Shown here in pieces: positions 1 to 64,000 of a stretch of 64,000 nt of DNA. The position numbers and the translations under genes were made by a program. This DNA is from Rhizobium leguminosarum (lineage in GTDB: Bacteria; Pseudomonadota; Alphaproteobacteria; Rhizobiales; Rhizobiaceae): positions 186,001-250,000 of the forward strand of contig NZ_CP016287.1 in NCBI RefSeq assembly GCF_001679785.1, given 5' to 3'. A model generated the notes under the pieces. That model was given only the letters and a program-made list of their open reading frames with translations, was not told where the DNA came from and searched no databases. How positions within the stretch are numbered: position 1 is the first letter of the stretch; every line of letters begins with the position of its first letter.

Positions 1-2115
1 ATTGTTGGCGCCGTGCTTGCGCATGGCCGTCAATGTCTCTTCCGGCGTCCACAGCGGCTGGTCCGGAAGAATGATACTGCCGCCCTCCATCAGCGGGTTC
101 ATCCACCGCTCGTGCCCGCCATCCGAACTGAAAGGCAGGAACGGCAGCTCGCGGGAGGCCGAGCTCATGCCGTAGACACGCGAGGTGTTCTGCAGATGGT
201 GCGTCAGCGGACCGTGCTCGACGGCGACACCCTTCGGCAGTCCGGTCGATCCGGAGGTGTACATGACATAGGCGAGCTGATCCTTGTGAGTGGGAATATC
301 AAGTGGCGTATCCGGCTCGCCGTCGAGGTCGATCTTGTCGAGTTCGAGGATGATGGTGTCGAGTTCTTCCGGCAGCCGATGCCGAAGCCAGCTATGGGTC
401 AGAACGATCTTGACACCGCCGTCGCGCAGAATGTGATGATTGCGGACCGGCGGATGGTCAGGCTCGACCGGGATATAGGCGCCGCCCGCCTTCACCGTCG
501 CGAGGATACCGACGATGGCCTCCGGCGAGCGCTTGATGAAGATGGCGACCGTCACCTCGGCGCGAACGCCCAGATGCCGCAACCGGTGTGCGAGACGGTT
601 GGTGCTGGCCTCCAGCCAGCCATGGCTCCATTCCTCGTCGCCGTAGACGATCGCCGTCTTCTCCGGCGTCTGGCGCGAATGGGCCGATATCAGCTCGTGG
701 ACCGGCCGGTCATCGTTGACGACCTCGTCTTCGTAGGGCGCCGACAACTGGTCGAGTTCATCACTCCCCACGAGTTCGATGTCCTTGATTCGCACATTCG
801 GCCGCACAACGATCTGTTCGAGCACAAGGGTGAAATGCCGGGAGACACGGGCAATCAGCGCGCCGTCATAGAGATCCTGCGCATAATCGATCAGCCCGGA
901 TGCGGCCCCATCCAGACGTGCCTCGATCACTAGGGAAAGCTCGCTGTCGGCACGCGCGCCCAGAGGTTCCAGATTTGTCGCATGGCGGGGGACCGGATAC
1001 GGCTCGCGGAATTCGAACAGCGCCTTGACCACGGCTTCCTGGGCAGCCGCTTCGTCGACGACCAGTTCCTGGGTGATGCGCTCCAGCGGAACGAGCCGGG
1101 CAAGCCCCTCCTCCGTTGCCGATGAGATCGCTGCGATGACATCGTCGAGAGAGCTTCTTGATGTCAGCGACAGGATGAGGGGAAGGACCTGTTCGGCACG
1201 GCCGCGGTTCGCAAGGTGTTCCTTCTCCGGCCGCGCGATCAGGAGCCCGGTCAGCAAAGCATAGTTGCCGCTGTAGCGCGCCAGCAGCGCGCAAAAGGCG
1301 GCGTGAAGCACGGGCTCGACCTGATATCCATTATGCTGCGCATGTCGACCGAGCTTTGCCCAGAGATCAGGCTCGATCGAAAATCGATGTTGAGCGCGCG
1401 CCACACCTGCCAATCCGCCACTGTTGAAGCGGGTGGGAAAGGTCGAGGCGGCGTAGTCGAGACCGATCGTGTTCCGCCAATAGGAGAGGGATTCCTGCGC
1501 CCGCTCGGTCTGCAGCCATTCAGCCTCCCGCGTTCCGGCCAAGATTTCGGCCGGCTGTGTGTCGCCGGCGGGTGCGCCGTCGAGAATTCGCGTCAGGGAG
1601 CCGGCAAGAAGCGACTTCTCGCGATCGTCCGAGATCACAGGATGAAGCATGATCGTCAGAAGCGACTGCCCATCGGCAAGCAAGACAATCTGAACACGCG
1701 CCGGCGGGCCAGCAAGGAGATCGAAGCGCCTGTCGCGGAAGGCTTTCTGGGCGGCGAACGCGTCGGCCTCCGCAAGAGCAGCGCCTTCGCCGACCATCTC
1801 GATCGGTATTGCGGTCAATGCGCCGCAGTATTGCTCGACGCGGCCGCCCGCCAGCCGGCGGAAGCGAGTGGCAAGGGACGGATGTTGCGCCACGAGCGCC
1901 CGGCAGGCGCCGGTAATGGTCTTGACGTCGACGGCCGGGCTTAATCGCAGCGAAATAACCTGGTCGGGAAACACCGTGCCGTTGCCGATCTGCTCCAGCG
2001 ACCAGATACGCTTCTGCGCGATCGTCAGCGGGAAGCTCTCGAAGACTGCGTCCGTCGCGACATCGGTCGGGTAGGCATCTGCGAAGTTTGTGATCTGTTT
2101 GTTCATCCGTGCCAT
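1..2115 (-). CDS. vbsS: Siderophore non-ribosomal peptide synthetase, VbsS-like (3' part beyond window)
   Basis: 705 codons are visible and the frame is open at base 1. Translation of the minus strand shows an N-terminal condensation domain (about residues 15-430) followed by an adenylation domain (from about 460) with core motifs KAGGAYIPVEPD and YTSGSTGLPKGV. The start MARMNKQ lies 10 bases after the MbtH gene; a second in-frame ATG is three codons on. The family builds peptides from carrier-protein-bound amino acids. Next to vbsG and opposite vbsADL, it is expected to assemble the trihydroxamate vicibactin from acylated N5-hydroxy-ornithine. The condensation-domain HHxxxDG motif reads HPVISDD (about residue 160), so the catalytic second His is Pro. 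Assignment to vbsS rests on gene order and domain type; the remaining domains cannot be seen. Confidence 0.85.
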   Translation of the reverse strand, partial: MARMNKQITNFADAYPTDVATDAVFESFPLTIAQKRIWSLEQIGNGTVFPDQVISLRLSPAVDVKTITGACRALVAQHPSLATRFRRLAGGRVEQYCGALTAIPIEMVGEGAALAEADAFAAQKAFRDRRFDLLAGPPARVQIVLLADGQSLLTIMLHPVISDDREKSLLAGSLTRILDGAPAGDTQPAEILAGTREAEWLQTERAQESLSYWRNTIGLDYAASTFPTRFNSGGLAGVARAQHRFSIEPDLWAKLGRHAQHNGYQVEPVLHAAFCALLARYSGNYALLTGLLIARPEKEHLANRGRAEQVLPLILSLTSRSSLDDVIAAISSATEEGLARLVPLERITQELVVDEAAAQEAVVKALFEFREPYPVPRHATNLEPLGARADSELSLVIEARLDGAASGLIDYAQDLYDGALIARVSRHFTLVLEQIVVRPNVRIKDIELVGSDELDQLSAPYEDEVVNDDRPVHELISAHSRQTPEKTAIVYGDEEWSHGWLEASTNRLAHRLRHLGVRAEVTVAIFIKRSPEAIVGILATVKAGGAYIPVEPDHPPVRNHHILRDGGVKIVLTHSWLRHRLPEELDTIILELDKIDLDGEPDTPLDIPTHKDQLAYVMYTSGSTGLPKGVAVEHGPLTHHLQNTSRVYGMSSASRELPFLPFSSDGGHERWMNPLMEGGSIILPDQPLWTPEETLTAMRKHGANN

Positions 2116-2125
2116 CCAGCCGTTT

Positions 2126-2344
2126 TCAGAGACGCGCATCGCCGGCGATTGCCGAGCGCAAGGAGAGGGGGCGCGGATCCGCCCAGACGTCAGCGATATG
2201 CGCCAGGCATTGCTGGCGCGAACCGGCAAAGCCCGCCGGCTCCCAGCCCAGGGGAATCCGCTTGTCTTGCGGCCAGACCGAGTAGCGACGCTCGGTGTCG
2301 ATGACGGCGATCCAGAGATCGTCGCGAGGGTCAAGATTATCCAT
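2126..2344 (-). CDS. vbsG: MbtH-like NRPS accessory protein
   Basis: 72 residues, the normal size for MbtH proteins. The family signature is present: YSVWPQDKRIPLGW near residue 21, then GFAGSRQQCLAHIADVWADPRPLS. MbtH proteins bind NRPS adenylation domains and help them fold and activate amino acids. The gene directly precedes the NRPS with a 10-base gap, so the two are cotranscribed. AGGAGC six bases upstream of the ATG serves as the ribosome binding site. In the published vicibactin system the vbsGSO unit begins with such a small gene, which fits this position. Confidence 0.88.
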   Translation of the reverse strand: MDNLDPRDDLWIAVIDTERRYSVWPQDKRIPLGWEPAGFAGSRQQCLAHIADVWADPRPLSLRSAIAGDARL

Positions 2345-2380
2345 TCGCAGCTCCTGCGGTGATGATGGTCATGCGCAAGT

Positions 2381-2405
2381 GACGGATCCGGCAGGCTGCA
2401 GTTTA
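2381..2405 (-). promoter_or_regulatory. Predicted RpoI-type ECF promoter of vbsG-vbsS
   Basis: On the minus strand TAAAC (2405-2401) is followed by 16 bases and CGTC (2384-2381), which sits about 37 bases before the vbsG start codon. This resembles the TAAAT-N16-CGT element recognised by PvdS-type iron-starvation sigma factors. The identical arrangement occurs in the opposite direction for vbsA. The sigma factor gene rpoI lies in the same cluster. The match is seen in the sequence; recognition by RpoI is inferred. Confidence 0.7.
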
Positions 2406-2440
2406 GAAAATTGATGAGAATTTTTTTCTTCGCTTCCCCC

Positions 2441-2465
2441 TAAACTCAGCGGGAGATGGATCGTC
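2441..2465 (+). promoter_or_regulatory. Predicted RpoI-type ECF promoter of vbsA-vbsD-vbsL
   Basis: TAAAC (2441-2445), 16 bases, then CGTC (2462-2465). Element and spacing are identical to those of the divergent vbsG promoter on the other strand. A transcript from here would have a leader of roughly 75 bases before the vbsA ATG. Confidence 0.7.
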
Positions 2466-2549
2466 ATTCTACTAAATCGGCGCGAGAGCACGCTTCATGC
2501 TCGCAGCGCCAAAAGCCCGACCGGTCCTCGACCGGCCAAGGAGAACATC

Positions 2550-3539
2550 ATGGATTTCGACGCCGTCAAACAAAGGCGCGCTCTTCAGTCGCGCAGCTAC
2601 GTCAGCCTCGCCCCCAATCTCATCCACCTCAAGACCGCTTACGGCCACCACGAAGCCGTATTCGAGGTCGATGCCGGCATCGCGTCGGTCACCTTCTACC
2701 ATGGCGATCCGGTGCAATCGGCAGAGCTTCTCATGGCGGCCGCCGAAGCCGTGACGGCAGAAGATCGCTCGATCACCTCAGTCGTCTTCGAAGGGCATCA
2801 GACAAGTCTTCCCAGACACATTGCGGATGCAAGCGGAAGGCTCGATTCGGCGATCCTGTGGCAATGGCCTTCACTGTGGCTGCCGCAACTGTCCTATCCG
2901 CTGCCGCCCATGCAGGAGATGACTGCGGGCCGGTATCATCCGCGCCGGCCCGCAAAGCCGAAGGGCACGGTCTACAGGCGTTTCATCCCCTGGCTGGAAC
3001 GGGAAATCATCTTCACGGTGGCCGATCCGGAGACCGATCTTGCAGCATTTCATCGCTGGATGAACGACGAACAGGTCAACACAATCTGGGAGGATGCGGG
3101 TTCGATCGACAAGCACCGGGAGATCCTGGAGGAAAGGATCGCAGATCCGCATGTCCTGCCGCTGATCGGCAGTTTTGCGGATATTCCCTTCGGCTATTTC
3201 GAGGTTTATTGGGCGAAAGAGAACCGGCTCGGCCCCTTTTACGATGCCGACGACTATGATCGTGGATGGCATGTGGCGATCGGCGAGCCCGGCTATCGCG
3301 GCAAGAAATGGATCAGCGCATGGCTTCCTTCGCTGATGCATTTCATCTTCCTCGACGATCCACGCACGATGCGCATCGTCGGTGAGCCGCGCGCCAGTCA
3401 CGAGCAGCAGATCCGCAACCTCGATCGTTCGGGTTTTGCCAAGGTCAAGCATTTCGATTTTCCGCACAAGCGGGCGCTCCTGGTAATGCTCGGCCGCGAA
3501 CGTTTCTTCGGCGATCGTCTCTGGGTGCCTGCGTCATGA
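2550..3539 (+). CDS. vbsA: N5-hydroxyornithine acyltransferase (IucB/RhbD-type siderophore acetyltransferase)
   Basis: 329 residues. The C-terminal two thirds (from about residue 145) has the GNAT-like fold of siderophore acyltransferases. Typical signatures are FHRWMNDEQVNTIWEDAG near 168 and GYFEVYWAKENRLGPFYDADDYDRG near 214, followed by GYRGKKW. The family acylates the N-hydroxylated side-chain amine of ornithine or lysine; in vicibactin synthesis VbsA transfers a 3-hydroxybutyryl group from CoA. AAGGAG six bases upstream supports this ATG. Its stop codon overlaps the next start (ATGA), so it is the first gene of an operon with the exporter and the PLP enzyme. Confidence 0.88.
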   Translation: MDFDAVKQRRALQSRSYVSLAPNLIHLKTAYGHHEAVFEVDAGIASVTFYHGDPVQSAELLMAAAEAVTAEDRSITSVVFEGHQTSLPRHIADASGRLDSAILWQWPSLWLPQLSYPLPPMQEMTAGRYHPRRPAKPKGTVYRRFIPWLEREIIFTVADPETDLAAFHRWMNDEQVNTIWEDAGSIDKHREILEERIADPHVLPLIGSFADIPFGYFEVYWAKENRLGPFYDADDYDRGWHVAIGEPGYRGKKWISAWLPSLMHFIFLDDPRTMRIVGEPRASHEQQIRNLDRSGFAKVKHFDFPHKRALLVMLGRERFFGDRLWVPAS

Positions 3540-4957
3540 ACGATATGAGCGACGTCAGCGGCAGCTTTCGGAGACGGCAGCGCCTCGCACCGGAGGACCT
3601 TGCCAGTCCTGAGCTTCTGAGGCTGCTGCTTCGGCTCGGACTGCCGGCCATGTTCGGCCTGTCGATCAATGCCGCCCATCATACGATCAACATGATCTTC
3701 GTCGGCATGATCGGTGAAGACCAGATCGCGGCGATCATGATCGTCCTGCCGATCCTCATGCTCATAGCCGCCTTCGGCGAGGGGATCGGCGTCGGTGTTG
3801 CAACGGAGGTCGGACGCACGCTCGGAGCCGGCAACCGATCCCGGGCCGGCGCTATTGCCTCGATCAGTCTTGCTGCCGGCGTCGTTTTCGGCGCGGCAAG
3901 TGCCATCGCAATCGTCGCATTTCCAGATTTTTTGCTGTTCGGCGCCATGCCTGCCCTTCAGCCGCTCGCGCAGCATTATCTGATGATCATTGCGATCTCG
4001 GTGCCGCTGACGATGGCGCAGATTATTCTCGATTTCCTGGCGATCGCAGAGGGCAATGCCCGCTTCGGCATGTGGACGCTGGTCGCCTGCTTTGCGCTGA
4101 ACATGATCCTCGACCCGATCATGATCTTCGGCTTCGGCCTCGGCCTGCAGGGCGTTGCAATCGCAACCATCCTGTCCCAGCTCGTCGCGCTTTGCATCTA
4201 TGCTGCCTACCACGCCAGGCGACTTGGGACGGTCCGGCTGACGTTTGGCCGGCGGTGGGGAGATATCGGCTATCTCAGGCCTGTCCTTGCTGTGGGCGCA
4301 CCGACGACGCTGACCAGTCTCGCAACCGCAGGCGCGATTGCGGCAATGGTATCGCTCGCCGGCACCTATCACGGAGAAGCCGGCATCGCCGGCGTCGGGA
4401 TTACCTTGCGGCTGCTGGCGGTCGGAACCCTCCCCGTCATCGGCATCTCACTCGGAGCCCAGTCGATCCTGAGCTTTGCCTGGGGTCGAGGCGATACCGC
4501 GCGGATGCTGTCGGCAGCCCGCATCCTCACAGTGGTCACAACTGCCATGAGTGGCGCCTATGGATTGGCCGCGCTCGTTTTCTCCGAAGAACTTGCCTCG
4601 TTCTTCACCGACGATGCGGTGGTGATCGGGATCGCCGGGCAAGCGATCATCGCGACCCATCTTCCGCTTCTGCTGTTCGGTTTGCGGCAAACGGTGCTGA
4701 TCCTCTTCCAGGCCCAGGGCAGACCGAAAGCGGCGGTTGCCATCGGCCTGGCGCAGAATGGCTATCTTCTCTTTCCGCTGCTGGCGCTCTTGCCGCCCTT
4801 TTTCGGCTTTTCAGGCTTGCTGGCAGCCATGTTCCTGGCCTCGGCCCTGACCGGCTTGCTGTCGGCCGTCTGCCTGATGTGGGCACTTCGCGCGCTGCGG
4901 CAGCGCTCCGCCGACCATCTGACCTCCATCCGTCCATATCCCAGCTTTTGTCCATGA
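3536..4957 (+). CDS. vbsD: MATE-family efflux protein, probable vicibactin exporter
   Basis: 473 residues, very hydrophobic, about 12 predicted membrane segments in two similar halves as in the MATE family. The N-terminal region LLRLGLPAMFGLSINAAHHTINMIFVG is typical. MATE proteins expel small cationic or organic molecules by Na+ or H+ antiport. The start overlaps the vbsA stop, and the gene sits between two siderophore biosynthesis genes, so export of vicibactin or an intermediate is the simplest job. The vbsD symbol is given from its position in the vbsA-D-L unit; the export role is inferred. Confidence 0.78.
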   Translation: MNDMSDVSGSFRRRQRLAPEDLASPELLRLLLRLGLPAMFGLSINAAHHTINMIFVGMIGEDQIAAIMIVLPILMLIAAFGEGIGVGVATEVGRTLGAGNRSRAGAIASISLAAGVVFGAASAIAIVAFPDFLLFGAMPALQPLAQHYLMIIAISVPLTMAQIILDFLAIAEGNARFGMWTLVACFALNMILDPIMIFGFGLGLQGVAIATILSQLVALCIYAAYHARRLGTVRLTFGRRWGDIGYLRPVLAVGAPTTLTSLATAGAIAAMVSLAGTYHGEAGIAGVGITLRLLAVGTLPVIGISLGAQSILSFAWGRGDTARMLSAARILTVVTTAMSGAYGLAALVFSEELASFFTDDAVVIGIAGQAIIATHLPLLLFGLRQTVLILFQAQGRPKAAVAIGLAQNGYLLFPLLALLPPFFGFSGLLAAMFLASALTGLLSAVCLMWALRALRQRSADHLTSIRPYPSFCP

Positions 4958-4967
4958 GAGGATGACC

Positions 4968-6155
4968 ATGAACCAGTCGATCAACCCGCACGACCTTGGC
5001 GCTCATGCGGCCGCTGACGATCTCTTTACACCTGTCGATCCGGCGGCATTCAACGCCGTGTCTCCGCCGATCTTCCAGACGTCGCTCTTCACCTACGACA
5101 GTTATGAGGCGATGGAGGATGTTTTCGCCGGCCGCACGCGCAACTACATCTATTCGCGCGGCGACAATCCGACGGTCCGCGAATTCGAACTCCTGGTCGC
5201 CCGCCTCGAGGGCGCGGAGGATGGACGTGCCTTCTCGAGCGGAACGGCCGCCATTACATCGACAATTCTCAGTCTTGTTGAGGCGGGAGACCGGGTCGTT
5301 GCGGTCCGCCATCTCTACAACGATGTCTACCGCCTTCTGGTGAAGCTGCTCGCCAGGCTCGGTGTCGCGGTGGATTTCGTCGATCCCGCCGACCACGACG
5401 AGGTCCGCAAGGCGCTGTCGGGTGCCAAGCTGCTCTACCTTGAAAACCCCACATCCTTCGTCTTCGAGCTGCAGGACATTGCGGCGCTGTCGGCCATGGC
5501 AAAGGGGGCCGGCGTCACCACCATCATCGACAATTCCTGGGCAACGCCGCTCTTTCAGAAACCGATCCAGCATGGCGTCGATATCGTCATTCACGCCGCC
5601 TCGAAATATCTCGGCGGTCACAGCGATACGGTCGCCGGCGTCGTCGTCGGCTCGAAAGAGGCCATCGCCAGGATCAATTCAACGTCTTACCCCTATGTCG
5701 GTGCCAAACTGTCACCGTTCGAGGCCTGGCTGCTGCTGCGCGGCATGCGCACGTTGCGTGTCCGTCTCAAGGAGCATGAGCGCAGCGGGCTTTTGCTGGC
5801 CGGGCGGCTGAAGGAGCATTCTGCGATCGGACGCGTTCGTCACCCGGCATTCCAGGAGCATCCCGGAAGGGCGACGCTGACGGGTTATGCCGGGCTGTTT
5901 GCCTTCGACCTCAATCCCGATATCGATGTCGCACGCTTTGTGAATAGCCTTCGCGACATCCGTCTCGGTGTCAGCTGGGGGGGACCAGAAACGCTGGTGG
6001 TCCCCGCCAAGGTCGCGCTGCAGATCCCCGACCGGATGACTTCCTTCATCCGGTTCGGCGTGAGCGAGCAGACGGTTCGTTTCGCCGTTGGCCTGGAAGA
6101 GCCGGAACTGCTGTGGAGCGATTTGCAGCAGGCGCTGCACGCAGCGAAACGGTAG
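4968..6155 (+). CDS. vbsL: PLP-dependent Cys/Met-metabolism-fold enzyme, VbsL (probable epimerisation step)
   Basis: About 395 residues with the cystathionine gamma-synthase/beta-lyase fold: SRGDNPTVREFE, FSSGTAAITSTI (phosphate cup), DNSWATPLFQKP, and HAASKYLGGHSD with the PLP Lys near residue 213. Enzymes of this fold catalyse eliminations, replacements or epimerisations at amino-acid carbons. As the third gene of vbsADL it is the expected source of the D-ornithine stereochemistry of vicibactin, but that reaction is inferred. ATG 4968 is chosen over 4962 because AGAGG lies 7 bases from the former and only 1 from the latter. Its 3' end overlaps the convergent rpoI by 110 bases. Confidence 0.8.
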   Translation: MNQSINPHDLGAHAAADDLFTPVDPAAFNAVSPPIFQTSLFTYDSYEAMEDVFAGRTRNYIYSRGDNPTVREFELLVARLEGAEDGRAFSSGTAAITSTILSLVEAGDRVVAVRHLYNDVYRLLVKLLARLGVAVDFVDPADHDEVRKALSGAKLLYLENPTSFVFELQDIAALSAMAKGAGVTTIIDNSWATPLFQKPIQHGVDIVIHAASKYLGGHSDTVAGVVVGSKEAIARINSTSYPYVGAKLSPFEAWLLLRGMRTLRVRLKEHERSGLLLAGRLKEHSAIGRVRHPAFQEHPGRATLTGYAGLFAFDLNPDIDVARFVNSLRDIRLGVSWGGPETLVVPAKVALQIPDRMTSFIRFGVSEQTVRFAVGLEEPELLWSDLQQALHAAKR

Positions 6156-6705
6156 GCTCCTGCCGGTGCGCATGATCGGGGCGGGAAGCAGGTTCGGCGA
6201 TCGCCAGATGGCAATGTTCCTCTGCCGCCTTGATCATGAAGTTGACGAGCGTCCTTGAGACGCCGAGTTCGGCTGCAATATCCTTCTGCGGCACGCCGTT
6301 GAGGCGATGGCGAATGAAGGCATCGTTGGTTCGCTTCGGCAGCGCCTCGAGCGAGGCAAGCACATTGCGCAGGGTCTCGGCAGCGACGAGCTGGTCGAGC
6401 ACGGTGGGGATGGGAGCCGTGATCTCCTGAATCTGGTCGATCGACCTATGGTTGTTCATCTTCTGGCGTCGCCGGCGGCTCTCATCGAGTGCGAGATTGT
6501 AGACCATTCGGAAGGCGTAGCCGATCGGGCAACGAATATCGTCGGTCTTGACCCCATAGGCTTTAATGACTCCATCTTGAAAGATATCCTCGGAACATGA
6601 CTTTGATTTGACAACGCTTTCAATCGTTTTAAGGAGCTTGTCCTTGTTTTCGATCATGGCATTGACCACGGCATTTCCGTTCACATCACGATGCAATGTG
6701 TGCAT
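6046..6705 (-). CDS. rpoI: ECF RNA polymerase sigma factor RpoI (FecI/PvdS type)
   Basis: 219 residues. Region 2 lies around residues 20-80 (EDIFQDGVIKAYG, YAFRMVYNLALDESRRRRQ). Region 4 lies around 115-165 (LEALPKRTNDAFIRHRLNGVPQKDIAAELGVSRTLVNFMIKAAEEH). These are diagnostic of iron-starvation ECF sigma factors. Known RpoI of R. leguminosarum directs vicibactin gene expression. The last ~45 residues (Arg/Pro/Ala-rich, after HLAIAEPASRP) are read antisense to the conserved end of vbsL and lie beyond the usual end of the family. No FecR-type anti-sigma gene is adjacent, unlike classic FecIR systems. Confidence 0.87.
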   Translation of the reverse strand: MHTLHRDVNGNAVVNAMIENKDKLLKTIESVVKSKSCSEDIFQDGVIKAYGVKTDDIRCPIGYAFRMVYNLALDESRRRRQKMNNHRSIDQIQEITAPIPTVLDQLVAAETLRNVLASLEALPKRTNDAFIRHRLNGVPQKDIAAELGVSRTLVNFMIKAAEEHCHLAIAEPASRPDHAHRQEPTVSLRAAPAANRSTAVPALPGQRRNEPSARSRRTG

Positions 6706-6821
6706 TGTCCTGTACCCTTTTTACAAATGGAAAATCAGGCGCTGTCGTTTCTGGCTGGTTCGGTCTTAGCCTTCCTTTTTCGAGGAAAGTACACGATTTG
6801 ATTGCAGTGTCTATTTTAAGG

Positions 6822-6836
6822 TGATAACAGGAGTCA
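6822..6836 (-). promoter_or_regulatory. Candidate iron-responsive (RirA/IRO-type) operator upstream of rpoI
   Basis: The bases TGATAACAGGAGTCA form a TGA-N9-TCA element lying across a TTGACT (6837-6832, minus strand) that could be the rpoI -35 box. Rhizobial iron repressor RirA is known to control rpoI and to use TGA...TCA operators. The same pattern precedes fhuA. The site lies between rpoI and the divergent GNAT gene and could affect both. Assignment is by pattern only. Confidence 0.45.
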
Positions 6837-6868
6837 AGTTTAAATCGACCGATCGGAGGCGAGAAAAA

Positions 6869-7360
6869 ATGGGAAAAACAATTGAGATCCTGACCGGCAA
6901 GGCAGAGCTCTGCCGATCGATCATGGGGGCTTTGCCGGACTGGTTTTCAGAACCTGAGGTCATCGATGCGAGCGCCCAGGCGATCGAAGACCTGCCGGTG
7001 TTCGGCTATGTCGAAGCGAATGTCGTGACCGCGTTGATCGCCTTGAAGCCGCACCCGCCCGACGCCGTCGAGATCGCGTTGATTGCGACACGACCGGAAC
7101 ATCACGGTCGCGGCGCCGGACGCCATCTCATCGATGCGGCCGAACGTTTCGGCCATGAATCGGGTGCCCGGCTGCTGACGGTCAAGACACTCGCCCCGCG
7201 CGGCCTCGACGAACCCCAGTTCGAGGCGACGCGGCGCTTCTATGACCGGAACGGCTTCGTTAGGGCCGAGGTCTTTGCAAAGCTCTGGCACGAGGACCAT
7301 CCATGCCTGTTCATGGTCAAGCCACTCGCCGACGCCGAGGCAGGTGAGGCTGCGCTTTGA
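6869..7360 (+). CDS. GNAT family N-acetyltransferase
   Basis: 163 residues with the acetyl-CoA binding core IALIATRPEHHGRGAGRHLIDAAERFG (R/Q-x-x-G-x-G/A type) and a C-terminal FYDRNGFVRAEVFAKLWHEDHPCLFMVK typical of the fold. The family transfers acetyl groups to amines; the substrate cannot be told from sequence. The start MGKTIEIL is chosen because GGAGGCG lies 7 bases upstream; an earlier in-frame GTG at 6821 lacks a ribosome binding site. It is divergent from rpoI and tail-to-tail with fhuF, so a link to siderophore metabolism is possible but unproven. Confidence 0.82.
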   Translation: MGKTIEILTGKAELCRSIMGALPDWFSEPEVIDASAQAIEDLPVFGYVEANVVTALIALKPHPPDAVEIALIATRPEHHGRGAGRHLIDAAERFGHESGARLLTVKTLAPRGLDEPQFEATRRFYDRNGFVRAEVFAKLWHEDHPCLFMVKPLADAEAGEAAL

Positions 7361-7440
7361 GACGACGAGACTTCTGTTTGGCGCATTCGCGATAACTGGT
7401 GCGCAGGGCACCCGTCTCTGCGCGCGGTAGACGATAGGAG

Positions 7441-8223
7441 CTAGTGGCGCCCCTCAGGCAGCGGGCAGGCTTCGCCGCAGCCGCCGACGCCCGGCAGGTT
7501 ATAGCGCAGGCAGCAGACTTTCCGGCGCACGAATTCGAGCCCGCATTGCTGGCGCGCAATGCGGATCATGCCGAACATCGGGTTGCGCCCGCCGCCCGGC
7601 CATTGAGCTTCTTCCAGCAGCGCCAGGCCGCCTTCGGCGAAGACGGGCTCACGGCGATGAGCGATCTCTTTCAGAATCCAGGAGAGATAGGCCGCGACAT
7701 TGTTCCAGAGAAGCTTCGGCGCAACGCCGGCGTTGACGGCGATCGCCGCGATGACGGGCCGGGCATGACCGAGCATCAGCCGGTGAAGCTCGCCGGCCGG
7801 GTCACTTGTCACCTCGGGCCTGCCGGACATCACGAATGCTTCCGGTTCGCCTGTCTGCTCGTTGCAGACGAGCGAAAGCCGATCGATCTCCATCCGCAGC
7901 GCGATCCGGTGCACGAACATGTGGACGCTGGGGGCAATCGTCAGCATGCTGAAATAGTAGAGCGTCCACATGGAGACGATCGCGCGGCGGTCGCTGCCCG
8001 GAAATTTTTGCGCATATCGGCCAATGATCTCGTCGAAGATCGCTCGGTCGCAAAGATCCCTGCAGGAAACGACGATGCCCGTCTGCGGGAGAGCGCTGAG
8101 CAGCTTGCCGCGGCAATAGGAGAACGGGCCGTCGCCCACCAGACCGTCGAGGTCGACGGCTTGGTGGGCGACAGGATAGTCAGCGATTAAGGTCGGGCGT
8201 TGGAAGACCCAGTTTGTCTCCAT
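7441..8223 (-). CDS. fhuF: Ferric-hydroxamate siderophore reductase FhuF
   Basis: 260 residues of the FhuF family, cytoplasmic [2Fe-2S] proteins that reduce and release iron from imported hydroxamate siderophores. The cluster-binding C terminus is clear (CCLRYNLPGVGGCGEACPL). The known family pattern is CC-x10-C-x2-C; here the last pair is spaced C-x3-C. The gene starts 9 bases after the fhuA stop and is cotranscribed with it. Together with fhuA it completes uptake of the vicibactin made by the nearby vbs genes. Confidence 0.85.
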   Translation of the reverse strand: METNWVFQRPTLIADYPVAHQAVDLDGLVGDGPFSYCRGKLLSALPQTGIVVSCRDLCDRAIFDEIIGRYAQKFPGSDRRAIVSMWTLYYFSMLTIAPSVHMFVHRIALRMEIDRLSLVCNEQTGEPEAFVMSGRPEVTSDPAGELHRLMLGHARPVIAAIAVNAGVAPKLLWNNVAAYLSWILKEIAHRREPVFAEGGLALLEEAQWPGGGRNPMFGMIRIARQQCGLEFVRRKVCCLRYNLPGVGGCGEACPLPEGRH

Positions 8224-8232
8224 TGCAGTGCC

Positions 8233-10404
8233 TTACCACCGGTATTTCAGGGTTCCGGTCATGTTGCGGCCCTGGCCGAGATAGCAAAAGCCCTCTTCGC
8301 AAACTGTTTCGCGCTCATCGGCGATGTTGCGGATGGCGAAGGCTGCAGTCAGGCCCTCGTATTTCTTGTCGACTGCGCCGAAATCATAGGAGGCGGATGC
8401 ATCGACGTAGAAAGTCGCAGGATTCTTCGAGGTATTGGCCACATCCGTCCAGGTCTCACCGATGTAGCGCACGCCCGCGCCAACCGACAGACCGTTGAAG
8501 GGATTGCTTTCCTGGAAAGTGTAGTTCGCCCAAAGGCTCGCAATATGGGTCGGGGTGATGGCCGGAGTATTTCCGACGTTGTTGCCCCCGGTCACTTCGG
8601 AGTCGTTGTAGGTGTAGGCCGCAACAATATCGAGACCGTCGGCGATCGCCGCGCGGGCTTCAAGCTCGATACCCTTTCCGGTCACCTCTCCCTGAGAATC
8701 GTAGGCAAATGTCAACGGATCAGCGAGCCTCGGCTTGTTCTGCTCGACGATGTGATAGGCGACGGCCGACAGCAGGATATCGGAGCCGGGAGGCTGGTAC
8801 TTCACGCCGACTTCGTATTGCTCGCCCTTCGTCGGCGGAAGAATTGTGTTGGTGGCCGATCGGTTGGTGACCGGATCGAAGGAGGTCGCGTAGGAAACGA
8901 ATGGCGCGATGCCGTTGTCGAAGAGGTAAAGCGCGCCGGCCTGTACGGAGAAGGCGTTCTTGTCGACCTCCTCCGAGCTGACCGTGGGCAATGTCGCATC
9001 TCGCGTCTGATTCACCCAGGTCTGCCGGCCGCCGAGGTTGAAGCGCCAATTTCCGACCTCGATTTGGTCCATGACGTAAATGCCCACCTGCCGCATGTCG
9101 GCATCGGAAGCCAAGACATTATAATCCGGCGTAGCGCCCGAGACTCCATAGGTCGGATTGGCGATATCGAAGTCGAATGCCGGATCGGCAGCTCCGGCGC
9201 CATAGCCAAAGCTCGACTGGAGATTGGAATAGTCGAGCCCGAACAGCATCGTATGCGCAAGCGGGCCTGTGTCGAATTTCGTCTCCAGTTGATTGTCGAC
9301 CTGGAAAACGTTCATCTCGTCCCGGATCGCATTCGTGCCACGATGCGCGACTGTCCCGGTCCAGCTGGTAACGCCGAGGTAGCGAGCCTCCAGATCGAGG
9401 TGCGAATAGCGCAGGTTCTGCCGGAAGGTCAGGCCGTTGTCGAATTCATGCTCGAACTGATAGCCGACCTGCTGCTGCTTGACCTTCTGGTAGTCATAGT
9501 CGGGATCGCTCGCCCTGATATCGAGGATCCTGCCGTCCAAGGTCGTGATCGCGCCGACATTGGAGTCGGTCTCATCTGCCTGCGCCAAGCCGTAAACCGT
9601 GAAGGATGTGCCCTCGTCAGGCTTCCAGGTAAAGGACGGCGCTAGCAAATATCGGTTGTCGGCAATATCGAAATTGGTGTCGCCGCGGCGGGCGACGCCG
9701 ACGATGCGATAGAGAAAATCCTCGTTGTCTTCGCTGATCGGCCCGCCGAAATCGAACATCCCCTGCACCCGATCTTCGGTGCCGTAGCTAATGCCGACTT
9801 CGCGGATCGGCTCCTCGGTCGGAAGCTTCGATATCTTGTTGACGAGGCCGCCCGGCGAACCAGAACCGTAAAGAACGGAAACCGGTCCCTTTATCACTTC
9901 GACCCGCTGCAACTGATAGGGTTCGGTGCGGAACATGCCGTAATTGATATAGGGCTGGCGCAATCCGTCGCGATAGTCACCGACCGTCGTGGCGTTGTAG
10001 CCGCGAATGTAGACCTGGTCGAAACGCGGATCGAAGCCGCTCGTTCCTGTCGTCACGCCAGCCGAATAGCGCACAGCCTCGATGATGCTCTGGGCGCCGC
10101 GCTGCTCGATTTCCTTCTCCGTCGTCACCGAGATCGAACGCGGCGTCTCGACGAGCGGCGTGCTGATCTTGGTTGCGCCAGCGCTGTTTTTGGCTGTCAC
10201 CGACGTCCGGTCGGTCTTGCTATCAGAGGCTGCACCTTGAATGACGATCGGTTCCAGCGCGGTCGCGTTGGCATCTTCGGAAGCGGTCTGGGCGAAGGCC
10301 GGCGGCACCGCAACGCCAATCAGGAGGATCGCTGTCGTGGCAAATAGCGTCTCTCTGTAAATTGTTGGTAGATTATTAGAAACGTTCAAAAAAACATACG
10401 CCAT
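8233..10404 (-). CDS. fhuA: TonB-dependent ferric hydroxamate (vicibactin) outer-membrane receptor
   Basis: 723 residues. A signal peptide ends near AFAQT (about residue 40), followed by a TonB-box-like ALEPIVIQG. The plug domain (about 65-190) contains YIRGYNATTVGDYRDGLRQ and RVEVIKGPVSVLYGSGSPGGLVN. A 22-strand barrel ends in the terminal aromatic KYRW. Such receptors import ferric siderophores with energy from TonB-ExbBD. The pairing with fhuF and proximity to vbs make ferric vicibactin the likely ligand. Length and barrel end are normal, so this copy appears intact. Confidence 0.88.
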   Translation of the reverse strand: MAYVFLNVSNNLPTIYRETLFATTAILLIGVAVPPAFAQTASEDANATALEPIVIQGAASDSKTDRTSVTAKNSAGATKISTPLVETPRSISVTTEKEIEQRGAQSIIEAVRYSAGVTTGTSGFDPRFDQVYIRGYNATTVGDYRDGLRQPYINYGMFRTEPYQLQRVEVIKGPVSVLYGSGSPGGLVNKISKLPTEEPIREVGISYGTEDRVQGMFDFGGPISEDNEDFLYRIVGVARRGDTNFDIADNRYLLAPSFTWKPDEGTSFTVYGLAQADETDSNVGAITTLDGRILDIRASDPDYDYQKVKQQQVGYQFEHEFDNGLTFRQNLRYSHLDLEARYLGVTSWTGTVAHRGTNAIRDEMNVFQVDNQLETKFDTGPLAHTMLFGLDYSNLQSSFGYGAGAADPAFDFDIANPTYGVSGATPDYNVLASDADMRQVGIYVMDQIEVGNWRFNLGGRQTWVNQTRDATLPTVSSEEVDKNAFSVQAGALYLFDNGIAPFVSYATSFDPVTNRSATNTILPPTKGEQYEVGVKYQPPGSDILLSAVAYHIVEQNKPRLADPLTFAYDSQGEVTGKGIELEARAAIADGLDIVAAYTYNDSEVTGGNNVGNTPAITPTHIASLWANYTFQESNPFNGLSVGAGVRYIGETWTDVANTSKNPATFYVDASASYDFGAVDKKYEGLTAAFAIRNIADERETVCEEGFCYLGQGRNMTGTLKYRW

Positions 10405-10435
10405 TGCTTGGTCCCTACGTCACGGATGCGGGCGG

Positions 10436-10486
10436 AACCTATGGAGCGAAATTCGCCTTGTCAACATAAGATGATTATTTTAGTCA
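10436..10486 (-). promoter_or_regulatory. fhuA promoter with candidate iron-responsive operator
   Basis: On the minus strand TTGACA (10464-10459), 17 bases, then TAGGTT (10441-10436) gives a housekeeping-type promoter about 30 bases before the fhuA ATG. Immediately upstream of the -35 box, TGACTAAAATAATCA (10486-10472) is a TGA-N9-TCA palindrome similar to the one near rpoI, a candidate RirA site. The rest of the interval up to the PIN toxin gene shows no coding signal. Confidence 0.5.
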
Positions 10487-10665
10487 CCTTTTAATCCATA
10501 AATTCCCGCACCCACATTCTCGAAGAGGTTGCACGTAGCATCGAGGCCTCGTAACTTTCTGTGCTAGGTGAAATGCCCAACGCAGGCGGTTCTGTCGTGC
10601 GAGGAAGGGCCTAACTGCGGACCGAGACGACTGTCAACCTACCGCTCTTGATGGGTCGAGCTGGC

Positions 10666-10683
10666 GATTGCGGCTCCGCAATC
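10666..10683. repeat. Perfect 18-bp palindrome downstream of the PIN toxin gene
   Basis: GATTGCGG-CT-CCGCAATC is a perfect inverted repeat with an 8-base arm and 2-base centre. It lies 20 bases past the stop codon of the toxin gene on the minus strand. It could end the toxin-antitoxin transcript, but no T run follows in that direction. Confidence 0.4.
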
Positions 10684-10702
10684 ATCTGACGCTTTGTCGC
10701 TG

Positions 10703-11128
10703 CTATGTTGGTGCGTACCACGGGTTGATAACGTTAAGTCCTGCGGCTTCGAAGGGACTAGTGTCGCGGGTGGCGACAATAAATCCGTTCGCCGCGGCAG
10801 TTGCGGCGATATAGGCATCTGCTTTACCGATTGCCCGACCTGCTACGCGTGCTCGCGCCATCAATTCCGAATAGCTCTGTGACGCAGCCATGTCGAAGGA
10901 TAGAACGCGCCCTGAAAATAGAGGCAGAACTTCCTGTTCTAGTCGATCGTAGAGGACGGTCTTTCGTCTTCCGCTAGGCATCGCGGCAATGCCGAACCGC
11001 AACTCAGCTACTGTAATCGCTGAAACGAACAGCGTTTCCACTGCTTGAGCATCGATCCACGCCAGCACCTGATAATCGGGTGTGGGCTTCCATGGCTCCG
11101 AGATGACGTTGGTATCGATCAGGATCAT
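10703..11128 (-). CDS. PIN-domain ribonuclease toxin (VapC/FitB type)
   Basis: 141 residues, the normal size. The PIN-domain acidic residues are visible: Asp in MILIDTNVISE (residue 5), Glu in AITVAELRFGI (about 43), Asp in IGKADAYIAA (about 104) and Asp in VATRDTSPF. The family cleaves RNA in a Mg2+-dependent way and is neutralised by the partner antitoxin. ATG overlaps the antitoxin stop (TCAT on the plus strand), so expression is coupled. Together they form a type II toxin-antitoxin pair that could stabilise the replicon. Confidence 0.88.
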   Translation of the reverse strand: MILIDTNVISEPWKPTPDYQVLAWIDAQAVETLFVSAITVAELRFGIAAMPSGRRKTVLYDRLEQEVLPLFSGRVLSFDMAASQSYSELMARARVAGRAIGKADAYIAATAAANGFIVATRDTSPFEAAGLNVINPWYAPT

Positions 11129-11388
11129 TCGAAACTCATAGGTTCCGCAGCTGCTTTGTCTCGGACGAGCTGCAGATTATCCACGTCGTTGTTGGAAAGC
11201 CCTGCCTCGCGGCCGATCGATGCTAGCAACGAGCCCAACATGACGCGCTCAGCTGGCCGTACCGCTGTTTCAAGGATGTCACGGATTTCTGCTTCTGTAC
11301 TGCGGCCGTGATGAGCTGCTCTCACTCTTAAGGCACGATGTGTCTCGTCAGACAAATTGCGTATTGTAACTGCAGCCATCGATTGCAC
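11125..11388 (-). CDS. Ribbon-helix-helix antitoxin (FitA/VapB type)
   Basis: 87 residues. The N-terminal AVTIRNLSDETHRALRVRAA with HGRSTEAEIRDILE is the RHH fold of FitA-like antitoxins that dimerise, bind their own promoter and mask the PIN toxin with the C-terminal tail (here about residues 55-87). First gene of the pair, with the toxin following by a 4-base overlap. Autoregulation is expected from the family. Confidence 0.85.
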   Translation of the reverse strand: MQSMAAVTIRNLSDETHRALRVRAAHHGRSTEAEIRDILETAVRPAERVMLGSLLASIGREAGLSNNDVDNLQLVRDKAAAEPMSFE

Positions 11389-11637
11389 TCCCTTAACACT
11401 GATGGTTATGCTATCAATATATGGAGTGCGATATCACCTGGCAACTCTCGCGTGGTTTGAAATGGCGCTTTTGGAACTGCGACAAATTGCAGCCGTCATC
11501 CACCATCCATTTGCCGCTGAAGTGGCTCGCCGGATAGGTCGGCCGCCGGATTTGCGCAAAACCCTATCGCGCTCAGTTGAGCAACTGCCACTCCCATTAC
11601 AGCCGCCGGTCAAGAGGCCCGTATTGTCCGGTCATAG
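11389..11637. other. Intergenic interval, no recognisable gene
   Basis: It lies between the divergent antitoxin and cyclase genes and should hold both promoters. Short open frames cross it, but none has a ribosome binding site, a known motif, or a convincing start. Base composition is lower in GC than its surroundings. Confidence 0.4.
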
Positions 11638-11902
11638 ATGCCGATGTCAGCGATGGGAGTGAGCAGCCATCGAGATGCACCACAACGCAGCGCAGACGGT
11701 CAAGATCCTGCTCAACGAGGGCTGGCTGGAAATCAGGTCACTCGGCTTTTTGGCGAACGCTCCTGGCCGCGGACTGCCAAGATCATCCGCGCGTGGATGG
11801 TTTGGGTTATCGTGCTCGACGTCCTGACGTTGGGCCTCAACGCGATCTTGCTTCCGACTGAAGCCGTCATGTCGATGCTCTGGCCTGCGTCCATCCTTCC
11901 CC
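11638..11902 (+). pseudogene. 5' part of a diguanylate cyclase gene, frameshifted from its 3' part
   Basis: This frame encodes RLFGERSWPRTAKIIRAW, then a membrane segment (VWVIVLDVLTLGLNAILLP) and MSMLWPASILP. At the CCCC run 11899-11902 it runs into unrelated residues. Removing one C joins ILP to AALVAAIAFLRPRALW in the next frame, which continues without interruption into the GGDEF protein at 11945-12877. A single-base insertion (or sequencing error) is therefore the simplest reading. The true start of the original gene is unclear; no strong ribosome binding site was found. Confidence 0.65.
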
Positions 11903-11944
11903 GCGGCGCTTGTCGCCGCGATAGCCTTCCTGCGGCCGCGTGCT

Positions 11945-12877
11945 TTGTGGGTGCAGGGAGTTTTCCTGCTCTCTGCTGTTTTTCTCATCCTCCTGTCGGT
12001 CGCCTTGGTGGGCGTTAATACGGGTGGCGAGTTTTATGAGCGGCATTTGACCATCATGCTTTTTGTGGCCGTCACTGCCATTATCATATTTCCCATTCCA
12101 CTCGGTTGGGCGATGGCGATCGGTGCATCTGCCCTCGCTATCTACCTTGTGTTTCAACTGCGCAATCCAGACATTGAAGCGGGAACTGCTCTGGCCGGGA
12201 CGCTGTTTTTCGCCAGCGGTGTGGCTGCAACCGTCGTCGCTCGACGCACCGCCACCATCTTCGCTCAGAAGACCTTCTTGCTCGAGTTACGAGATCGGAG
12301 TCGCCTCGCGGAGCTTACCGACGCCAACTCGCAGCTGGAATTGCTGGCAAGGACCGACCCGCTGACGGGTGTCGCCAACCGGCGTTCGATGATGGAAACG
12401 CTAAATCACTTCTGGAACAAGGACCTGAAACGAACGAGCGGCGCGGCGATGCTGATGTGCGATGTCGACGACTTCAAGCATCTCAACGATAATCTCGGAC
12501 ATGCCGAAGGCGACCGCTGCCTGGGGAAAGTTGCCGGCATCATTCAGAGCAGCATGAGAGACGAGCGGGACCAGGTCGCCCGGTATGGAGGCGAAGAATT
12601 TCTCGTCTTTCTCCCAGGCTCCGATCAACAAGAGGCCGGGGTGATCGCTGAGAGAATTCGCAGCCGAGTAGAAGCTGCGTCTCTTCCAAACCCTACCTCC
12701 CGCGTCGTTCCCTATGTCACTGTCAGCATTGGAGTGGCCACGATGATACAAGACAGTGAGCTTGTGTCAGCAGAGCACATGCAACGCCAAGCGGATGCGG
12801 CGCTCTACCTTGCCAAAAAGACCGGCCGCAACCGTGTGGTGGTCCATGCCCTAAAGGTCGACCAGTCCTCACACTAA
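11945..12877 (+). CDS. Membrane diguanylate cyclase (GGDEF), N-terminus separated by frameshift
   Basis: 310 residues from the first ATG after the frameshift. Three or four membrane segments (about residues 5-95) precede a short coiled linker and a GGDEF domain (about 140-300) with DPLTGVANRR, DVDDFKHLND and active-site RYGGEEFLVF. GGEEF is a competent version for making cyclic di-GMP. The inhibitory RxxD site is absent: the four residues before QVARYGGEEF are DERD. An intact ancestor would include the membrane segment encoded upstream in another frame. Whether this shortened protein is made from an internal start is unknown. Confidence 0.7.
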   Translation: MWVQGVFLLSAVFLILLSVALVGVNTGGEFYERHLTIMLFVAVTAIIIFPIPLGWAMAIGASALAIYLVFQLRNPDIEAGTALAGTLFFASGVAATVVARRTATIFAQKTFLLELRDRSRLAELTDANSQLELLARTDPLTGVANRRSMMETLNHFWNKDLKRTSGAAMLMCDVDDFKHLNDNLGHAEGDRCLGKVAGIIQSSMRDERDQVARYGGEEFLVFLPGSDQQEAGVIAERIRSRVEAASLPNPTSRVVPYVTVSIGVATMIQDSELVSAEHMQRQADAALYLAKKTGRNRVVVHALKVDQSSH

Positions 12878-12965
12878 AGCCGTTCGGCTATCGTGGTGTC
12901 CAAGAACGGCTGCCTTAAAAGGCCGCAAGCTGGGTCCTGTGTTGGCCCTCTCTCAGCCTGACCAT

Positions 12966-12994
12966 TTGACAGATATCCTACAAGTCGATATGTA
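12966..12994 (+). promoter_or_regulatory. Predicted promoter of the GntR-led operon
   Basis: TTGACA (12966-12971), 17 bases, TATGTA (12989-12994), ending 38 bases before the regulator ATG. The spacer and flank hold the imperfect dyad ACAAGTCGATATGT, a possible autoregulatory site. Assignment is by consensus match. Confidence 0.45.
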
Positions 12995-13032
12995 ACATGC
13001 GTCTTATCGGCGATGCGGGAAAGTGACCGGCC

Positions 13033-13776
13033 ATGACATTGAAATCGATGAAGCCGCTGACGCGCGCGCCGCTGTTGCATGTCTCCGTGCAGGAAAGTCT
13101 TCGCGCCTATATCGATGACAATGGCCTTGCGCCCGGAACCTTGCTTCCGGCGGAAGGAGAGCTTGCCACCCAGCTCGGTGTCAGCCGCAATTCGCTGAGG
13201 GAAGGCATCAAGGCGTTGGAATCGCTCGGCGTGCTGGAGACTCGGCGCGGTGTCGGTATCTTCGTGAAGGCCTTTTCCTTCGAGCCGCTTCTCGACAACC
13301 TCGCTTACGGCCTCGGCGGCGCCCTGCGGCAGATCGAGGAGGTCCTCGAAATCCGGCGTACGCTGGAAGTGGGATTGATCGGCAAAACGATCGACGTGAT
13401 CGGCGAGGAGGATATCGCCGAGCTGCGCGCCACGGTCAATCGGATGCGCGCCCATGCCGAGCGGGGCGAAACCTTTGCGGAAGACGATCAGCTGTTCCAC
13501 CGGCTGCTGTTTCGCTGCCAGGACAATGAAACGCTGGTGCGGCTGATCGATGTCTTCTGGCTCGCCTTCTACAAGGCGTCGGATTTCGTCAATCTTGAAA
13601 ATGCCGATCCGATGGCGACGTGGCGCGACCATGCCGCAATCGTCGATGCGATCGAGGCAAAAGATCTGGAGGAGGCGCGCAGACGCCTGGATCGTCACTA
13701 CGAGGGCATTGCCCGGGTGATTGCCAACAACAAGACAAGTTCAAACGTGGGAGGAACACATGAAAAGACTGTCTAG
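13033..13776 (+). CDS. GntR/FadR-family transcriptional regulator
   Basis: 247 residues. The winged helix (about 15-80) contains LAPGTLLPAEGELATQLGVSRNSLREGIKALESLGVLETRRGVGIFV, the GntR signature. The FCD ligand domain (about 95-235) has metal/ligand residues in EIRRTLEVGLIG, DQLFHRLL and DHAAIVDAIEAKD. FadR-type regulators sense small acids or sugar acids and usually repress the adjacent genes. Its 3' end overlaps the start of the binding-protein gene by 17 bases, so it belongs to the same transcript and is the obvious controller of the transporter/lyase operon. Confidence 0.88.
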   Translation: MTLKSMKPLTRAPLLHVSVQESLRAYIDDNGLAPGTLLPAEGELATQLGVSRNSLREGIKALESLGVLETRRGVGIFVKAFSFEPLLDNLAYGLGGALRQIEEVLEIRRTLEVGLIGKTIDVIGEEDIAELRATVNRMRAHAERGETFAEDDQLFHRLLFRCQDNETLVRLIDVFWLAFYKASDFVNLENADPMATWRDHAAIVDAIEAKDLEEARRRLDRHYEGIARVIANNKTSSNVGGTHEKTV

Positions 13777-15358
13777 ACTATCCGTTATTGCGCTTGGCGC
13801 CCTGCTGTCGACGGCTGCCGTTCCGGCTCTTGTCGTTTCGGGCGTTGCGACCCAGGCTCAGGCAGCCACGCTATCGGGCGGCTTCGATGTCGGCCCTGGA
13901 GGCTTCCAGGGCAACTTCAATCCGCTCGCCGCGACCGCCGGCTTCACCTGGCTCAGCGTCTACTACGAACCGCTGATCGCCTATGACGAAAAGCTGCAGA
14001 AGGTCGTCGGCGCGCTGGCAAGCTCGTATGAGGTCAGCCCGGACCAGATGACCTACACGTTCAAGCTGGCGGACGCCACATGGCATGACGGCAAACCGTT
14101 CACTGCCAAGGATGCGAAGTTCACCATGGGCCTTGCTATGGATGCGAAAACCGGCTCGGTGCTCGCTGCCCGGCTGAAAGGCATATCGTCCGTCGAGACA
14201 CCGGACGATGACACTGTTGTCATTAAGCTCAGCGCGCCGAGCAGCAGTTTTCCCGACACGATGACCAAGGTGATGATGCTGCCCGAGCATGCGCTCTCCT
14301 CGATTCCGGCCGACCAGCTGGCGAAGAACGCCTGGTGGTCCACAGCTCCGATCGGCACCGGTCCGTTCAAATTCACCAAATACGTCTCGGATCAGTATGT
14401 CGAACTTGCCGCAAACACCGATTATCGCGGTGGCAAACCCGCACTGGAGCGCGTCATCAATCGCTATTTCGCCAACCCGGCCGCAGCAATCGCTGCGCTG
14501 AGATCCGGCGAAATTCAGTTCACCTATGTCGATTCCAATGACGTGCCGACCTTCAAGGACAACAAGGACTTCCAGGTCATCGAAGGCAACTCTTTCGTCG
14601 TCAACTATCTCGGCTTCAACCACGATTCCTCGCTCTGGAAGGATGTGCGCGTCCGCCAGGCGGTGATGTACGCGATCAATCGCGATGCCATCATCCAGAG
14701 CCTTTATGGTGGTGCGGCCAAGCCCGCTAATTGCGCTTATGTCGCCGAACAGCTGATACCCCCTGATATCGACAGCTATGCCTATGATCCCGAGAAGGCC
14801 AAGCAGCTTTTGACGGAAGCCGGCTGGGACCAGATCAATGGCAGCAAGCCGATCACCCTTCTGACTTATTACACCACGCCGCTGGCAACCAACGTGCTTG
14901 CCGCAGTCCAGGCAATGCTTGCCCAGGTCGGCATCAACATCGTCCCGCGCGCCGTGGATGCCCCGACCTATAACAGCATCGTGCTCAATGCGACGCCGGA
15001 TATTGCCCAGTTCCAGTTGGTTTATGCCGGGCTGCAGAATGGGCCGGATGCCGGAAGCATCAATGTCGGCCTCAACGAGAAGCAGATCCCTCCGGCCGGA
15101 CCGAATGTCGCCAGGGTTCGCATGCCTGACCTCACCAAGGCGCTCGATAGTGCCTTGGCCGAGCCTGATAGCGCCAAGCGGGATGCCGCCTACCAGGACG
15201 TCTGCAAGGTGATGAACACGAACCTACCCTGGGCGACGCTCTGGGTGGCAAACCGCTACGGCATCGTCTCGACCAAGGTGAAGGATTTCGTCTGGACGCC
15301 GGCGCCGGGCGGCGGCCCCTACCAGGCCAACCCGCAAAAATGGTCGATCGCCGAATAG
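13760..15358 (+). CDS. Peptide/opine-type ABC transporter periplasmic binding protein (SBP family 5)
   Basis: 532 residues. A signal peptide with KR, a hydrophobic stretch and cleavage near QAQAA (about residue 36) precedes the family 5 body: YEPLIAYDEKLQ, TYTFKLADATWHDGKPFTAKD, RQAVMYAINRD. Family members bind oligopeptides, opines, glutathione or nickel. ATG 13760 has GGGAGGA upstream and gives a proper signal peptide; the in-frame upstream start would bury it. It precedes two permeases, two ATPases and two DapA-like lyases. The substrate is unknown. Confidence 0.85.
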   Translation: MKRLSRLSVIALGALLSTAAVPALVVSGVATQAQAATLSGGFDVGPGGFQGNFNPLAATAGFTWLSVYYEPLIAYDEKLQKVVGALASSYEVSPDQMTYTFKLADATWHDGKPFTAKDAKFTMGLAMDAKTGSVLAARLKGISSVETPDDDTVVIKLSAPSSSFPDTMTKVMMLPEHALSSIPADQLAKNAWWSTAPIGTGPFKFTKYVSDQYVELAANTDYRGGKPALERVINRYFANPAAAIAALRSGEIQFTYVDSNDVPTFKDNKDFQVIEGNSFVVNYLGFNHDSSLWKDVRVRQAVMYAINRDAIIQSLYGGAAKPANCAYVAEQLIPPDIDSYAYDPEKAKQLLTEAGWDQINGSKPITLLTYYTTPLATNVLAAVQAMLAQVGINIVPRAVDAPTYNSIVLNATPDIAQFQLVYAGLQNGPDAGSINVGLNEKQIPPAGPNVARVRMPDLTKALDSALAEPDSAKRDAAYQDVCKVMNTNLPWATLWVANRYGIVSTKVKDFVWTPAPGGGPYQANPQKWSIAE

Positions 15359-15376
15359 GCGTTTTCCGGGAAAGCT

Positions 15377-15398
15377 TGAGGTGGCTTCGGCCACCTCA
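15377..15398 (+). terminator. Stem-loop between binding-protein and permease genes
   Basis: TGAGGTGGC-TTCG-GCCACCTCA is a 9-bp stem with a UUCG tetraloop, placed 19 bases after the binding-protein stop. There is no T run, so it more likely protects the upstream mRNA or causes partial termination. That would give more binding protein than membrane components, as is common in ABC importer operons. Confidence 0.55.
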
Positions 15399-15436
15399 CA
15401 ACGGCCCGGCAAGACGGCCCGGCACACGGATTGACG

Positions 15437-16396
15437 ATGCTACAATACAGTCTCAGACGCCTGATCATAGGATTAGGCATGCTCGTCGCCCTCAGCATGC
15501 TGATCTTCCTGCTGCTGCGCCTGACACCCGGCGATCCGATCGATGCCTATATCGATCCGAACCTGCCGATGTCGCCGTCAGACCTTGCCGATCTGCGCCG
15601 AAGCCTCGGGCTCGATCAGCCCTTGCCCGTGCAGTATTTGGGCTGGCTGCAGCAGGCGCTAACCGGCAATCTCGGCTATTCGATCAAGCGTCTCGATCAG
15701 CCGGTTCTGGGCCTGGTGCTGTCGCGGATCGGCCCGACAGTACTCTTGATGGGCACCGCACTTGTCTTCGCCATCGTCGCAGGCATCACCTTCGGGGTGA
15801 TCGGCGCCGTTCGCCGCAATTCGATTGCCGATCTCTCCTTGTCGGTGGTTGCACTTGCAGGGATTTCCAGTCCGGCCTTCCTCAGCGCGCTGATCGGCCT
15901 TTATATCTTCTCCGTCCGTCTGCACTGGATGCCATCAGGCGGCATGCTGACGCCGGGCGAGGAATTCTCGGTGGGTGATCTCCTCCATCACCTCATCCTG
16001 CCGGCGGCACTCCTGTCTGTCGCGCAAGCCGCATTGATCATGCGTTACATGCGCGCTTCGCTGCTCGAAGTCCTGAACCAGGATTACGTGCGCACGGCCC
16101 GCGCCAAGGGCGTTCGCGAGTTCTGGGTCATCACCAAGCATGCCTTGCGCAATGCCCTTCTTCCGATCGTCACGCTGATCGGCTCCACCATCGGGCTTGC
16201 AATCGGCGGCGCCATCTTCATCGAGAGCGTCTTCAACTGGCCGGGCATGGGTCTGTTGCTCGTCGATGCCGTGCAGACCCGCGATTACCCCGTCATCATG
16301 GGAGCAACGCTCGTCATCGGCACCTGCGTCATCGTCGTCAATCTTCTGACCGACATCACCTATGCGGTCGTCGACCCGCGCATCAAGGTGGGCTGA
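15437..16396 (+). CDS. ABC transporter inner-membrane permease, DppB type
   Basis: 319 residues with the N-terminal [31 protein letters not shown] and the EAA loop [29 protein letters not shown] typical of DppB/OppB. About six membrane segments. ATG 15437 is preferred over an in-frame TTG two codons earlier. It pairs with the DppC-type permease 2 bases downstream to form the channel for the SBP encoded just upstream. Confidence 0.87.
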
Positions 16397-16398
16397 TC

Positions 16399-17277
16399 AT
16401 GCTGGCACGCTCTTCCGAACGCCGGAGCCCAGGCCCGCTGGCCCGCGCCTTCAGCCGGTTTCTGCTCAACCGCGCAGCCGTTGCCGGCGTCTGCATTGCC
16501 ATTCCAATGCTGCTGCTGATCCTCTCCTATCCGCTATGGTGGGCTTTCCGGCCGAACGACATCGATCTTCTGGCCATGAATAGCGGCCCGACGGCAACGC
16601 ACTGGTTCGGAGCCGACGGCGTTGGACGCGACGTCTTCGCCCGCGTGCTCGAAGGCGGCCGCATTTCGCTGCTGGTCGCCGTCGCATCGACCGCGATTTC
16701 CGCGGTCATCGGGTTTCTTTTCGGGGCAATCTCGGCGCTTGCAGGACGCTGGACGGACGCCGTCTCGATGCGCTTCGTCGATCTGGTGATGACCCTGCCG
16801 CCCGTCATCTTCCTGCTTGTGCTCGCCTCGATTGCCGGCACCGGCATCTGGCCGACGGTGCTGGTCATCTCGCTGCTCTCCTGGCCGCTGCTTGCCCGCA
16901 TGATCCGCTCGCGGCTGCTGGAATTGCGTGAACGGGACTTCGTCATGGCCGCCCGCGGCATGGGCGCCGGCATCGGACATCTGCTGTTTCGCCACGGCCT
17001 GCCGAACTCGATCGATATCCTCGTGGTCTATGCAACGCTGCAGATCGCCAATGCCATCCTGCTCGAGGCGGGGCTGTCCTTTCTCGGTCTAGGCATCGCC
17101 CCGCCGGCGGCAAGCTGGGGCAACATGCTGAATGCGGCCCGCTCAACCGCCGTGCTCGAACAATATCCTTGGCAATGGCTCTTCCCCGGCGCCGCGCTGA
17201 TCCTTGCCGTCCTGGCAATCAACTTCATTGGCGATGGCCTCAGAGATGCCTTCGACCCGCGTGCCGAACTGAATTGA
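16399..17277 (+). CDS. ABC transporter inner-membrane permease, DppC type
   Basis: 292 residues. N-terminal membrane anchor, then [25 protein letters not shown], the hallmark of DppC/OppC proteins, and the EAA loop [26 protein letters not shown]-terminal [11 protein letters not shown] is also typical. It forms a heterodimer with the preceding permease. Confidence 0.88.
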
Positions 17278-17295
17278 CAATCGAAAGAAGCGAAA

Positions 17296-18213
17296 ATGAC
17301 CAAATTCAAGGGTGTCGTCCCCCCCGTCGTAACACCGCTCAATCCGGATCTCACCGTCGACTACGCCTCCTATACACGCGTGCTCGAGCATCTGATCGGT
17401 GCCGGCTGCCATGGCGTATTCGTACTCGGCTCGACCAGCGAGGTGATATTCCATGACGAGAAGACCCGGCGGGAAATCATCGAACATTCGGCCAGGGTGG
17501 TGAATGGCCGGGTGCCGCTGATCGTCGGCGTCATCGATCCGACCACGGATCGCGTCATCGCCCATGCGAAGGTCGCAAAGGCCACCGGCGCCGATGCGGT
17601 CGTGGTGACGGCGCCATTCTATACGGTCACCAGCCAGTCCGAGATCCTCGACCACTTCCGTTATATCCGCGACGCGGTGGAAATTCCGCTGGTCGCCTAC
17701 GACATTCCCGTCTGCGTTCACGTCAAGCTGCAGCGCCAGACCGTGGTCACGCTTGCCAGGGAAGGCGCCATTATCGGCCTCAAGGATTCCAGCGGCGACG
17801 ACGGCAACTTCCGCTATGCGCTCCTCGATCTTGCCGAACAAAAAGACGTCTTCCTGATGACCGGCTCCGAGATCTCCGTCGACACCGCCCTGCTGATGGG
17901 CGCTCATGGCGTTGTCCCCGGTATCGCCAATGTCGATCCGCACGGCTATGTCCGCCTTTGGGATGCTGCCCAGCGCGGCGACTGGATCGCCGCGAAGAAG
18001 GAGCAGGAGCGACTCTGCCGTCTCTTCGAAATCGTTTGGGTCGCGCAGGGCCGCGTCAGTGGCGGCGCGGCGGGTATCGGCGCCTTCAAGACCGCCATGC
18101 GTAGCCTCGGCATCATCGATTCCGCCGTCATGCCGCGGCCGCGTGCCTCCCTCAACGAAGCCGAAACCGCGCGGATCGATGAGATCCTGCGTGCAACCGG
18201 TCTGCTGAACTGA
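17296..18213 (+). CDS. Dihydrodipicolinate synthase (DapA) family lyase, first copy
   Basis: 305 residues, full-length class I aldolase barrel. Visible signatures are [10 protein letters not shown] at the N terminus, [11 protein letters not shown] (the GTTGE-like substrate loop), Tyr in VAYDIPV, and the Schiff-base Lys163 in GLKDSSGD. Family members split or build 2-oxo acids (dihydrodipicolinate, N-acetylneuraminate, keto-deoxy sugar acids, hydroxyproline intermediates). Its place inside a peptide/opine importer operon argues for catabolism of the imported compound rather than lysine synthesis. Exact substrate unknown. Confidence 0.85.
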
Positions 18214-18221
18214 GCCAGCTG

Positions 18222-19238
18222 ATGGAACAGATCGCCGAACCCGTGCTCGACATCAGAGGATTGCGAACGATCTTTCGCATCCGCGGCGGCGAGATCACGG
18301 CGGTCAACAATATCGACTTGACCGTTGCCGCCGGCGAGACGCTTGCGCTCGTCGGCGAATCCGGCTCGGGAAAGTCGGTCACCAGCCTGTCGGTCATGCG
18401 GCTGCTCACCCGCAACATCGGCGTGATCGCCGCAGGCAGCATCCGCCTTGCGACGAGCGACGGCATGGTCAGAGATCTCGTCTCCCTCGACGAAGAGAGC
18501 ATGCGCAGGATCAGGGGCGACGACATCGGCATGATATTCCAGGAGCCGATGTCGAGCCTCAATCCCGTCTTCACCGTCGGCGACCAGATTGGCGAACCGA
18601 TCCGCATCCATCGCGGCGCCGATCGCAAGGCGGCGATGAACGCAGCCGTCGCGTTGCTTGAAAGCGTCGGCATACCGGACGCTCGACGCCGCGCCGGCCA
18701 ATATCCGCACGAACTCTCGGGCGGCATGCGGCAGCGAGCGACGATCGCCATGGCGCTCGCCTGCGATCCGGCGCTGCTGATCGCCGACGAGCCGACCACG
18801 GCGCTCGACGTGACGATCCAGGCGCAGATTCTCGACCTGCTCCTCAAACTGCAGCGCGAGCGCGGCATGGCCATGCTCTTTGTCACCCACAATCTCGGCG
18901 TCGTCGCCGAAATCGCCCATCGCGTGGCTGTGATGTATGCTGGCCGGATCGTCGAAGAAGGGCCGGTCGGCGAGGTTTTCCGCAATCCCAAGCACCCTTA
19001 CACGATGGGCCTTCTCGCCTCCATGCCGCGCCTTGGCGATGCCGCGCGGATGAAGCTAGTCGGCGAAAAGCTTGCGGCCATTCCCGGCATGGTACCGAGC
19101 CTGATGAACATGCCGAGCGGCTGCGCCTTTTCCCCGCGCTGCAAATTCGCGATCGATGCCTGTCGCGCTGCCGTTCCCGCGCTCGAACAGGTCAATCCGC
19201 AGCACCGCAGCCGCTGCATCAGATGGCAGGAGATCTAG
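18222..19238 (+). CDS. ABC transporter ATPase, DppD/OppD type
   Basis: 338 residues. Walker A GESGSGKS (about 44-51), Q-loop in [14 protein letters not shown], signature LSGGMRQR, Walker [13 protein letters not shown] and switch His in VTHNLGVV. The C-terminal oligopeptide-transporter extension has [21 protein letters not shown] with the cysteine pattern common in this subfamily. Energises the importer with the next gene. Confidence 0.9.
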
Positions 19239-20192
<954 letters not shown>

Positions 20193-20218
20193 TCCGTCAT
20201 CCATCGGAGAAACAAGAG

Positions 20219-21154
20219 ATGAACGCAACGACGCCGCGCCCCGCCATCGGCGGAAATTGGGCGAGCCTGCTTCTGCCGATCGCAGCCGATGACAGCATCG
20301 AATTCGACAAGCTCCGCGAAGAGATCGACATCCTCATCGATGCCGGCGTCGATGGTATCTATTCGAACGGTACTGCCGGCGAATTCCACAATCAGACCGA
20401 AGCGGAGTTTGACAGGATCCAGGCAATGCTGGCCGAACGCTGCAAGGCATCCTCAACGCCATTCGTCATCGGCGCCTGCCAGCCCGACCCGCTGATCATG
20501 CTCAATCGCGTCCGCCGCGCCGCCGCGTTCGATCCCCGCGCCATTCAGGTCATATTGCCGGACTGGTGGCCGCTCACCGATGCCGAAGCGGTCGACTTCC
20601 TGAAACGAGCGGCCGAGGCTGCCGACGGAATTCCGCTCATCCTCTACAACCCGCCGCATGCAAAACGCGTGCTGGCGCCAAAGGAGCTCGGCATGGTCTG
20701 CGCAGCAGCGCCTGAGGTGATCGGCATCAAGCTCGCCGATGGCGACGCCTCCTGGTATGCCGAGGCACGCCGGCATCTGTCCGGGCTTTCGCTCTTCGTC
20801 CCCGGCCATCATCTCGCAACCGGCATCAAGGAAGGTGTGGCAGCAGGCTCCTTTTCCAACGTTGCCTGCCTTAGTCCCCGCGGTGCTCAGGCCTGGACGG
20901 TCTCGATGCGAAACGAGATCGACGCCGCACTCGATCTGGAGCGACGCATCTGCACGTTTATGGACGCGCATATCGGCCCGTTTCGGCAGGAATTTGGCTA
21001 TTCGAACGCCGCTCTCGACAAGCTTTTGAGTGCGATCGGCAATTGGGGACCCGTGGGCACCCGTTTGCGGTTTCCCTATCGTTCGATAGACGCGGCAGAA
21101 GCGGTCAGGCTGCGCCGCATCGCAGGCTCCGAACTCCCCGAACTCTTCCCCTGA
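20219..21154 (+). CDS. Dihydrodipicolinate synthase (DapA) family lyase, second copy
   Basis: 311 residues. It carries YSNGTAGEFHNQTEAEFDRI (GTAGE loop), Tyr in LILYNPPHAKR and Schiff-base Lys171 in VIGIKLADGD. It is clearly diverged from the other lyase in this operon (17296-18213), so the two probably act on different intermediates or form different steps of one pathway. GGAGAAACAAG before the ATG supports the start. Last gene of the operon. Confidence 0.85.
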   Translation: MNATTPRPAIGGNWASLLLPIAADDSIEFDKLREEIDILIDAGVDGIYSNGTAGEFHNQTEAEFDRIQAMLAERCKASSTPFVIGACQPDPLIMLNRVRRAAAFDPRAIQVILPDWWPLTDAEAVDFLKRAAEAADGIPLILYNPPHAKRVLAPKELGMVCAAAPEVIGIKLADGDASWYAEARRHLSGLSLFVPGHHLATGIKEGVAAGSFSNVACLSPRGAQAWTVSMRNEIDAALDLERRICTFMDAHIGPFRQEFGYSNAALDKLLSAIGNWGPVGTRLRFPYRSIDAAEAVRLRRIAGSELPELFP

Positions 21155-21256
21155 GTTGCTCAAAGGACGGGCTTGGCACGAAACAACCTGCGTTGGCTCG
21201 CCTTGATGGGCGTCGACCGAAGAGACCAGGTCCGATATGGCGCAGAACGAAAAGCT

Positions 21257-22021
21257 CTACCATCCCAGCCGAGCCGATATCTTGCTGGAGGCCTCCTTCA
21301 GCAGAACGATGAAGCGGTCGACATCGCTTTTTTGCGTGCGGAAGGCCGGGGCGCCGACATTCACCGCGGCGATCACGGATCCGTCGAATGCCAGAACCGG
21401 CACTGAGACGGAGACGAGTTGCTCGCTGACTTCACCATAGCTCACACAAAATCCCTGGCGGCGGATTTTATCCAATTCAGCAACCAGCTTGCCACGATCC
21501 GTAATCGTGCGCTTGGTCAGCCGCGGCAAAGTCTCGGGGATCATTTGCAACTGCACCTGGGGGTGGAGATAGGCGAGAAGCACCTTGTACGAGCCGGCCG
21601 TGAGCGGCCGCCTTCGACCGATCATCGCCTGCACCCGCAAGTCGCGCATCGGTTCGAACTTTGCAATGCACAGGGATTCCCCATTGTCGATGATCCTGAG
21701 CTGGGTCGTTTCGTTCGCCTTCTGGCCGACTTCTTCAAGAATAGGATTGGCTATTCGCACCAGATCAACCTGTGTTGAGGCAGCGGTCCCGAGAATGATC
21801 GCAGTCGTCCCCAGCCGGTAAGTGCTTGTATCGCTCTTCCGCACCACGCCGCGCCGTTCCAGTGTGCGTAACATGCGCAAAATTCTCGGCTTGGTTTCCC
21901 CGAGGTTCTGCGCCACCTCGGTCAGTCTGATATCCGGGTTTTTAGCGACATTCAGCAATACGTCGATGCAGACATCAACAGATTGCACAATATCGCTTTT
22001 TGATGGTTGTCTTTTGTCCAT
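21257..22021 (-). CDS. IclR-family transcriptional regulator
   Basis: 254 residues. The N-terminal winged helix (about 8-70) has LTEVAQNLGETKPRILRMLRTLERRGVVRKSD; the effector domain follows (LRIIDNGESLCIAKFEP, ...RQGFCVSYGEVSEQLVSVSVPVLAFDGSVIAAVNVGAPAFR). The frame stays open far upstream, but that part is antisense to the binding-protein gene. The start MDKRQPSKSD fits the family's N-terminus. It is divergent from the second peptide-type ABC cluster and is its likely regulator. Confidence 0.87.
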   Translation of the reverse strand: MDKRQPSKSDIVQSVDVCIDVLLNVAKNPDIRLTEVAQNLGETKPRILRMLRTLERRGVVRKSDTSTYRLGTTAIILGTAASTQVDLVRIANPILEEVGQKANETTQLRIIDNGESLCIAKFEPMRDLRVQAMIGRRRPLTAGSYKVLLAYLHPQVQLQMIPETLPRLTKRTITDRGKLVAELDKIRRQGFCVSYGEVSEQLVSVSVPVLAFDGSVIAAVNVGAPAFRTQKSDVDRFIVLLKEASSKISARLGW

Positions 22022-22072
22022 GGGACCAGAATTTTCTCCGCGACCAAGGCTGAAGGATTGGCTTAGTTTCAA

Positions 22073-22089
22073 GTTACGCCTAGCGTAAC
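22073..22089. promoter_or_regulatory. Candidate IclR-type operator
   Basis: GTTACGC-CTA-GCGTAAC is a perfect inverted repeat with 7-base arms. It lies 52 bases upstream of the IclR start and 116 bases upstream of the divergent binding-protein gene. A TTGACA (22105-22110) stands nearby toward the transporter. The position is right for control of both directions; binding is inferred. Confidence 0.5.
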
Positions 22090-22204
22090 GCGCTTGTTTT
22101 CCGTTTGACAGCCCCCTTGAGGCCCCCTTACCAATTTGTGTCAAGAGCGGACGGGAACCTGCTCGTACCGACCAGCAAGGTCGGCCCAAAAACGCTAAAC
22201 CGGG

Positions 22205-23788
22205 ATGGAAGAAATGGCCGCAAAAATATTGACGCGGGCAGCGATCGGGCTGCTCGGAACGATTGCTATTCCTGCAATGGTCGTCGCACAGGAAACCCCG
22301 CTGACGATCGGGATGTCGACTACGCCGACGACGCTGGATCCTCATGAAGACAGTTCGGCGCCAAACAATGCGACCTCGCGCCATATCTGGGACAGCCTCA
22401 TAAACCTCACGGGAACGTCGGCAAATGCGCCGGAACTCGCCACCGAATGGAAAGTCGTCGACCCTACCCACTGGGAATTCAAGCTGCGGAAGGGCGTGAA
22501 ATTCCATGACGGCAGCGAGTTTAACGCCGATGACGTCATCGCTTCGCTTCTGCGTGCCCGCGACAAACCCAGCCAGAGCTTTGCTTCCTACACCCGCAAT
22601 ATTGTCAATGTCTCGGCCACCGATCCCTATACCATCGTCGTCGAGACAAAGGTTCCGGATCCGATCCTGCTGAATTCCGTCAGCCGAATTCGCATTGTCA
22701 GCGCCGATTGCAAGGAGGCACCGGTCCAGGATTTCGACAACGGCAAGTGTGCAATCGGAACCGGGGCCTATTCCTTCGTCTCCTATTCGCCAGGCAGCAA
22801 CCTGACCTTGAAGCGCAATGACGGCTATTTCGCTGGCCCCTCGCACTGGTCGAACGTTTCGCTGCGCTTCCTGCCCGATGACGGCGCCCGTCTGGCATCG
22901 CTTCTTTCCAACGAGATCGACATTGTCGAAACTCTTCCTGCCGATGGAATGGCACGCGTCGAAGCGAGCGATAATCTGCAAGTCATCAATGGCCTGTCGT
23001 CCCGCTTCGTTTATCTTGGCCTCGATGTCAGCCGCGATGTTTCGCCTTTCGTGAAGGCTGCGGACGGCTCCGATCTCGACAAAAACCCGCTCAAGGATGA
23101 ACGGGTGCGTCGCGCAATGCTGATGTCGATCAACCGGCCGGCAATCGTCGACCGCGTCATGCAGAAGAATGGCACGGTGGCCGATCAATTCGTCGTCCAA
23201 GGCTATGCAGGCTATTCCGAAAAAGTCGAGAAGGTGGGCTATGATCCTGCTGCAGCCAAGGCGCTTCTGGCTGAGGCCGGTTATCCGGATGGCTTCAGCC
23301 TGACCCTGCATGGCCCCTCTGGCCGTTACGTCAAGGATGCCGAAGTTCTGCAGGCGGTCGGCCAGATGTTTACGCGCATCGGCATCAAATCGAAAGTCGA
23401 GGTCCTGCCCTGGTCGATGTATTCGGAAGCCTATTCCAAGGGCACCTACAGCACCTATTTCGGCTCCTGGGGTGTGAACACCGGCGAAACCACCAACCCG
23501 ACTGTTGCGCTCGTCGCCACGCGCGACGAGAAAAAGGGGACCGGCAGATATAATGGCGGCGGCGTGTCCGATCCGAAGATCGACGAGGTGCTGGCCAAGG
23601 CCAGTTCGACGCTCGATGAAGCTGCACGCGCGCCCCTTCTCGAGGAACTGTCGACCGAGACCTTCAACAACCTCTGGCTCCTCCCAATGCATTACGAAAA
23701 CGTCGTGCTGGGTGCAAAGAAGACCGTGTCCTACACCCCGCGCGGCGACAAATATACGCTCGCTTACGATGTGAAGCCGGTGGATTAA
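22205..23788 (+). CDS. Peptide-type ABC transporter periplasmic binding protein (SBP family 5)
   Basis: 527 residues. Signal peptide with cleavage after VVAQ (about residue 28), then TPLTIGMSTTPTTLDPHEDSS, WEFKLRKGVKFHDGSEFNADDV (family signature), RVRRAMLMSINRPAI. Two cysteines (in ADCKEAP and GKCAIG) may form a disulfide in the mature protein. First gene of an operon with a hydrolase, a gamma-glutamyltransferase-like enzyme, two permeases and two ATPases. Gamma-glutamyl peptides or glutathione-like compounds are plausible ligands, by context only. Confidence 0.86.
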   Translation: MEEMAAKILTRAAIGLLGTIAIPAMVVAQETPLTIGMSTTPTTLDPHEDSSAPNNATSRHIWDSLINLTGTSANAPELATEWKVVDPTHWEFKLRKGVKFHDGSEFNADDVIASLLRARDKPSQSFASYTRNIVNVSATDPYTIVVETKVPDPILLNSVSRIRIVSADCKEAPVQDFDNGKCAIGTGAYSFVSYSPGSNLTLKRNDGYFAGPSHWSNVSLRFLPDDGARLASLLSNEIDIVETLPADGMARVEASDNLQVINGLSSRFVYLGLDVSRDVSPFVKAADGSDLDKNPLKDERVRRAMLMSINRPAIVDRVMQKNGTVADQFVVQGYAGYSEKVEKVGYDPAAAKALLAEAGYPDGFSLTLHGPSGRYVKDAEVLQAVGQMFTRIGIKSKVEVLPWSMYSEAYSKGTYSTYFGSWGVNTGETTNPTVALVATRDEKKGTGRYNGGGVSDPKIDEVLAKASSTLDEAARAPLLEELSTETFNNLWLLPMHYENVVLGAKKTVSYTPRGDKYTLAYDVKPVD

Positions 23789-23884
23789 TGCATGGCGCCC
23801 AAAAGCGCGCAGCAGTTTTGGGCACCAGGCATCCAGTAAAGACTTGAAGTGCGTCGCATGGATCCATTCGATGCGACGCGGTTT
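23789..23884. repeat. Rhizobial intergenic mosaic (RIME-like) element, copy A
   Basis: Begins with GCATGGCGCCCAAAAG and contains the inverted repeat GCCCAAAA...TTTTGGGC. A second perfect hairpin, GCGTCGCAT (23851-23859) with ATGCGACGC (23871-23879), follows. A related sequence occurs at 26409. Such paired palindromes are common between genes in Rhizobium. Here it lies between the binding protein and the hydrolase and may act as an mRNA-stabilising or attenuating structure. Confidence 0.55.
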
Positions 23885-23945
23885 AAGAACAGCAGCATGG
23901 GGCTGCACCAGGGCCGTCCCTTTCTTCATCTCCCAGGAGACATTC

Positions 23946-24800
23946 ATGCAGGAACTTGGAACGGGCGAAGCCGTCGCCCGGGCGAAGGCCATCTATGACT
24001 ATGGCCAGACGGCCATCTTCGCCTCTCAGGCCGATCCCCGCCTCCATATAGTGCTTTATGTGCCGCCGACGGCGGCAGACGGCCGCAAGCTCGACCTCCT
24101 GGTCGCGGTCCACGGCACCGGGCGCACGTCGGCAATCGACTTCCGCGACGGTTTTGCCGAATTCGGGCTCTACAACGACTGCGCCATCCTTTGCCCGATC
24201 TTCCCGGTTGGCGTTCTCGGCGATGGCGCCCGTTCCGGCTACAAGTTTCTTGAGGAGGGCGACATCCGCTACGATGAGGTCGTCCTCGCCATGGTCGCGG
24301 AGATGGCCGACAAATACCGCCAGGACTGGTCCAAATTCGCCATGTTCGGCTTCTCCGGCGGCGGGCATTTCGTGCATCGTTTCACCATCCTGCATCCGGA
24401 AAAGCTCTGGGCTGCATCGATCGGCGCACCTGGTTCCGTCACCCTTCTGGATCCGACGCGTGACTGGTGGGTCGGCATTCGGGATCTGGAAGCGCGCTTC
24501 GGCAAGTCCTTCCGGCCCGAAGATCTCGCCAAGGTGCCGGTGCACATGATCGTCGGGGACGCCGATCTGGAGACCTGGGAAATCACCCACAAGCCGGGCG
24601 GCAAATATTATATGGATGGCGCAAACGACGCCGGCAAAACGCGGCCCGAACGCCTTGCTGCCCTAGCGAGCTCATTCCGCAAAGCGGGTGTCGACGTGAC
24701 GTTCGATCGTGTTCCGGGCGTCTCCCACGACCGGATGAAAGTTCTCGGTCACGTCAAGGCCTTCCTGGCAAAGGTGCTCGAGGAGCGGCGCGCGAAATGA
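23946..24800 (+). CDS. Alpha/beta hydrolase (esterase/peptidase-like), function unassigned
   Basis: 284 residues of the alpha/beta-hydrolase fold. Nucleophile Ser137 lies in GFSGGG, an acidic residue in HMIVGDADLETWE, and His in RVPGVSHDRMKVLGH. N-terminal LVAVHGTGRTSAIDF matches the oxyanion region. AGGAGA seven bases upstream fixes the start. Its last bases overlap the following gene (ATGA), so the two enzymes are translationally coupled. Located between importer genes, it likely processes the imported substrate. Confidence 0.8.
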   Translation: MQELGTGEAVARAKAIYDYGQTAIFASQADPRLHIVLYVPPTAADGRKLDLLVAVHGTGRTSAIDFRDGFAEFGLYNDCAILCPIFPVGVLGDGARSGYKFLEEGDIRYDEVVLAMVAEMADKYRQDWSKFAMFGFSGGGHFVHRFTILHPEKLWAASIGAPGSVTLLDPTRDWWVGIRDLEARFGKSFRPEDLAKVPVHMIVGDADLETWEITHKPGGKYYMDGANDAGKTRPERLAALASSFRKAGVDVTFDRVPGVSHDRMKVLGHVKAFLAKVLEERRAK

Positions 24801-26407
24801 GAAATGCAACGATCGTGGCGCCTCAGCCGGAGGCAGTCGAAGCCGGCGCGGAAGTTCTCGAACGCGGCGGCAATGCCGTCGACGCAGCACTCGCCTGTGC
24901 TTTCGTCCAGGGCGTGGTCGACCCGCAGATGGCCGGCATCGGCGGCTTCGGCTCCATGCATGTCTACATGCCGAAAAAGGGCGTGCACGAGATCCTCGAA
25001 TTTTATGCGCGCGCGCCGTTGAAGGCCGCGCCGGACATGTGGCTCGACAAGATCAAGCACCAAAGCCGCGATGGCTTCGGCTATGTGCTTGAAGGCAATA
25101 TTTCCGATATCGGCTACCTTGCTGTCTGCACCCCCGGCTCGCTCAAAGGTTATGAGGCTGCGCTGCGCGACTACGGCACCTTCGATTGGGCCGATCTCAT
25201 CAAGCCGGCTATCCGCCTTGCCCGCAACGGTTTCATGATCCGAAACCACATGCACTGGTATTGGGCAAAGGACCAGTCGAATGACGGTTTTGCCAACACG
25301 CTCGACAAGCTGCGCTTTTCTGAAACGGGCCGGAAAGTCTATTTCCACGACGACGGCACGCTCAAGAACGTCGGCGATCTGCTCGTCAACAAGGATTTGG
25401 CAGAAACCCTCGAACGCATCGCGCGAAGCGGCGGCTCGGACATCTTCTATCACGGCGAACTGGCCGAACAGATCGCCGGCGATTTCAAGGCAAATGGCGG
25501 CTTGATCGATGGGGAGGATCTGGCGCGTTACGAATTGTCGAAGGTAGAGCCCGTTTGGGGCGACTACCGCGACAACCGCATCGCCACCTCACCTCCGCCA
25601 GGCTCGGGCTTCCCGATGCTGGAACTCCTGCATATCATGGAGCAGTTCGACGTCGGCTCGCTGCAGCATGGCAGCGCCGAACATGTGCGCATCCTGTTCG
25701 AAGCCATGAAGCGGATGACGATCGACAAGGACGCGCATATGGGCGATCCCGCCTATGTCGACGTACCCTATGCAAAGCTGCTGTCGAAAGAGCATGCAAA
25801 GGCGCATGCCGGCGCGATCAAGGCGGGTGAGATCGCCAGTGTTTCGCGTCTTGATGGCTCGCAGCGCGACACCACCCATATCTCGGTGATCGACAAGGAC
25901 GGCAATGCCGTCGCGATGACCCATACCCTCGGCAGTCCCTCGGGCGCGATCACCGATGGCCTCGGCTTCATGTACAATGGCACGATGAGCCGCTTTAATC
26001 CGCTTCCGGGCAAGCCCGGCTCCATCGCGCCCGGCAAGCGGCGTCCCAGCTCGGCGGCACCGACGATCGTCTTCAAGGGCGACGAGCCCAGCATCGTCAT
26101 CGGAGCGCCAGGCGGCAGCTATATCGCGCCGGCCGTTGCGCAATGCCTGATGAACATGATCGATTTCGACATGTCCGTGCTCGAAGCCGTCTCGGCGCCA
26201 AGGATTGTAGGGGTGTCAAACACGATCGACATCTGCAACCGCATTCGACACTCTGTCGAAGACGAGCTGCGGGCGCAGGGCTATCAAGTGGCGCGGTCGC
26301 CGCAGACATATGCGTTCGCCGCAGTCCACGCGATCAAGATTGACGGCGGCATCTCGAAAGGCGCGGCCGATCCACAGCGCGATGGGATGGCGATCTCCGT
26401 CGGCTAA
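24797..26407 (+). CDS. Gamma-glutamyltranspeptidase family protein
   Basis: 536 residues covering both subunits of the Ntn-hydrolase. The large-subunit region has ERGGNAVDAALACAFVQGVVDPQMAGIGGFG and FYARAPLKAAPDM; the small subunit begins at nucleophile Thr359 in DTTHISVIDKDGNAVAMTHTL. The family self-cleaves before this Thr and transfers or hydrolyses gamma-glutamyl groups. No signal peptide is evident (the protein starts at MRNATIVAPQPEA), so a cytoplasmic role after uptake is suggested, unlike periplasmic Ggt. Related families act on cephalosporins or capsule peptides. Confidence 0.84.
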   Translation: MRNATIVAPQPEAVEAGAEVLERGGNAVDAALACAFVQGVVDPQMAGIGGFGSMHVYMPKKGVHEILEFYARAPLKAAPDMWLDKIKHQSRDGFGYVLEGNISDIGYLAVCTPGSLKGYEAALRDYGTFDWADLIKPAIRLARNGFMIRNHMHWYWAKDQSNDGFANTLDKLRFSETGRKVYFHDDGTLKNVGDLLVNKDLAETLERIARSGGSDIFYHGELAEQIAGDFKANGGLIDGEDLARYELSKVEPVWGDYRDNRIATSPPPGSGFPMLELLHIMEQFDVGSLQHGSAEHVRILFEAMKRMTIDKDAHMGDPAYVDVPYAKLLSKEHAKAHAGAIKAGEIASVSRLDGSQRDTTHISVIDKDGNAVAMTHTLGSPSGAITDGLGFMYNGTMSRFNPLPGKPGSIAPGKRRPSSAAPTIVFKGDEPSIVIGAPGGSYIAPAVAQCLMNMIDFDMSVLEAVSAPRIVGVSNTIDICNRIRHSVEDELRAQGYQVARSPQTYAFAAVHAIKIDGGISKGAADPQRDGMAISVG

Positions 26408-26408
26408 A

Positions 26409-26500
26409 GCATGTCGCGCAAAAGTGCGAAGCGGCTTTGCGACAACGACATGCGTAAAAACAAAGACGTCGATTCAAAATGTTACAGCGTCCTTTGCGGT
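26409..26500. repeat. Rhizobial intergenic mosaic (RIME-like) element, copy B
   Basis: GCATGTCG (26409-26416) pairs with CGACATGC (26446-26453) around CGCAAAAGTGCGAAGCGGCTT, followed by an A-rich tail. It aligns with copy A over its first ~35 bases with a handful of changes. It fills the gap between the gamma-glutamyltransferase and permease genes. The right boundary is approximate. Confidence 0.6.
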
Positions 26501-26539
26501 TCTCGAAAAAGACGCGCGGCGCTGTAGGGAGAGGCTCAA

Positions 26540-27514
26540 ATGGTCACATCCATTATCAGGCGGTTGATACAAGCGCTGTTCGTCATTGTCGCGATGACGA
26601 TCATTGTCTTCATCGGCGTCAATGTGATCGGCAATCCGGTCGACATCCTGATCAACCCGGACGCCAATCAGGCGGAGCGGGCACTCGTTATCGCGCATTA
26701 CGGTCTGGATCAGCCGCTGTGGAAACAATATCTGCTGTTTCTCCAAGGGCTTCTGCACGGGGATTTCGGCAACAGCTTCGTTTATGGCCGGCCGGCGCTC
26801 GGTCTGATCCTCGAACGTCTCCCGGCAACGCTCGAACTGGCGATCACGGCTCTCGGCATCGCGCTGCTGTTCGGCCTGCCGCTTGGACTATATGCCGGGC
26901 TCTACCCCAATCGGATTTCCTCCAAGCTGATCATGAGCGGCTCGATTCTAGGCTTCTCGCTTCCGACCTTCTGGGTCGGCCTCATGCTGATCATGGTATT
27001 TTCCGTCGAGCTCGGCTGGTTGCCGACGAATGGCCGCGGCCCAACGCGGGAGCTGCTTGGCGCACAATGGTCGTTTCTGACCGGGGACGGCATCCGGCAT
27101 CTTCTATTGCCGGCCTTCAACCTGGCTCTGTTCAAGACGTCGCTCATTCTTCGGCTGACCCGCGCCGGCGTGCAGGAGGTCCTTCCCCAAGACTATGTGA
27201 AGTTTGCCCGCGCCAAGGGATTGCGAGAGCGGCGGATCATTTCCGTGCACGTTCTCAAGAACCTGATGATCCCGGTGGTGACCATCATCGGTCTCGAGTT
27301 CGGCTCACTGATCGCCTTTTCGGTCGTCACCGAAAGCATCTTTGCGTGGCCGGGCATGGGCAAGCTCATCATCGACTCGATCAACCTTCTCGATCGCCCC
27401 GTCATCGTCGCCTACCTGATGATGATGGTGCTGCTCTTCGTCGTTCTCAACTTCATCATCGATATCTGTTATACCCTTCTGGATCCGCGGGTCCGGCTGG
27501 AAGGAAAGGCTTGA
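26540..27514 (+). CDS. ABC transporter permease, DppB type (second importer)
   Basis: 324 residues with N-terminal IIRRLIQALFVIVAMTIIVFIGVNVIGNPVD, six membrane segments and the EAA loop FARAKGLRERRIISVHVLKNLMIPV. GGGAGAGG ahead of the ATG supports the start. Pairs with the DppC-type permease 4 bases on. Confidence 0.88.
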   Translation: MVTSIIRRLIQALFVIVAMTIIVFIGVNVIGNPVDILINPDANQAERALVIAHYGLDQPLWKQYLLFLQGLLHGDFGNSFVYGRPALGLILERLPATLELAITALGIALLFGLPLGLYAGLYPNRISSKLIMSGSILGFSLPTFWVGLMLIMVFSVELGWLPTNGRGPTRELLGAQWSFLTGDGIRHLLLPAFNLALFKTSLILRLTRAGVQEVLPQDYVKFARAKGLRERRIISVHVLKNLMIPVVTIIGLEFGSLIAFSVVTESIFAWPGMGKLIIDSINLLDRPVIVAYLMMMVLLFVVLNFIIDICYTLLDPRVRLEGKA

Positions 27515-27518
27515 CCCC

Positions 27519-28433
27519 ATGGCCGAACCACAAACGCAAGACACAAGCGCTCCAACGCCCGAACCCAGTCGTCTGTCGAAAGGGATCGCGGATTTCTTCA
27601 GCTCTCCGGCAGCCGCGATCGCCTTCCTCACGCTGGTGATCATCTGTAGCCTGGCGCTCTTCGCGCCATGGATCTCTCCGCAAAATCCCTATGATTTGAT
27701 GCAGCTCGACATCATGGATGGACGACTGCCGCCGGGGTCCGAATCCATGACCGGGCTTGTCTACCACCTCGGTACCGACAGCCAGGGCCGCGATATCCTG
27801 TCAGGCATCCTCTATGGCCTGCGCACCTCTTTGCTGGTGGGCATTCTGTCGGCTTTCGCCGCTGCCATCATCGGAACCTCAGCCGGACTGTTCGCCGCTT
27901 ACATGGGAGGGCGCACGGAAACCGCGATGATGCGGCTCGTTGACCTGCAGCTGTCGTTTCCCACCATCTTGATGGCGCTCATGATGCTCGCCGTGCTCGG
28001 CAAGGGCGTGCCCAATGTCGTGATCGCACTGATCATCGCCGAGTGGGCGACCTATGCCCGAACGGTCCGCGGCACCGCTCTGGTCGAGCGCGAGAAGGAA
28101 TATATCGAGGCGGCCCGGATGCTGCGCCTGCCTGGATGGCGCATCCTCTTCAGGCACCTGCTGCCGAACTGTCTTGCGCCGGTCATCGTCATCGCCACCA
28201 TGCAGATCGCCCGGGCAATCGGTCTGGAAGCAACCTTGTCCTTCCTCGGCCTCGGTGCATCTGTGACCGAACCCTCGCTCGGCATGCTGATCTCGACGGG
28301 CTACCAGTATCTTCTGACGGGCCTCTACTGGATCAGCTTCTTTCCCGGCATTGCCCTTCTGGTCACGATCGCGGCGATCAATCTCGTCGGCGACCGGCTG
28401 CGCGATGTCCTCAACCCGAGGAACATGTCATGA
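27519..28433 (+). CDS. ABC transporter permease, DppC type (second importer)
   Basis: 304 residues. The N-terminal cytoplasmic tail is rich in Pro/Thr/Ser. It then has LGTDSQGRDILSGILYGLRTSL, which is the DppC hallmark, and the loop AARMLRLPGWRILFRHLLPNCLAPVIV. C-terminal GDRLRDVLNPR. Its stop overlaps the next start. Confidence 0.88.
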   Translation: MAEPQTQDTSAPTPEPSRLSKGIADFFSSPAAAIAFLTLVIICSLALFAPWISPQNPYDLMQLDIMDGRLPPGSESMTGLVYHLGTDSQGRDILSGILYGLRTSLLVGILSAFAAAIIGTSAGLFAAYMGGRTETAMMRLVDLQLSFPTILMALMMLAVLGKGVPNVVIALIIAEWATYARTVRGTALVEREKEYIEAARMLRLPGWRILFRHLLPNCLAPVIVIATMQIARAIGLEATLSFLGLGASVTEPSLGMLISTGYQYLLTGLYWISFFPGIALLVTIAAINLVGDRLRDVLNPRNMS

Positions 28434-29407
28434 CCCCATTGCTGCAAGTGAGCAATCTCGTCACAGAATTCGGCAGCGGCAGGGGCCGCCCCAGCCTTTG
28501 CGCCGTCAATGATGTGTCGTTCACGGTGGAGCGCGGCAAGGTCCTTGGTCTTGTGGGAGAATCCGGATCCGGAAAGTCGGTGACCGGCTTCTCGATCATG
28601 CGGCTCCTCGATAAGCCCGGCCGGGTTGTCGGCGGCAGGGTCATCTTCGACGGCGCCGACATCGCGAAATATTCGGATGAAGAGATGCGGCAGCTGCGCG
28701 GCAAGCGGATCGCCATGGTATTCCAGGATCCGATGATGACGCTCAATCCGGTCCTGACGGTCGGGACGCAGATGGTGGAAGCCGTCCAGGCACACGAGCG
28801 AGTCTCGAAGGATGCCGCCCGGCAGCGGGCGCGGGATGCTTTGGCGCTGGTCGGAATACCAAGCCCTGAAGAAAGACTTGCCGCCTATCCGCATCAGTTT
28901 TCCGGCGGAATGCGCCAGCGCGTGGCGATTGCCATCGCGCTTCTTCACAAGCCGGACCTTATCATCGCCGATGAACCGACAACAGCGCTGGATGTGACGA
29001 TCCAGAGCCAGATCATTTCCGAATTCCAGAAGCTCACCGAAGAGGGAAATACGGCGGTGATCTGGATCACCCACGATCTGGCGATCGTTTCACGATTGGC
29101 CGACGAGATCGCCGTCATGTATGCCGGCCGCCTCGTCGAGACCGGACCGGTGGGCAAGGTTCTGACCGATCCTCACCATCCCTACACCGCCGGCCTGATC
29201 GCGTCGGTGCCTTCGCAAAACAGACGCGGAGAACCCCTTCACCAGATCCGCGGCATGACGCCGGCCATCAACCGGCTCCCACAGGGGTGCAGTTTTCGTA
29301 CGCGCTGTGATCGGGCAACCGACGGCTGTCTGGTCATGCCGGCGCTCGTGCCGGAAGGCGATCGCTCGTTCCGCTGCATTCATCCCGTAACGAAAGAGGT
29401 AGCATGA
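28430..29407 (+). CDS. ABC transporter ATPase, OppD type (second importer)
   Basis: 325 residues: Walker [23 protein letters not shown], signature FSGGMRQR, Walker [27 protein letters not shown], and the C-terminal QGCSFRTRCDRATDGC extension. Starts inside the previous stop codon (ATGA) and overlaps the following gene in the same way, so all four transporter genes are coupled. Confidence 0.9.
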   Translation: MTPLLQVSNLVTEFGSGRGRPSLCAVNDVSFTVERGKVLGLVGESGSGKSVTGFSIMRLLDKPGRVVGGRVIFDGADIAKYSDEEMRQLRGKRIAMVFQDPMMTLNPVLTVGTQMVEAVQAHERVSKDAARQRARDALALVGIPSPEERLAAYPHQFSGGMRQRVAIAIALLHKPDLIIADEPTTALDVTIQSQIISEFQKLTEEGNTAVIWITHDLAIVSRLADEIAVMYAGRLVETGPVGKVLTDPHHPYTAGLIASVPSQNRRGEPLHQIRGMTPAINRLPQGCSFRTRCDRATDGCLVMPALVPEGDRSFRCIHPVTKEVA

Positions 29408-30411
29408 TGACGGCGACCGCCGCGCCCCTGATCGAAGCGAGGAACGTGTCGCAGCGCTTCGGAGCCAAGCCCGATCTCGCCGCCAAGATCGCGCTCAAGC
29501 TCAAACTGGCCAAACCGGCGCCTGTCGTTCACGCGCTTGATAATGTCAGCCTCAGCATTCGGCCCGGAGAGGTTGTCGGCCTCGTCGGTGAAAGCGGCTG
29601 CGGGAAGTCGACGCTCGGCCGCGCCATTGCAGGGATCACCTCGCCGAGCCAGGGCCAGATTCTCTGGAAGGGAATGGATCGAAGCGCCATGTCGAAAGGC
29701 GAGCAGCATCAGTTTGGTCTCGCCAGCCAGATGATTTTCCAGAATCCGATGGCGGCTCTCAATCCGCGCATGACCGTCGAGGAGCTTATCTGGGAGGCGC
29801 CTCGAACACATGGGCTTGCCCGCTCGACGGAACGCGACGCCTATGTCGACAGATATTTGATGCTGGCCGGTTTCGACCCGGCCATGAAAAAGCGGTACCC
29901 GCACCAGTTTTCCGGTGGCCAGCGGCAACGCGTCAATATTGCGCGTGCGCTTGCCGTCCAGCCGAAATTCCTCGTCTGTGACGAAAGCGTCGCCGCACTC
30001 GACGTTTCCATCCAGGCCCAGGTCATCAACCTGTTCATGGAACTTCGTGACAAGCTCGACCTGACCTATTTGTTCGTCAGCCATGATCTCGGCGTCGTGG
30101 AACATATTTCCGACCGCGTTGCGATCATGTATCTCGGTCGCATCGTCGAAGAGGCGCCCGTCGAGGAGGTTTTCAGGCGGCCCAATCATCCTTATACGAA
30201 GGCGCTCTTGGCCGAGGTGCCGCGCATCGAACCCGGCAAGCGACAGTTCAAGCCCGTCGATGGCGAACTGCCCAGCCCGATAAACCCGCCGAAAGGCTGT
30301 CACTTCCATCCGCGATGCCCGTTTGCGATGGACCGCTGTCATGTGGAAGTGCCGGTGAAAAAGGAGATTGCACCGGGGCACTTGTCGGCTTGCCACCTCA
30401 ACGATGAATGA
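29404..30411 (+). CDS. ABC transporter ATPase, OppF type (second importer)
   Basis: 335 residues: an N-terminal insertion (SQRFGAKPDLAAKIALKLKL) before the beta strand, Walker A GESGCGKS, MIFQNPMAALNPRM, signature FSGGQRQR, and Walker B with the variant FLVCDESVAALD (Ser where Pro is usual; catalytic Glu kept). C-terminal KGCHFHPRCPFAMDRC. Last gene of the operon. Its stop faces the convergent CBS-protein gene. Confidence 0.89.
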   Translation: MMTATAAPLIEARNVSQRFGAKPDLAAKIALKLKLAKPAPVVHALDNVSLSIRPGEVVGLVGESGCGKSTLGRAIAGITSPSQGQILWKGMDRSAMSKGEQHQFGLASQMIFQNPMAALNPRMTVEELIWEAPRTHGLARSTERDAYVDRYLMLAGFDPAMKKRYPHQFSGGQRQRVNIARALAVQPKFLVCDESVAALDVSIQAQVINLFMELRDKLDLTYLFVSHDLGVVEHISDRVAIMYLGRIVEEAPVEEVFRRPNHPYTKALLAEVPRIEPGKRQFKPVDGELPSPINPPKGCHFHPRCPFAMDRCHVEVPVKKEIAPGHLSACHLNDE

Positions 30412-30460
30412 TCTCAAGCGATAGGATCGCTGATTGCTTCAGGCCAAAATCATCCCTGTT

Positions 30461-30886
30461 CTAATGTGCATGAGCGCCGCCCGGACGGGAAACTTTTTTC
30501 AATCCGGCTCCGGCGGCGGCGGTGTCCGCCAGGGACGCATCGCCGAGCGAGATGACGCCAGTAAGGCGTTTGTCACGATTGACGACGGGAAGGCGGCGGA
30601 CCTGGACCTGCCCCATATTGCGGGTCACGTCGTCGACATCTTCGTCTTCGAAACAATATTTGACATCGCGCGACATGACTTCGCGCACCTTTGCATCGCC
30701 CCCTAATCCGTCGGCAAGCCCGCGCACGACGAGATCGCGGTCGGTGATGGTTCCGACGAGCCGGTCGTTGTCGCCGACCGGCAGGAAGCCGATCTGCCTG
30801 TCGGCCATGCATCTCGCGATTTCGGCTATAGTCTGATTTGGGTTGGCGATTTCTACATCGCGCGACATGATCTCTGACACTTTCAT
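30461..30886 (-). CDS. CBS-domain pair protein
   Basis: 141 residues consisting of two CBS domains: VSEIMSRDVEIANPNQTIAEIARCMADRQIGFLPV with ITDRDLVVRGLADG, and VREVMSRDVKYCFEDEDVDDV with RLPVVNRDKRLTGVISLGD. Stand-alone CBS pairs bind adenosine nucleotides or similar ligands and modulate partners. The short His/Gly-rich tail (GGAHAH) is unremarkable. AGGAGGAAAGACC before the ATG supports the start. Monocistronic by position. Confidence 0.88.
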   Translation of the reverse strand: MKVSEIMSRDVEIANPNQTIAEIARCMADRQIGFLPVGDNDRLVGTITDRDLVVRGLADGLGGDAKVREVMSRDVKYCFEDEDVDDVTRNMGQVQVRRLPVVNRDKRLTGVISLGDASLADTAAAGAGLKKVSRPGGAHAH

Positions 30887-31215
30887 GGTCTTTCCTCCTG
30901 TTGTGCGGTTAGCGGAACGTCAAACGTTGCGGTGAGAGTCGTTCCGAAAGGAGGCGGCTCCATTTATGCCCGCTCCTCCTGGTCACTCCTCGACCCATCT
31001 TCAACGGGGCTTATCAGGATCCGACCAGAGGGCCTGGACTTCTGCCGGCAGTCCGTGGCGCACTTTCCGCACCTTGCTCGGATCACTATAGTAACATGGG
31101 CCCCGAAACCGACCTTACGGTGGCGTCGATTGAACATGATGATGGTTCGAATCTATCAAACCAGCCAGGGAGACGAAAGTTCCGGAAGCCATCGTTAATT
31201 GCTCCGGCCGCATCG
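30887..31215. other. Gene-free interval
   Basis: 329 bases between two leftward genes. It should contain the promoter of the CBS gene. Open frames on the plus strand have no ribosome binding site or recognisable protein motif. No strong palindrome or known element was found. Confidence 0.4.
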
Positions 31216-32265
31216 TCAGGAATCCGACGTGCCCTCCTCCTCCACGAATATCCCCCAAGCGGCGATGAAGAGAGCGGCTATCAGCGGCCCGATCACGAAA
31301 CCATTGATGCCTAGTAGAGAAATGCCGCCAATGGTGGAAATGAGGACAACATAATCGGGAAGCTTGGTCTCCCTGCCGACCAGGCGCGGCCGCAGAAGAT
31401 TATCGACAAGACCGATGACGAGGGCGCCGACCGCAACCAGCACAATCGCCTTCACCCAAAAACCGGCCAGGGCCAGGTAAATGGCCGTGGGGACCCAGAT
31501 CAATGCGGCGCCGACCGCAGGCAGCAGCGACAGGAAGCTCATCAGTACGCCCCACAGCAGGGCTGGCTCGACGCCGAGGGCCCAGAAGGCGATGCCGCCG
31601 ATCGAACCCTGGATGATGGCGATGATAATATTGCCTCGCACGGTCGCGTGAACGACCGAAGTGAATTTGGAGGTGAAGCGAAGGGTATGGGCATCGCTGA
31701 GAGGCAGCGCTCTTCTGATGGCGCGGGCAAGGGCGCGCCCATCCCGGAACATGAAGAACAGGATATAGAGCATCACGCCGAAGGTGACGAAGAACCGCAG
31801 GGTGTTCTGACCGAGGCTCAAGGCGCGTCCGGCAAAAAAACCGCCGCCCTGCATCAATGCCGAGGAGACGCGGTCCTGAAACGTATCGACGCCGTTCACC
31901 TCGATGCTCCGGAGCCAGTCGCGGAGGAACAAGGGCAATGCTTCCTGCAGATTATGAATAAAGCTCCGGACGTCGATCTCGCCAGTGTCCATACGTTGGT
32001 AGAGATGGTTGCCCTGCTGGACGAGTGAACTGAGGACGATCAGCCCGGGAATGATAACGACGCAGAGACAGATCAACACAGAGAGCGCTGCAGCAAGGTT
32101 TCCCCGCCCACCCAGCCGAGCCTCTATACGGGCGTGAAGCGGGAAGAAGATGATGGCGAGGACGACTGCCCAGAATATCGCCGAATAGAACGGTAGCACG
32201 ACGGCGACGAACGCAATGGTCACGAGGACCAGAAGCACATAGAAACTGACACGCTGAAGGAGCAT
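31216..32265 (-). CDS. AI-2E family transporter (PerM/YdiK-like permease)
   Basis: 349 residues, seven to eight membrane segments. Family features are the N-terminal helix pair FYSAIFWAVVLAIIFFPLHARIE and the C-terminal block LLPAVGAALIWVPTAIYL, DNLLRPRLVGRETKLPDYVVLISTIGGISLLGINGFVIGPLIAALF. Members have been linked to export of autoinducer-2, Na+ or other solutes; the true substrate here is unknown. It is transcribed alone, divergent from a hydrolase gene. Confidence 0.86.
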   Translation of the reverse strand: MLLQRVSFYVLLVLVTIAFVAVVLPFYSAIFWAVVLAIIFFPLHARIEARLGGRGNLAAALSVLICLCVVIIPGLIVLSSLVQQGNHLYQRMDTGEIDVRSFIHNLQEALPLFLRDWLRSIEVNGVDTFQDRVSSALMQGGGFFAGRALSLGQNTLRFFVTFGVMLYILFFMFRDGRALARAIRRALPLSDAHTLRFTSKFTSVVHATVRGNIIIAIIQGSIGGIAFWALGVEPALLWGVLMSFLSLLPAVGAALIWVPTAIYLALAGFWVKAIVLVAVGALVIGLVDNLLRPRLVGRETKLPDYVVLISTIGGISLLGINGFVIGPLIAALFIAAWGIFVEEEGTSDS

Positions 32266-32290
32266 TCGATCTTTCCGCTTCGAGACCGCG

Positions 32291-33361
32291 ATGATGGTAG
32301 CACAGATAAGGCGGCAGCGCTGGGCCTCCCTTCCATCCTACTCTAACGGCTCGATGCCGCAGGCGCCGTCCCGCAACCGGCCGGAACTTCTTCTTCCGAT
32401 CTTAGTTATGCGGCTCATGTTAGTGAAGCCAGTCCAGCCGACACTCGGAACAACAATTCACGTTGAAGATCAGGATGTTCACATCCTTGACGGTGGCAAC
32501 CCACATGGCATTCCAGTCCTCCTCCTGCATGGCTGCGGCAGTCTTGCGCAGGAAATTTTGCTTCCCTTCGACAACAGCGATTTCCGGATCATTGCACCCG
32601 ACCGGCCTGGCTATGGACGGAGCACGCCGCCTGCCCCGGCTGAGCGTGGACCTGAGGGACAGTCCTTCTGGCTTGAACGCCTTCTCGCGTCTCTTGACCT
32701 GCCGGAGGTGAGGATCGTCGCGCACTCGATCGGCAGCGCAGCGGCGTTACACCTTGCTGCAAGAAGACCAGACCTCGTCAGGGGACTTCTTCTCATTTCC
32801 CCATGTTGCGCGCCTGTGCCATCGAAGCCGTTGATTGTGCTTAGATCGGCGGTCGCTCCGGTGGTCGGGCCGTTGATCCGCCAGCACGTCATTGGCCGGT
32901 GGCCCGCATTCTTTCTCGATCGAGGTCTGAGGTCGTCCTCTTTTCCCAATCCCCTGCCTTCTCATCTCTCGGATCTGCCGGCCTCTCACGTGGTCAATCC
33001 CATTACCATCCGCACGATGGCCGACGAGTTGCGCGCCTTCAACCGAGACATGGAGCGACTTCCGGATCTGCCTGGCGATCTTCCCCTGCACGTTCTCTTC
33101 GGGATGGCGGACCGCGTGATTTCACCAAACTGGCATATTGATTGGCTTTGCAGGAAGCATCCGGGGCCGATCGTCAGATTGCTGGAAGGTGTCGGGCATT
33201 TGCCCCATCATGTGGTCCCTGGCGTGGCGCGAGAGATGCTTTGTGATCTTGTGGAGGCATTCGAAGAAACGGAACTGCCGCGTGTGAGGACCATCGGCTC
33301 GCAGGCGGTTGCGGAAAGAGTACATGCGATCTTCAGAGGAGATGAATGCCCGACCCTTTAA
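32291..33361 (+). CDS. Alpha/beta hydrolase
   Basis: 356 residues as the longest reading. The conserved fold starts near residue 60 (VHILDGG..., VLLLHGCGS, IIAPDRPGYGRS), with nucleophile Ser146 in VAHSIGSA, an acidic residue in LFGMADRVIS and His in GVGHLPHHV. The first ~40 residues are basic and unlike the family. A later ATG at 32408 is a possible start; neither has a clear ribosome binding site. Substrate unknown. Confidence 0.72.
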   Translation: MMVAQIRRQRWASLPSYSNGSMPQAPSRNRPELLLPILVMRLMLVKPVQPTLGTTIHVEDQDVHILDGGNPHGIPVLLLHGCGSLAQEILLPFDNSDFRIIAPDRPGYGRSTPPAPAERGPEGQSFWLERLLASLDLPEVRIVAHSIGSAAALHLAARRPDLVRGLLLISPCCAPVPSKPLIVLRSAVAPVVGPLIRQHVIGRWPAFFLDRGLRSSSFPNPLPSHLSDLPASHVVNPITIRTMADELRAFNRDMERLPDLPGDLPLHVLFGMADRVISPNWHIDWLCRKHPGPIVRLLEGVGHLPHHVVPGVAREMLCDLVEAFEETELPRVRTIGSQAVAERVHAIFRGDECPTL

Positions 33362-33525
33362 CTCGAAGCGCCGCGGCATTCCAGAGTCACGATGGGGCAA
33401 TGCCAGACACAGGAGGCCCGTGACCCAATCTCCGCCGTTAGGGAGGAGATGATTTTTCTGTTGTGGCAAATGAAAAATCTGATTTACTGACGCTTCGCTG
33501 CTTGGCTTTAAGGGGGATATTGCCG

Positions 33526-34200
33526 ATGCCGTGGACTCGCAGAAATATTGTGCTGGGTGGTTTGGCGTTACTTGGCGCCGGTGCAGTCCGGAAACCGGTA
33601 TTTGCCGCGGCGTCTTCCTATTTCGACGGCACTACCGTCGACAATGGTGTGACGTTTCGAAGGACCAACTTCGCCAAGATCGACAGACAGTGGCACCGCC
33701 AGGTTGTCAAATATTTCAGCAGCGAGCCGATCGGCACCGTCGTCGTCGACACGAGGCACCATTTTCTCTACGTGATCATGGAGAACAAGACGGCGATCCG
33801 CTACGGCGTCGGCGTCGGTCGCGAGGGCTTCAAATGGTTTGGCCGTGCCACGATCGACAGCAAATCGCTGTGGCCGCGTTGGACGCCGCCGCCGGAGATG
33901 CGCAAGCGCCATCCGGAACTGCCCGAATTTGTGGCGGGAGGTTCACCGAAAAATCCACTCGGTCCCCGCGCCATGTACCTGCATCGCGACGGCGTCGATA
34001 CCGGCTATCGCTTCCACGGCACGCTGGAGCCGTGGAGCATCGGCAAGGATGCCTCCAGCGGCTGTATCCGCATGTTCAACGAAGACGCCATCGATCTTTA
34101 CCAGCGTTGCCCGATCGGCACTGCGGTGCAGGTTCTGCCGCATATCGCAGACCAGGCTGAAAGCGCCACTCAGGTCAGCCAGACAACCCCGGCCGAATAA
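33526..34200 (+). CDS. L,D-transpeptidase (YkuD domain)
   Basis: 224 residues. The N-terminus TRRNIVLGGLALLGAGAV...FAAA resembles a twin-arginine signal peptide. The YkuD domain (about 70-205) has VVVDTRHHFLYVI, a substrate loop, HGTLEPWSIGKDASSGCIRM with catalytic Cys180, and NEDAIDLYQR. These enzymes make 3-3 peptidoglycan cross-links or attach proteins to the wall in the periplasm. GGGGG 9 bases before ATG 33526 supports this start over an upstream GTG. Rhizobia carry many paralogs. Confidence 0.86.
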   Translation: MPWTRRNIVLGGLALLGAGAVRKPVFAAASSYFDGTTVDNGVTFRRTNFAKIDRQWHRQVVKYFSSEPIGTVVVDTRHHFLYVIMENKTAIRYGVGVGREGFKWFGRATIDSKSLWPRWTPPPEMRKRHPELPEFVAGGSPKNPLGPRAMYLHRDGVDTGYRFHGTLEPWSIGKDASSGCIRMFNEDAIDLYQRCPIGTAVQVLPHIADQAESATQVSQTTPAE

Positions 34201-34211
34201 GGAATATCACC

Positions 34212-34751
34212 TTGATCTCTATTGCGACCGGATTTACCAGGCGCCTTCTCGCCGCGACAATGCTCTTGGCGCTTGCCGCCTGCTCCACCACCGAACTCGC
34301 CTCGCTGGAAGAACCTGCGGCGGTGCCAATGACCGGCCAGACGAACGATCCGGCGCCTGGTTTCGAAAACGTCGCGGCTGGCAGCGGGGAAGATTTTATC
34401 CTGAATGTCGGCAGACGGATCTATTTTACGCAGGACTCTGCCAAGCTCGATTCCGTCGCCATGGCGACGTTGGACAAACAAGCCAGCTGGCTCAACAACA
34501 ACCCGACCTGGATGCTCAAGCTGCAAGGATTCGCCGACGATTCAGGGTCCGCCTCCAACATGGAGACGCTGTCGCAGAAGCGTGCCGACGCGGCAATGGC
34601 TTATCTTATCTCAAAGGGCGTGGACGCGAAGCGGATGTGGGCCAAGGGTTACGGGAACGAGCGCGAAGTCCGCGATTGCACGGAGCGCTCCTGCAAAGTG
34701 CAGAACCGGCGCGTCGTCTCCAATCTCCGCAAGCAGCCCGACGCCGTCTGA
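34212..34751 (+). CDS. OmpA-domain (Pal-like) outer-membrane lipoprotein
   Basis: 179 residues from a TTG start 11 bases after the L,D-transpeptidase stop. Signal peptide and lipobox LALAAC (Cys about residue 24), a short linker, then an OmpA-like peptidoglycan-binding domain (about 80-175): IYFTQDSAKLDSVAMATLDKQASWL, GFADDSGSASNMETLSQKRADAAMAYLISKGV, and CKVQNRRVV. It would anchor the outer membrane to peptidoglycan. Co-transcription with the transpeptidase suggests a joint envelope role. Confidence 0.84.
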   Translation: MISIATGFTRRLLAATMLLALAACSTTELASLEEPAAVPMTGQTNDPAPGFENVAAGSGEDFILNVGRRIYFTQDSAKLDSVAMATLDKQASWLNNNPTWMLKLQGFADDSGSASNMETLSQKRADAAMAYLISKGVDAKRMWAKGYGNEREVRDCTERSCKVQNRRVVSNLRKQPDAV

Positions 34752-34915
34752 TCTCTTCGCGAAAGCCCCTTGTGCAAAAGGGGATGAAGCCACGTAATCC
34801 GCGGCAAGACGACGTCGCTTAGGGGGCATTTGCGGGGGATGCGGCGAAGCCATTATGGCGGTCCGTCGGACAAAGGGCCGGCCACCAAGCCGGCCCTCCT
34901 TGCATGCAACTCAAT

Positions 34916-35056
34916 TCAGGATCGCGCTACCGGAACCGAGGCTCCCGAGCGGGCCTTGTCAAGAAGCTTCGAGAGCACACGCTTTCCTGCGTCCTTTGCA
35001 CTTGCCCCGCGGCGTTTCCTGATTTCGACCGTGAACGGCTTTTTCCGGGACTTCAT
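34916..35056 (-). CDS. Small basic protein (46 aa) coupled to hsp20, function unknown
   Basis: 46 residues, MKSRKKPFTVEIRKRRGASAKD... to ...PVARS, with about a dozen Lys/Arg. A strong AAGGAGGG overlaps the hsp20 stop codon and lies 7 bases from this ATG, which indicates translation coupled to the heat-shock gene. No family was recognised. The basic, low-complexity composition would suit nucleic-acid or ribosome binding, but this is only a suggestion. Confidence 0.6.
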   Translation of the reverse strand: MKSRKKPFTVEIRKRRGASAKDAGKRVLSKLLDKARSGASVPVARS

Positions 35057-35069
35057 CGAGAAGCCCTCC

Positions 35070-35540
35070 TTAAGCCACCTGGCGCTCGGCTTCGATCTGA
35101 AGAGGCGCCTGCTGAAAGGAGCCGTCTCCAATGGCGATTTTGCGCGGCTTCATGGCTTCCGGCACCTCACGCTTCAGCGCGATCGAGAGAATACCGTTCG
35201 TCAGGGAGGCATTCTCGACCCTGACGTGGTCCGCGAGTTCGAAGCGACGTTCAAACGCGCGCCCGGCAATGCCGCGATGCAGATATTCGCCATCCTTCCC
35301 TTCGGCCTTCTGGCCTTTCACCACGAGCACGTTCCGCTCCTGGGTGATCTCCAGATCGGCCTCGGCGAAACCGGCGATTGCCATCTGGATACGATAGTCG
35401 TCTTCGCTCGTCTTGACGATGTCATAGGGCGGCCAGGTCTCGATCGCCTGCAGCCGCTGCGCATTGTTTAAGAGGTTGAAGACCCGGTCGAAGCCGATGC
35501 TGGACCGGTAAAGGGGTGCGAAGTCAAGTTCGTTTCTCAT
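35070..35540 (-). CDS. Small heat-shock protein Hsp20 (IbpA-like)
   Basis: 156 residues. The alpha-crystallin domain spans about 38-130 (PPYDIVKTSEDDYRIQMAIAGF, LEITQERNVLVVKGQK, HRGIAGRAFERRFELADHVRVENASLTNGILSIALKREVPE); the N-terminal FDRVFNLLNNAQ and C-terminal tail are typical of class A rhizobial sHsps. It holds unfolding proteins during heat stress. GGAGGA is 7 bases from ATG 35540 but only 1 base from an in-frame ATG at 35546, so 35540 is chosen. Regulated by the upstream thermometer element. Confidence 0.9.
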   Translation of the reverse strand: MRNELDFAPLYRSSIGFDRVFNLLNNAQRLQAIETWPPYDIVKTSEDDYRIQMAIAGFAEADLEITQERNVLVVKGQKAEGKDGEYLHRGIAGRAFERRFELADHVRVENASLTNGILSIALKREVPEAMKPRKIAIGDGSFQQAPLQIEAERQVA

Positions 35541-35626
35541 AGCCATATCCTCCGTAAAGCAACATGGAATGGAGACGCGTCCAAAACGCGTCCCCGGTCT
35601 GGTCGACCCGCCTTTGCGCTGTCGAC
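35541..35626 (-). promoter_or_regulatory. ROSE-like RNA thermometer in the hsp20 5' leader
   Basis: The leader folds into successive hairpins. GTCGAC (35626-35621) pairs with GTCGAC (35607-35602). GACGCGT (35592-35586) pairs with ACGCGTC (35580-35574). The last segment has TTGCT (35562-35558) able to pair with the GGAGGA Shine-Dalgarno (35553-35548). A U(U/C)GCU element facing the ribosome site, after stacked hairpins, is the hallmark of ROSE elements that melt on heat shock and control rhizobial small heat-shock genes. Confidence 0.72.
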
Positions 35627-35631
35627 GAAAA

Positions 35632-35662
35632 TGATCTGGTTTCGAGCGTTTTTCGATTCAAG
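35632..35662 (-). promoter_or_regulatory. Predicted sigma-32 (RpoH) promoter of hsp20
   Basis: CTTGAA (35662-35657), 17 bases, CCAGATCA (35639-35632) on the minus strand resembles the heat-shock promoter consensus (CTTGAA ... CCCCATnTA-type). Transcription would start just before the first ROSE hairpin, giving a leader of roughly 85 bases, which is normal for such thermometers. Confidence 0.5.
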
Positions 35663-35795
35663 AGGACATCTAAAAAAATTTTTGGCCGAAGCTCGAGGCC
35701 GGCTGTAAGCCTCTTGAACGCTGTTTTCCTTCACCTAAATCGAATGGTGCCTGAAGATGTTCTTCGCTTTGTGTGGAAATTTTTGGGAGAAGTTC

Positions 35796-36143
35796 ATGAC
35801 CGGCAAAAGCACCAGCACGACGCCTCCGGATAGCGTTATCGAGGCGATCTCCGCCTCGCTCATTCTTCATCCCCATCTCCATTTCACCTCTCCGAACGAA
35901 GTTCTCGCCGCCGACATTTCCGCACAGGAGAAGAGAGCGATCCTGGCGTCGTGGGCTTCGGATCTCTATGCGGTAGAGTCCGTTCCGGAACTGCGGCGGC
36001 CGCCTGGCGTACCGTCCCCGGTGCGTTATGCCGACATCCTCGCCGCGCTCAAAGCCCTTGATGGCGAAGGACCTCGGGAAAGGACTGCGACGCGCGCTTC
36101 CCTGGACGACGTCCAGGGCCCAAGCCGGTTGAAATTCAGTTGA
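35796..36143 (+). CDS. Conserved rhizobial hypothetical protein
   Basis: 115 residues from the ATG with GGGAG nearby (MTGKSTSTTPPDS); an in-frame ATG 39 bases earlier is possible. The central ILASWASDLYAVESVPELRRPPG and VRYADILAALKALD match a small protein type common in Rhizobiaceae, with no known function. Soluble, no signal or membrane segment. Divergent from hsp20, convergent with the GH3 gene. Confidence 0.68.
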   Translation: MTGKSTSTTPPDSVIEAISASLILHPHLHFTSPNEVLAADISAQEKRAILASWASDLYAVESVPELRRPPGVPSPVRYADILAALKALDGEGPRERTATRASLDDVQGPSRLKFS

Positions 36144-36220
36144 GAGATCGGCGCGCCCGAAATTGCCCTGTCGAGCGCGCACCTCGTCGGTCGAATAGTC
36201 GGCATAGTCGAGGCAGCGAG

Positions 36221-38704
36221 CTACCTGATGAGGCTGGCCGGTGCGTATGCAGGCGGCAACAGGGTGTCGAGCGGTGACGGCAGATCGATGATGAACCTGA
36301 TGTCCGCGGCATTTGCCGCAACGACCAGCTGGTAGTCGCCGGGCTCGGCGCGGAAGGCGCCGGCCTCAACGTCGAAATAAGCGAGATCACGCGGCAGGAT
36401 CTTCATCACGGCTGTCCCTGTTTCGCCGGGCAGCAGCGAAACCTTTGCGAAGGCGCGCAGTTCCTTGTCAGGCCGCTCCACCTTGGACTTTGGCGAACGT
36501 ACATACAGCTGGACCAGTTCCGACCCGGCCCGGTCGCCGATATTGGTCAGATCGACGCTGACGGTGACGCCTTCGGCACCCATGTCGCTGGCCGACAGGC
36601 GCGGCTCCCCCCAGCTGAAGCGCGTATAGCCAAGGCCGAAACCGAAGGGGAAGAGCGGCTCGACGGCGCGTGTATCATGGTGCCGGTAGCCGACGAACAC
36701 GCCCTCGGCATAGCGCACATGGCCGTCCCTGCCGGGATAGACGGCCGGATCGCCTGTTATTGCGGAATTGTCGGCAAGCGCTTTCGGGAATGTCTGCGGC
36801 AGGCGTCCACCGGGCTCGACGTCGCCGAAGAGGACATCAGCGACGGCATTGCCCAGCTCCTGCCCGGGATACCAGATCTGCAATACGGCGCGAACCTTGC
36901 CGAGCCAGGGCATTTCCGCCGGACCGCCGGTCTGCAGGACGACCACGGTGTTGGCGTTGACGGCTGCAACCCGCTCGATCAGCTCTTCCTGCCGGCCCGG
37001 AAGCCGCATGTCGGGCAGGTCCAAGCCCTCGGTATCCCATTCGCCGTCGCGGCCGACGAAGAGAAGCGCCACGTCGGCATTCAGCGCCGTCTCGACGGCT
37101 TCCTGCATATCGGCCTCGCCCAAGGGCTTTTCGACGCCGAAGCGAATGGCCGTGAGGTTGATCCCCTCTCCGTTCGCCACCGGCGGATCATATTCGACGG
37201 TGACGGAATGGGCCTTGCCCGCATCGAGCGCCACCGTGCCGCGCTGTTCGTCATTGGCGGTGCCGAAATAGTTTTCGCCGCGTGTCCAGCCGTCATGGCC
37301 GTCGACCGTGAGCCTGCCATCGACGAAAAGCCGCGCCAGTCCGGCATTGGTCATGCCGAAGACATGATCGCCGCTCTCCTCCGGCACGAATTGCATCGTC
37401 ATCCGCGCCGAGAAATTGGTGGGGTCGAGTTCGCCTGAGGGCAGCTCGAACCAGAAGAACTCGCCCTTGTCGACGGTCTCGACATGAAGCGGATTGCCCC
37501 GGCAGCCCCGCCCTCTAAAATATTCGACGGTGATCTTTGCCTTGAACACCTCGATCAGGCGGTTGTGGCGGCAGCCGACCGCCTGGCTGACGCTGTTGGC
37601 ATTGGAAAGGGCTGCTCGAATGCCTTCGAGCGGGCTGACTGTGTAATGGGCGGCGATCTGCGCGCTGCCGCCGCCCATGACGCGCGCGCTCGCGGCATTG
37701 GGTCCGATGACGGCGATCCGGTCGAGCGACGTTTTGGCAAGCGGCAGGATGCCATCGTTCTTCAAAAGGACTGCGCCTTCCGCGCCGAGACGCCGGATCA
37801 GCGCCCGGTCTTCCGGCAGATCGACTGCCTGCTCCATGAGTTCGGGCTTCTTCTCGAACGCACCGACCCGCTCGAGCAGAAGCAGGATGCGCCGCGCCGC
37901 CGTCCGCACGGTCGCCGCCTCGACCTTGCCCTCACGCACGGCCGCAACCAGCTTCTCGCCGCGATCGCGCGCCGGGCCGGGCATTTCGAGATCAAGACCG
38001 GCATTGATCGTCTCGGCCGTCGAATGCGAACCGAACCAGTCGGACATGACGATGCCGTCGAACCCCCATTCCTCGCGCAGCACCGTGGTCAGCAGCCACG
38101 CATGCTCGCTCGTATAGGTGCCGTTGAGGCGGTTATAGGAAGACATGACGGCCATCACGCCGGCGCGCCTGACAGCCTGTTCGAAAGGCGGAAAGTAGAT
38201 TTCGCGGAGCGTCCGCTCGTCGATATCGGAAGACATGGTCTGCCGCTCGATCTCGGATTCGTTGCCGGCGAAGTGCTTGATCGTCGCTGCAATCCCCTGG
38301 CTCTGCACGCCCTTGATATAGGCGACGGCGAGTTCGGCGGTCAGCATCGGATCCTCTGAATAACATTCGAAATTTCGGCCGTTGAGGCCGGAACGATGGA
38401 TATTCACCGTGGGCGCGAGCAGCACGGCGGCACCCTTGCTCTTTGCCTGGTGGGCAAGCGCGACACCCATGCGCTCGACGAGATCGGGATTCCAGGTGGC
38501 GCCGAGCGCGATGGCGACTGGAAAACAGGTCGCCTTGACGCCGCCGACCAGCGAGCCCGCGCCGCGAGCCCCATTCGGCCCGTCCGTCACCTTGATCTTC
38601 GGCACATCCAGACGCTCGACGGGAACCGTCGTCCAGAAGTCGGCGCCGGACAGCAGGGAGACCTGCTCCTCGAGCGTCATCTTGTCGAGAATGGAATCTA
38701 TCAT
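36221..38704 (-). CDS. Glycoside hydrolase family 3 beta-glucosidase with PA14 domain
   Basis: 827 residues. GH3 N-terminal barrel (about 10-270) with KVTDGPNGARG, KHFAGNESE and nucleophile Asp222 in IVMSDWFGSHS. The alpha/beta sandwich (about 300-390 and 540-650) is split by a PA14 module (about 395-530; FVPEESGDHVFGMTNAGLARLFVDG). A fibronectin III-like C-terminal domain starts near 700 (DLTNIGDRAGSELVQLYV). No signal peptide, so it acts in the cytoplasm on imported oligosaccharides. Such enzymes release glucose or related sugars from beta-linked glycosides. A TetR gene is divergent. Confidence 0.9.
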   Translation of the reverse strand: MIDSILDKMTLEEQVSLLSGADFWTTVPVERLDVPKIKVTDGPNGARGAGSLVGGVKATCFPVAIALGATWNPDLVERMGVALAHQAKSKGAAVLLAPTVNIHRSGLNGRNFECYSEDPMLTAELAVAYIKGVQSQGIAATIKHFAGNESEIERQTMSSDIDERTLREIYFPPFEQAVRRAGVMAVMSSYNRLNGTYTSEHAWLLTTVLREEWGFDGIVMSDWFGSHSTAETINAGLDLEMPGPARDRGEKLVAAVREGKVEAATVRTAARRILLLLERVGAFEKKPELMEQAVDLPEDRALIRRLGAEGAVLLKNDGILPLAKTSLDRIAVIGPNAASARVMGGGSAQIAAHYTVSPLEGIRAALSNANSVSQAVGCRHNRLIEVFKAKITVEYFRGRGCRGNPLHVETVDKGEFFWFELPSGELDPTNFSARMTMQFVPEESGDHVFGMTNAGLARLFVDGRLTVDGHDGWTRGENYFGTANDEQRGTVALDAGKAHSVTVEYDPPVANGEGINLTAIRFGVEKPLGEADMQEAVETALNADVALLFVGRDGEWDTEGLDLPDMRLPGRQEELIERVAAVNANTVVVLQTGGPAEMPWLGKVRAVLQIWYPGQELGNAVADVLFGDVEPGGRLPQTFPKALADNSAITGDPAVYPGRDGHVRYAEGVFVGYRHHDTRAVEPLFPFGFGLGYTRFSWGEPRLSASDMGAEGVTVSVDLTNIGDRAGSELVQLYVRSPKSKVERPDKELRAFAKVSLLPGETGTAVMKILPRDLAYFDVEAGAFRAEPGDYQLVVAANAADIRFIIDLPSPLDTLLPPAYAPASLIR

Positions 38705-38820
38705 GCAAACCTCCCCTTCAATGGCATTCGGGTGCTGCGAAGTATTGCCGGAGCATACGCGGTGCTAACTCATCCGGCGGCAAACGCGCACTTCTCAGCA
38801 CGCAAGGTAGTTCTTAAACC

Positions 38821-38836
38821 TACCGATTACTCGGTA
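38821..38836. promoter_or_regulatory. Candidate TetR operator between GH3 and tetR
   Basis: TACCGA-TTAC-TCGGTA is a perfect inverted repeat with 6-base arms. It sits 84 bases before the regulator ATG and 117 bases before the divergent GH3 gene. TetR-family proteins usually bind such short palindromes in the shared intergenic region, so this is the best operator candidate. Confidence 0.55.
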
Positions 38837-38904
38837 TTTTTAAGATGTCAACTGGCGAAGCCTGATGTATGGATAAAGAGCGCCGGAGACCGACGGGAGA
38901 GACG

Positions 38905-39543
38905 ATGGCAGAGTTATTCGAATCGAAGACCGGACACGACGAAAAGCGACGACGCAGATCCCGCAAGGGCGAAGCGCGCCGCGCGGAGATCCTGACGGCT
39001 GCGATGCGGCGCTTCGCCGAAGACGGCTACCAGAGTGCCGCCATCGCGGATGTTGCCCGCGACGCCGGCCTGTCGCTGCCCGGCCTGCTGCACCATTTCC
39101 CGACCAAGGTCGATCTGCTGCTCGCCATTCTGGACAAGCGCGATCTCGAAAGCGAAAGCTTCATCTGGCCCTATCGTTCCGATCTCCGCGGCCTGCTCAA
39201 TGGCATGGTTGAGGTCTTCCGCCGCAACGCCGACATGATCGAAGTCATCAGGGCCTTCGCCATCCTGAATGCCGAAAGCCTGATGAAGGATCACCCGGCC
39301 AAGGCCTGGTTTCTCGATCGCGCCACCCAGCTGCAGAATGACATCGCCGCGACCTTCGAACAGGCCGTCGCCGATGGCTCGATAGACGGCAAGATCGATG
39401 GCCGGGCGATGGCAGCCGAGCTGATCGCCGTGATGGACGGGCTTCAGATGCTCTGGCTGCGCGATCCAACCCGCTTCGACATGGTCGGCGGGTTGGAAGC
39501 CTATATCAGCCGCCTGCTGGCGAGCCTTGGTTTCGACGGTTGA
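38905..39543 (+). CDS. TetR-family transcriptional regulator
   Basis: 212 residues. The HTH lies at about 25-70 (RRAEILTAAMRRFAEDGYQSAAIADVARDAGLSLPGLLHHFPTKVDLLLAILD), followed by an all-helical ligand domain. GGGAGAG before ATG 38905 supports this start over an ATG 36 bases earlier. Position suggests control of the beta-glucosidase gene, possibly in response to a glycoside or its product. Confidence 0.86.
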   Translation: MAELFESKTGHDEKRRRRSRKGEARRAEILTAAMRRFAEDGYQSAAIADVARDAGLSLPGLLHHFPTKVDLLLAILDKRDLESESFIWPYRSDLRGLLNGMVEVFRRNADMIEVIRAFAILNAESLMKDHPAKAWFLDRATQLQNDIAATFEQAVADGSIDGKIDGRAMAAELIAVMDGLQMLWLRDPTRFDMVGGLEAYISRLLASLGFDG

Positions 39544-39613
39544 GCTTCGGCTTGCGGCTTCCGGACGACGCCTCGTTAGAAGAGAGATCTAGCACCCGTC
39601 AAAGCGGGCCAAC

Positions 39614-39950
39614 CAGATCATGATGCGGTTTACGGCTTCGGGATATCTTTGGCCGACCAGCAAGCCATACGAGCGGCTGCTTCTGCCGAGAAGTCTTACA
39701 TTCAACAATATGGATGCAGGGCTGCGGCTAGCCCAAGATGGTCTCGGCCTCGCGCATTTGCCCGGTCTACGTCGCAGAGTCGCACATGCGAGCCGGAACT
39801 CTGGTCCCCGTCCTCACCTCCTTGACGATGCCGTTCGGCGCGCTCTCGCTCGTCTGGCCACCGAAAGTGCGCGCTTTCGTGGATTTCGTGGTCAAAAACT
39901 TTGCCGCCGGACCCGACGCTTTCCGGCCGGCGCCAAGTTTGTCGCGATGA
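39614..39950 (+). pseudogene. LysR-family regulator remnant (C-terminal effector domain)
   Basis: One frame reads MRFTASGYLWP...LTFNNMDAGLRLAQDGLGLAHLP. At about 39770 the same protein continues one frame over as YVAESHMRAGTLVPVLTSLTMPFGALSLVWPPKVRAFVDFVV. Together this is the end of a LysR effector domain. The DNA-binding half is missing, a frameshift splits the rest, and a few residues are lost after LVWPP. It is a decayed fragment next to a toxin-antitoxin pair. Confidence 0.68.
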
Positions 39951-40010
39951 TCGAGATCGGCCGAATGCCGAAGCACGACAGCGCCGCGCGCCCTTCTCAC
40001 CGATGGGACA

Positions 40011-40595
40011 TCATTCCCTATCTACGACCGTAAGGTGCAAGGCATCGAGTATCGGGCCGAGCGCGGACAAGCGGATGAGATCCCATGCGGGGCTGTCGGC
40101 CTCAATGCTGGCCGTAGCGCGATCATAGATGGCAACGCACTGCTTGTTGGTAATCCGGGACATGTAGAGAATGCCGTCAAAATCGGTGCGATCGTAGATT
40201 TCCTGACTGAGCCGGCGTCCGCTGGTCTGTGCTCTGGCTCGAATGGCATCTGTCGAGACCCCGAGCAGGTTTGCGCCTTCATAGCGCAGGTCCAGCAGGA
40301 AAAGCGGATTGGGGTTTCGGATAACGGCGATCGAATAGCGGTCGAACTCCTCCCGCAGTATCAATCGCTCGGCCTTGCCTTGAAACCGGTCACGAACGAT
40401 CGTCTCGGCGATCGCCGTCGCGGGATCCTGAGCGAGATAGAGCAACCGGAACTTATCCCTCGGGCTCGAAAACCGCGTCTTGCCGAAGCCCATACCGAGA
40501 GGCGTCGCGGCGTGAGCGCGCGAGATGATTCTGACATAGTCGGTGACGTCGGCGCGAACGGCGAGGCGCTGCAGGACGGCCTTGTCGAGCGTCAT
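40011..40595 (-). CDS. RES-domain toxin (NAD+-degrading type)
   Basis: 194 residues. The RES domain shows YVRIISRAHAATPLGMGFGKTRFSS, then LLYLAQDPATAIAETIVRD carrying the conserved Glu, and LSQEIYDRTDFDGILYMSR. RES toxins deplete NAD+ and are held inactive by a partner antitoxin of the Xre/MbcA/ParS class. The start MTLDKAV overlaps the antitoxin stop by 4 bases; the longer open frame upstream is antitoxin sequence in another frame. Together the two make a type II toxin-antitoxin module. Confidence 0.85.
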   Translation of the reverse strand: MTLDKAVLQRLAVRADVTDYVRIISRAHAATPLGMGFGKTRFSSPRDKFRLLYLAQDPATAIAETIVRDRFQGKAERLILREEFDRYSIAVIRNPNPLFLLDLRYEGANLLGVSTDAIRARAQTSGRRLSQEIYDRTDFDGILYMSRITNKQCVAIYDRATASIEADSPAWDLIRLSALGPILDALHLTVVDRE

Positions 40596-41314
40596 TGCGC
40601 GGCGAAATAGGTCTTGGCCGCGTCGACGACCTCGTCCGCATGATCCTGTTTCAAGAGGTTTATGGGTCTGCGCCCGCCCAGCATGGGGTTCGGCTGGCTG
40701 AGCCACAGCCATGCCACCCGCTGATTGGAAACGAGAGCGGCAATCGTTCCAATGCCCTTTACCGGACGCCCGTCGATGAATTGTTCGATCGGATAGACAT
40801 GCTTCCTCGTTCCTTTCAGCAGTGCGATGACCTCGCCGGCATGCTGCCAGCGATTGAGGGTGGAGCGCGCTATTCCGAAATCGCGCTGGAGTTCGTTTGC
40901 GCCGGCGACCGGCCCCGCCCATTCCTCGAGCTTGCGGGCAACCGCAAGCTCGCCCAGCAATCGCTCGCCTTCCTCCGCCGTGGCGATCTTCCCAAGCCCT
41001 TCTCCTTTGGAGGGTTCCACGGCCTTCGGAATTTCAAGCGCGATCTTGCCGCCATCAGGTGCATCGCTGAAGGTCTCCACCAGACCACGAATGCGGCGGG
41101 CAAGTTCGCCCTGTCGCTTGCTGAGTTCGCGTCGCACGCTAACGGGAAGATCGACAATGGCCGCGGCCGCCGCTCCCGCAATTCTGGCGGACAGGGCAAC
41201 CGAGCCGGACTCGAATGCAGCGTCGGCTTTCAGCACATCGGCGACTTTGGCGGCAACACGATCGGCGACCTTTGCCTGACGAGCGCGATCCAAATGCACA
41301 TGGGAACCAGCCAT
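40592..41314 (-). CDS. Xre/MbcA/ParS-type antitoxin of the RES toxin
   Basis: 240 residues, longer than most such antitoxins (about 130-160). The C-terminal half has an HTH (ELQRDFGIARSTLNRWQHAGEVIALLKG) and the toxin-binding region (VSNQRVAWLWLSQPNPMLGGRRPINLLKQDHADEVVDAAKTYF). The N-terminal ~110 residues are Ala-rich and helical with no recognised domain. Upstream of and coupled to the RES gene. Confidence 0.82.
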   Translation of the reverse strand: MAGSHVHLDRARQAKVADRVAAKVADVLKADAAFESGSVALSARIAGAAAAAIVDLPVSVRRELSKRQGELARRIRGLVETFSDAPDGGKIALEIPKAVEPSKGEGLGKIATAEEGERLLGELAVARKLEEWAGPVAGANELQRDFGIARSTLNRWQHAGEVIALLKGTRKHVYPIEQFIDGRPVKGIGTIAALVSNQRVAWLWLSQPNPMLGGRRPINLLKQDHADEVVDAAKTYFAAQ

Positions 41315-41446
41315 GAAACAATCTCCATTCTTACAGGAGCTGATATAGTCTCAAATCACCCATTTGTCCAGTTTGTCTCATTTTCTGGTGAGTCCGTAGC
41401 GCCCCGCGGCATCGAAGTGGCGAGGCGCGGTGCCCGGAAATGAACA

Positions 41447-44400
41447 TCAGGCTCTTTGCAGCTTCCACGTCCGGATTTCGAACGGCATGATATCGGCGGG
41501 CCCTTTCCGCTCCATCGGCTCTTCCAGAATGTTCAGCGGCTGCGATGCTGCCCATCCGGACGGCGGGTCGAGGGCGAGCCTACCGCGCCGGCCGGCCGGT
41601 TCGTAGAGGCGCAGGATGAGGCCGTCGCCCTCTTCCGCCGGCTTCAGGCCTGAGAACGCGACGGGGATGCCGGTGACCGCAAGAGGCGCGAAAGTGCCGG
41701 CGGAGAGGCCGCTGGATTCTGCCGAGATGAGCGGTTGGTTGAGATCGATCGCCTCGTCGAGAACGCCGCCTTCATGCCAGGCGCCTTCATGCGGCATCAG
41801 CGCATAGGTGAAGCTCTGCTCACCTTCGTCGGCGAGCGGATCCGGATAGATCGGCCCGCGCACGAGGCTCATGCCGATCACGTTGCCGCGGGCGCTATGG
41901 CCGTATTTGGCATTGTTGAGCAGCGCGACCCCGAAATCCGGCTCGCTGATATCGACGAAGCGGTGCGCAACGGCCTCGAACATCGCCTGCTCCCAGGACG
42001 TATTCGTGTGCGTTGCCCGCTCGACGATGCCGAAGGCGCATTCGAACGTCGCCTTGCGGGCCTGCGCGGCGACCGGGTTCAAGGTGCGTAGAAGGGTGCG
42101 GCGGTCATGCCAGTCGATCGTCGTTTCAATGTCGAGCCGCCTGGCGTTGGCCGTCAGTACATAGGTCTGCGTGACACTCGAATTCCGGTAGCGGTAAACG
42201 ACGCGGATTGCCGCGCGGTGCGGCCCGTCATCAACGAGGGTGATACTATCAGGCGCATCAAGGCGGACGGCCTTTTCGGCATAATCCGCGTCGATATCCC
42301 AGGCGTCCCAGTTGCGCGGCTTGTCGGCCGGATAGACCCAGAGCTGATTTGCCGAGCCGTCGACTGCTTCCCGGCCCGTTGCCTTGTGAACGAGGCTTAC
42401 AACCGCCCCGTCCTTGCCGATGCCAACGACGAGGTGGTCGTTTTCGAGACGCTCGGGGTCAGCCTTCAGCTCGCCCGCCGGCTTGAGCGAGCCCTTGTCG
42501 AAGACCGCGACGGACAAGGGCGCGACGAGATCGGCGGCCGCGATGACCGTGCCATCGGAGAGTGTCGCGCTGAGCGGCCTCGGCGCAAGAGACGGATTGA
42601 CGACGACGAGGGCATCGCCAACCCCACCCTTCGGCAGCTTGGCCGACAGCGCTTGCAATCCCCCCACCTGTTCGGCCTTGGCATGTTCGATGACGCCGTC
42701 CAGTTCCTGCTCGGCATCCTGATAGACTTCACGGATGCTCGAGCCCGGCAGAATGTCGTGAAACTCGTTCTTCAGCACAACGCGCCAATCCGCTTCGAGG
42801 CTTTTCGGCCTGTCTGCTCCGAGCATATGCGCCAGCGAAGCGATGGTTTCGGCGGTAATCAGCGCCCGTTCGGCCTGGCGGTGCTTGCGCTTGACGCCGC
42901 TTTGCGACGTCAGCGTGGCGCGGTGCAGTTCGAGATAGATTTCACCATCCCACACCGGAAGGTTCTTTTTCGATGCGGTACGGTGGGCCTGCTCGTAATA
43001 GCTTTTGACGGTGCCCCATCGCGCCTGCGGGATTGCCGGGAAATCGCGCAACTGCACTTCGCGCTCGACCATCTCGGGCGTGACGCCCCCGCCGCCGTCT
43101 CCGTAACCGACAGCCAGCAGCGAAGTATCGTGCTGGGTCTTGCCGCGGAAATTCTTCCATGTCGGCACGTAGCAATCGGGTTGCACGAAGCCGTTATAAC
43201 CCTGCATCGGATTGTCGAACGTGTGGGTCAGCACCCGGCTGCCATCGAGGCCCTTCCACCAGAAGAGATCGGAGGGGATATGGTTGGTCTCGCTCCAATT
43301 GACCTTGATCGTGAAGAAGCTGTCGATGCCGCCCTGTCTCAGGATTTGCGGCAGCGCGCCTGAAAAGCCGAAGCAATCGGGCAGCCAGCAGACCGTATGG
43401 CGTGTGCCGAAGGTCTTTTCGAAATAACGCTGGCCATAGAGAACCTGACGGGCGAGGCTTTCGCCGGTCGGCATGTTGGTGTCGGGCTCAACCCACATGC
43501 CTCCGACGGTTTCCCACTTTCCGTCCGCGACCTTCTTCTTGATGCGCTCGAGAAGTTCCGGGTCTTCCTCTTCCATCTGCGCGTAATAATGGGCGGTCGA
43601 TTGATTGAAGCGGAAATCGTCGGAGCGTTCCATCAGCGACAGCGCCGTATTGAAGGTGCGCCGCATTTTCCGCCGCGTCTCGCGATAAGGCCAAAGCCAG
43701 GCGAGATCGATATGCGCATGGCCCGTCAGCAGCAGTTCTCCATTCGGCGGGAAGCGCTTCTGAAGCTCCTTCAACCGCGCCGTCAGAGCCTCGAAGGCCG
43801 TGGCTGCCGAGCCGCTCTGCTCATCCGTGAGTCCTGCCGGATTAACCTCAAGCTCCGGCAGTTCCCAGATCTTCTGCTGCATGACGGCGCTCGATGTGCG
43901 GGAGATATAGGCTGCCGTATCCGACGGCCAGTCGAGGCTGCGCAAGGCATGCTCGGCGGCATCCATCAGGTGCGGCACAACTTCATGCTCGCTGAGCGCA
44001 TCGATCGCCTCGGCAACCTGCTTCAACAGAAGATGCAGACGGTGAGCGGGACCGTCGAGCCAGATAAACCGGGCCTTGTTGAGCTTGGGCGTTCGATTGG
44101 GCTCGCCGAACGGAAAGCGGGCGACGGTTTCGGTCGCGATCGAGAAGCGCCGGCCCTTCACCGGGAACTCCTGATGATGGGGATCAAGACCGAATGTTTC
44201 CGTCTCGCCGTCGGGATAGTTCAGCGTAATCAGGCTCTCGCCGCCGAGATCGAGCTGCAGGCGAATATCGTCGAGAGGCCACGCCTCCGGCGCTTCAGCG
44301 GTCGCGGAAAAATGCACGACTCCGCGGCGGTGCGGCCAGTCCTGGTGATGTGCCAACGGCTCGCCCTCGAAAGTCCAGCCGTCGATCGCAGCACTTTGTC

Positions 44401-44473
44401 GATCCCGCCAATGGGCCAACTCGGCAATGCGAACTTTGAGACGATCGAGGCGCTGGGCAATGGTCAGAGGCAT
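41447..44473 (-). CDS. Glycoside hydrolase family 38 alpha-mannosidase
   Basis: 1008 residues, normal for the family. The catalytic barrel contains LLTGHAHIDLAWLWPYRETRRK (metal ligands His254 and Asp256) and nucleophile Asp366 in CWLPDCFGFSG. The helical middle domain (about 520-610) and C-terminal beta domains (about 640-1000, with NVIGMSLVRGPIYPD) follow. No signal peptide, so it works on mannosides taken up into the cell. Its promoter shares a 31-bp block with the sugar ABC operon at 47780-54175, which implies co-regulation. Confidence 0.9.
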   Translation of the reverse strand: MPLTIAQRLDRLKVRIAELAHWRDRQSAAIDGWTFEGEPLAHHQDWPHRRGVVHFSATAEAPEAWPLDDIRLQLDLGGESLITLNYPDGETETFGLDPHHQEFPVKGRRFSIATETVARFPFGEPNRTPKLNKARFIWLDGPAHRLHLLLKQVAEAIDALSEHEVVPHLMDAAEHALRSLDWPSDTAAYISRTSSAVMQQKIWELPELEVNPAGLTDEQSGSAATAFEALTARLKELQKRFPPNGELLLTGHAHIDLAWLWPYRETRRKMRRTFNTALSLMERSDDFRFNQSTAHYYAQMEEEDPELLERIKKKVADGKWETVGGMWVEPDTNMPTGESLARQVLYGQRYFEKTFGTRHTVCWLPDCFGFSGALPQILRQGGIDSFFTIKVNWSETNHIPSDLFWWKGLDGSRVLTHTFDNPMQGYNGFVQPDCYVPTWKNFRGKTQHDTSLLAVGYGDGGGGVTPEMVEREVQLRDFPAIPQARWGTVKSYYEQAHRTASKKNLPVWDGEIYLELHRATLTSQSGVKRKHRQAERALITAETIASLAHMLGADRPKSLEADWRVVLKNEFHDILPGSSIREVYQDAEQELDGVIEHAKAEQVGGLQALSAKLPKGGVGDALVVVNPSLAPRPLSATLSDGTVIAAADLVAPLSVAVFDKGSLKPAGELKADPERLENDHLVVGIGKDGAVVSLVHKATGREAVDGSANQLWVYPADKPRNWDAWDIDADYAEKAVRLDAPDSITLVDDGPHRAAIRVVYRYRNSSVTQTYVLTANARRLDIETTIDWHDRRTLLRTLNPVAAQARKATFECAFGIVERATHTNTSWEQAMFEAVAHRFVDISEPDFGVALLNNAKYGHSARGNVIGMSLVRGPIYPDPLADEGEQSFTYALMPHEGAWHEGGVLDEAIDLNQPLISAESSGLSAGTFAPLAVTGIPVAFSGLKPAEEGDGLILRLYEPAGRRGRLALDPPSGWAASQPLNILEEPMERKGPADIMPFEIRTWKLQRA

Positions 44474-44592
44474 GGCTTATCCTGTTGAAAAATCGACGGA
44501 GAACGATCCGGAGTCATCGCTTTGGGAGATGAAGATGGTGCGACAAGGATCGCGTTTTGCCGGCCCCTCCTCCCAGTGGGTCCTACTGGCGC

Positions 44593-44623
44593 TTAGATTA
44601 AGTAACTTTGATTTGCCGTCAAG
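44593..44623 (-). promoter_or_regulatory. Alpha-mannosidase promoter/operator, shared with the sugar ABC operon
   Basis: On the minus strand TTGACG (44622-44617), 16 bases, TAATCT (44600-44595). The spacer and -10 box carry an imperfect dyad centred on AAGTTACTT. 28 of 31 bases match 47672-47702 in front of the sugar-binding-protein gene, on the strand that reads into that operon. One repressor, most likely a ROK protein from this region, could silence both. Apart from this site, the 337-base gap 44474-44810 shows no gene. Confidence 0.68.
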
Positions 44624-44810
44624 TGCGAATGAAGTGAACCACTCCGGGTTTGCGGGAGTCCCAGCCCTTCCCGATCGGAAACGGTGATTGGACCTTCACC
44701 GAATAACGAGATCTTGATCGACAACAACAGTTATCGAAACTCCCGTCGGCCCTATTTGACCGAGAATTGCACTGATATGGCAGATTTCAGGCAGCGCTGG
44801 GGAGGGTGGG

Positions 44811-44999
44811 ATGCTTCAAGTCCGCAAATTATTGACAGCCGCGATAGCCGTCATCGTGGTTGCCGTATCGTCGTCATCCTGCACGACGACCTCGAATGAC
44901 TCGATGCAGACCGGCTCGGTTGGATATACCGGCGCCGACTATTCGCTCAGGCCTGCCTGCCGCGATGGATTCGGCAACGATCATCCTTGCAGCTACTAA
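44811..44999 (+). CDS. Small predicted lipoprotein
   Basis: 62 residues: MLQVRKLLTAAIAVIVVAVSSSSC gives a short lipoprotein signal with Cys near residue 24, followed by a Ser/Thr/Gly-rich 38-residue tail with two more Cys (PACRDGFGNDHPCSY). GGGGAGGG just before the ATG supports expression. Function unknown. Small envelope lipoproteins of this shape are frequent in Rhizobiaceae. Confidence 0.6.
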   Translation: MLQVRKLLTAAIAVIVVAVSSSSCTTTSNDSMQTGSVGYTGADYSLRPACRDGFGNDHPCSY

Positions 45000-45210
45000 C
45001 GACCGATAGAGTGAAGCTCCGATTGCCGTGTCGTTTCGAGGGTCTGTTGACGCATTTTGCGGCATTCGCCCCGCCGCGCTTCGTCAGCGCCGTGATAGCC
45101 CTGTTCCAGATTGATAGGACGTTCAGCCGAAAAAGCGGCTGCTAGGCCCGGCTTTCCCATAGCCCGTTGATGAAGTACACAACCGATATGGTGCTCTAGG
45201 AAAGTCAGTC

Positions 45211-46350
45211 ATGCGGTATCTTCGGTCAGGGCCGCGTCGGGTTCACACTCAGGAGGTGGGCGCCCAGCGCGCCAAAATGGTCGGCCTGAGGTCCGGTGAA
45301 ATCGCCGACCGGAATATTCGCGTCATTCTGGAGGCGATCCGCCGCCATGGCCCGCTGACGCGGATGGAGCTTGGCCGGCATTGCGGCCTGACCGGCCCCG
45401 GCATTACCAATATTCTCCGCCGATTGGCTGAGGAGAAGCTTGTCACCTCCAACCGCCGCAATGGCGTTGGCGGCGGGGCCACCGCTACCGAGTTTGCCTT
45501 GCGCCCGGAAGGCGCCTTCTCGATCGGCGTCAAGCTTCGCCAAAAGCGTGGCGAGGCCGTGCTCATTGATCTGAGTGGCCAGGTCCATGACCGAGCCTAT
45601 ATCGAGCTGAACCCCTCAGACAAAGTTGGCCTGCTGCATGCGGCCGTCAGGGATATGGTCGATCGCCACGCGGCAGTGCCGATCATCGGCCTTGGCATCG
45701 CCGCCAACGACTGGACAGAGGAGCAAAGCGATCAGATCGCCGCGATGTCGACGATCGCGCGTCCCTATGTCGAGAACGAGTGTACGGCGAGCCTTCTCGC
45801 CGAACGCACGATCGGCAACTCCGGCAGGGAAGGCGGACTTGCGATGATCATCATCGACGACGACGTTCAGGCCGGCTTTCTCATTCGCGGTATTCCCTAT
45901 TCCGGCGTGCATGGCCGGGCAGGCAGCATCGGCGAAATGCTGACCGGCCCGGACAATGTCCAATTGAACACCGTCGTCGGTTTCGAATCTCTGCGATCAC
46001 GGATCGGCGACCAGGCATTCACCCGCCTGCTGCAAGGGGAGGAATTCTCCTCGCCGTCACTGTCGCAATGGATACGCGAAGCCGCAGGCCATCTGCTCGA
46101 CCCGGTCATCGCTATGGCTGGTTTCCTCGCCCCGAGCGTCGTCATGATCGGCAGCGATCTGCCGCAGGGCGTGATCGAAGCGCTGATCCATCAGCTTTCG
46201 ATCGAGCGGCGCGACACGTCCACGCGACCGCTGCTGACCCCCTGGATTTCGCCGATGAAACCCGCAAGCTTCAGCGGCGGCGGCGTTGCGCTCGGTGCAG
46301 CTCTCCTGCCCTTCCTCAACACTTTGCTGCTGCCGCCTGCTTCGGCGTGA
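45211..46350 (+). CDS. ROK-family transcriptional regulator (NagC/XylR type), first copy
   Basis: Up to 379 residues. The winged helix (about 35-85) is ADRNIRVILEAIRRHGPLTRMELGRHCGLTGPGITNILRRLAEEKLV; a ROK sugar-kinase-like domain follows (FSIGVKLRQKRGEAVLIDLSGQV, ...AGSIGEMLTG..., APSVVMIGSDLPQGVIEALI). The Cys-rich zinc motif of true ROK kinases is not seen, fitting a regulator. The start is uncertain (45211 or ATG 45277). It lies between the mannosidase and the sugar transporter genes and is a good candidate for the repressor of the shared operator. Confidence 0.84.
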   Translation: MRYLRSGPRRVHTQEVGAQRAKMVGLRSGEIADRNIRVILEAIRRHGPLTRMELGRHCGLTGPGITNILRRLAEEKLVTSNRRNGVGGGATATEFALRPEGAFSIGVKLRQKRGEAVLIDLSGQVHDRAYIELNPSDKVGLLHAAVRDMVDRHAAVPIIGLGIAANDWTEEQSDQIAAMSTIARPYVENECTASLLAERTIGNSGREGGLAMIIIDDDVQAGFLIRGIPYSGVHGRAGSIGEMLTGPDNVQLNTVVGFESLRSRIGDQAFTRLLQGEEFSSPSLSQWIREAAGHLLDPVIAMAGFLAPSVVMIGSDLPQGVIEALIHQLSIERRDTSTRPLLTPWISPMKPASFSGGGVALGAALLPFLNTLLLPPASA

Positions 46351-46361
46351 TGCATGTTGCC

Positions 46362-47408
46362 TCAGGCGAGCGCTTCATCGGTGTGGCTGAGATCGGAGGC
46401 CAGCGCCATGTCCAGGACTTTCTGGATATTGGCCGCCCGCCGGAACGAGGGTTCCTGGGTCCTGCCCGCCCGCACGGCCTGGACGAAACGCTGGTAGTTC
46501 GTCTCGACCGGATCGAAGGGCACGTCGCGCCAGGTCGCCGAGTGCACGTCTTCTCCAAGACAGGCGCGTAGCGTCGATTTTCCGGTATCGTAGATCATCT
46601 CGATCGAGCCGGTTTCGCCATAAACCCTGAGGCGCAGCTGGTCCATCTGTCCGGCCGCCGTGCGCGTCGCCTGGATCGTCCCGATCGCACCATTGGCGAA
46701 ATCGACATTCATCGTGAAGCTGTCATTCGCATCGAGATCATATTCGCCGATCTTGTGGCCCGGCGCCTTATCGAAAGTCTTCAGCCGCGCGAAGACATGG
46801 GCGATGTCGAGCCCTGAACCGTAGGATGCGAAATCAACGATGTGGATGCCGATGTCGCCCAGCGCACCGTTGGATCCATGCTTCTTGCTCAGCCGCCACA
46901 GCCATTTGCTTTCGCTCTTCCAGTCGCCCCAGTGACGACCGACCAGCCAGCTTTGCAGATGCGACGCCTCGACATGGCGCACTTGCCCGATTTCGCCGGC
47001 GAGCACCATTTGCCGGCCTTTCTGAAGGGCGGGCGAATTGCGATAGGTGAAATTGACCATGCCGACCTTGCCCGATCGCTCGATGGCCTCGGTCATCTCC
47101 ATGGCCTTGACCGCATCGGTGGCGAGCGGCTTTTCGCAGAAGACGTGCTTGCCGGCGGCGATTGCCTGAAGCGTCGTCGGGTGATGAATGCGGTCGGGTG
47201 TGACGTTCGCCACCGCGTCGAACTCGCCCCAGGCGAGAGCATCCTCAAGGGTTGTGAAATGATTGGCGATGCCATGTTCGGCGCAAAAGGCCGCGAGCCG
47301 CTCCGGGACGACATCGACGCCCCCCACGACGCTGACGCCTTCGATTGCCTTGAAGTTAGCGGCATGCTGGTTGGCCATTCCGCCGGTACCGAGAATGAGT
47401 AGACGCAT
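46362..47408 (-). CDS. Gfo/Idh/MocA-family NAD(P)-dependent oxidoreductase
   Basis: 348 residues from the ATG with GGAGG five bases upstream. The Rossmann N-terminus has LLILGTGGMANQHAANFKAIEG (GxGxxx-type) and the EKPL motif in GKHVFCEKPLATD; the C-terminal domain has ALGDIGIHIVDFASYG with the conserved Asp/His. The family oxidises or epimerises sugars, inositols and related polyols. It is divergent from the sugar transporter operon and convergent (11-base gap) with the ROK gene, so it probably modifies the imported sugar. Confidence 0.88.
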   Translation of the reverse strand: MRLLILGTGGMANQHAANFKAIEGVSVVGGVDVVPERLAAFCAEHGIANHFTTLEDALAWGEFDAVANVTPDRIHHPTTLQAIAAGKHVFCEKPLATDAVKAMEMTEAIERSGKVGMVNFTYRNSPALQKGRQMVLAGEIGQVRHVEASHLQSWLVGRHWGDWKSESKWLWRLSKKHGSNGALGDIGIHIVDFASYGSGLDIAHVFARLKTFDKAPGHKIGEYDLDANDSFTMNVDFANGAIGTIQATRTAAGQMDQLRLRVYGETGSIEMIYDTGKSTLRACLGEDVHSATWRDVPFDPVETNYQRFVQAVRAGRTQEPSFRRAANIQKVLDMALASDLSHTDEALA

Positions 47409-47671
47409 CTTATCCTCCATGGAATTAACTTCCCGCGGCAGTTCAGCCGGGCAAAACCGCACTCGCGCCATCGCAGCCATCCGCGATTGCCTCGTGCTCT
47501 TCTTCAGGAAAATAGTGGTGGATGCGCCGCGCGTGGCGCGGAACGCTCCATCAATTTCGCGGCGCATATCCTTTTCCGGAGATCGATCTCGATTTTCAGG
47601 AACTGTGCGCTAGCTGCTGTTGATTGTCGCCAGCATCTCAACCTCCCAGGTTCTGGCCTCCCAAGCTGTGG

Positions 47672-47702
47672 CTTGACATCAAATCAAAGTAACTTAATCT
47701 AA
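47672..47702 (+). promoter_or_regulatory. Sugar ABC operon promoter/operator, shared with alpha-mannosidase
   Basis: TTGACA (47673-47678), 16 bases, TAATCT (47695-47700), about 80 bases before the binding-protein ATG. The block matches the alpha-mannosidase promoter in 28 of 31 bases, with differences only just after TTGAC and at the dyad centre. The remainder of the 371-base gap 47409-47779 holds no recognisable gene. Confidence 0.7.
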
Positions 47703-47779
47703 TTAATGCAGCACGGAATTGAGGAGAGGTCAACTGACCGCCAAGGCTGTATCCGTTCAAAATGGGGAGGAGACCCATC

Positions 47780-49078
47780 ATGAAGAGCGCCACCGTCAGC
47801 GCATTTGCGCTGAGCACCATGTTATTTTCAGCATCCGTTTCATTTGCCCAGGAACTTGCCACTAAGGACAGGATCGGCCTAGCCGATGCGCCAAAATCCC
47901 TCGTCGTCCGTTTGACGAACGATAGTCCGAACAATTCGGATCCGGCGATCGCCGAGGGCTACCAGAAGCTCTTCGTCGATTTCATCAAAAAGCATCCGGA
48001 CTGGAAATTGCAGCTGCAATTCATGTCCTCGGACATTGGAACCGAACAGGCCAAGATGCTGGAGCAGGCCAAAGCCGGCAACGCGCCTGACTGCGCTGCG
48101 GTCGACTCCTTCGTTCTTTCGCAGTTCATGGTCAATAATGTTCTTGCGGACTTCACATCGTATTTTTCGAAGGAGGAAGTGGATGACCTGTTCCCCTTCA
48201 TCCGCAGCGGCATCACGGATAAGGACCAGAAGGTCCGCGCCTGGTGGTGGGATACCGACCTTCGTGTGCTCTACCGCAACAAGTCGATCGTGGCGGATGC
48301 GCCGCAGACATGGGACGACCTGAAAAAGGCCGCGCTCGCCTCCACCAAGGAAGGCATGGAAGGCGTTCTCTTCAATGGCGGGCGCTGGGAAGGGACGACG
48401 TTCGACTGGCTCGCAAATTACTGGGCGCTGGGCGGCAAGCTCGTCGACGACTCGGGCAAGCCAGTGTTCGGCGAAGGCGAGAACAAGGAGAAATTCCTAA
48501 AGGCGCTGAATTATTTCAAGGATCTCGTCGATTCGGGTGCCGCGCCCAAGCGCGTCAGCACGATCGCGAATTACGACGATATGAATGCCGCGGCCGCCGC
48601 GGCGACGACGGCTCTCTTCATCGGCGGCAACTGGCAATATGCGCAGCTGAAGGCCACGCTCGACGAGGACGAGTTCAACAACTGGACCTTCTCGCCGATC
48701 CCCGGCCCCAGCGCCGATCAGCGTTCGACCGGCACCGGTGGCTGGACGATCGCCTCCTTCAGCAAGGACAAGGACAAGATCGAGATGCGCGCCAACCTCG
48801 CACGCGAGGTCTATATGGGGCCGGCAAACGCGCTGCAGCAGCAGTTGCCGACCAGGAAGTCGCTGTTCGACAAATATGAGGTCTTCTCCACCGAAGCCAA
48901 CAAGACCTTCGCCGCGGCTCTGGTCGATGGACAGGCACGCCCGGGTGTGCCGATCTATCCTGAAATCTCCAACCAGATCCAGATCATGATGGGCGACGTG
49001 CTCTCGGGGACCAAAAAGCCGGAAGACGCCTTGAATGCCGCCTTCAACGCGGCGCTGGAGGCCTACAAGCGTCTCTAG
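47780..49078 (+). CDS. Sugar ABC transporter periplasmic binding protein (SBP family 1)
   Basis: 432 residues. Signal peptide with cleavage after SFAQE (about residue 24), then KSLVVRLTNDSPNNSDPAI and the family 1 pattern (AVDSFVLSQFMVNNVLADFTSYF, WWWDTDLRVLYRNKSI, GTGGWTIASFSKDKDK). CUT1-type binding proteins capture oligosaccharides or polyols. GGGGAGGAG upstream fixes ATG 47780. First gene of a six-gene operon; with a GH38 and a GH3 nearby, a mannose- or glucose-containing oligosaccharide is plausible. Confidence 0.87.
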   Translation: MKSATVSAFALSTMLFSASVSFAQELATKDRIGLADAPKSLVVRLTNDSPNNSDPAIAEGYQKLFVDFIKKHPDWKLQLQFMSSDIGTEQAKMLEQAKAGNAPDCAAVDSFVLSQFMVNNVLADFTSYFSKEEVDDLFPFIRSGITDKDQKVRAWWWDTDLRVLYRNKSIVADAPQTWDDLKKAALASTKEGMEGVLFNGGRWEGTTFDWLANYWALGGKLVDDSGKPVFGEGENKEKFLKALNYFKDLVDSGAAPKRVSTIANYDDMNAAAAAATTALFIGGNWQYAQLKATLDEDEFNNWTFSPIPGPSADQRSTGTGGWTIASFSKDKDKIEMRANLAREVYMGPANALQQQLPTRKSLFDKYEVFSTEANKTFAAALVDGQARPGVPIYPEISNQIQIMMGDVLSGTKKPEDALNAAFNAALEAYKRL

Positions 49079-49148
49079 TGCTTCCGACCGTGACGGCGCC
49101 TGCCCGCCGGGCGCCGTCGACATTGCGAAACCCCGCATAGAGAAGCCA

Positions 49149-50078
49149 ATGAGCCCCATTGCCATCGAGGCTGACAGCCCGCCTCAAAGCAGAACGTTCA
49201 TGCGCCGTTTCGCCGGTGCGCCCCTGCCCTGGATCATGCCTGTGATCGTAGTCATCGGCATCTTCTATCTTTACCCCGTCATCGACGTTTTCAGGCTTTC
49301 ATTCACCAATGCCACGCTGATCGGCGACAATCAGGACTATACGCTGGGGTCGATCACCAATGCGTTGAGCTCGCCGCAGCTGCCCGACATTCTGTGGGCG
49401 ACCCTGATCTTCGTCGGCGGCAGCGTCATCGGCCAGCAAATTTTAGGTCTTGCGGTCGCCGTCGTGGTTATCCGCGGCGAAAAGCGCGGCCTGTTCGGCA
49501 CCACCATATTGAGGACGACGGCGCTCGTTGCCTGGGTCGTTCCCGGAATTGCCGGCGGCATCATCTGGCAGATGCTCTTTTCCGAAGCGCCTTATGGTGC
49601 GCTGAACAGCATTCTGAGGCTGATGCACATGCCAACGGTCGCCTGGCTCTCCGACCCCGCAATCGCACCGTGGTCTACCCTCATCTCCAACATATGGCGT
49701 GGCACGGCATTTTCGATGGTCGTCATGTATGCGGCGCTGAAGTCGATCGATCCCTCGCTCTATGAAGCGGCCGAGGTCGACGGCGCGACGGCATCGCAGC
49801 AGTTTTTCTTCGTCACGCTTCCGCAGCTGCGCGCGGCAATCCTCGTCAACATGATCCTCATCACGATCCAGACGGTGAATACCTTCGATGCGATCATCAC
49901 GCTGACGGGCGGCGGTCCGGGGCGTGCGACCGAGGTCATCTCGCTCTACGTCTTCAATATCGTCTTTAGAAACTACGACCTGTCCGGCGGCAGCGTGCTC
50001 TCCGTGCTCATGCTGATCATCAGCCTCGGGCTAGCCTTTATCTATGCGTCGTTCCTGCCGAAGGAGGAAGAGCAATGA
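49149..50078 (+). CDS. Sugar ABC transporter permease, MalF/UgpA type
   Basis: 309 residues, six membrane segments, EAA loop YEAAEVDGATASQQFFFVTLPQLRAAI and C-terminal LTGGGPGRATEVISLYVFNIVFRN characteristic of CUT1 permeases. The start MSPIAIEADSP is preferred over a longer open frame antisense to nothing conserved. Overlaps the next gene by 4 bases. Confidence 0.88.
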   Translation: MSPIAIEADSPPQSRTFMRRFAGAPLPWIMPVIVVIGIFYLYPVIDVFRLSFTNATLIGDNQDYTLGSITNALSSPQLPDILWATLIFVGGSVIGQQILGLAVAVVVIRGEKRGLFGTTILRTTALVAWVVPGIAGGIIWQMLFSEAPYGALNSILRLMHMPTVAWLSDPAIAPWSTLISNIWRGTAFSMVVMYAALKSIDPSLYEAAEVDGATASQQFFFVTLPQLRAAILVNMILITIQTVNTFDAIITLTGGGPGRATEVISLYVFNIVFRNYDLSGGSVLSVLMLIISLGLAFIYASFLPKEEEQ

Positions 50079-50917
50079 GTGGACGGACCGGAACGCGGCT
50101 CGGCGATGCCATGAGCTATCTGTTCATGCTGGTGATGTTCGTGTTCTTCGCCGGCCCCCTTACCTATCTCCTGTCGATGGCGATGCGCGACAAGCGTGAG
50201 ATCTATCGCGGCGCGGCGCGGTATATTCCCAACAACCCCACCATCGACAATTTCATCACCGTTTTGAACAACAGCTATTTCCCGATCTATCTCTGGAACG
50301 GCCTCAAGCTTGCCGCCCTCAGCGGACTGGGCGTCCTGATCGTCGCACTGCCCGCGGCATATGCCTTTTCTCGCTTTCAGTTCCGCGGCAAGGGCCTGTC
50401 GATGATGGGGCTGCTGCTTTTTCAGATGATCTCGCCGCTTGTCATCATGGTGCCGCTCTACCGCTACATGAACCGCCTCGGCCTGCTGGATACGCATTTT
50501 GCCGTCGTCATGGTCTATATCGCCCTTGGCGTTCCGCTGGCGACCTGGCTCTTGAAGAGCTCGGTCGACGGCATCCCGCGCAGCCTCGACGAAGCCGCCA
50601 TGATCGATGGCTGCAATCGATTTTCGGTCTTCTGGCGTATCATTCTGCCATTATCGGCGCCGGGCATCGCCTCCGTTTTCATCATCACGGTGATTGCCGG
50701 CTGGTCGCAATTTCTGGTGCCTTTTCTGTTGCTCACGAAAAATGATCTGATGCCGATCGGCGTCGGCATCTTTAACTTCCGCGGCATGCAGACCGACTCA
50801 TCCATCCAGCTGCTTGCCGCCGCCTGCCTGATCGCGGTCGTTCCGGCGATCGTCGCCTTCCTGTCGCTCCAGCGGCTGATCCTCGGTGCGATGACCAGCG
50901 GCGCGGTCAAGGGATGA
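50075..50917 (+). CDS. Sugar ABC transporter permease, MalG/UgpE type
   Basis: 280 residues, six membrane segments, EAA loop LDEAAMIDGCNRFSVFWRIILPLSAPGIASVFI. N-terminal MRDKREIYRGAARYIPNNPTIDNF is the usual CUT1 pattern. Forms the channel with the upstream permease. Confidence 0.89.
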   Translation: MSGRTGTRLGDAMSYLFMLVMFVFFAGPLTYLLSMAMRDKREIYRGAARYIPNNPTIDNFITVLNNSYFPIYLWNGLKLAALSGLGVLIVALPAAYAFSRFQFRGKGLSMMGLLLFQMISPLVIMVPLYRYMNRLGLLDTHFAVVMVYIALGVPLATWLLKSSVDGIPRSLDEAAMIDGCNRFSVFWRIILPLSAPGIASVFIITVIAGWSQFLVPFLLLTKNDLMPIGVGIFNFRGMQTDSSIQLLAAACLIAVVPAIVAFLSLQRLILGAMTSGAVKG

Positions 50918-50952
50918 CGAGTGGAAGCTATGCGCAAGGAAGGATTTCGGGC

Positions 50953-52191
50953 ATGAACCAGACACTCGGCGCCAGGCTCTCCCCGGATCTAACCGGCGCC
51001 AATGTCGAAGATGCAGGTGAACACAACAGGGCCGTCGTCCTGCGCTGCATTCATCGCCAGGCGCCGATTTCGCGGGCCGAAATCGCCAGGCGGACGGGTT
51101 TTACCAAACCGGCGATCGCCCGGATCGTCGATCGCCTGCTGGATGAGGGCCTGATCATGGAAGCCCGCCGGCGGCATGGGCTGAGAGGCCAGCCGGCGAT
51201 CGAACTCGAAATCAATCCGGATGCCTGTTTTGCCATCGGCATCAACATCGATCGCGATCATCTGACGATCCTGGCCGTCGATGCCGTCGGCAATGTCCGC
51301 GCCCGCGTGCATCACGAGAAACGCTTCATCCTGCCGGCGGAATTCCTGCAGCTCACCGCCGATGCGATTTCGCATTTCCAGCGCAGCCGGCTCATCGACG
51401 ACGCGCGCCTCGCCGGTATCGGTCTGGCGATGCCGGATTGGCTTGGTGAGATTTCGCTCCTCGGCAAGCCCGACGCCTATCAGGAATGGACGGCATTCGA
51501 TGTGCGCGCCGCATTGGAGAATCTGACGCAGCATCCCGTCTTCATCGAAAACGAAGCCAATGCCGCAGCCCTTGCCGAACTCGACTACGGATTGGGTGCT
51601 GAAAGCAGCAGCTTCTTCTACATCGCAATCAATCCATGCCCGGGTGGCGGCCTCGTGCTCGACGGTAACGGTCATCGTGGCGCCATGGGCCTCAGCGGTG
51701 AAATCGGCTGGCTGCCGATCGCCGACGGCGGGGACGGGAAGGCCCATAAGGTCCAGCTTCTCGGCGAGATATTTTCGCTGTTTTTCCTTTATGATTTCCT
51801 CGCGCGGCATGGCGTGGAGGTGAGTGTTCCGCATGATCTTCTGACGTTGGATGCGCATGGCAGGCGCCTCGTTTCGCAGTGGCTGAAGGAAATGAGCGCG
51901 CATCTGGCAGTCGCCGTCAAGCATATCGGCATGGTCGTCGACCCAGACGCCGTCCTTGTCGGCGGCCGATTGCCGATTCGCATCGTCGACGAGTTGCTGC
52001 GTTATGTGCACGAGCATCTCGATGCCGAAGACACCAACCTTCCCTCGCTTCATCGCGCCTCGCTCGGAGAGGATGCCTCTGCCATGGGGGCGGCGGTCAT
52101 GCCGATGGCAGCAGCCCTCATGCTCGCATCGGCAGATCCGGCTCAACGCACACGTTCTCCACTCAAGAACATGGACCGTCTGAACAATTGA
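50953..52191 (+). CDS. ROK-family transcriptional regulator, second copy
   Basis: 412 residues from the ATG with AGGAAGGA 8 bases upstream (an ATG at 50914 overlapping the permease stop is possible). Winged helix ISRAEIARRTGFTKPAIARIVDRLLDEGLI; ROK domain with FAIGINIDRDHLTILAVDAVGN, FIENEANAAALAE, HRGAMGLSGEIGWLP. It lacks the clear Cys zinc cluster of glucokinase-type members. Embedded in the sugar operon, it is an autoregulated candidate for the shared operator, in competition with the other ROK gene. Confidence 0.86.
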   Translation: MNQTLGARLSPDLTGANVEDAGEHNRAVVLRCIHRQAPISRAEIARRTGFTKPAIARIVDRLLDEGLIMEARRRHGLRGQPAIELEINPDACFAIGINIDRDHLTILAVDAVGNVRARVHHEKRFILPAEFLQLTADAISHFQRSRLIDDARLAGIGLAMPDWLGEISLLGKPDAYQEWTAFDVRAALENLTQHPVFIENEANAAALAELDYGLGAESSSFFYIAINPCPGGGLVLDGNGHRGAMGLSGEIGWLPIADGGDGKAHKVQLLGEIFSLFFLYDFLARHGVEVSVPHDLLTLDAHGRRLVSQWLKEMSAHLAVAVKHIGMVVDPDAVLVGGRLPIRIVDELLRYVHEHLDAEDTNLPSLHRASLGEDASAMGAAVMPMAAALMLASADPAQRTRSPLKNMDRLNN

Positions 52192-52236
52192 AACGGCCGT
52201 ATGGCCAGGAATTTTGGTGAAGATGGGAGGATTTTG

Positions 52237-53091
52237 GTGAAGATCGGCTTTTACACCTCGACATTCAACGATCGTCCCCTTGAGGAAGTGGTGGATTTCG
52301 CCGCATCGGCCGGGTTCGACGCCATCGAGATCGACGTCGGCGGCCATATCAAGACGCCGGATCGGGTGGAGGCCGCCGTCGCGCTCGCGCGCAGCCGCGA
52401 CCTCTTCGTGTCGTCGATCACCTATTTCGGCAATCAGCTCGATGCCGACCGGGCAAAACGAAAGGCACTTCGCGAAAGGACTGCCGAATTTGCCGGCGCG
52501 ATCGGTGAAGCAGGTGTCCCGATCTTCGTGATCTTCCCGGGCCGGGACGACACGGCAAGCGACGAAGCCAATTATGATGACTTCGCCGACTTCGCCAACG
52601 GGCTGATCGCTGAGACGCAGCCCTATGGCCTCACGTTTGCAATCGAGAACTGGCCGGGTCCGAATGACAATTTCATCGGGACGACGCCGAAAGGATGGCA
52701 GGAGCTCTTTCAGAGGATCAGGGATCCTCGTTTCGGGTTGGAATTCGACCCCTCGCACCTCATCCGCATCGGCGTCGATCCGTATCAGGCGATGGAGGCG
52801 GTGAAGGATCGCATCGCCATCCTTCATGCCAAGGACACGGCAATCGATCCGGAGAGCCTGCAGGCTGTCGGCTATCACGGCAAGGGCTGGTGGCAATACA
52901 AGCTGCCGGGGCTCGGCCTCATCGATTGGCCGAGGTTTCTGCGCCGGGCCTGCGAGGCTGGTTTCGACGGCACGCTGTCGATTGAACACGAGGATGCCGC
53001 CTATGGCTGGCCGGGCAAGGACTTAGGCGCGCGCGAAGACGGCGAGCGCCTCGGCCTCGATTATTTGAGAAATGTCCTGAGCGGACTTTGA
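52237..53091 (+). CDS. Sugar phosphate isomerase/epimerase (xylose-isomerase-like TIM barrel)
   Basis: 284 residues from a GTG start with GGGAGGA 6 bases upstream (ATG 52201 lacks a site). TIM-barrel features: KIGFYTSTFNDRPLEEVVDFAASAGFDAIEIDVGG, AIENWPGPNDNF, LEFDPSHLIRIGVD (Asp/His metal ligands), AILHAKDTAI and LSIEHEDAA. Members isomerise or epimerise sugars and inositols with a divalent metal. The start region holds a 20-bp partial tandem duplication (52211 and 52231). Confidence 0.84.
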   Translation: MKIGFYTSTFNDRPLEEVVDFAASAGFDAIEIDVGGHIKTPDRVEAAVALARSRDLFVSSITYFGNQLDADRAKRKALRERTAEFAGAIGEAGVPIFVIFPGRDDTASDEANYDDFADFANGLIAETQPYGLTFAIENWPGPNDNFIGTTPKGWQELFQRIRDPRFGLEFDPSHLIRIGVDPYQAMEAVKDRIAILHAKDTAIDPESLQAVGYHGKGWWQYKLPGLGLIDWPRFLRRACEAGFDGTLSIEHEDAAYGWPGKDLGAREDGERLGLDYLRNVLSGL

Positions 53092-53113
53092 CAGCGATTT
53101 CGGGAGGACGGTA

Positions 53114-54175
53114 ATGGCCCATGTTTCGGTCAACAATGCGCGCAAGGATTACGGCGCGTTCAAAGCCATCAAAGGCGTATCAGTCGACATCGGCGACGGC
53201 GAGTTCGTCGTTCTGGTCGGCCCCTCGGGCTGTGGCAAATCCACGCTTTTGAGGATGATTGCGGGCCTTGAGGGCATCACCGCGGGGCAGATCCAGATCG
53301 GCAAGCATATCGTCAATGAGCTTGCGCCCAAGGATCGGGACATCGCCATGGTGTTCCAAAATTACGCGCTCTACCCGCATATGACCGTTGCGAAGAACAT
53401 GGGCTTTTCGCTGCGGCTGAAACGGATGCCGAGGACGGAGATCGATCAGCGGGTCGGCAACGCCGCGAAGATCCTTGGTCTTGAAAGTCTCCTGGAGCGG
53501 TATCCGAAGCAGCTGTCGGGTGGCCAGAGACAGCGTGTGGCAATGGGGCGGGCGATCGTGCGCGACCCGGCGGTCTTTCTCTTCGACGAGCCCCTGTCGA
53601 ACCTCGACGCCAAGCTCAGAGTGCAGATGCGCTCGGAGATCAAGGAACTGCATCAACGGCTGCAGACGACGACCATCTATGTCACCCACGACCAGATCGA
53701 AGCCATGACCATGGCCGACAAGATCGTCGTCATGAAGGACGGCCTGATCGAGCAGTCGGGTTCTCCGCTAGAATTGTACGATCGTCCGAACAATCTTTTC
53801 GTCGCCGGCTTCATCGGCTCCCCGGCGATGAATTTCATCAGTGGCAACATGACGGAAGATGGGTTCCGCACCGCCGACGGCCTGCTCCTGCCGAGTGACC
53901 GGCATCCACCTGCAGCCGTGACCTACGGCATTCGACCCGAACATATCCGGTTGGACCCGGGCGGCATCGAGGTTACGACGGTGGTCGTCGAGCCGACGGG
54001 TTCGGAAACGCTGGTCATCGTCCGGCTGGGGACACAGACGCTGACCTGCGTCTTCAGGGAACGGATCAGGGCCGCCCCCGGCGAGGTGCTGAGGATTGCG
54101 CCAATCCATGATGCTGTTCACCTGTTTGCCGGAAACGAGCAGCGGATCACATCAGGCGAAGCCCCTTTGAACTGA
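53114..54175 (+). CDS. Sugar ABC transporter ATPase (UgpC/MsmK/MalK type)
   Basis: 353 residues: Walker A GPSGCGKST, VFQNYALYPHMTV, signature LSGGQRQR, Walker B VFLFDEPLSNLDAKLR, YVTHDQIEAMTMAD, and a C-terminal TOBE-type regulatory domain (YGIRPEHIRLD...). It energises the sugar importer and completes the transporter. Last gene of the operon, followed by a strong hairpin. Confidence 0.91.
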   Translation: MAHVSVNNARKDYGAFKAIKGVSVDIGDGEFVVLVGPSGCGKSTLLRMIAGLEGITAGQIQIGKHIVNELAPKDRDIAMVFQNYALYPHMTVAKNMGFSLRLKRMPRTEIDQRVGNAAKILGLESLLERYPKQLSGGQRQRVAMGRAIVRDPAVFLFDEPLSNLDAKLRVQMRSEIKELHQRLQTTTIYVTHDQIEAMTMADKIVVMKDGLIEQSGSPLELYDRPNNLFVAGFIGSPAMNFISGNMTEDGFRTADGLLLPSDRHPPAAVTYGIRPEHIRLDPGGIEVTTVVVEPTGSETLVIVRLGTQTLTCVFRERIRAAPGEVLRIAPIHDAVHLFAGNEQRITSGEAPLN

Positions 54176-54211
54176 CCCGGCCGATTGCCCCTCCCCCTTC
54201 GGCCGGCGCCA

Positions 54212-54240
54212 GCCGGGGGCGCGTTTTCCGCGCCCCCGGC
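54212..54240 (+). terminator. Strong stem-loop after the sugar ABC operon
   Basis: GCCGGGGGCGCG-TTTTC-CGCGCCCCCGGC is a perfect 12-bp GC-rich stem with a 5-base loop, 37 bases after the ATPase stop. There is no T tract downstream, so it may stop transcription inefficiently or protect the 3' end. The convergent ProQ-like gene ends 52 bases further on. Confidence 0.65.
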
Positions 54241-54291
54241 CCCGAATGGAAACTCTATAGAACACTGCTACGAGAAAGCCGTCAGCCAGCT

Positions 54292-54765
54292 CTAGCTGGC
54301 GGCGTTCCTTTTGCCGAGGAGGGCTGCGCGGATCTGTTCGCTTTTGCTCAACAGGGGAGCGGGGATCGGTGCTGTCTGCTCGGGCGCGTCTGTCTTACCG
54401 GTGGTCTGCTTGAGGCTCAGAAAGCGTTTTTGCGCGACCAGCCGGTCTTCGGACGACAGTGGTTCGACAGGTTCACCGTCAAGACCATGGCGCATGGAAT
54501 CGGGTTGGGCGCTGGCGAAATAGTAGCGCCGGCCGTGGACGTAGGCCGCGGTCGCTCGCCTGAGCGTGGTGACGCCGGCATCGGGCTTCAGGAGCGGGCG
54601 GAGTTCGTTGAAAAGGCCGACGGCAAAAGGAAGGACCGGATCTCCCGCCTTGGCAGGAAGGACGCCAACCGGCCGGATCAACAGCATGTTGATCGCGTTT
54701 GCCTTCTCCACGTCGAGCTCGGTTGCCGCAATCGGTCCGCGGCTGATCTTCCAGGGCTTGTCCAT
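54292..54765 (-). CDS. ProQ/FinO-domain RNA chaperone
   Basis: 157 residues from the ATG preceded by GGAGGACGC. The ProQ/FinO core lies at about 20-115: INMLLIRPVGVLPA, LPFAVGLFNELRPLL, TTLRRATAAYVHGRRYYFASAQPDSMRHGLDGEPVEPLSSEDRLVAQKRF, matching the R-x-(D)LDG-x-P...S/V-x-E pattern. The family binds structured RNAs and mediates sRNA pairing or plasmid transfer control. A Lys/Ser/Pro-rich tail ends in SEQIRAALLGKRNAAS. Convergent with the sugar operon and divergent from panC. It may be a plasmid-borne global RNA regulator. Confidence 0.8.
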   Translation of the reverse strand: MDKPWKISRGPIAATELDVEKANAINMLLIRPVGVLPAKAGDPVLPFAVGLFNELRPLLKPDAGVTTLRRATAAYVHGRRYYFASAQPDSMRHGLDGEPVEPLSSEDRLVAQKRFLSLKQTTGKTDAPEQTAPIPAPLLSKSEQIRAALLGKRNAAS

Positions 54766-55041
54766 GCGTCCTCCATGTAACGTCCATAGCGACCGACTGT
54801 GATGGTATCTTGACGGACAGGGCGAGTAACGGAAGTCGCACATCGTCGGTTCCACTGCAAGCAGATGAGACGCGGGAAAAGGAGCTTAGTGCCGAAATGC
54901 CGTTTCCCGGGGCTGATATGGTCCGGTGTCATCGGCTGGCGTTTCATCTAATCGTTTTTATCCAGGAATATGCATTGACCTGCCGCATCGATTACACTTC
55001 TTATCCGCGCCCAAGATGGAGTGACCGCCAGGGGAGGATAT

Positions 55042-55971
55042 ATGCGGGTTTTCTCGAGCATTGACGAGCTGCGCCACACGCTCGACGCGCTGCGGCGGCA
55101 GGGGCGAACCGTCGGCCTTGTTCCGACGATGGGCTATCTCCATGCCGGTCATATGGAGCTCGTCTCGCGCGCTCGAGCCGAGAATGACATCGTCGTCGTC
55201 TCGATTTTCGTCAATCCGCTGCAGTTCGGCCCGGCGGAAGATCTGAGCAAATATCCGCGCGATCTGGAACGCGATGCCGCCATGCTGAGGCAAGCCGGCG
55301 TCAATTTTCTTTTTTCGCCTGGCGTCGAGGACATGTATCCCCGCCCGATGCTTGCTGTCGTCGACGTTCCCGATCTCGGGCGCGAACTGGAAGGGGCGGT
55401 ACGGCCTGGGCATTTTGCCGGCGTCACCACTGTCGTCTGCAAGCTTTTCAACATCGTGCAACCGCAAACCGCCTATTTCGGAGAGAAGGATTACCAGCAG
55501 GTCATCATCATCAAGCGCATGGTGGACGATCTGGCCGTGCCGGTGCGCGTGATATCGGTGCCGACGGTCAGGGACAGCGACGGCCTCGCATTGTCGTCGC
55601 GCAACGTCTATCTCAGCGAGGCGGAGCGGCGTGCCGCGGTGATCGTCCCTCAGACCCTTGACGAGGCCGAGCGTCTGGTCGCCGGCGGCCTGACCGATCC
55701 GGTGGAACTCGAGGCAAAGCTCACGGCATTTCTCAATCGCGAGCCTCTGGCAAAGCCCGAGGTCGTCGCCATCAGGGATGCCGCAACGCTGAAGCCGGTC
55801 ACATCGATCGCAGATCCTGTCGTCGTGGCGCTCTTCGTTCGGGTCGGCTCGACACGGCTGCTCGACAACAGGGTCGTCAGTAGCAACCGAGTTGTCGGAG
55901 ACAACCGGGTTGTCGGGAACAAAAGGGTTGTCGGCGGGCGGAGCTTGCCGGGAAAGGGAGTGACCAGATGA
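55042..55971 (+). CDS. panC: Pantothenate synthetase
   Basis: 309 residues. PanC motifs: [18 protein letters not shown] (HIGH-type), [58 protein letters not shown]. It joins pantoate and beta-alanine using ATP in vitamin B5/CoA synthesis. GGGGAGGA precedes the ATG. The usual family end (TRLLDNRVV) is extended by about 35 residues made of NRVVGx hexapeptides. Its stop overlaps the panB start. In R. etli the panCB genes are known on plasmid p42f. Confidence 0.92.
55867..55938 (+). repeat. Four 18-bp tandem repeats in the 3' end of panC
   Basis: Units at 55867-55884, 55885-55902, 55903-55920 and 55921-55938 share the form AAC-CGG-GTT-GTC-GGN-NNC and encode N/K-R-V-V-G/S-x. They lie in frame and extend the protein tail without disturbing the catalytic domain. 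Units differ by third-base and a few other changes, so the expansion is not brand new. Confidence 0.8.
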
Positions 55972-56789
55972 GCGCGGCCGGAATTCAGAAGCGCCTTACA
56001 CCAGTGCGCATCTCAGCTATGAAAGGCGGCAAGCCAATCGTCTGCCTGACCGCCTATACGACCTCCATGGCGCGGCTGCTCGATGAGCATTGCGACCTCC
56101 TGCTGGTCGGGGATTCGCTTGGCATGGTGCTCTACGGCATGGAGTCCACCATCGGCGTGACGCTCGACATGATGATCGCGCACGGCAAGGCGGTGATGCG
56201 CGGCGTCGGCAAGGCCTGCGTCGTCGTCGACATGCCGTTCGGCAGTTATCAGGAATCGAAGGAGATCGCCTTCCGCAATGCTGTTCGCATCCTGCAGGAA
56301 ACCGGCTGCGATGCCGTCAAGCTGGAGGGCGGCGAGGAGATGGCCGAGACCATCGCCTTTCTGACGAAGCGGGGGATTCCGGTTATGGGCCATATCGGCC
56401 TGATGCCGCAGCAGGTCCAAACCGCAGGCGGTTATCGGTCCGTCGGCCATTCCGAACACGAGACGTCGAAAATCCGCCGCGATGCCCACGCCGTTGGCGG
56501 CTCGGGCGCCTTTGCGGTCGTCATCGAGGGCACGGTGGAGCCGCTCGCCCGCGAGGTGACGGCCGCCATGCACGTTCCGACCATCGGCATCGGCGCTTCT
56601 TCCGCCTGTGACGGCCAGGTTCTGGTTTCCGACGACATTCTGGGGCTCTTCAACGATTTCACCCCGCGCTTCGTCAAGCGCTACGACGAACTCGGCAAGA
56701 GGATTTCGGCCGCCGCTGCCGCTTATGCCGACGAGGTCCGATCGCGACAGTTTCCGGCAGCGGAGCATACGTTCAAACGGCGATCTTGA
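55968..56789 (+). CDS. panB: 3-methyl-2-oxobutanoate hydroxymethyltransferase
   Basis: 273 residues: [97 protein letters not shown], all PanB signatures with the Mg2+ and substrate residues present. Catalyses the first committed step to pantoate. Translationally coupled to panC by a 4-base overlap. Confidence 0.93.
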
Positions 56790-56810
56790 GGCGAGGCCAT
56801 ATCAGGTCCA

Positions 56811-57725
56811 TCACCGGGCGGCATACTGTTCGCGCATGCTGTCGGCCGACCGGCGAACCGCCTCGGAAACCTGCTGGAGTTGTTTGGCCATCGGCGTCGA
56901 ATTGCGCCAGATCATGCCGATCGTTCGCGACGGCTGCGGAGACTGAAAACGGGAGATGGAGACATGCGCCGAGCGCGTTTCGAGAGGAACAGCCATTTCG
57001 GGAATCAGGGTGATGCCGATACCGGCGCTGACCATCTGGACCAAGGTGGAGAGAGAGCTGCCTTCCATGACTTCCCGGGGACGGGCCTGCCCTATCTTGC
57101 AGAACGACAGGGCCTGATCGCGAAAGCAGTGGCCTTCCTCGAGCAGCAGCAACCGCATTTCGCGCAGCGCCTCGCGTTCGGGCACCGGCTTGCCCTCGTC
57201 TTCGGGCCGCCGGACCAGCACGAACTCTTCCTTGAAGAGCTCGAGTTCTGCCAAGAAGGGTTCCGACACCGGTAAGGCAACGATTGCCGTGTCCAGCTGG
57301 CCTTGCGCCAGCTCGTGAACCAGCTTCGACGTCTGCGTCTCGCGCACCTCGATCTGGATGCCGGCAAAGCTCCTGTTCAGATCGTTGATGATCGCCGGCA
57401 ACAGATAGGGCGCAATCGTAGGGATGATGCCGATGCGCAGCCGCGTCAGGAAAGGATCGCGCGCGGCACGCGCCAGATCCGCCAGCTCGTCCACGCCACG
57501 CAGGATATCGCGGATCCTGAGCGCGACGCTTTGGCCGAAAGCGGTCAGCTTCACCTCACGCGCGTTGCGCTCAAAAAGCTCACCGCCCAACTCTTGCTCA
57601 AGTTCTTTGATCTGCATTGACAATGCCGGCTGGGAGATTGCACAGGCGTCGGCGGCACGTCGGAAGCGGCCATCTCTAGCCAGTGCTTCAAAATAACGTA
57701 GCTGTTTCAGGGTAAGGTTCTTCAT
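56811..57725 (-). CDS. oxyR: Hydrogen-peroxide-sensing LysR regulator OxyR
   Basis: 304 residues. N-terminal LysR HTH (LTLKQLRYFEALARDGRFRRAADACAISQPALSMQIKELEQELG). The effector domain has the redox pair Cys200 and Cys209 (EEGHCFRDQALSFC), spaced as in E. coli OxyR C199/C208. It activates katG on oxidation. Divergent from katG with a 143-base shared region that should hold its binding site, and convergent with panB. The panB-oxyR-katG order recalls R. etli p42f. Confidence 0.9.
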   Translation of the reverse strand: MKNLTLKQLRYFEALARDGRFRRAADACAISQPALSMQIKELEQELGGELFERNAREVKLTAFGQSVALRIRDILRGVDELADLARAARDPFLTRLRIGIIPTIAPYLLPAIINDLNRSFAGIQIEVRETQTSKLVHELAQGQLDTAIVALPVSEPFLAELELFKEEFVLVRRPEDEGKPVPEREALREMRLLLLEEGHCFRDQALSFCKIGQARPREVMEGSSLSTLVQMVSAGIGITLIPEMAVPLETRSAHVSISRFQSPQPSRTIGMIWRNSTPMAKQLQQVSEAVRRSADSMREQYAAR

Positions 57726-57727
57726 AA

Positions 57728-60055
<2,328 letters not shown>

Positions 60056-60068
60056 TCGGCAGCATTTC

Positions 60069-60105
60069 GCCCGGGCGCAGTTTCGGCTGCGCCCGGGCAT
60101 TTTTC
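60069..60105 (+). terminator. Rho-independent terminator of katG
   Basis: GCCCGGGCGCAG-TTTCGG-CTGCGCCCGGGC is a perfect 12-bp stem with a 6-base loop, followed by ATTTTT. It begins 13 bases after the katG stop. Confidence 0.85.
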
Positions 60106-60180
60106 ATCGGAGACCGGACCTACTACCCGACCGTCCAGTTCTCGAAACGCCTGATGCTCGATTGGGCGGCCACTACCCCT

Positions 60181-60343
60181 CCTCCGTCATCCCTGTGCCC
60201 TCAGTGCTTTGCCCGAGTGATGTCACAGGGATCCAGCGCGTCCAAGTCCTTGGGCGCGGGCGACCTCCTTGCTTTGATAAGAGTCATTCACCGCGCAGAC
60301 GCGCCGTGGCTGGATTCCTGTGCCTGTCACAGGAATGAGGAGT
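60181..60343. repeat. Large palindromic intergenic repeat of Rhizobiaceae type
   Basis: The left end CTCCGTCATCCCTGTG...TGTCACAGGGATCCAGC (60182-60237) is mirrored by the right end GCTGGATTCCTGTGCCTGTCACAGGAATGAGGAG (60309-60342). The centre includes CCAAGTCCTTGGGC. The structure and sequence style match multi-copy palindromic elements seen between genes in rhizobia. No protein is encoded. The remainder of the gap up to 60374 is empty. Confidence 0.6.
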
Positions 60344-60374
60344 GTGCCCCGATCGCGACACCGTCTCTGGGCTT

Positions 60375-60932
60375 TTAGCGAGGCAGAATGCCGAAAGGCG
60401 AAAGTGACAGCAGATCGGGATCGGTCGTCGCCGTTACTGTCGCTACCTGGGCATGGCTTATGCTGTAGCCGTAGGTGAGGACGCGGTCTCCGTCGATCAT
60501 GAAGAATTGCGCCTGATCCAGGCCGGGCCGCAGGTTACCCGTCACGGTGACGGTCTCGTACATTCTTGCCAGGTGCAAAGGCTCTTCCGGAACGACACGA
60601 ACCAGTTGGTTGGGCGGAGGGGACGGCATGTGACTGCAGGCTCCGGCCCAAGGCACCAGCATGAATTCGTAGACAAGATCGCCATCCTGGTCGATCGGCA
60701 GAACGAAGCCCGTCAATTGGATCGGATGTTCCTCGCCATGCCAGGCGAGTGTTTCGCCTTGTGGGCCGCTTACCGCCTTGCCCGACGGCGGAACTGTCGC
60801 TTTGGGCTGATCGGCCGGCCGTAAAGCGTTCCAGAAAATAGGCTGCGTTGCAGCGAAGGCGTCAGAAATTGGGCATGCGAAACCAAATGCCAGCGCCGCG
60901 AACGTCAGGAGCAAAGGTTTGTGCTTCATCAT
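60375..60932 (-). CDS. DUF3299 family exported protein
   Basis: 185 residues (first or second Met). Signal peptide with cleavage near DAFAAT (about residue 29). The body has IFWNALRPADQP, IQLTGFVLPIDQDGDLVYEFMLVPWAGACSHMPSPPPNQLVRV, typical of DUF3299, a periplasmic family of unknown function in which members sit near metal or ABC export systems. The single Cys plus His/Met in GACSHMPSPPPNQ suggests metal binding, but this is not established. Confidence 0.78.
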   Translation of the reverse strand: MMKHKPLLLTFAALAFGFACPISDAFAATQPIFWNALRPADQPKATVPPSGKAVSGPQGETLAWHGEEHPIQLTGFVLPIDQDGDLVYEFMLVPWAGACSHMPSPPPNQLVRVVPEEPLHLARMYETVTVTGNLRPGLDQAQFFMIDGDRVLTYGYSISHAQVATVTATTDPDLLSLSPFGILPR

Positions 60933-61262
60933 TGCATCTCCACGGGGCCGGCCGCTTGACCACCTTGCCGCTGCCGTATGGATGCTACTCCCGATCCCGC
61001 TCGGCCGTCAAAGCTTCCGGCGCGGATTACTCAGGGCTTTGCAGAGAAAAGGGAGAGGGTGTGCCGTGCATGCCCTCTCTTTCGTCATATTCGAGCCCGT
61101 CCTGCTGCTGTTCGGCAAGAAAGTGACGGCAGCGCCAAGGAATCGCTGCCCTCGACCGGAGGCAATAGCTCGGGGGAACGACGACCGAGTGGTTGGCAGT
61201 CAGGAGACCCCGCGTGGGGTGAACACGGGATCTCCCTGTCGGACAGGTGGGCTGGTGAAGCC
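60933..61262. other. Gene-free interval
   Basis: 330 bases between two leftward genes. It holds a short GC stem (AGAGGG...CCCTCT around 61045) but no convincing coding frame, promoter pair or known repeat. Confidence 0.4.
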
Positions 61263-61721
61263 TTACTTTTCCGGCATCATCGAAGAGTGGTGCGAGGTAA
61301 TCAGCCAGTTCTCGTCCTTGAATTCATAGGTATAGGTGTAGCGGGCGGGAACCTTCGAGCCGTCCTTCAGGCTGAAGGTGTAGGTGCCGGTGTCGACGGC
61401 CCAGTTGCAGCCGATCTTGATGTCGCGGCTATCGATATGGCCCTTGGGCTCATTCACCAGGAAGTGCTCGAAATAATCGATCCGTTCCGCCTGGGTCAGA
61501 CGAGGCTTGTCCGACAAGGTCGCGAGCAGCACGGAGTCCTCACTGTAGTTCTTGGCGACCTCCTGGGGGCTCAGGGTCGCGAGTGAGGTATTCCAGCGGT
61601 CGAAGAGCTTGGCGATTTCCGCCTCGCTTGTCGGCGCACAGGTTGCGGTTTCGGCAGCCGCCGCGGCTGACTGGACCTGAACGAAACCGAGAACGAGGGC
61701 GGCAGCAATGATGGTACGCAT
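61263..61721 (-). CDS. SnoaL/DUF4440-like exported protein
   Basis: 152 residues from the ATG with AGGAAAG upstream. The signal peptide ends near AAAAAETA (about residue 24). The mature part EIAKLFDRWNTSLATLSPQEVAKNYSEDSVLLATLSDKPRLTQ... YTYEFKDENWLITSHHSSMMPEK is the cone-shaped NTF2-like fold (DUF4440/calcium-calmodulin kinase II association type). Substrate or partner is unknown. Periplasmic by its signal peptide. Confidence 0.8.
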   Translation of the reverse strand: MRTIIAAALVLGFVQVQSAAAAAETATCAPTSEAEIAKLFDRWNTSLATLSPQEVAKNYSEDSVLLATLSDKPRLTQAERIDYFEHFLVNEPKGHIDSRDIKIGCNWAVDTGTYTFSLKDGSKVPARYTYTYEFKDENWLITSHHSSMMPEK

Positions 61722-61912
61722 TTTGACTTTCCTATGTGGCGGTTCCGGCGGACATCGCATCGGTCGACCGCATGATCGACATCTAAGGTGCCCAGTGCCG
61801 CCGCCCCATCTGCCGGGTGGCTCCGATCGGGTCTGCCGAACGGCATAGATGACATTCCCGCCGGAATGACTATCGTGCCGGCGTCATTCATATCGGAGCA
61901 GTCCCGTCAGGC

Positions 61913-63040
61913 ATGAACCACGATACAGGCGCGACGCATTCGCCGAACGTAACGGAATTGAAGGCCCTTTACCGGGCAGCGGAAGCGCGCGCGGCTCGTC
62001 TGCGCTTCATCATGGAGGCGCGAAACCTGCTTGACGCACAAACTTTCGAAGCGGCTGCTCAGGAGGTTCTGTCCCGTCTCGCCGACTTCGCGGGAGCATC
62101 TTTTGCCGAGCTCGTTTTCCCGTCCTCGCAAGAAGAGCTGCCTGTGCAGATGACGGTCGGCAAGTCGACAAGCCCCGGAAGCGACAGCATCTTGTTTACC
62201 TCGCAAGACGGCTCCGGTCTCTGCCTGACGCTGATCGGTCCGCTGAGGGGGCGCGGCGTCGATGCCGACGATCGGCAAACATTGGAGGTGGTGGCGGGAC
62301 AGCTCGCCGACGCCTACAATCTCAATCGGCAGGCAGCGGAAAACCAGGCGCTTCTCGGCGATCTCCAGCGGCAGCGAAGTGAACTCGCGGCCCTTGTCGC
62401 GCAATTGATCCAGGCGCAGGAACAGGAGCGGCAGCGGGTGGCGCTTGATCTTCACGACGGCTCGGCGCAGCTGGCTGCAGGCCTCAGCTATCGCCTGCAG
62501 GACCTCGCGGCCCGTATCGGCGAGGCGCATGTCCTGAAGCCCGAGATCGACCAACTTGCTGCACTGGCGCGCCATTCCGTTGCCGATCTCAGGGCGGCCA
62601 TCGCCGATCTTCGCCCGCCCGAACTCGATGATCTCGGTGTCGCCGCGGCCCTGCGCACGCGTCTCGATGCGATCGACGGTCTCGAAGTGATCGCCGACCT
62701 CGATGTCGCCTCCGACCGCTGGCCGGCATCGACCGGGATCATCTTCTATCGCGTCGCGCAGGAAGCGATCACCAATGTGATCAAGCACGCCGAGGCGAGC
62801 CGCTTGGTCGTGCGGCTCTTCGAGGACGGCGAGGGCGAAGCGCATCTCGAAGTGATCGATGATGGCAAAGGCATCGGCGAGCTGCGCCATCCCCAGATGC
62901 GGGGCGGGCAACTCGGCATCGTCGGCATGCGGGAACGGCTGGCGCTGCTCGGCGGCCGGATCGAGATCGAGGCCGGGTCTTCGGGCGGCACGCATGTCCG
63001 CGCCGCCGCCCCCCTTGCGCAGGAGACGACATCAGAATGA
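61913..63040 (+). CDS. Sensor histidine kinase (HisKA_3 / NarL-partner type)
   Basis: 375 residues, soluble. The N-terminal ~150 residues form a GAF-like sensor. The dimerisation helix has RVALDLHDGSAQLAAGLSYRLQDL with phospho-accepting His181; the ATPase domain has YRVAQEAITNVIKHAEASRLVV, DDGKGIGEL and GIVGMRERLALLGGRIEIEAGSSGGTHV. No membrane segment. It overlaps the response regulator gene by 4 bases and is its cognate kinase. The signal is unknown. Confidence 0.86.
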   Translation: MNHDTGATHSPNVTELKALYRAAEARAARLRFIMEARNLLDAQTFEAAAQEVLSRLADFAGASFAELVFPSSQEELPVQMTVGKSTSPGSDSILFTSQDGSGLCLTLIGPLRGRGVDADDRQTLEVVAGQLADAYNLNRQAAENQALLGDLQRQRSELAALVAQLIQAQEQERQRVALDLHDGSAQLAAGLSYRLQDLAARIGEAHVLKPEIDQLAALARHSVADLRAAIADLRPPELDDLGVAAALRTRLDAIDGLEVIADLDVASDRWPASTGIIFYRVAQEAITNVIKHAEASRLVVRLFEDGEGEAHLEVIDDGKGIGELRHPQMRGGQLGIVGMRERLALLGGRIEIEAGSSGGTHVRAAAPLAQETTSE

Positions 63041-63699
63041 CGGCATCGATCCTTGTCGCCGACGATCACGACATCGCCCGCGCCGGTCTTATCGCCATGA
63101 TCGGCGGTCAGGACGATTTCCATGTCGGCTGGGACGTGTGCGACGGCGTCGAAGCGGTGGAGGCCTCAGCTCACCACAAGCCGGATCTGGCACTGCTCGA
63201 CATCCGCATGCCGCGTATGGATGGCCTCGCCGCGACGAGGGAGATCCGACGCGTGTCGCCGGGAACACGCGTCATGATCATTACGATGCATGACAGTCTC
63301 GACTACCTGGAAGCGGCGATCGAGGCAGGCGCCACGGGCTATCTGCTCAAGGACGCCAGCAGGGAAGACATTCTCCGCACGATCCGCCGCGTCCTTCAGG
63401 GCGACGCCTTCTTCGACGGTCCGCTCGTCGCCAAGCTGTTGCGCCGCGCCGCCACCAAGCCGCAGACCAACAGCAGCGCCCTGGAGACGCTGACGATCCG
63501 GGAGCGCGAAGTCCTGTCGAAGGTGGCCGAGGGGCTGACGAACAAGGAGATCGCCAGGACCCTGAAGATCTCGCCGGGTACCGTGAAGATCCACGTCGAG
63601 CGGATCATCGGCAAGCTCGGCGCCGGCGACCGGACGCAGGCCGCGGTCATGGCCGTGCGCGGCGGGCTCGTGTCAAGATCCGGGGAAGAGCAGCAATGA
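63037..63699 (+). CDS. NarL/FixJ-family response regulator
   Basis: 220 residues. The receiver domain has ILVADDHDIARAGLIAMI, phospho-acceptor Asp55 in LALLDIRMPRMDG, and Lys in YLLKDAS. LuxR-type HTH LTIREREVLSKVAEGLTNKEIARTLKISPGTVKIHVERIIGKLG. Overlaps the next gene by 4 bases, so kinase, regulator and the CHASE3 protein form one operon. Confidence 0.9.
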   Translation: MTASILVADDHDIARAGLIAMIGGQDDFHVGWDVCDGVEAVEASAHHKPDLALLDIRMPRMDGLAATREIRRVSPGTRVMIITMHDSLDYLEAAIEAGATGYLLKDASREDILRTIRRVLQGDAFFDGPLVAKLLRRAATKPQTNSSALETLTIREREVLSKVAEGLTNKEIARTLKISPGTVKIHVERIIGKLGAGDRTQAAVMAVRGGLVSRSGEEQQ

Positions 63700-64000
63700 C
63701 CGCGACGACGCGCCGGCAGGCGCTACGCTTCGCCGACCTACCGCTTAGGGCGAAGGGCATCGTCATCATCACGGTGCCGCTGGCGCTATTGCTGGCGGCC
63801 CTCGCCTCGGTCTTCGTGGCCGACCGGCAAAGCCGGATTGCCGAGGATCAGGTGCGGGTAACGCTCGAAATCCAGTCGGGCATTCAGGAGATCCATGCCT
63901 CGATCGCGGAAGCGGCGACCGCGATGCGGGGTTATCTGCTGACCGGCAGAACCGATTTTCTTGATCCCTTCAACCGAGCTGAGGACAGATTGCCCATCGT
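63696..64000 (+). CDS. CHASE3-domain membrane sensor, N-terminal part (continues past window)
   Basis: 101 codons are visible and the frame is open at the end. A basic N-terminus is followed by one membrane helix (GIVIITVPLALLLAALASVFVA) and the start of a CHASE3 extracellular sensor (IQEIHASIAEAATAMRGYLLTGRTDFLDPFNRAEDRLP). Such proteins usually end in a histidine kinase or cyclase. It is coupled to the response regulator by ATGA. Confidence 0.82.
   Translation, partial: MTATTRRQALRFADLPLRAKGIVIITVPLALLLAALASVFVADRQSRIAEDQVRVTLEIQSGIQEIHASIAEAATAMRGYLLTGRTDFLDPFNRAEDRLPI

What the first reader, a model, noticed from the sequence alone, without database searches (positions are those of the whole stretch)
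44593..47702. A 31-bp promoter/operator is shared by alpha-mannosidase and the sugar ABC operon
The two blocks (44593-44623, minus; 47672-47702, plus) agree in 28 of 31 bases, including TTGAC, the 16-base spacer dyad and TAATCT. They lie 3 kb apart and drive genes in opposite directions. Two ROK regulators nearby are candidates. This links intracellular mannoside cleavage with uptake and defines a new regulon motif.
Basis: partly seen in the sequence, partly recalled or inferred. Interest (0 to 1): 0.74.

Follow-up and report, generated by a model that had tools for sequence, protein, structure and literature searches.

The report
Shared switch for mannoside uptake genes
Two copies of one short DNA control box probably switch a sugar importer and an alpha-mannosidase on together in Rhizobium, and genomes with this box also carry the same two repressor-like proteins, which may have to work as a pair.

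Summary
The two 31-bp blocks are real (28 of 31 bases) and far beyond chance; their core occurs only twice, at up to 3 mismatches, in the 8.57-Mb genome. The same box precedes the importer gene in all 97 loci that were fetched by the ROK2 protein (80 named, 20 from three other families) and hold that upstream. A close GH38 alpha-mannosidase outside the importer operon has its own copy (38 of 38). Copies inside the operon have none (0 of 76), nor do more distant GH38 genes elsewhere (0 of 21). So the box is a conserved promoter/operator of an importer plus alpha-mannosidase regulon.

Both nearby ROK proteins accompany the system (112 of 112 genomes in the genus; the same 32 of 397 in an order-wide draw). 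ROK2 (50914-52191), inside the operon, is the best candidate repressor: its DNA-binding wing is nearly invariant. ROK1 has an eroded sugar pocket, yet is kept even when unlinked. The boldest open reading is an obligate ROK pair reading one asymmetric operator. Binding and inducing sugar are untested.

The parts
44593..44623 (-). Box 1: promoter/operator before the GH38 alpha-mannosidase (CTTGAC-N17-TAATCT, T variant at the centre)
   Evidence: 28 of 31 identity to box 2; box present before 38 of 38 separate GH38 genes that are 82% or more identical to the window's, 32 unique upstreams
47672..47702 (+). Box 2: promoter/operator before the importer operon (A variant at the centre), 108 bp before the SBP start codon
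   Evidence: box before the SBP in 78 of 78 and 19 of 19 loci fetched by ROK2 that hold that upstream
41447..44473 (-). GH38 alpha-mannosidase, 1008 aa
   Evidence: Pfam PF01074, PF09261, PF07748, PF17677; PDB relatives named alpha-mannosidase, best E 1.3e-133
45211..46350 (+). ROK1: wHTH plus degenerate ROK domain
   Evidence: Pfam MarR_2, ROK just at cut-off; modelled fold matches ROK repressors 7rhe and 5f7q; co-occurs with ROK2
46362..47411 (-). Gfo/Idh/MocA oxidoreductase, divergent from the importer; seen in the clade-1 arrangement
47780..49078 (+). Sugar-binding protein (SBP) of the ABC importer
   Evidence: no Pfam hit at E 0.001; PDB relatives include maltose- and sulfoquinovosyl-glycerol-binding proteins
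49143..50078 (+). ABC permease A
   Evidence: PF00528
50075..50917 (+). ABC permease B
   Evidence: PF00528
50914..52191 (+). ROK2: wHTH plus ROK domain, inside the operon; best candidate repressor (the start codon may be some codons downstream)
   Evidence: PF00480 and PF01047; wing invariance
52234..53091 (+). Xylose-isomerase-like TIM barrel (annotated sugar phosphate isomerase/epimerase in R. johnstonii 3841)
   Evidence: PF01261
53114..54175 (+). ABC ATPase, MalK/UgpC type
   Evidence: PF00005, PF17912, PF08402
54278..54303 (+). Terminator-like hairpin after the operon
   Evidence: 9-pair stem; a consensus match only, 9 found in the region against a mean of 7.8 in shuffles

Best explanation
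The block is a promoter with a built-in operator, used twice in this genome. ROK2, encoded in the importer operon, sits on the box between the -35 and -10 elements and keeps both the importer operon (with its own gene) and the separate alpha-mannosidase gene off. An alpha-mannoside entering through the ABC importer, or the mannose that GH38 releases, binds the ROK2 sugar pocket and frees both promoters, so uptake and intracellular cleavage rise together. ROK1, a second ROK protein with an intact DNA-binding fold but an eroded sugar pocket, is a fixed partner of the system whose role is undetermined (co-repressor, competitor or dimer partner). Shown by computation: the box, its conservation, its one-per-transcription-unit logic, and its co-occurrence with both ROKs. 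Inferred: ROK2 binding, repression, the inducer, and the substrate.
For: Box and genes. Genus (148 genomes): 110 of 112 ROK2-positive genomes have a core match at up to 3 mismatches, and the other two (G042, G137) a 4-mismatch form in place; 2 of 36 ROK2-negative genomes have a match. Of 80 named loci fetched by ROK2 protein, 78 hold the SBP upstream and all 78 have the box; of 20 loci from three other families, 19 hold it and all 19 have a box. GH38: 38 of 38 separate copies that are 82-100% identical have a box (25 of these in the ROK2-fetched set); 0 of 76 in-operon copies; 0 of 21 (14 unique) copies of 41-75% identity in another context. ROK2 lies in the operon, and its wing/linker is 93% identical to the window in 53 distant rows against 56% for its sensor; ROK1 38% against 34% in 57 distant rows. 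The glutamate of the ROK GExG motif is kept in all 107 ROK2 rows; the listed ROK1 forms have S, Q, N, G or L there.
Against: No binding or expression data exist here. ROK1 is kept as strictly as ROK2, even about 223 kb away in Aureimonas AU20, so co-occurrence does not single out ROK2; nor does the wHTH proper (58% for ROK2, 56% for ROK1 in distant rows). The RGQPA wing also occurs in the distant ROK protein 7rhe, so its invariance is partly family-wide. The box has no significant dyad, unusual for a homodimer. The stretch between box and start codon is also conserved, so another site could hide there. At up to 3 mismatches the reversed control pattern matches in 31 of 148 genus genomes, so single 3-mismatch hits count only where their place was read. 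G041, G045 and G096 keep box, importer and both ROKs while their GH38 has no box. ROK2 has W where the ROK ExGH motif has H (GEIGW in 100 of 107 rows; motif recalled).
Confidence: 0.66

Rival explanations
1. ROK1 and ROK2 act together on the box, as a heteromer or as two proteins on one asymmetric operator, ROK2 sensing the sugar and ROK1 supplying a second DNA-reading head.
For: Co-occurrence: the same 32 of 397 genomes in the order draw (26 outside the genus), and 112 of 112 in the genus with only two truncated ROK1 matches among 36 ROK2-negative genomes. Kept when unlinked. Asymmetric box. ROK1 pocket eroded but wHTH fold intact. Pairwise distances of the two proteins correlate at 0.96.
Against: Co-inheritance of any two genes of one locus gives such a correlation; no interaction data; the asymmetry could come from an overlapping -10 element. 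The two proteins share only 24% identity, so dimerisation is not obvious.
Confidence: 0.25
2. ROK1 alone is the repressor of the box; ROK2 regulates something else.
For: In several clade-1 genomes ROK1 is divergent from GH38 with the box about 80 bp before it, as for an autoregulated gene.
Against: Where ROK1 lies away from GH38 (L116/L117, L118/L119, L121/L122, L123/L124) the box is at GH38 and none is listed before ROK1. Its wing diverges (38%) while the box stays, and its sugar motifs are eroded.
Confidence: 0.12
3. The box is only a strong promoter, or the site of an unrelated global regulator.
For: CTTGAC-N17 layout resembles a housekeeping promoter (recalled); an R. etli study reports a cTTGAc-N16-cnATAA promoter motif (one passage of PMC4167512 seen).
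Against: Two copies in this genome and usually one or two per genome in the genus; absence with the ROK pair. The inner 15-20 bp stay conserved in two other families although CTTGAC does not.
Confidence: 0.05
4. The two boxes are alike only because of a recent duplication in this strain.
For: They are 28 of 31 identical and 3 kb apart.
Against: The pair is kept across the genus, also unlinked: read in G038 (130 kb apart), G016 (464 kb), G004 and G014 (separate contigs); by match positions only in G109 (485 kb) and G080 (783 kb). Centre variants persist: 12 of 13 distinct GH38 sites have T, 5 of 6 distinct clade-1 SBP sites have A.
Confidence: 0.02

Closest known systems
ROK-family repressors of sugar genes (Mlc, NagC, Lmo0178, XylR)
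   Same: wHTH plus ROK domain; fold match of ROK1 to 7rhe, 5f7q (Lmo0178 on operator) and 1z6r (Mlc); sequence match of ROK2 to the same set.
   Different: Two ROK proteins per system, one with an eroded pocket. No cysteine zinc motif in the 11 ROK2 rows read (the motif itself is recalled). The box is asymmetric.
RokB of Streptomyces coelicolor
   Same: A ROK regulator with A-rich sites, two of which are said to contain no perfect inverted repeat (passages of PMC4856308 seen).
   Different: 28-bp sites, another host and other target genes; the passages seen describe a single ROK protein.
CUT1 sugar importer with an adjacent mannosidase gene in Sinorhizobium meliloti (SMc04255-SMc04259)
   Same: A sugar ABC importer next to a mannosidase gene (passages of PMC3454389 seen).
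   Different: Annotated there as a putative beta-mannosidase; the binding protein bound beta-diglucosides; the term ROK does not occur in that text.

Membership tests
ROK regulator (ROK2) | N-terminal wHTH and C-terminal ROK domain | tested here: met
   PF01047 and PF13412 above cut-off, PF00480 83.8 bits against cut-off 22.9
ROK regulator (ROK1) | N-terminal wHTH and C-terminal ROK domain | tested here: met
   MarR_2 30.3 bits against 27; ROK 22.9 at cut-off 22.9; model mean pLDDT 79.7 and Foldseek E 1e-23 to 1e-18 to ROK repressors
Mlc/NagC-type ROK repressor | Cysteine zinc motif after the ExGH motif (recalled) | tested here: not met
   No cysteine in that stretch in any of the 11 ROK2 rows
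Mlc/NagC-type ROK repressor | Dyad-symmetric operator (recalled; not required of all ROK regulators) | tested here: not met
   Dyads of the window's two sites are reached by 275 and 155 of 300 shuffles; over the 49 distinct sites the fewest is 21 of 300
ROK regulator of this regulon | Binds the operator at the regulated promoters | not testable with these tools
   Only co-occurrence and conservation available
Glycoside hydrolase family 38 | GH38 N, middle and C domains | tested here: met
   PF01074, PF09261, PF07748, PF17677 above cut-off
Glycoside hydrolase family 38 | Alpha-mannosidase activity | not testable with these tools
   Relatives in the PDB are named alpha-mannosidase
CUT1-type ABC sugar importer | Binding protein, two permeases, MalK-like ATPase | tested here: met
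   PF00528 twice, PF00005 plus MalK OB fold; SBP matches maltose-type binding proteins in the PDB

The most novel reading that the evidence does not exclude
The system is governed by an obligate pair of ROK proteins that bind one asymmetric operator together: ROK2 senses the sugar, and ROK1, whose pocket is eroded, supplies the second DNA-reading subunit. This would be a heteromeric ROK switch, with the asymmetric box as its signature.
Probability: 0.2. Interest if true: 0.72.

Novelty: new variant of a known kind. Interest (0 to 1): 0.5.

Why it matters
It gives a precise, testable regulon: two boxes, two transcription units, two candidate regulators, in plasmid-borne genes of legume symbionts, among them R. 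johnstonii 3841 (pRL12, RL_RS34670 to RL_RS34710). The one-box-per-transcription-unit rule across rearranged genomes is strong evidence that importer and alpha-mannosidase belong to one pathway, which helps assign a substrate to an uncharacterised importer. The fixed pairing of a sensing ROK with a pocket-eroded ROK was not described in any listing of my searches.

Tried and rejected
Aureimonas AU20 first looked like a ROK1-free system that would single out ROK2. A search of its plasmid found ROK1 about 223 kb away, so that argument was dropped.

A 15-bp dyad AAATCA-AAG-TGATTT seemed to be the ancestral operator when reading the distant families. The register analysis and shuffles did not support one common register; the best of 49 distinct sites is still reached by 21 of 300 shuffles. 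Dropped.

A second, ROK1-specific operator was looked for. Upstream of the box nothing is conserved in clade 2a, and ROK1 upstreams show no strong block. The stretch between box and SBP start codon is conserved in clade 1 and partly in clade 2a, so a second site there is not excluded.

Recognition-helix comparison between clades does not separate ROK1 from ROK2. The ROK2 structure model was too poor to use (mean pLDDT 48.5). A protein search with the ROK1 profile gave 203 relatives (120 listed) but no context, and was not used.

G060's 3-mismatch match lies near none of the nine system genes. G121, the other ROK2-negative genome with a match, was not examined. One search listed match places only up to G110. 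In one search, of 140 loci with both ROK hits, 7 with a stop, 1 with short coverage and 26 duplicates were left out, leaving 106 pairs. SBPs under 55% identity were left out: L244 (Qingshengfaniella, 51%), whose SBP overlaps the ATPase gene and shows no box just upstream by eye. L245 (Novosphingobium, ROK2-like 39%) had no SBP hit and no box. The consensus used for the f16/f50 boxes was drawn from those loci, so those scores are partly circular, without it, they score 16 to 21 of 27 against 11 to 14 for the GH38 upstreams. Box-bearing GH38 loci L116, L118, L121 and L123 were fetched because of the box.

The literature searches found no published regulon, box or paired ROK system; only open-licence PMC papers are held, and searches listed only part of their hits.
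Full report
What is there. By composition about 4e-4 such pairs would be expected in a window of this size. The genome holding the window has 8.57 Mb; the 20-bp core AAATCAAAGTWACTTAATCT occurs twice in it at up to 3 mismatches, both with none, and the reversed control pattern has no match.

The genes. Leftwards of box 1 lies a GH38 alpha-mannosidase (1008 aa). Rightwards of box 2 lies an operon of sugar-binding protein, two permeases, a ROK regulator (ROK2), a xylose-isomerase-like TIM barrel and a MalK-type ATPase. Between the boxes lie a second ROK gene (ROK1) and a Gfo/Idh/MocA oxidoreductase. The same region in R. johnstonii 3841 is pRL12 RL_RS34670 to RL_RS34710, with both boxes (locus L210). 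There ROK1 starts about 80 bp from box 1 (L113), while in the window about 590 bp separate them.

Conservation in the genus. Of 148 genomes searched, 112 have a core match at up to 3 mismatches and 112 have ROK2 at E below 1e-100. ROK1 is found in 97 with the window's protein at E below 1e-60 and in 114 with a profile at E below 1e-50. All 112 ROK2 genomes are among the 114 (lists compared by eye). The two extra ROK1 matches (G039, G085) are truncated; around the G039 one SBP, permeases and ROK2 are gone. Of the 112 ROK2 genomes 110 have a core match; G042 and G137 carry a 4-mismatch form in the expected place. Among 36 ROK2-negative genomes two have a match: G060, which lies by none of the nine genes, and G121, which I did not look at. 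The reversed control matches in 31 of 148 genomes, so the 3-mismatch hits of clade 2 are trusted only because the clade-2 loci I read have the match before SBP.

One box per transcription unit. In clade 1, as in the window, GH38 and the importer are mostly separate and each has a box. This holds when they are far apart: read in G038 (130 kb), G016 (464 kb), G004 and G014 (different contigs). In clade 2 GH38 is inside the operon (SBP-PermA-PermB-GH38-ROK2) and there is one box, before SBP. In L109 (G072) GH38 stands after the ATPase at the end of the operon, and again there is one box. Counting all loci read: 38 of 38 separate GH38 genes with 82 to 100% identity have a box (32 unique upstreams), 0 of 76 in-operon GH38 genes do, and 0 of 21 separate GH38 genes of 41 to 75% identity do (14 unique). 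In the set fetched by ROK2 protein alone: 25 of 25 separate GH38 genes have a box, and none of 25 in the operon.

Independent test. Of 80 named loci fetched by ROK2 protein, 78 hold the SBP upstream and all 78 have the box; L170 and L219 are cut by contig ends. Of 20 loci from three other families in the order, fetched by ROK2, 19 hold the SBP upstream and all 19 have a recognisable box, scoring 16 to 24 of 27 against 11 to 14 before GH38 in the same loci; the 20th is cut. Over all loci with an SBP above 55% identity and a readable upstream, 142 (108 unique), 141 score at least 0.7 of the best consensus and the last 0.696. In f16 and f50 CTTGAC is not kept but the inner part is (AAAnCnAnGTGATTTAnTC), so the constraint is not only that of a promoter. 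The system is not common: in a draw of 394 family genomes 16 have the box, in 5 of 109 genera (control 2 of 394), and in a draw of 397 order genomes 32 have ROK2.

Results against. In G041, G045 and G096 the system has a single box, and the one GH38 found in each (71 to 73%) lies in another context without a box. So co-regulation with GH38 is usual, not universal. The sigma-70 scan did not call the box a promoter.

Which regulator. Co-occurrence cannot choose: ROK1 and ROK2 are found in the same 32 of 397 genomes of an order-wide draw, 26 of them outside the genus (lists compared by eye). In Aureimonas AU20 ROK1 is about 223 kb away on the same plasmid, yet kept. ROK2 is favoured for three reasons. 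It is encoded in the operon. Its wing/linker (EARRRHGLRGQPAIELEINP) is 93% identical to the window in 53 distant rows, while its sensor is 56% and its wHTH 58%; for ROK1 the wing is 38%, the sensor 34% and the wHTH 56% in 57 distant rows. And its sugar motifs are better kept: N[DE] in all 105 rows listed and the glutamate of GExG in all 107 rows, whereas ROK1 has VENECT (clade 1), FLDDTE and other forms, and S, Q, N, G or L for that glutamate in the forms listed. That the linker sets specificity in Mlc and NagC is recalled; the paper on their operators is not held. The wing is partly family-wide, being similar in 7rhe. ROK1 is nevertheless a complete ROK repressor fold. The two share 24% identity (BLASTP 72 bits), and ROK2 matches 7rhe with 171 bits (phmmer; programs differ), so ROK1 is not a recent copy of ROK2.

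Mechanism. The most economical reading is a ROK2 repressor sitting between -35 and -10 of both promoters and released by an alpha-mannoside or its product. The unexplained part is ROK1. A fixed partner with an intact DNA-binding fold, an eroded pocket and an asymmetric box leaves open a heteromeric ROK switch. No other conserved block lies upstream of the box, though the leader between box and start codon is conserved and could hold more. I put the heteromer at 0.2. On checking, I lowered the main confidence from 0.68 to 0.66 because of the conserved leader and the partly kept ROK1 motif.

Literature. The listings of nine searches of the open PMC library showed no description of this regulon, box or ROK pair. 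Passages only were seen of PMC3454389, PMC4856308, PMC11387232 and PMC4167512.

Noticed in passing
window 44811-44999: Small open frame between box 1 and ROK1 coding for a lipoprotein-like peptide of 62 aa (MLQVRKLLTAAIAVIVVAVSSSSC...). It lies in a stretch of about 590 bp that is only about 80 bp long in R. johnstonii 3841.
   Followed up: no
L322 (G039:C8:50000-62000): Decayed copy of the locus: ROK1, the oxidoreductase and the TIM barrel match only in pieces, an ATPase match remains, and SBP, permeases and ROK2 are missing. It suggests that ROK1 decays once ROK2 is lost.
   Followed up: partly
L307 to L320 (GH38 in other contexts): A second, box-free GH38 type (63 to 75% identical) in Rhizobium genomes without ROK2 and in G041, G045 and G096; its own partners are unknown.
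   Followed up: partly
L111 and L112 (G110): A fragmented genome that seems to hold parts of two versions of the system: a clade-1 importer with ROK1, and a permease-GH38-ROK2 piece of another clade.
   Followed up: no
L321 (G063:C2:874000-891000): A more distant GH38 (41%) with an ATPase and a ROK2-like protein (35%) nearby and no recognisable box.
   Followed up: no
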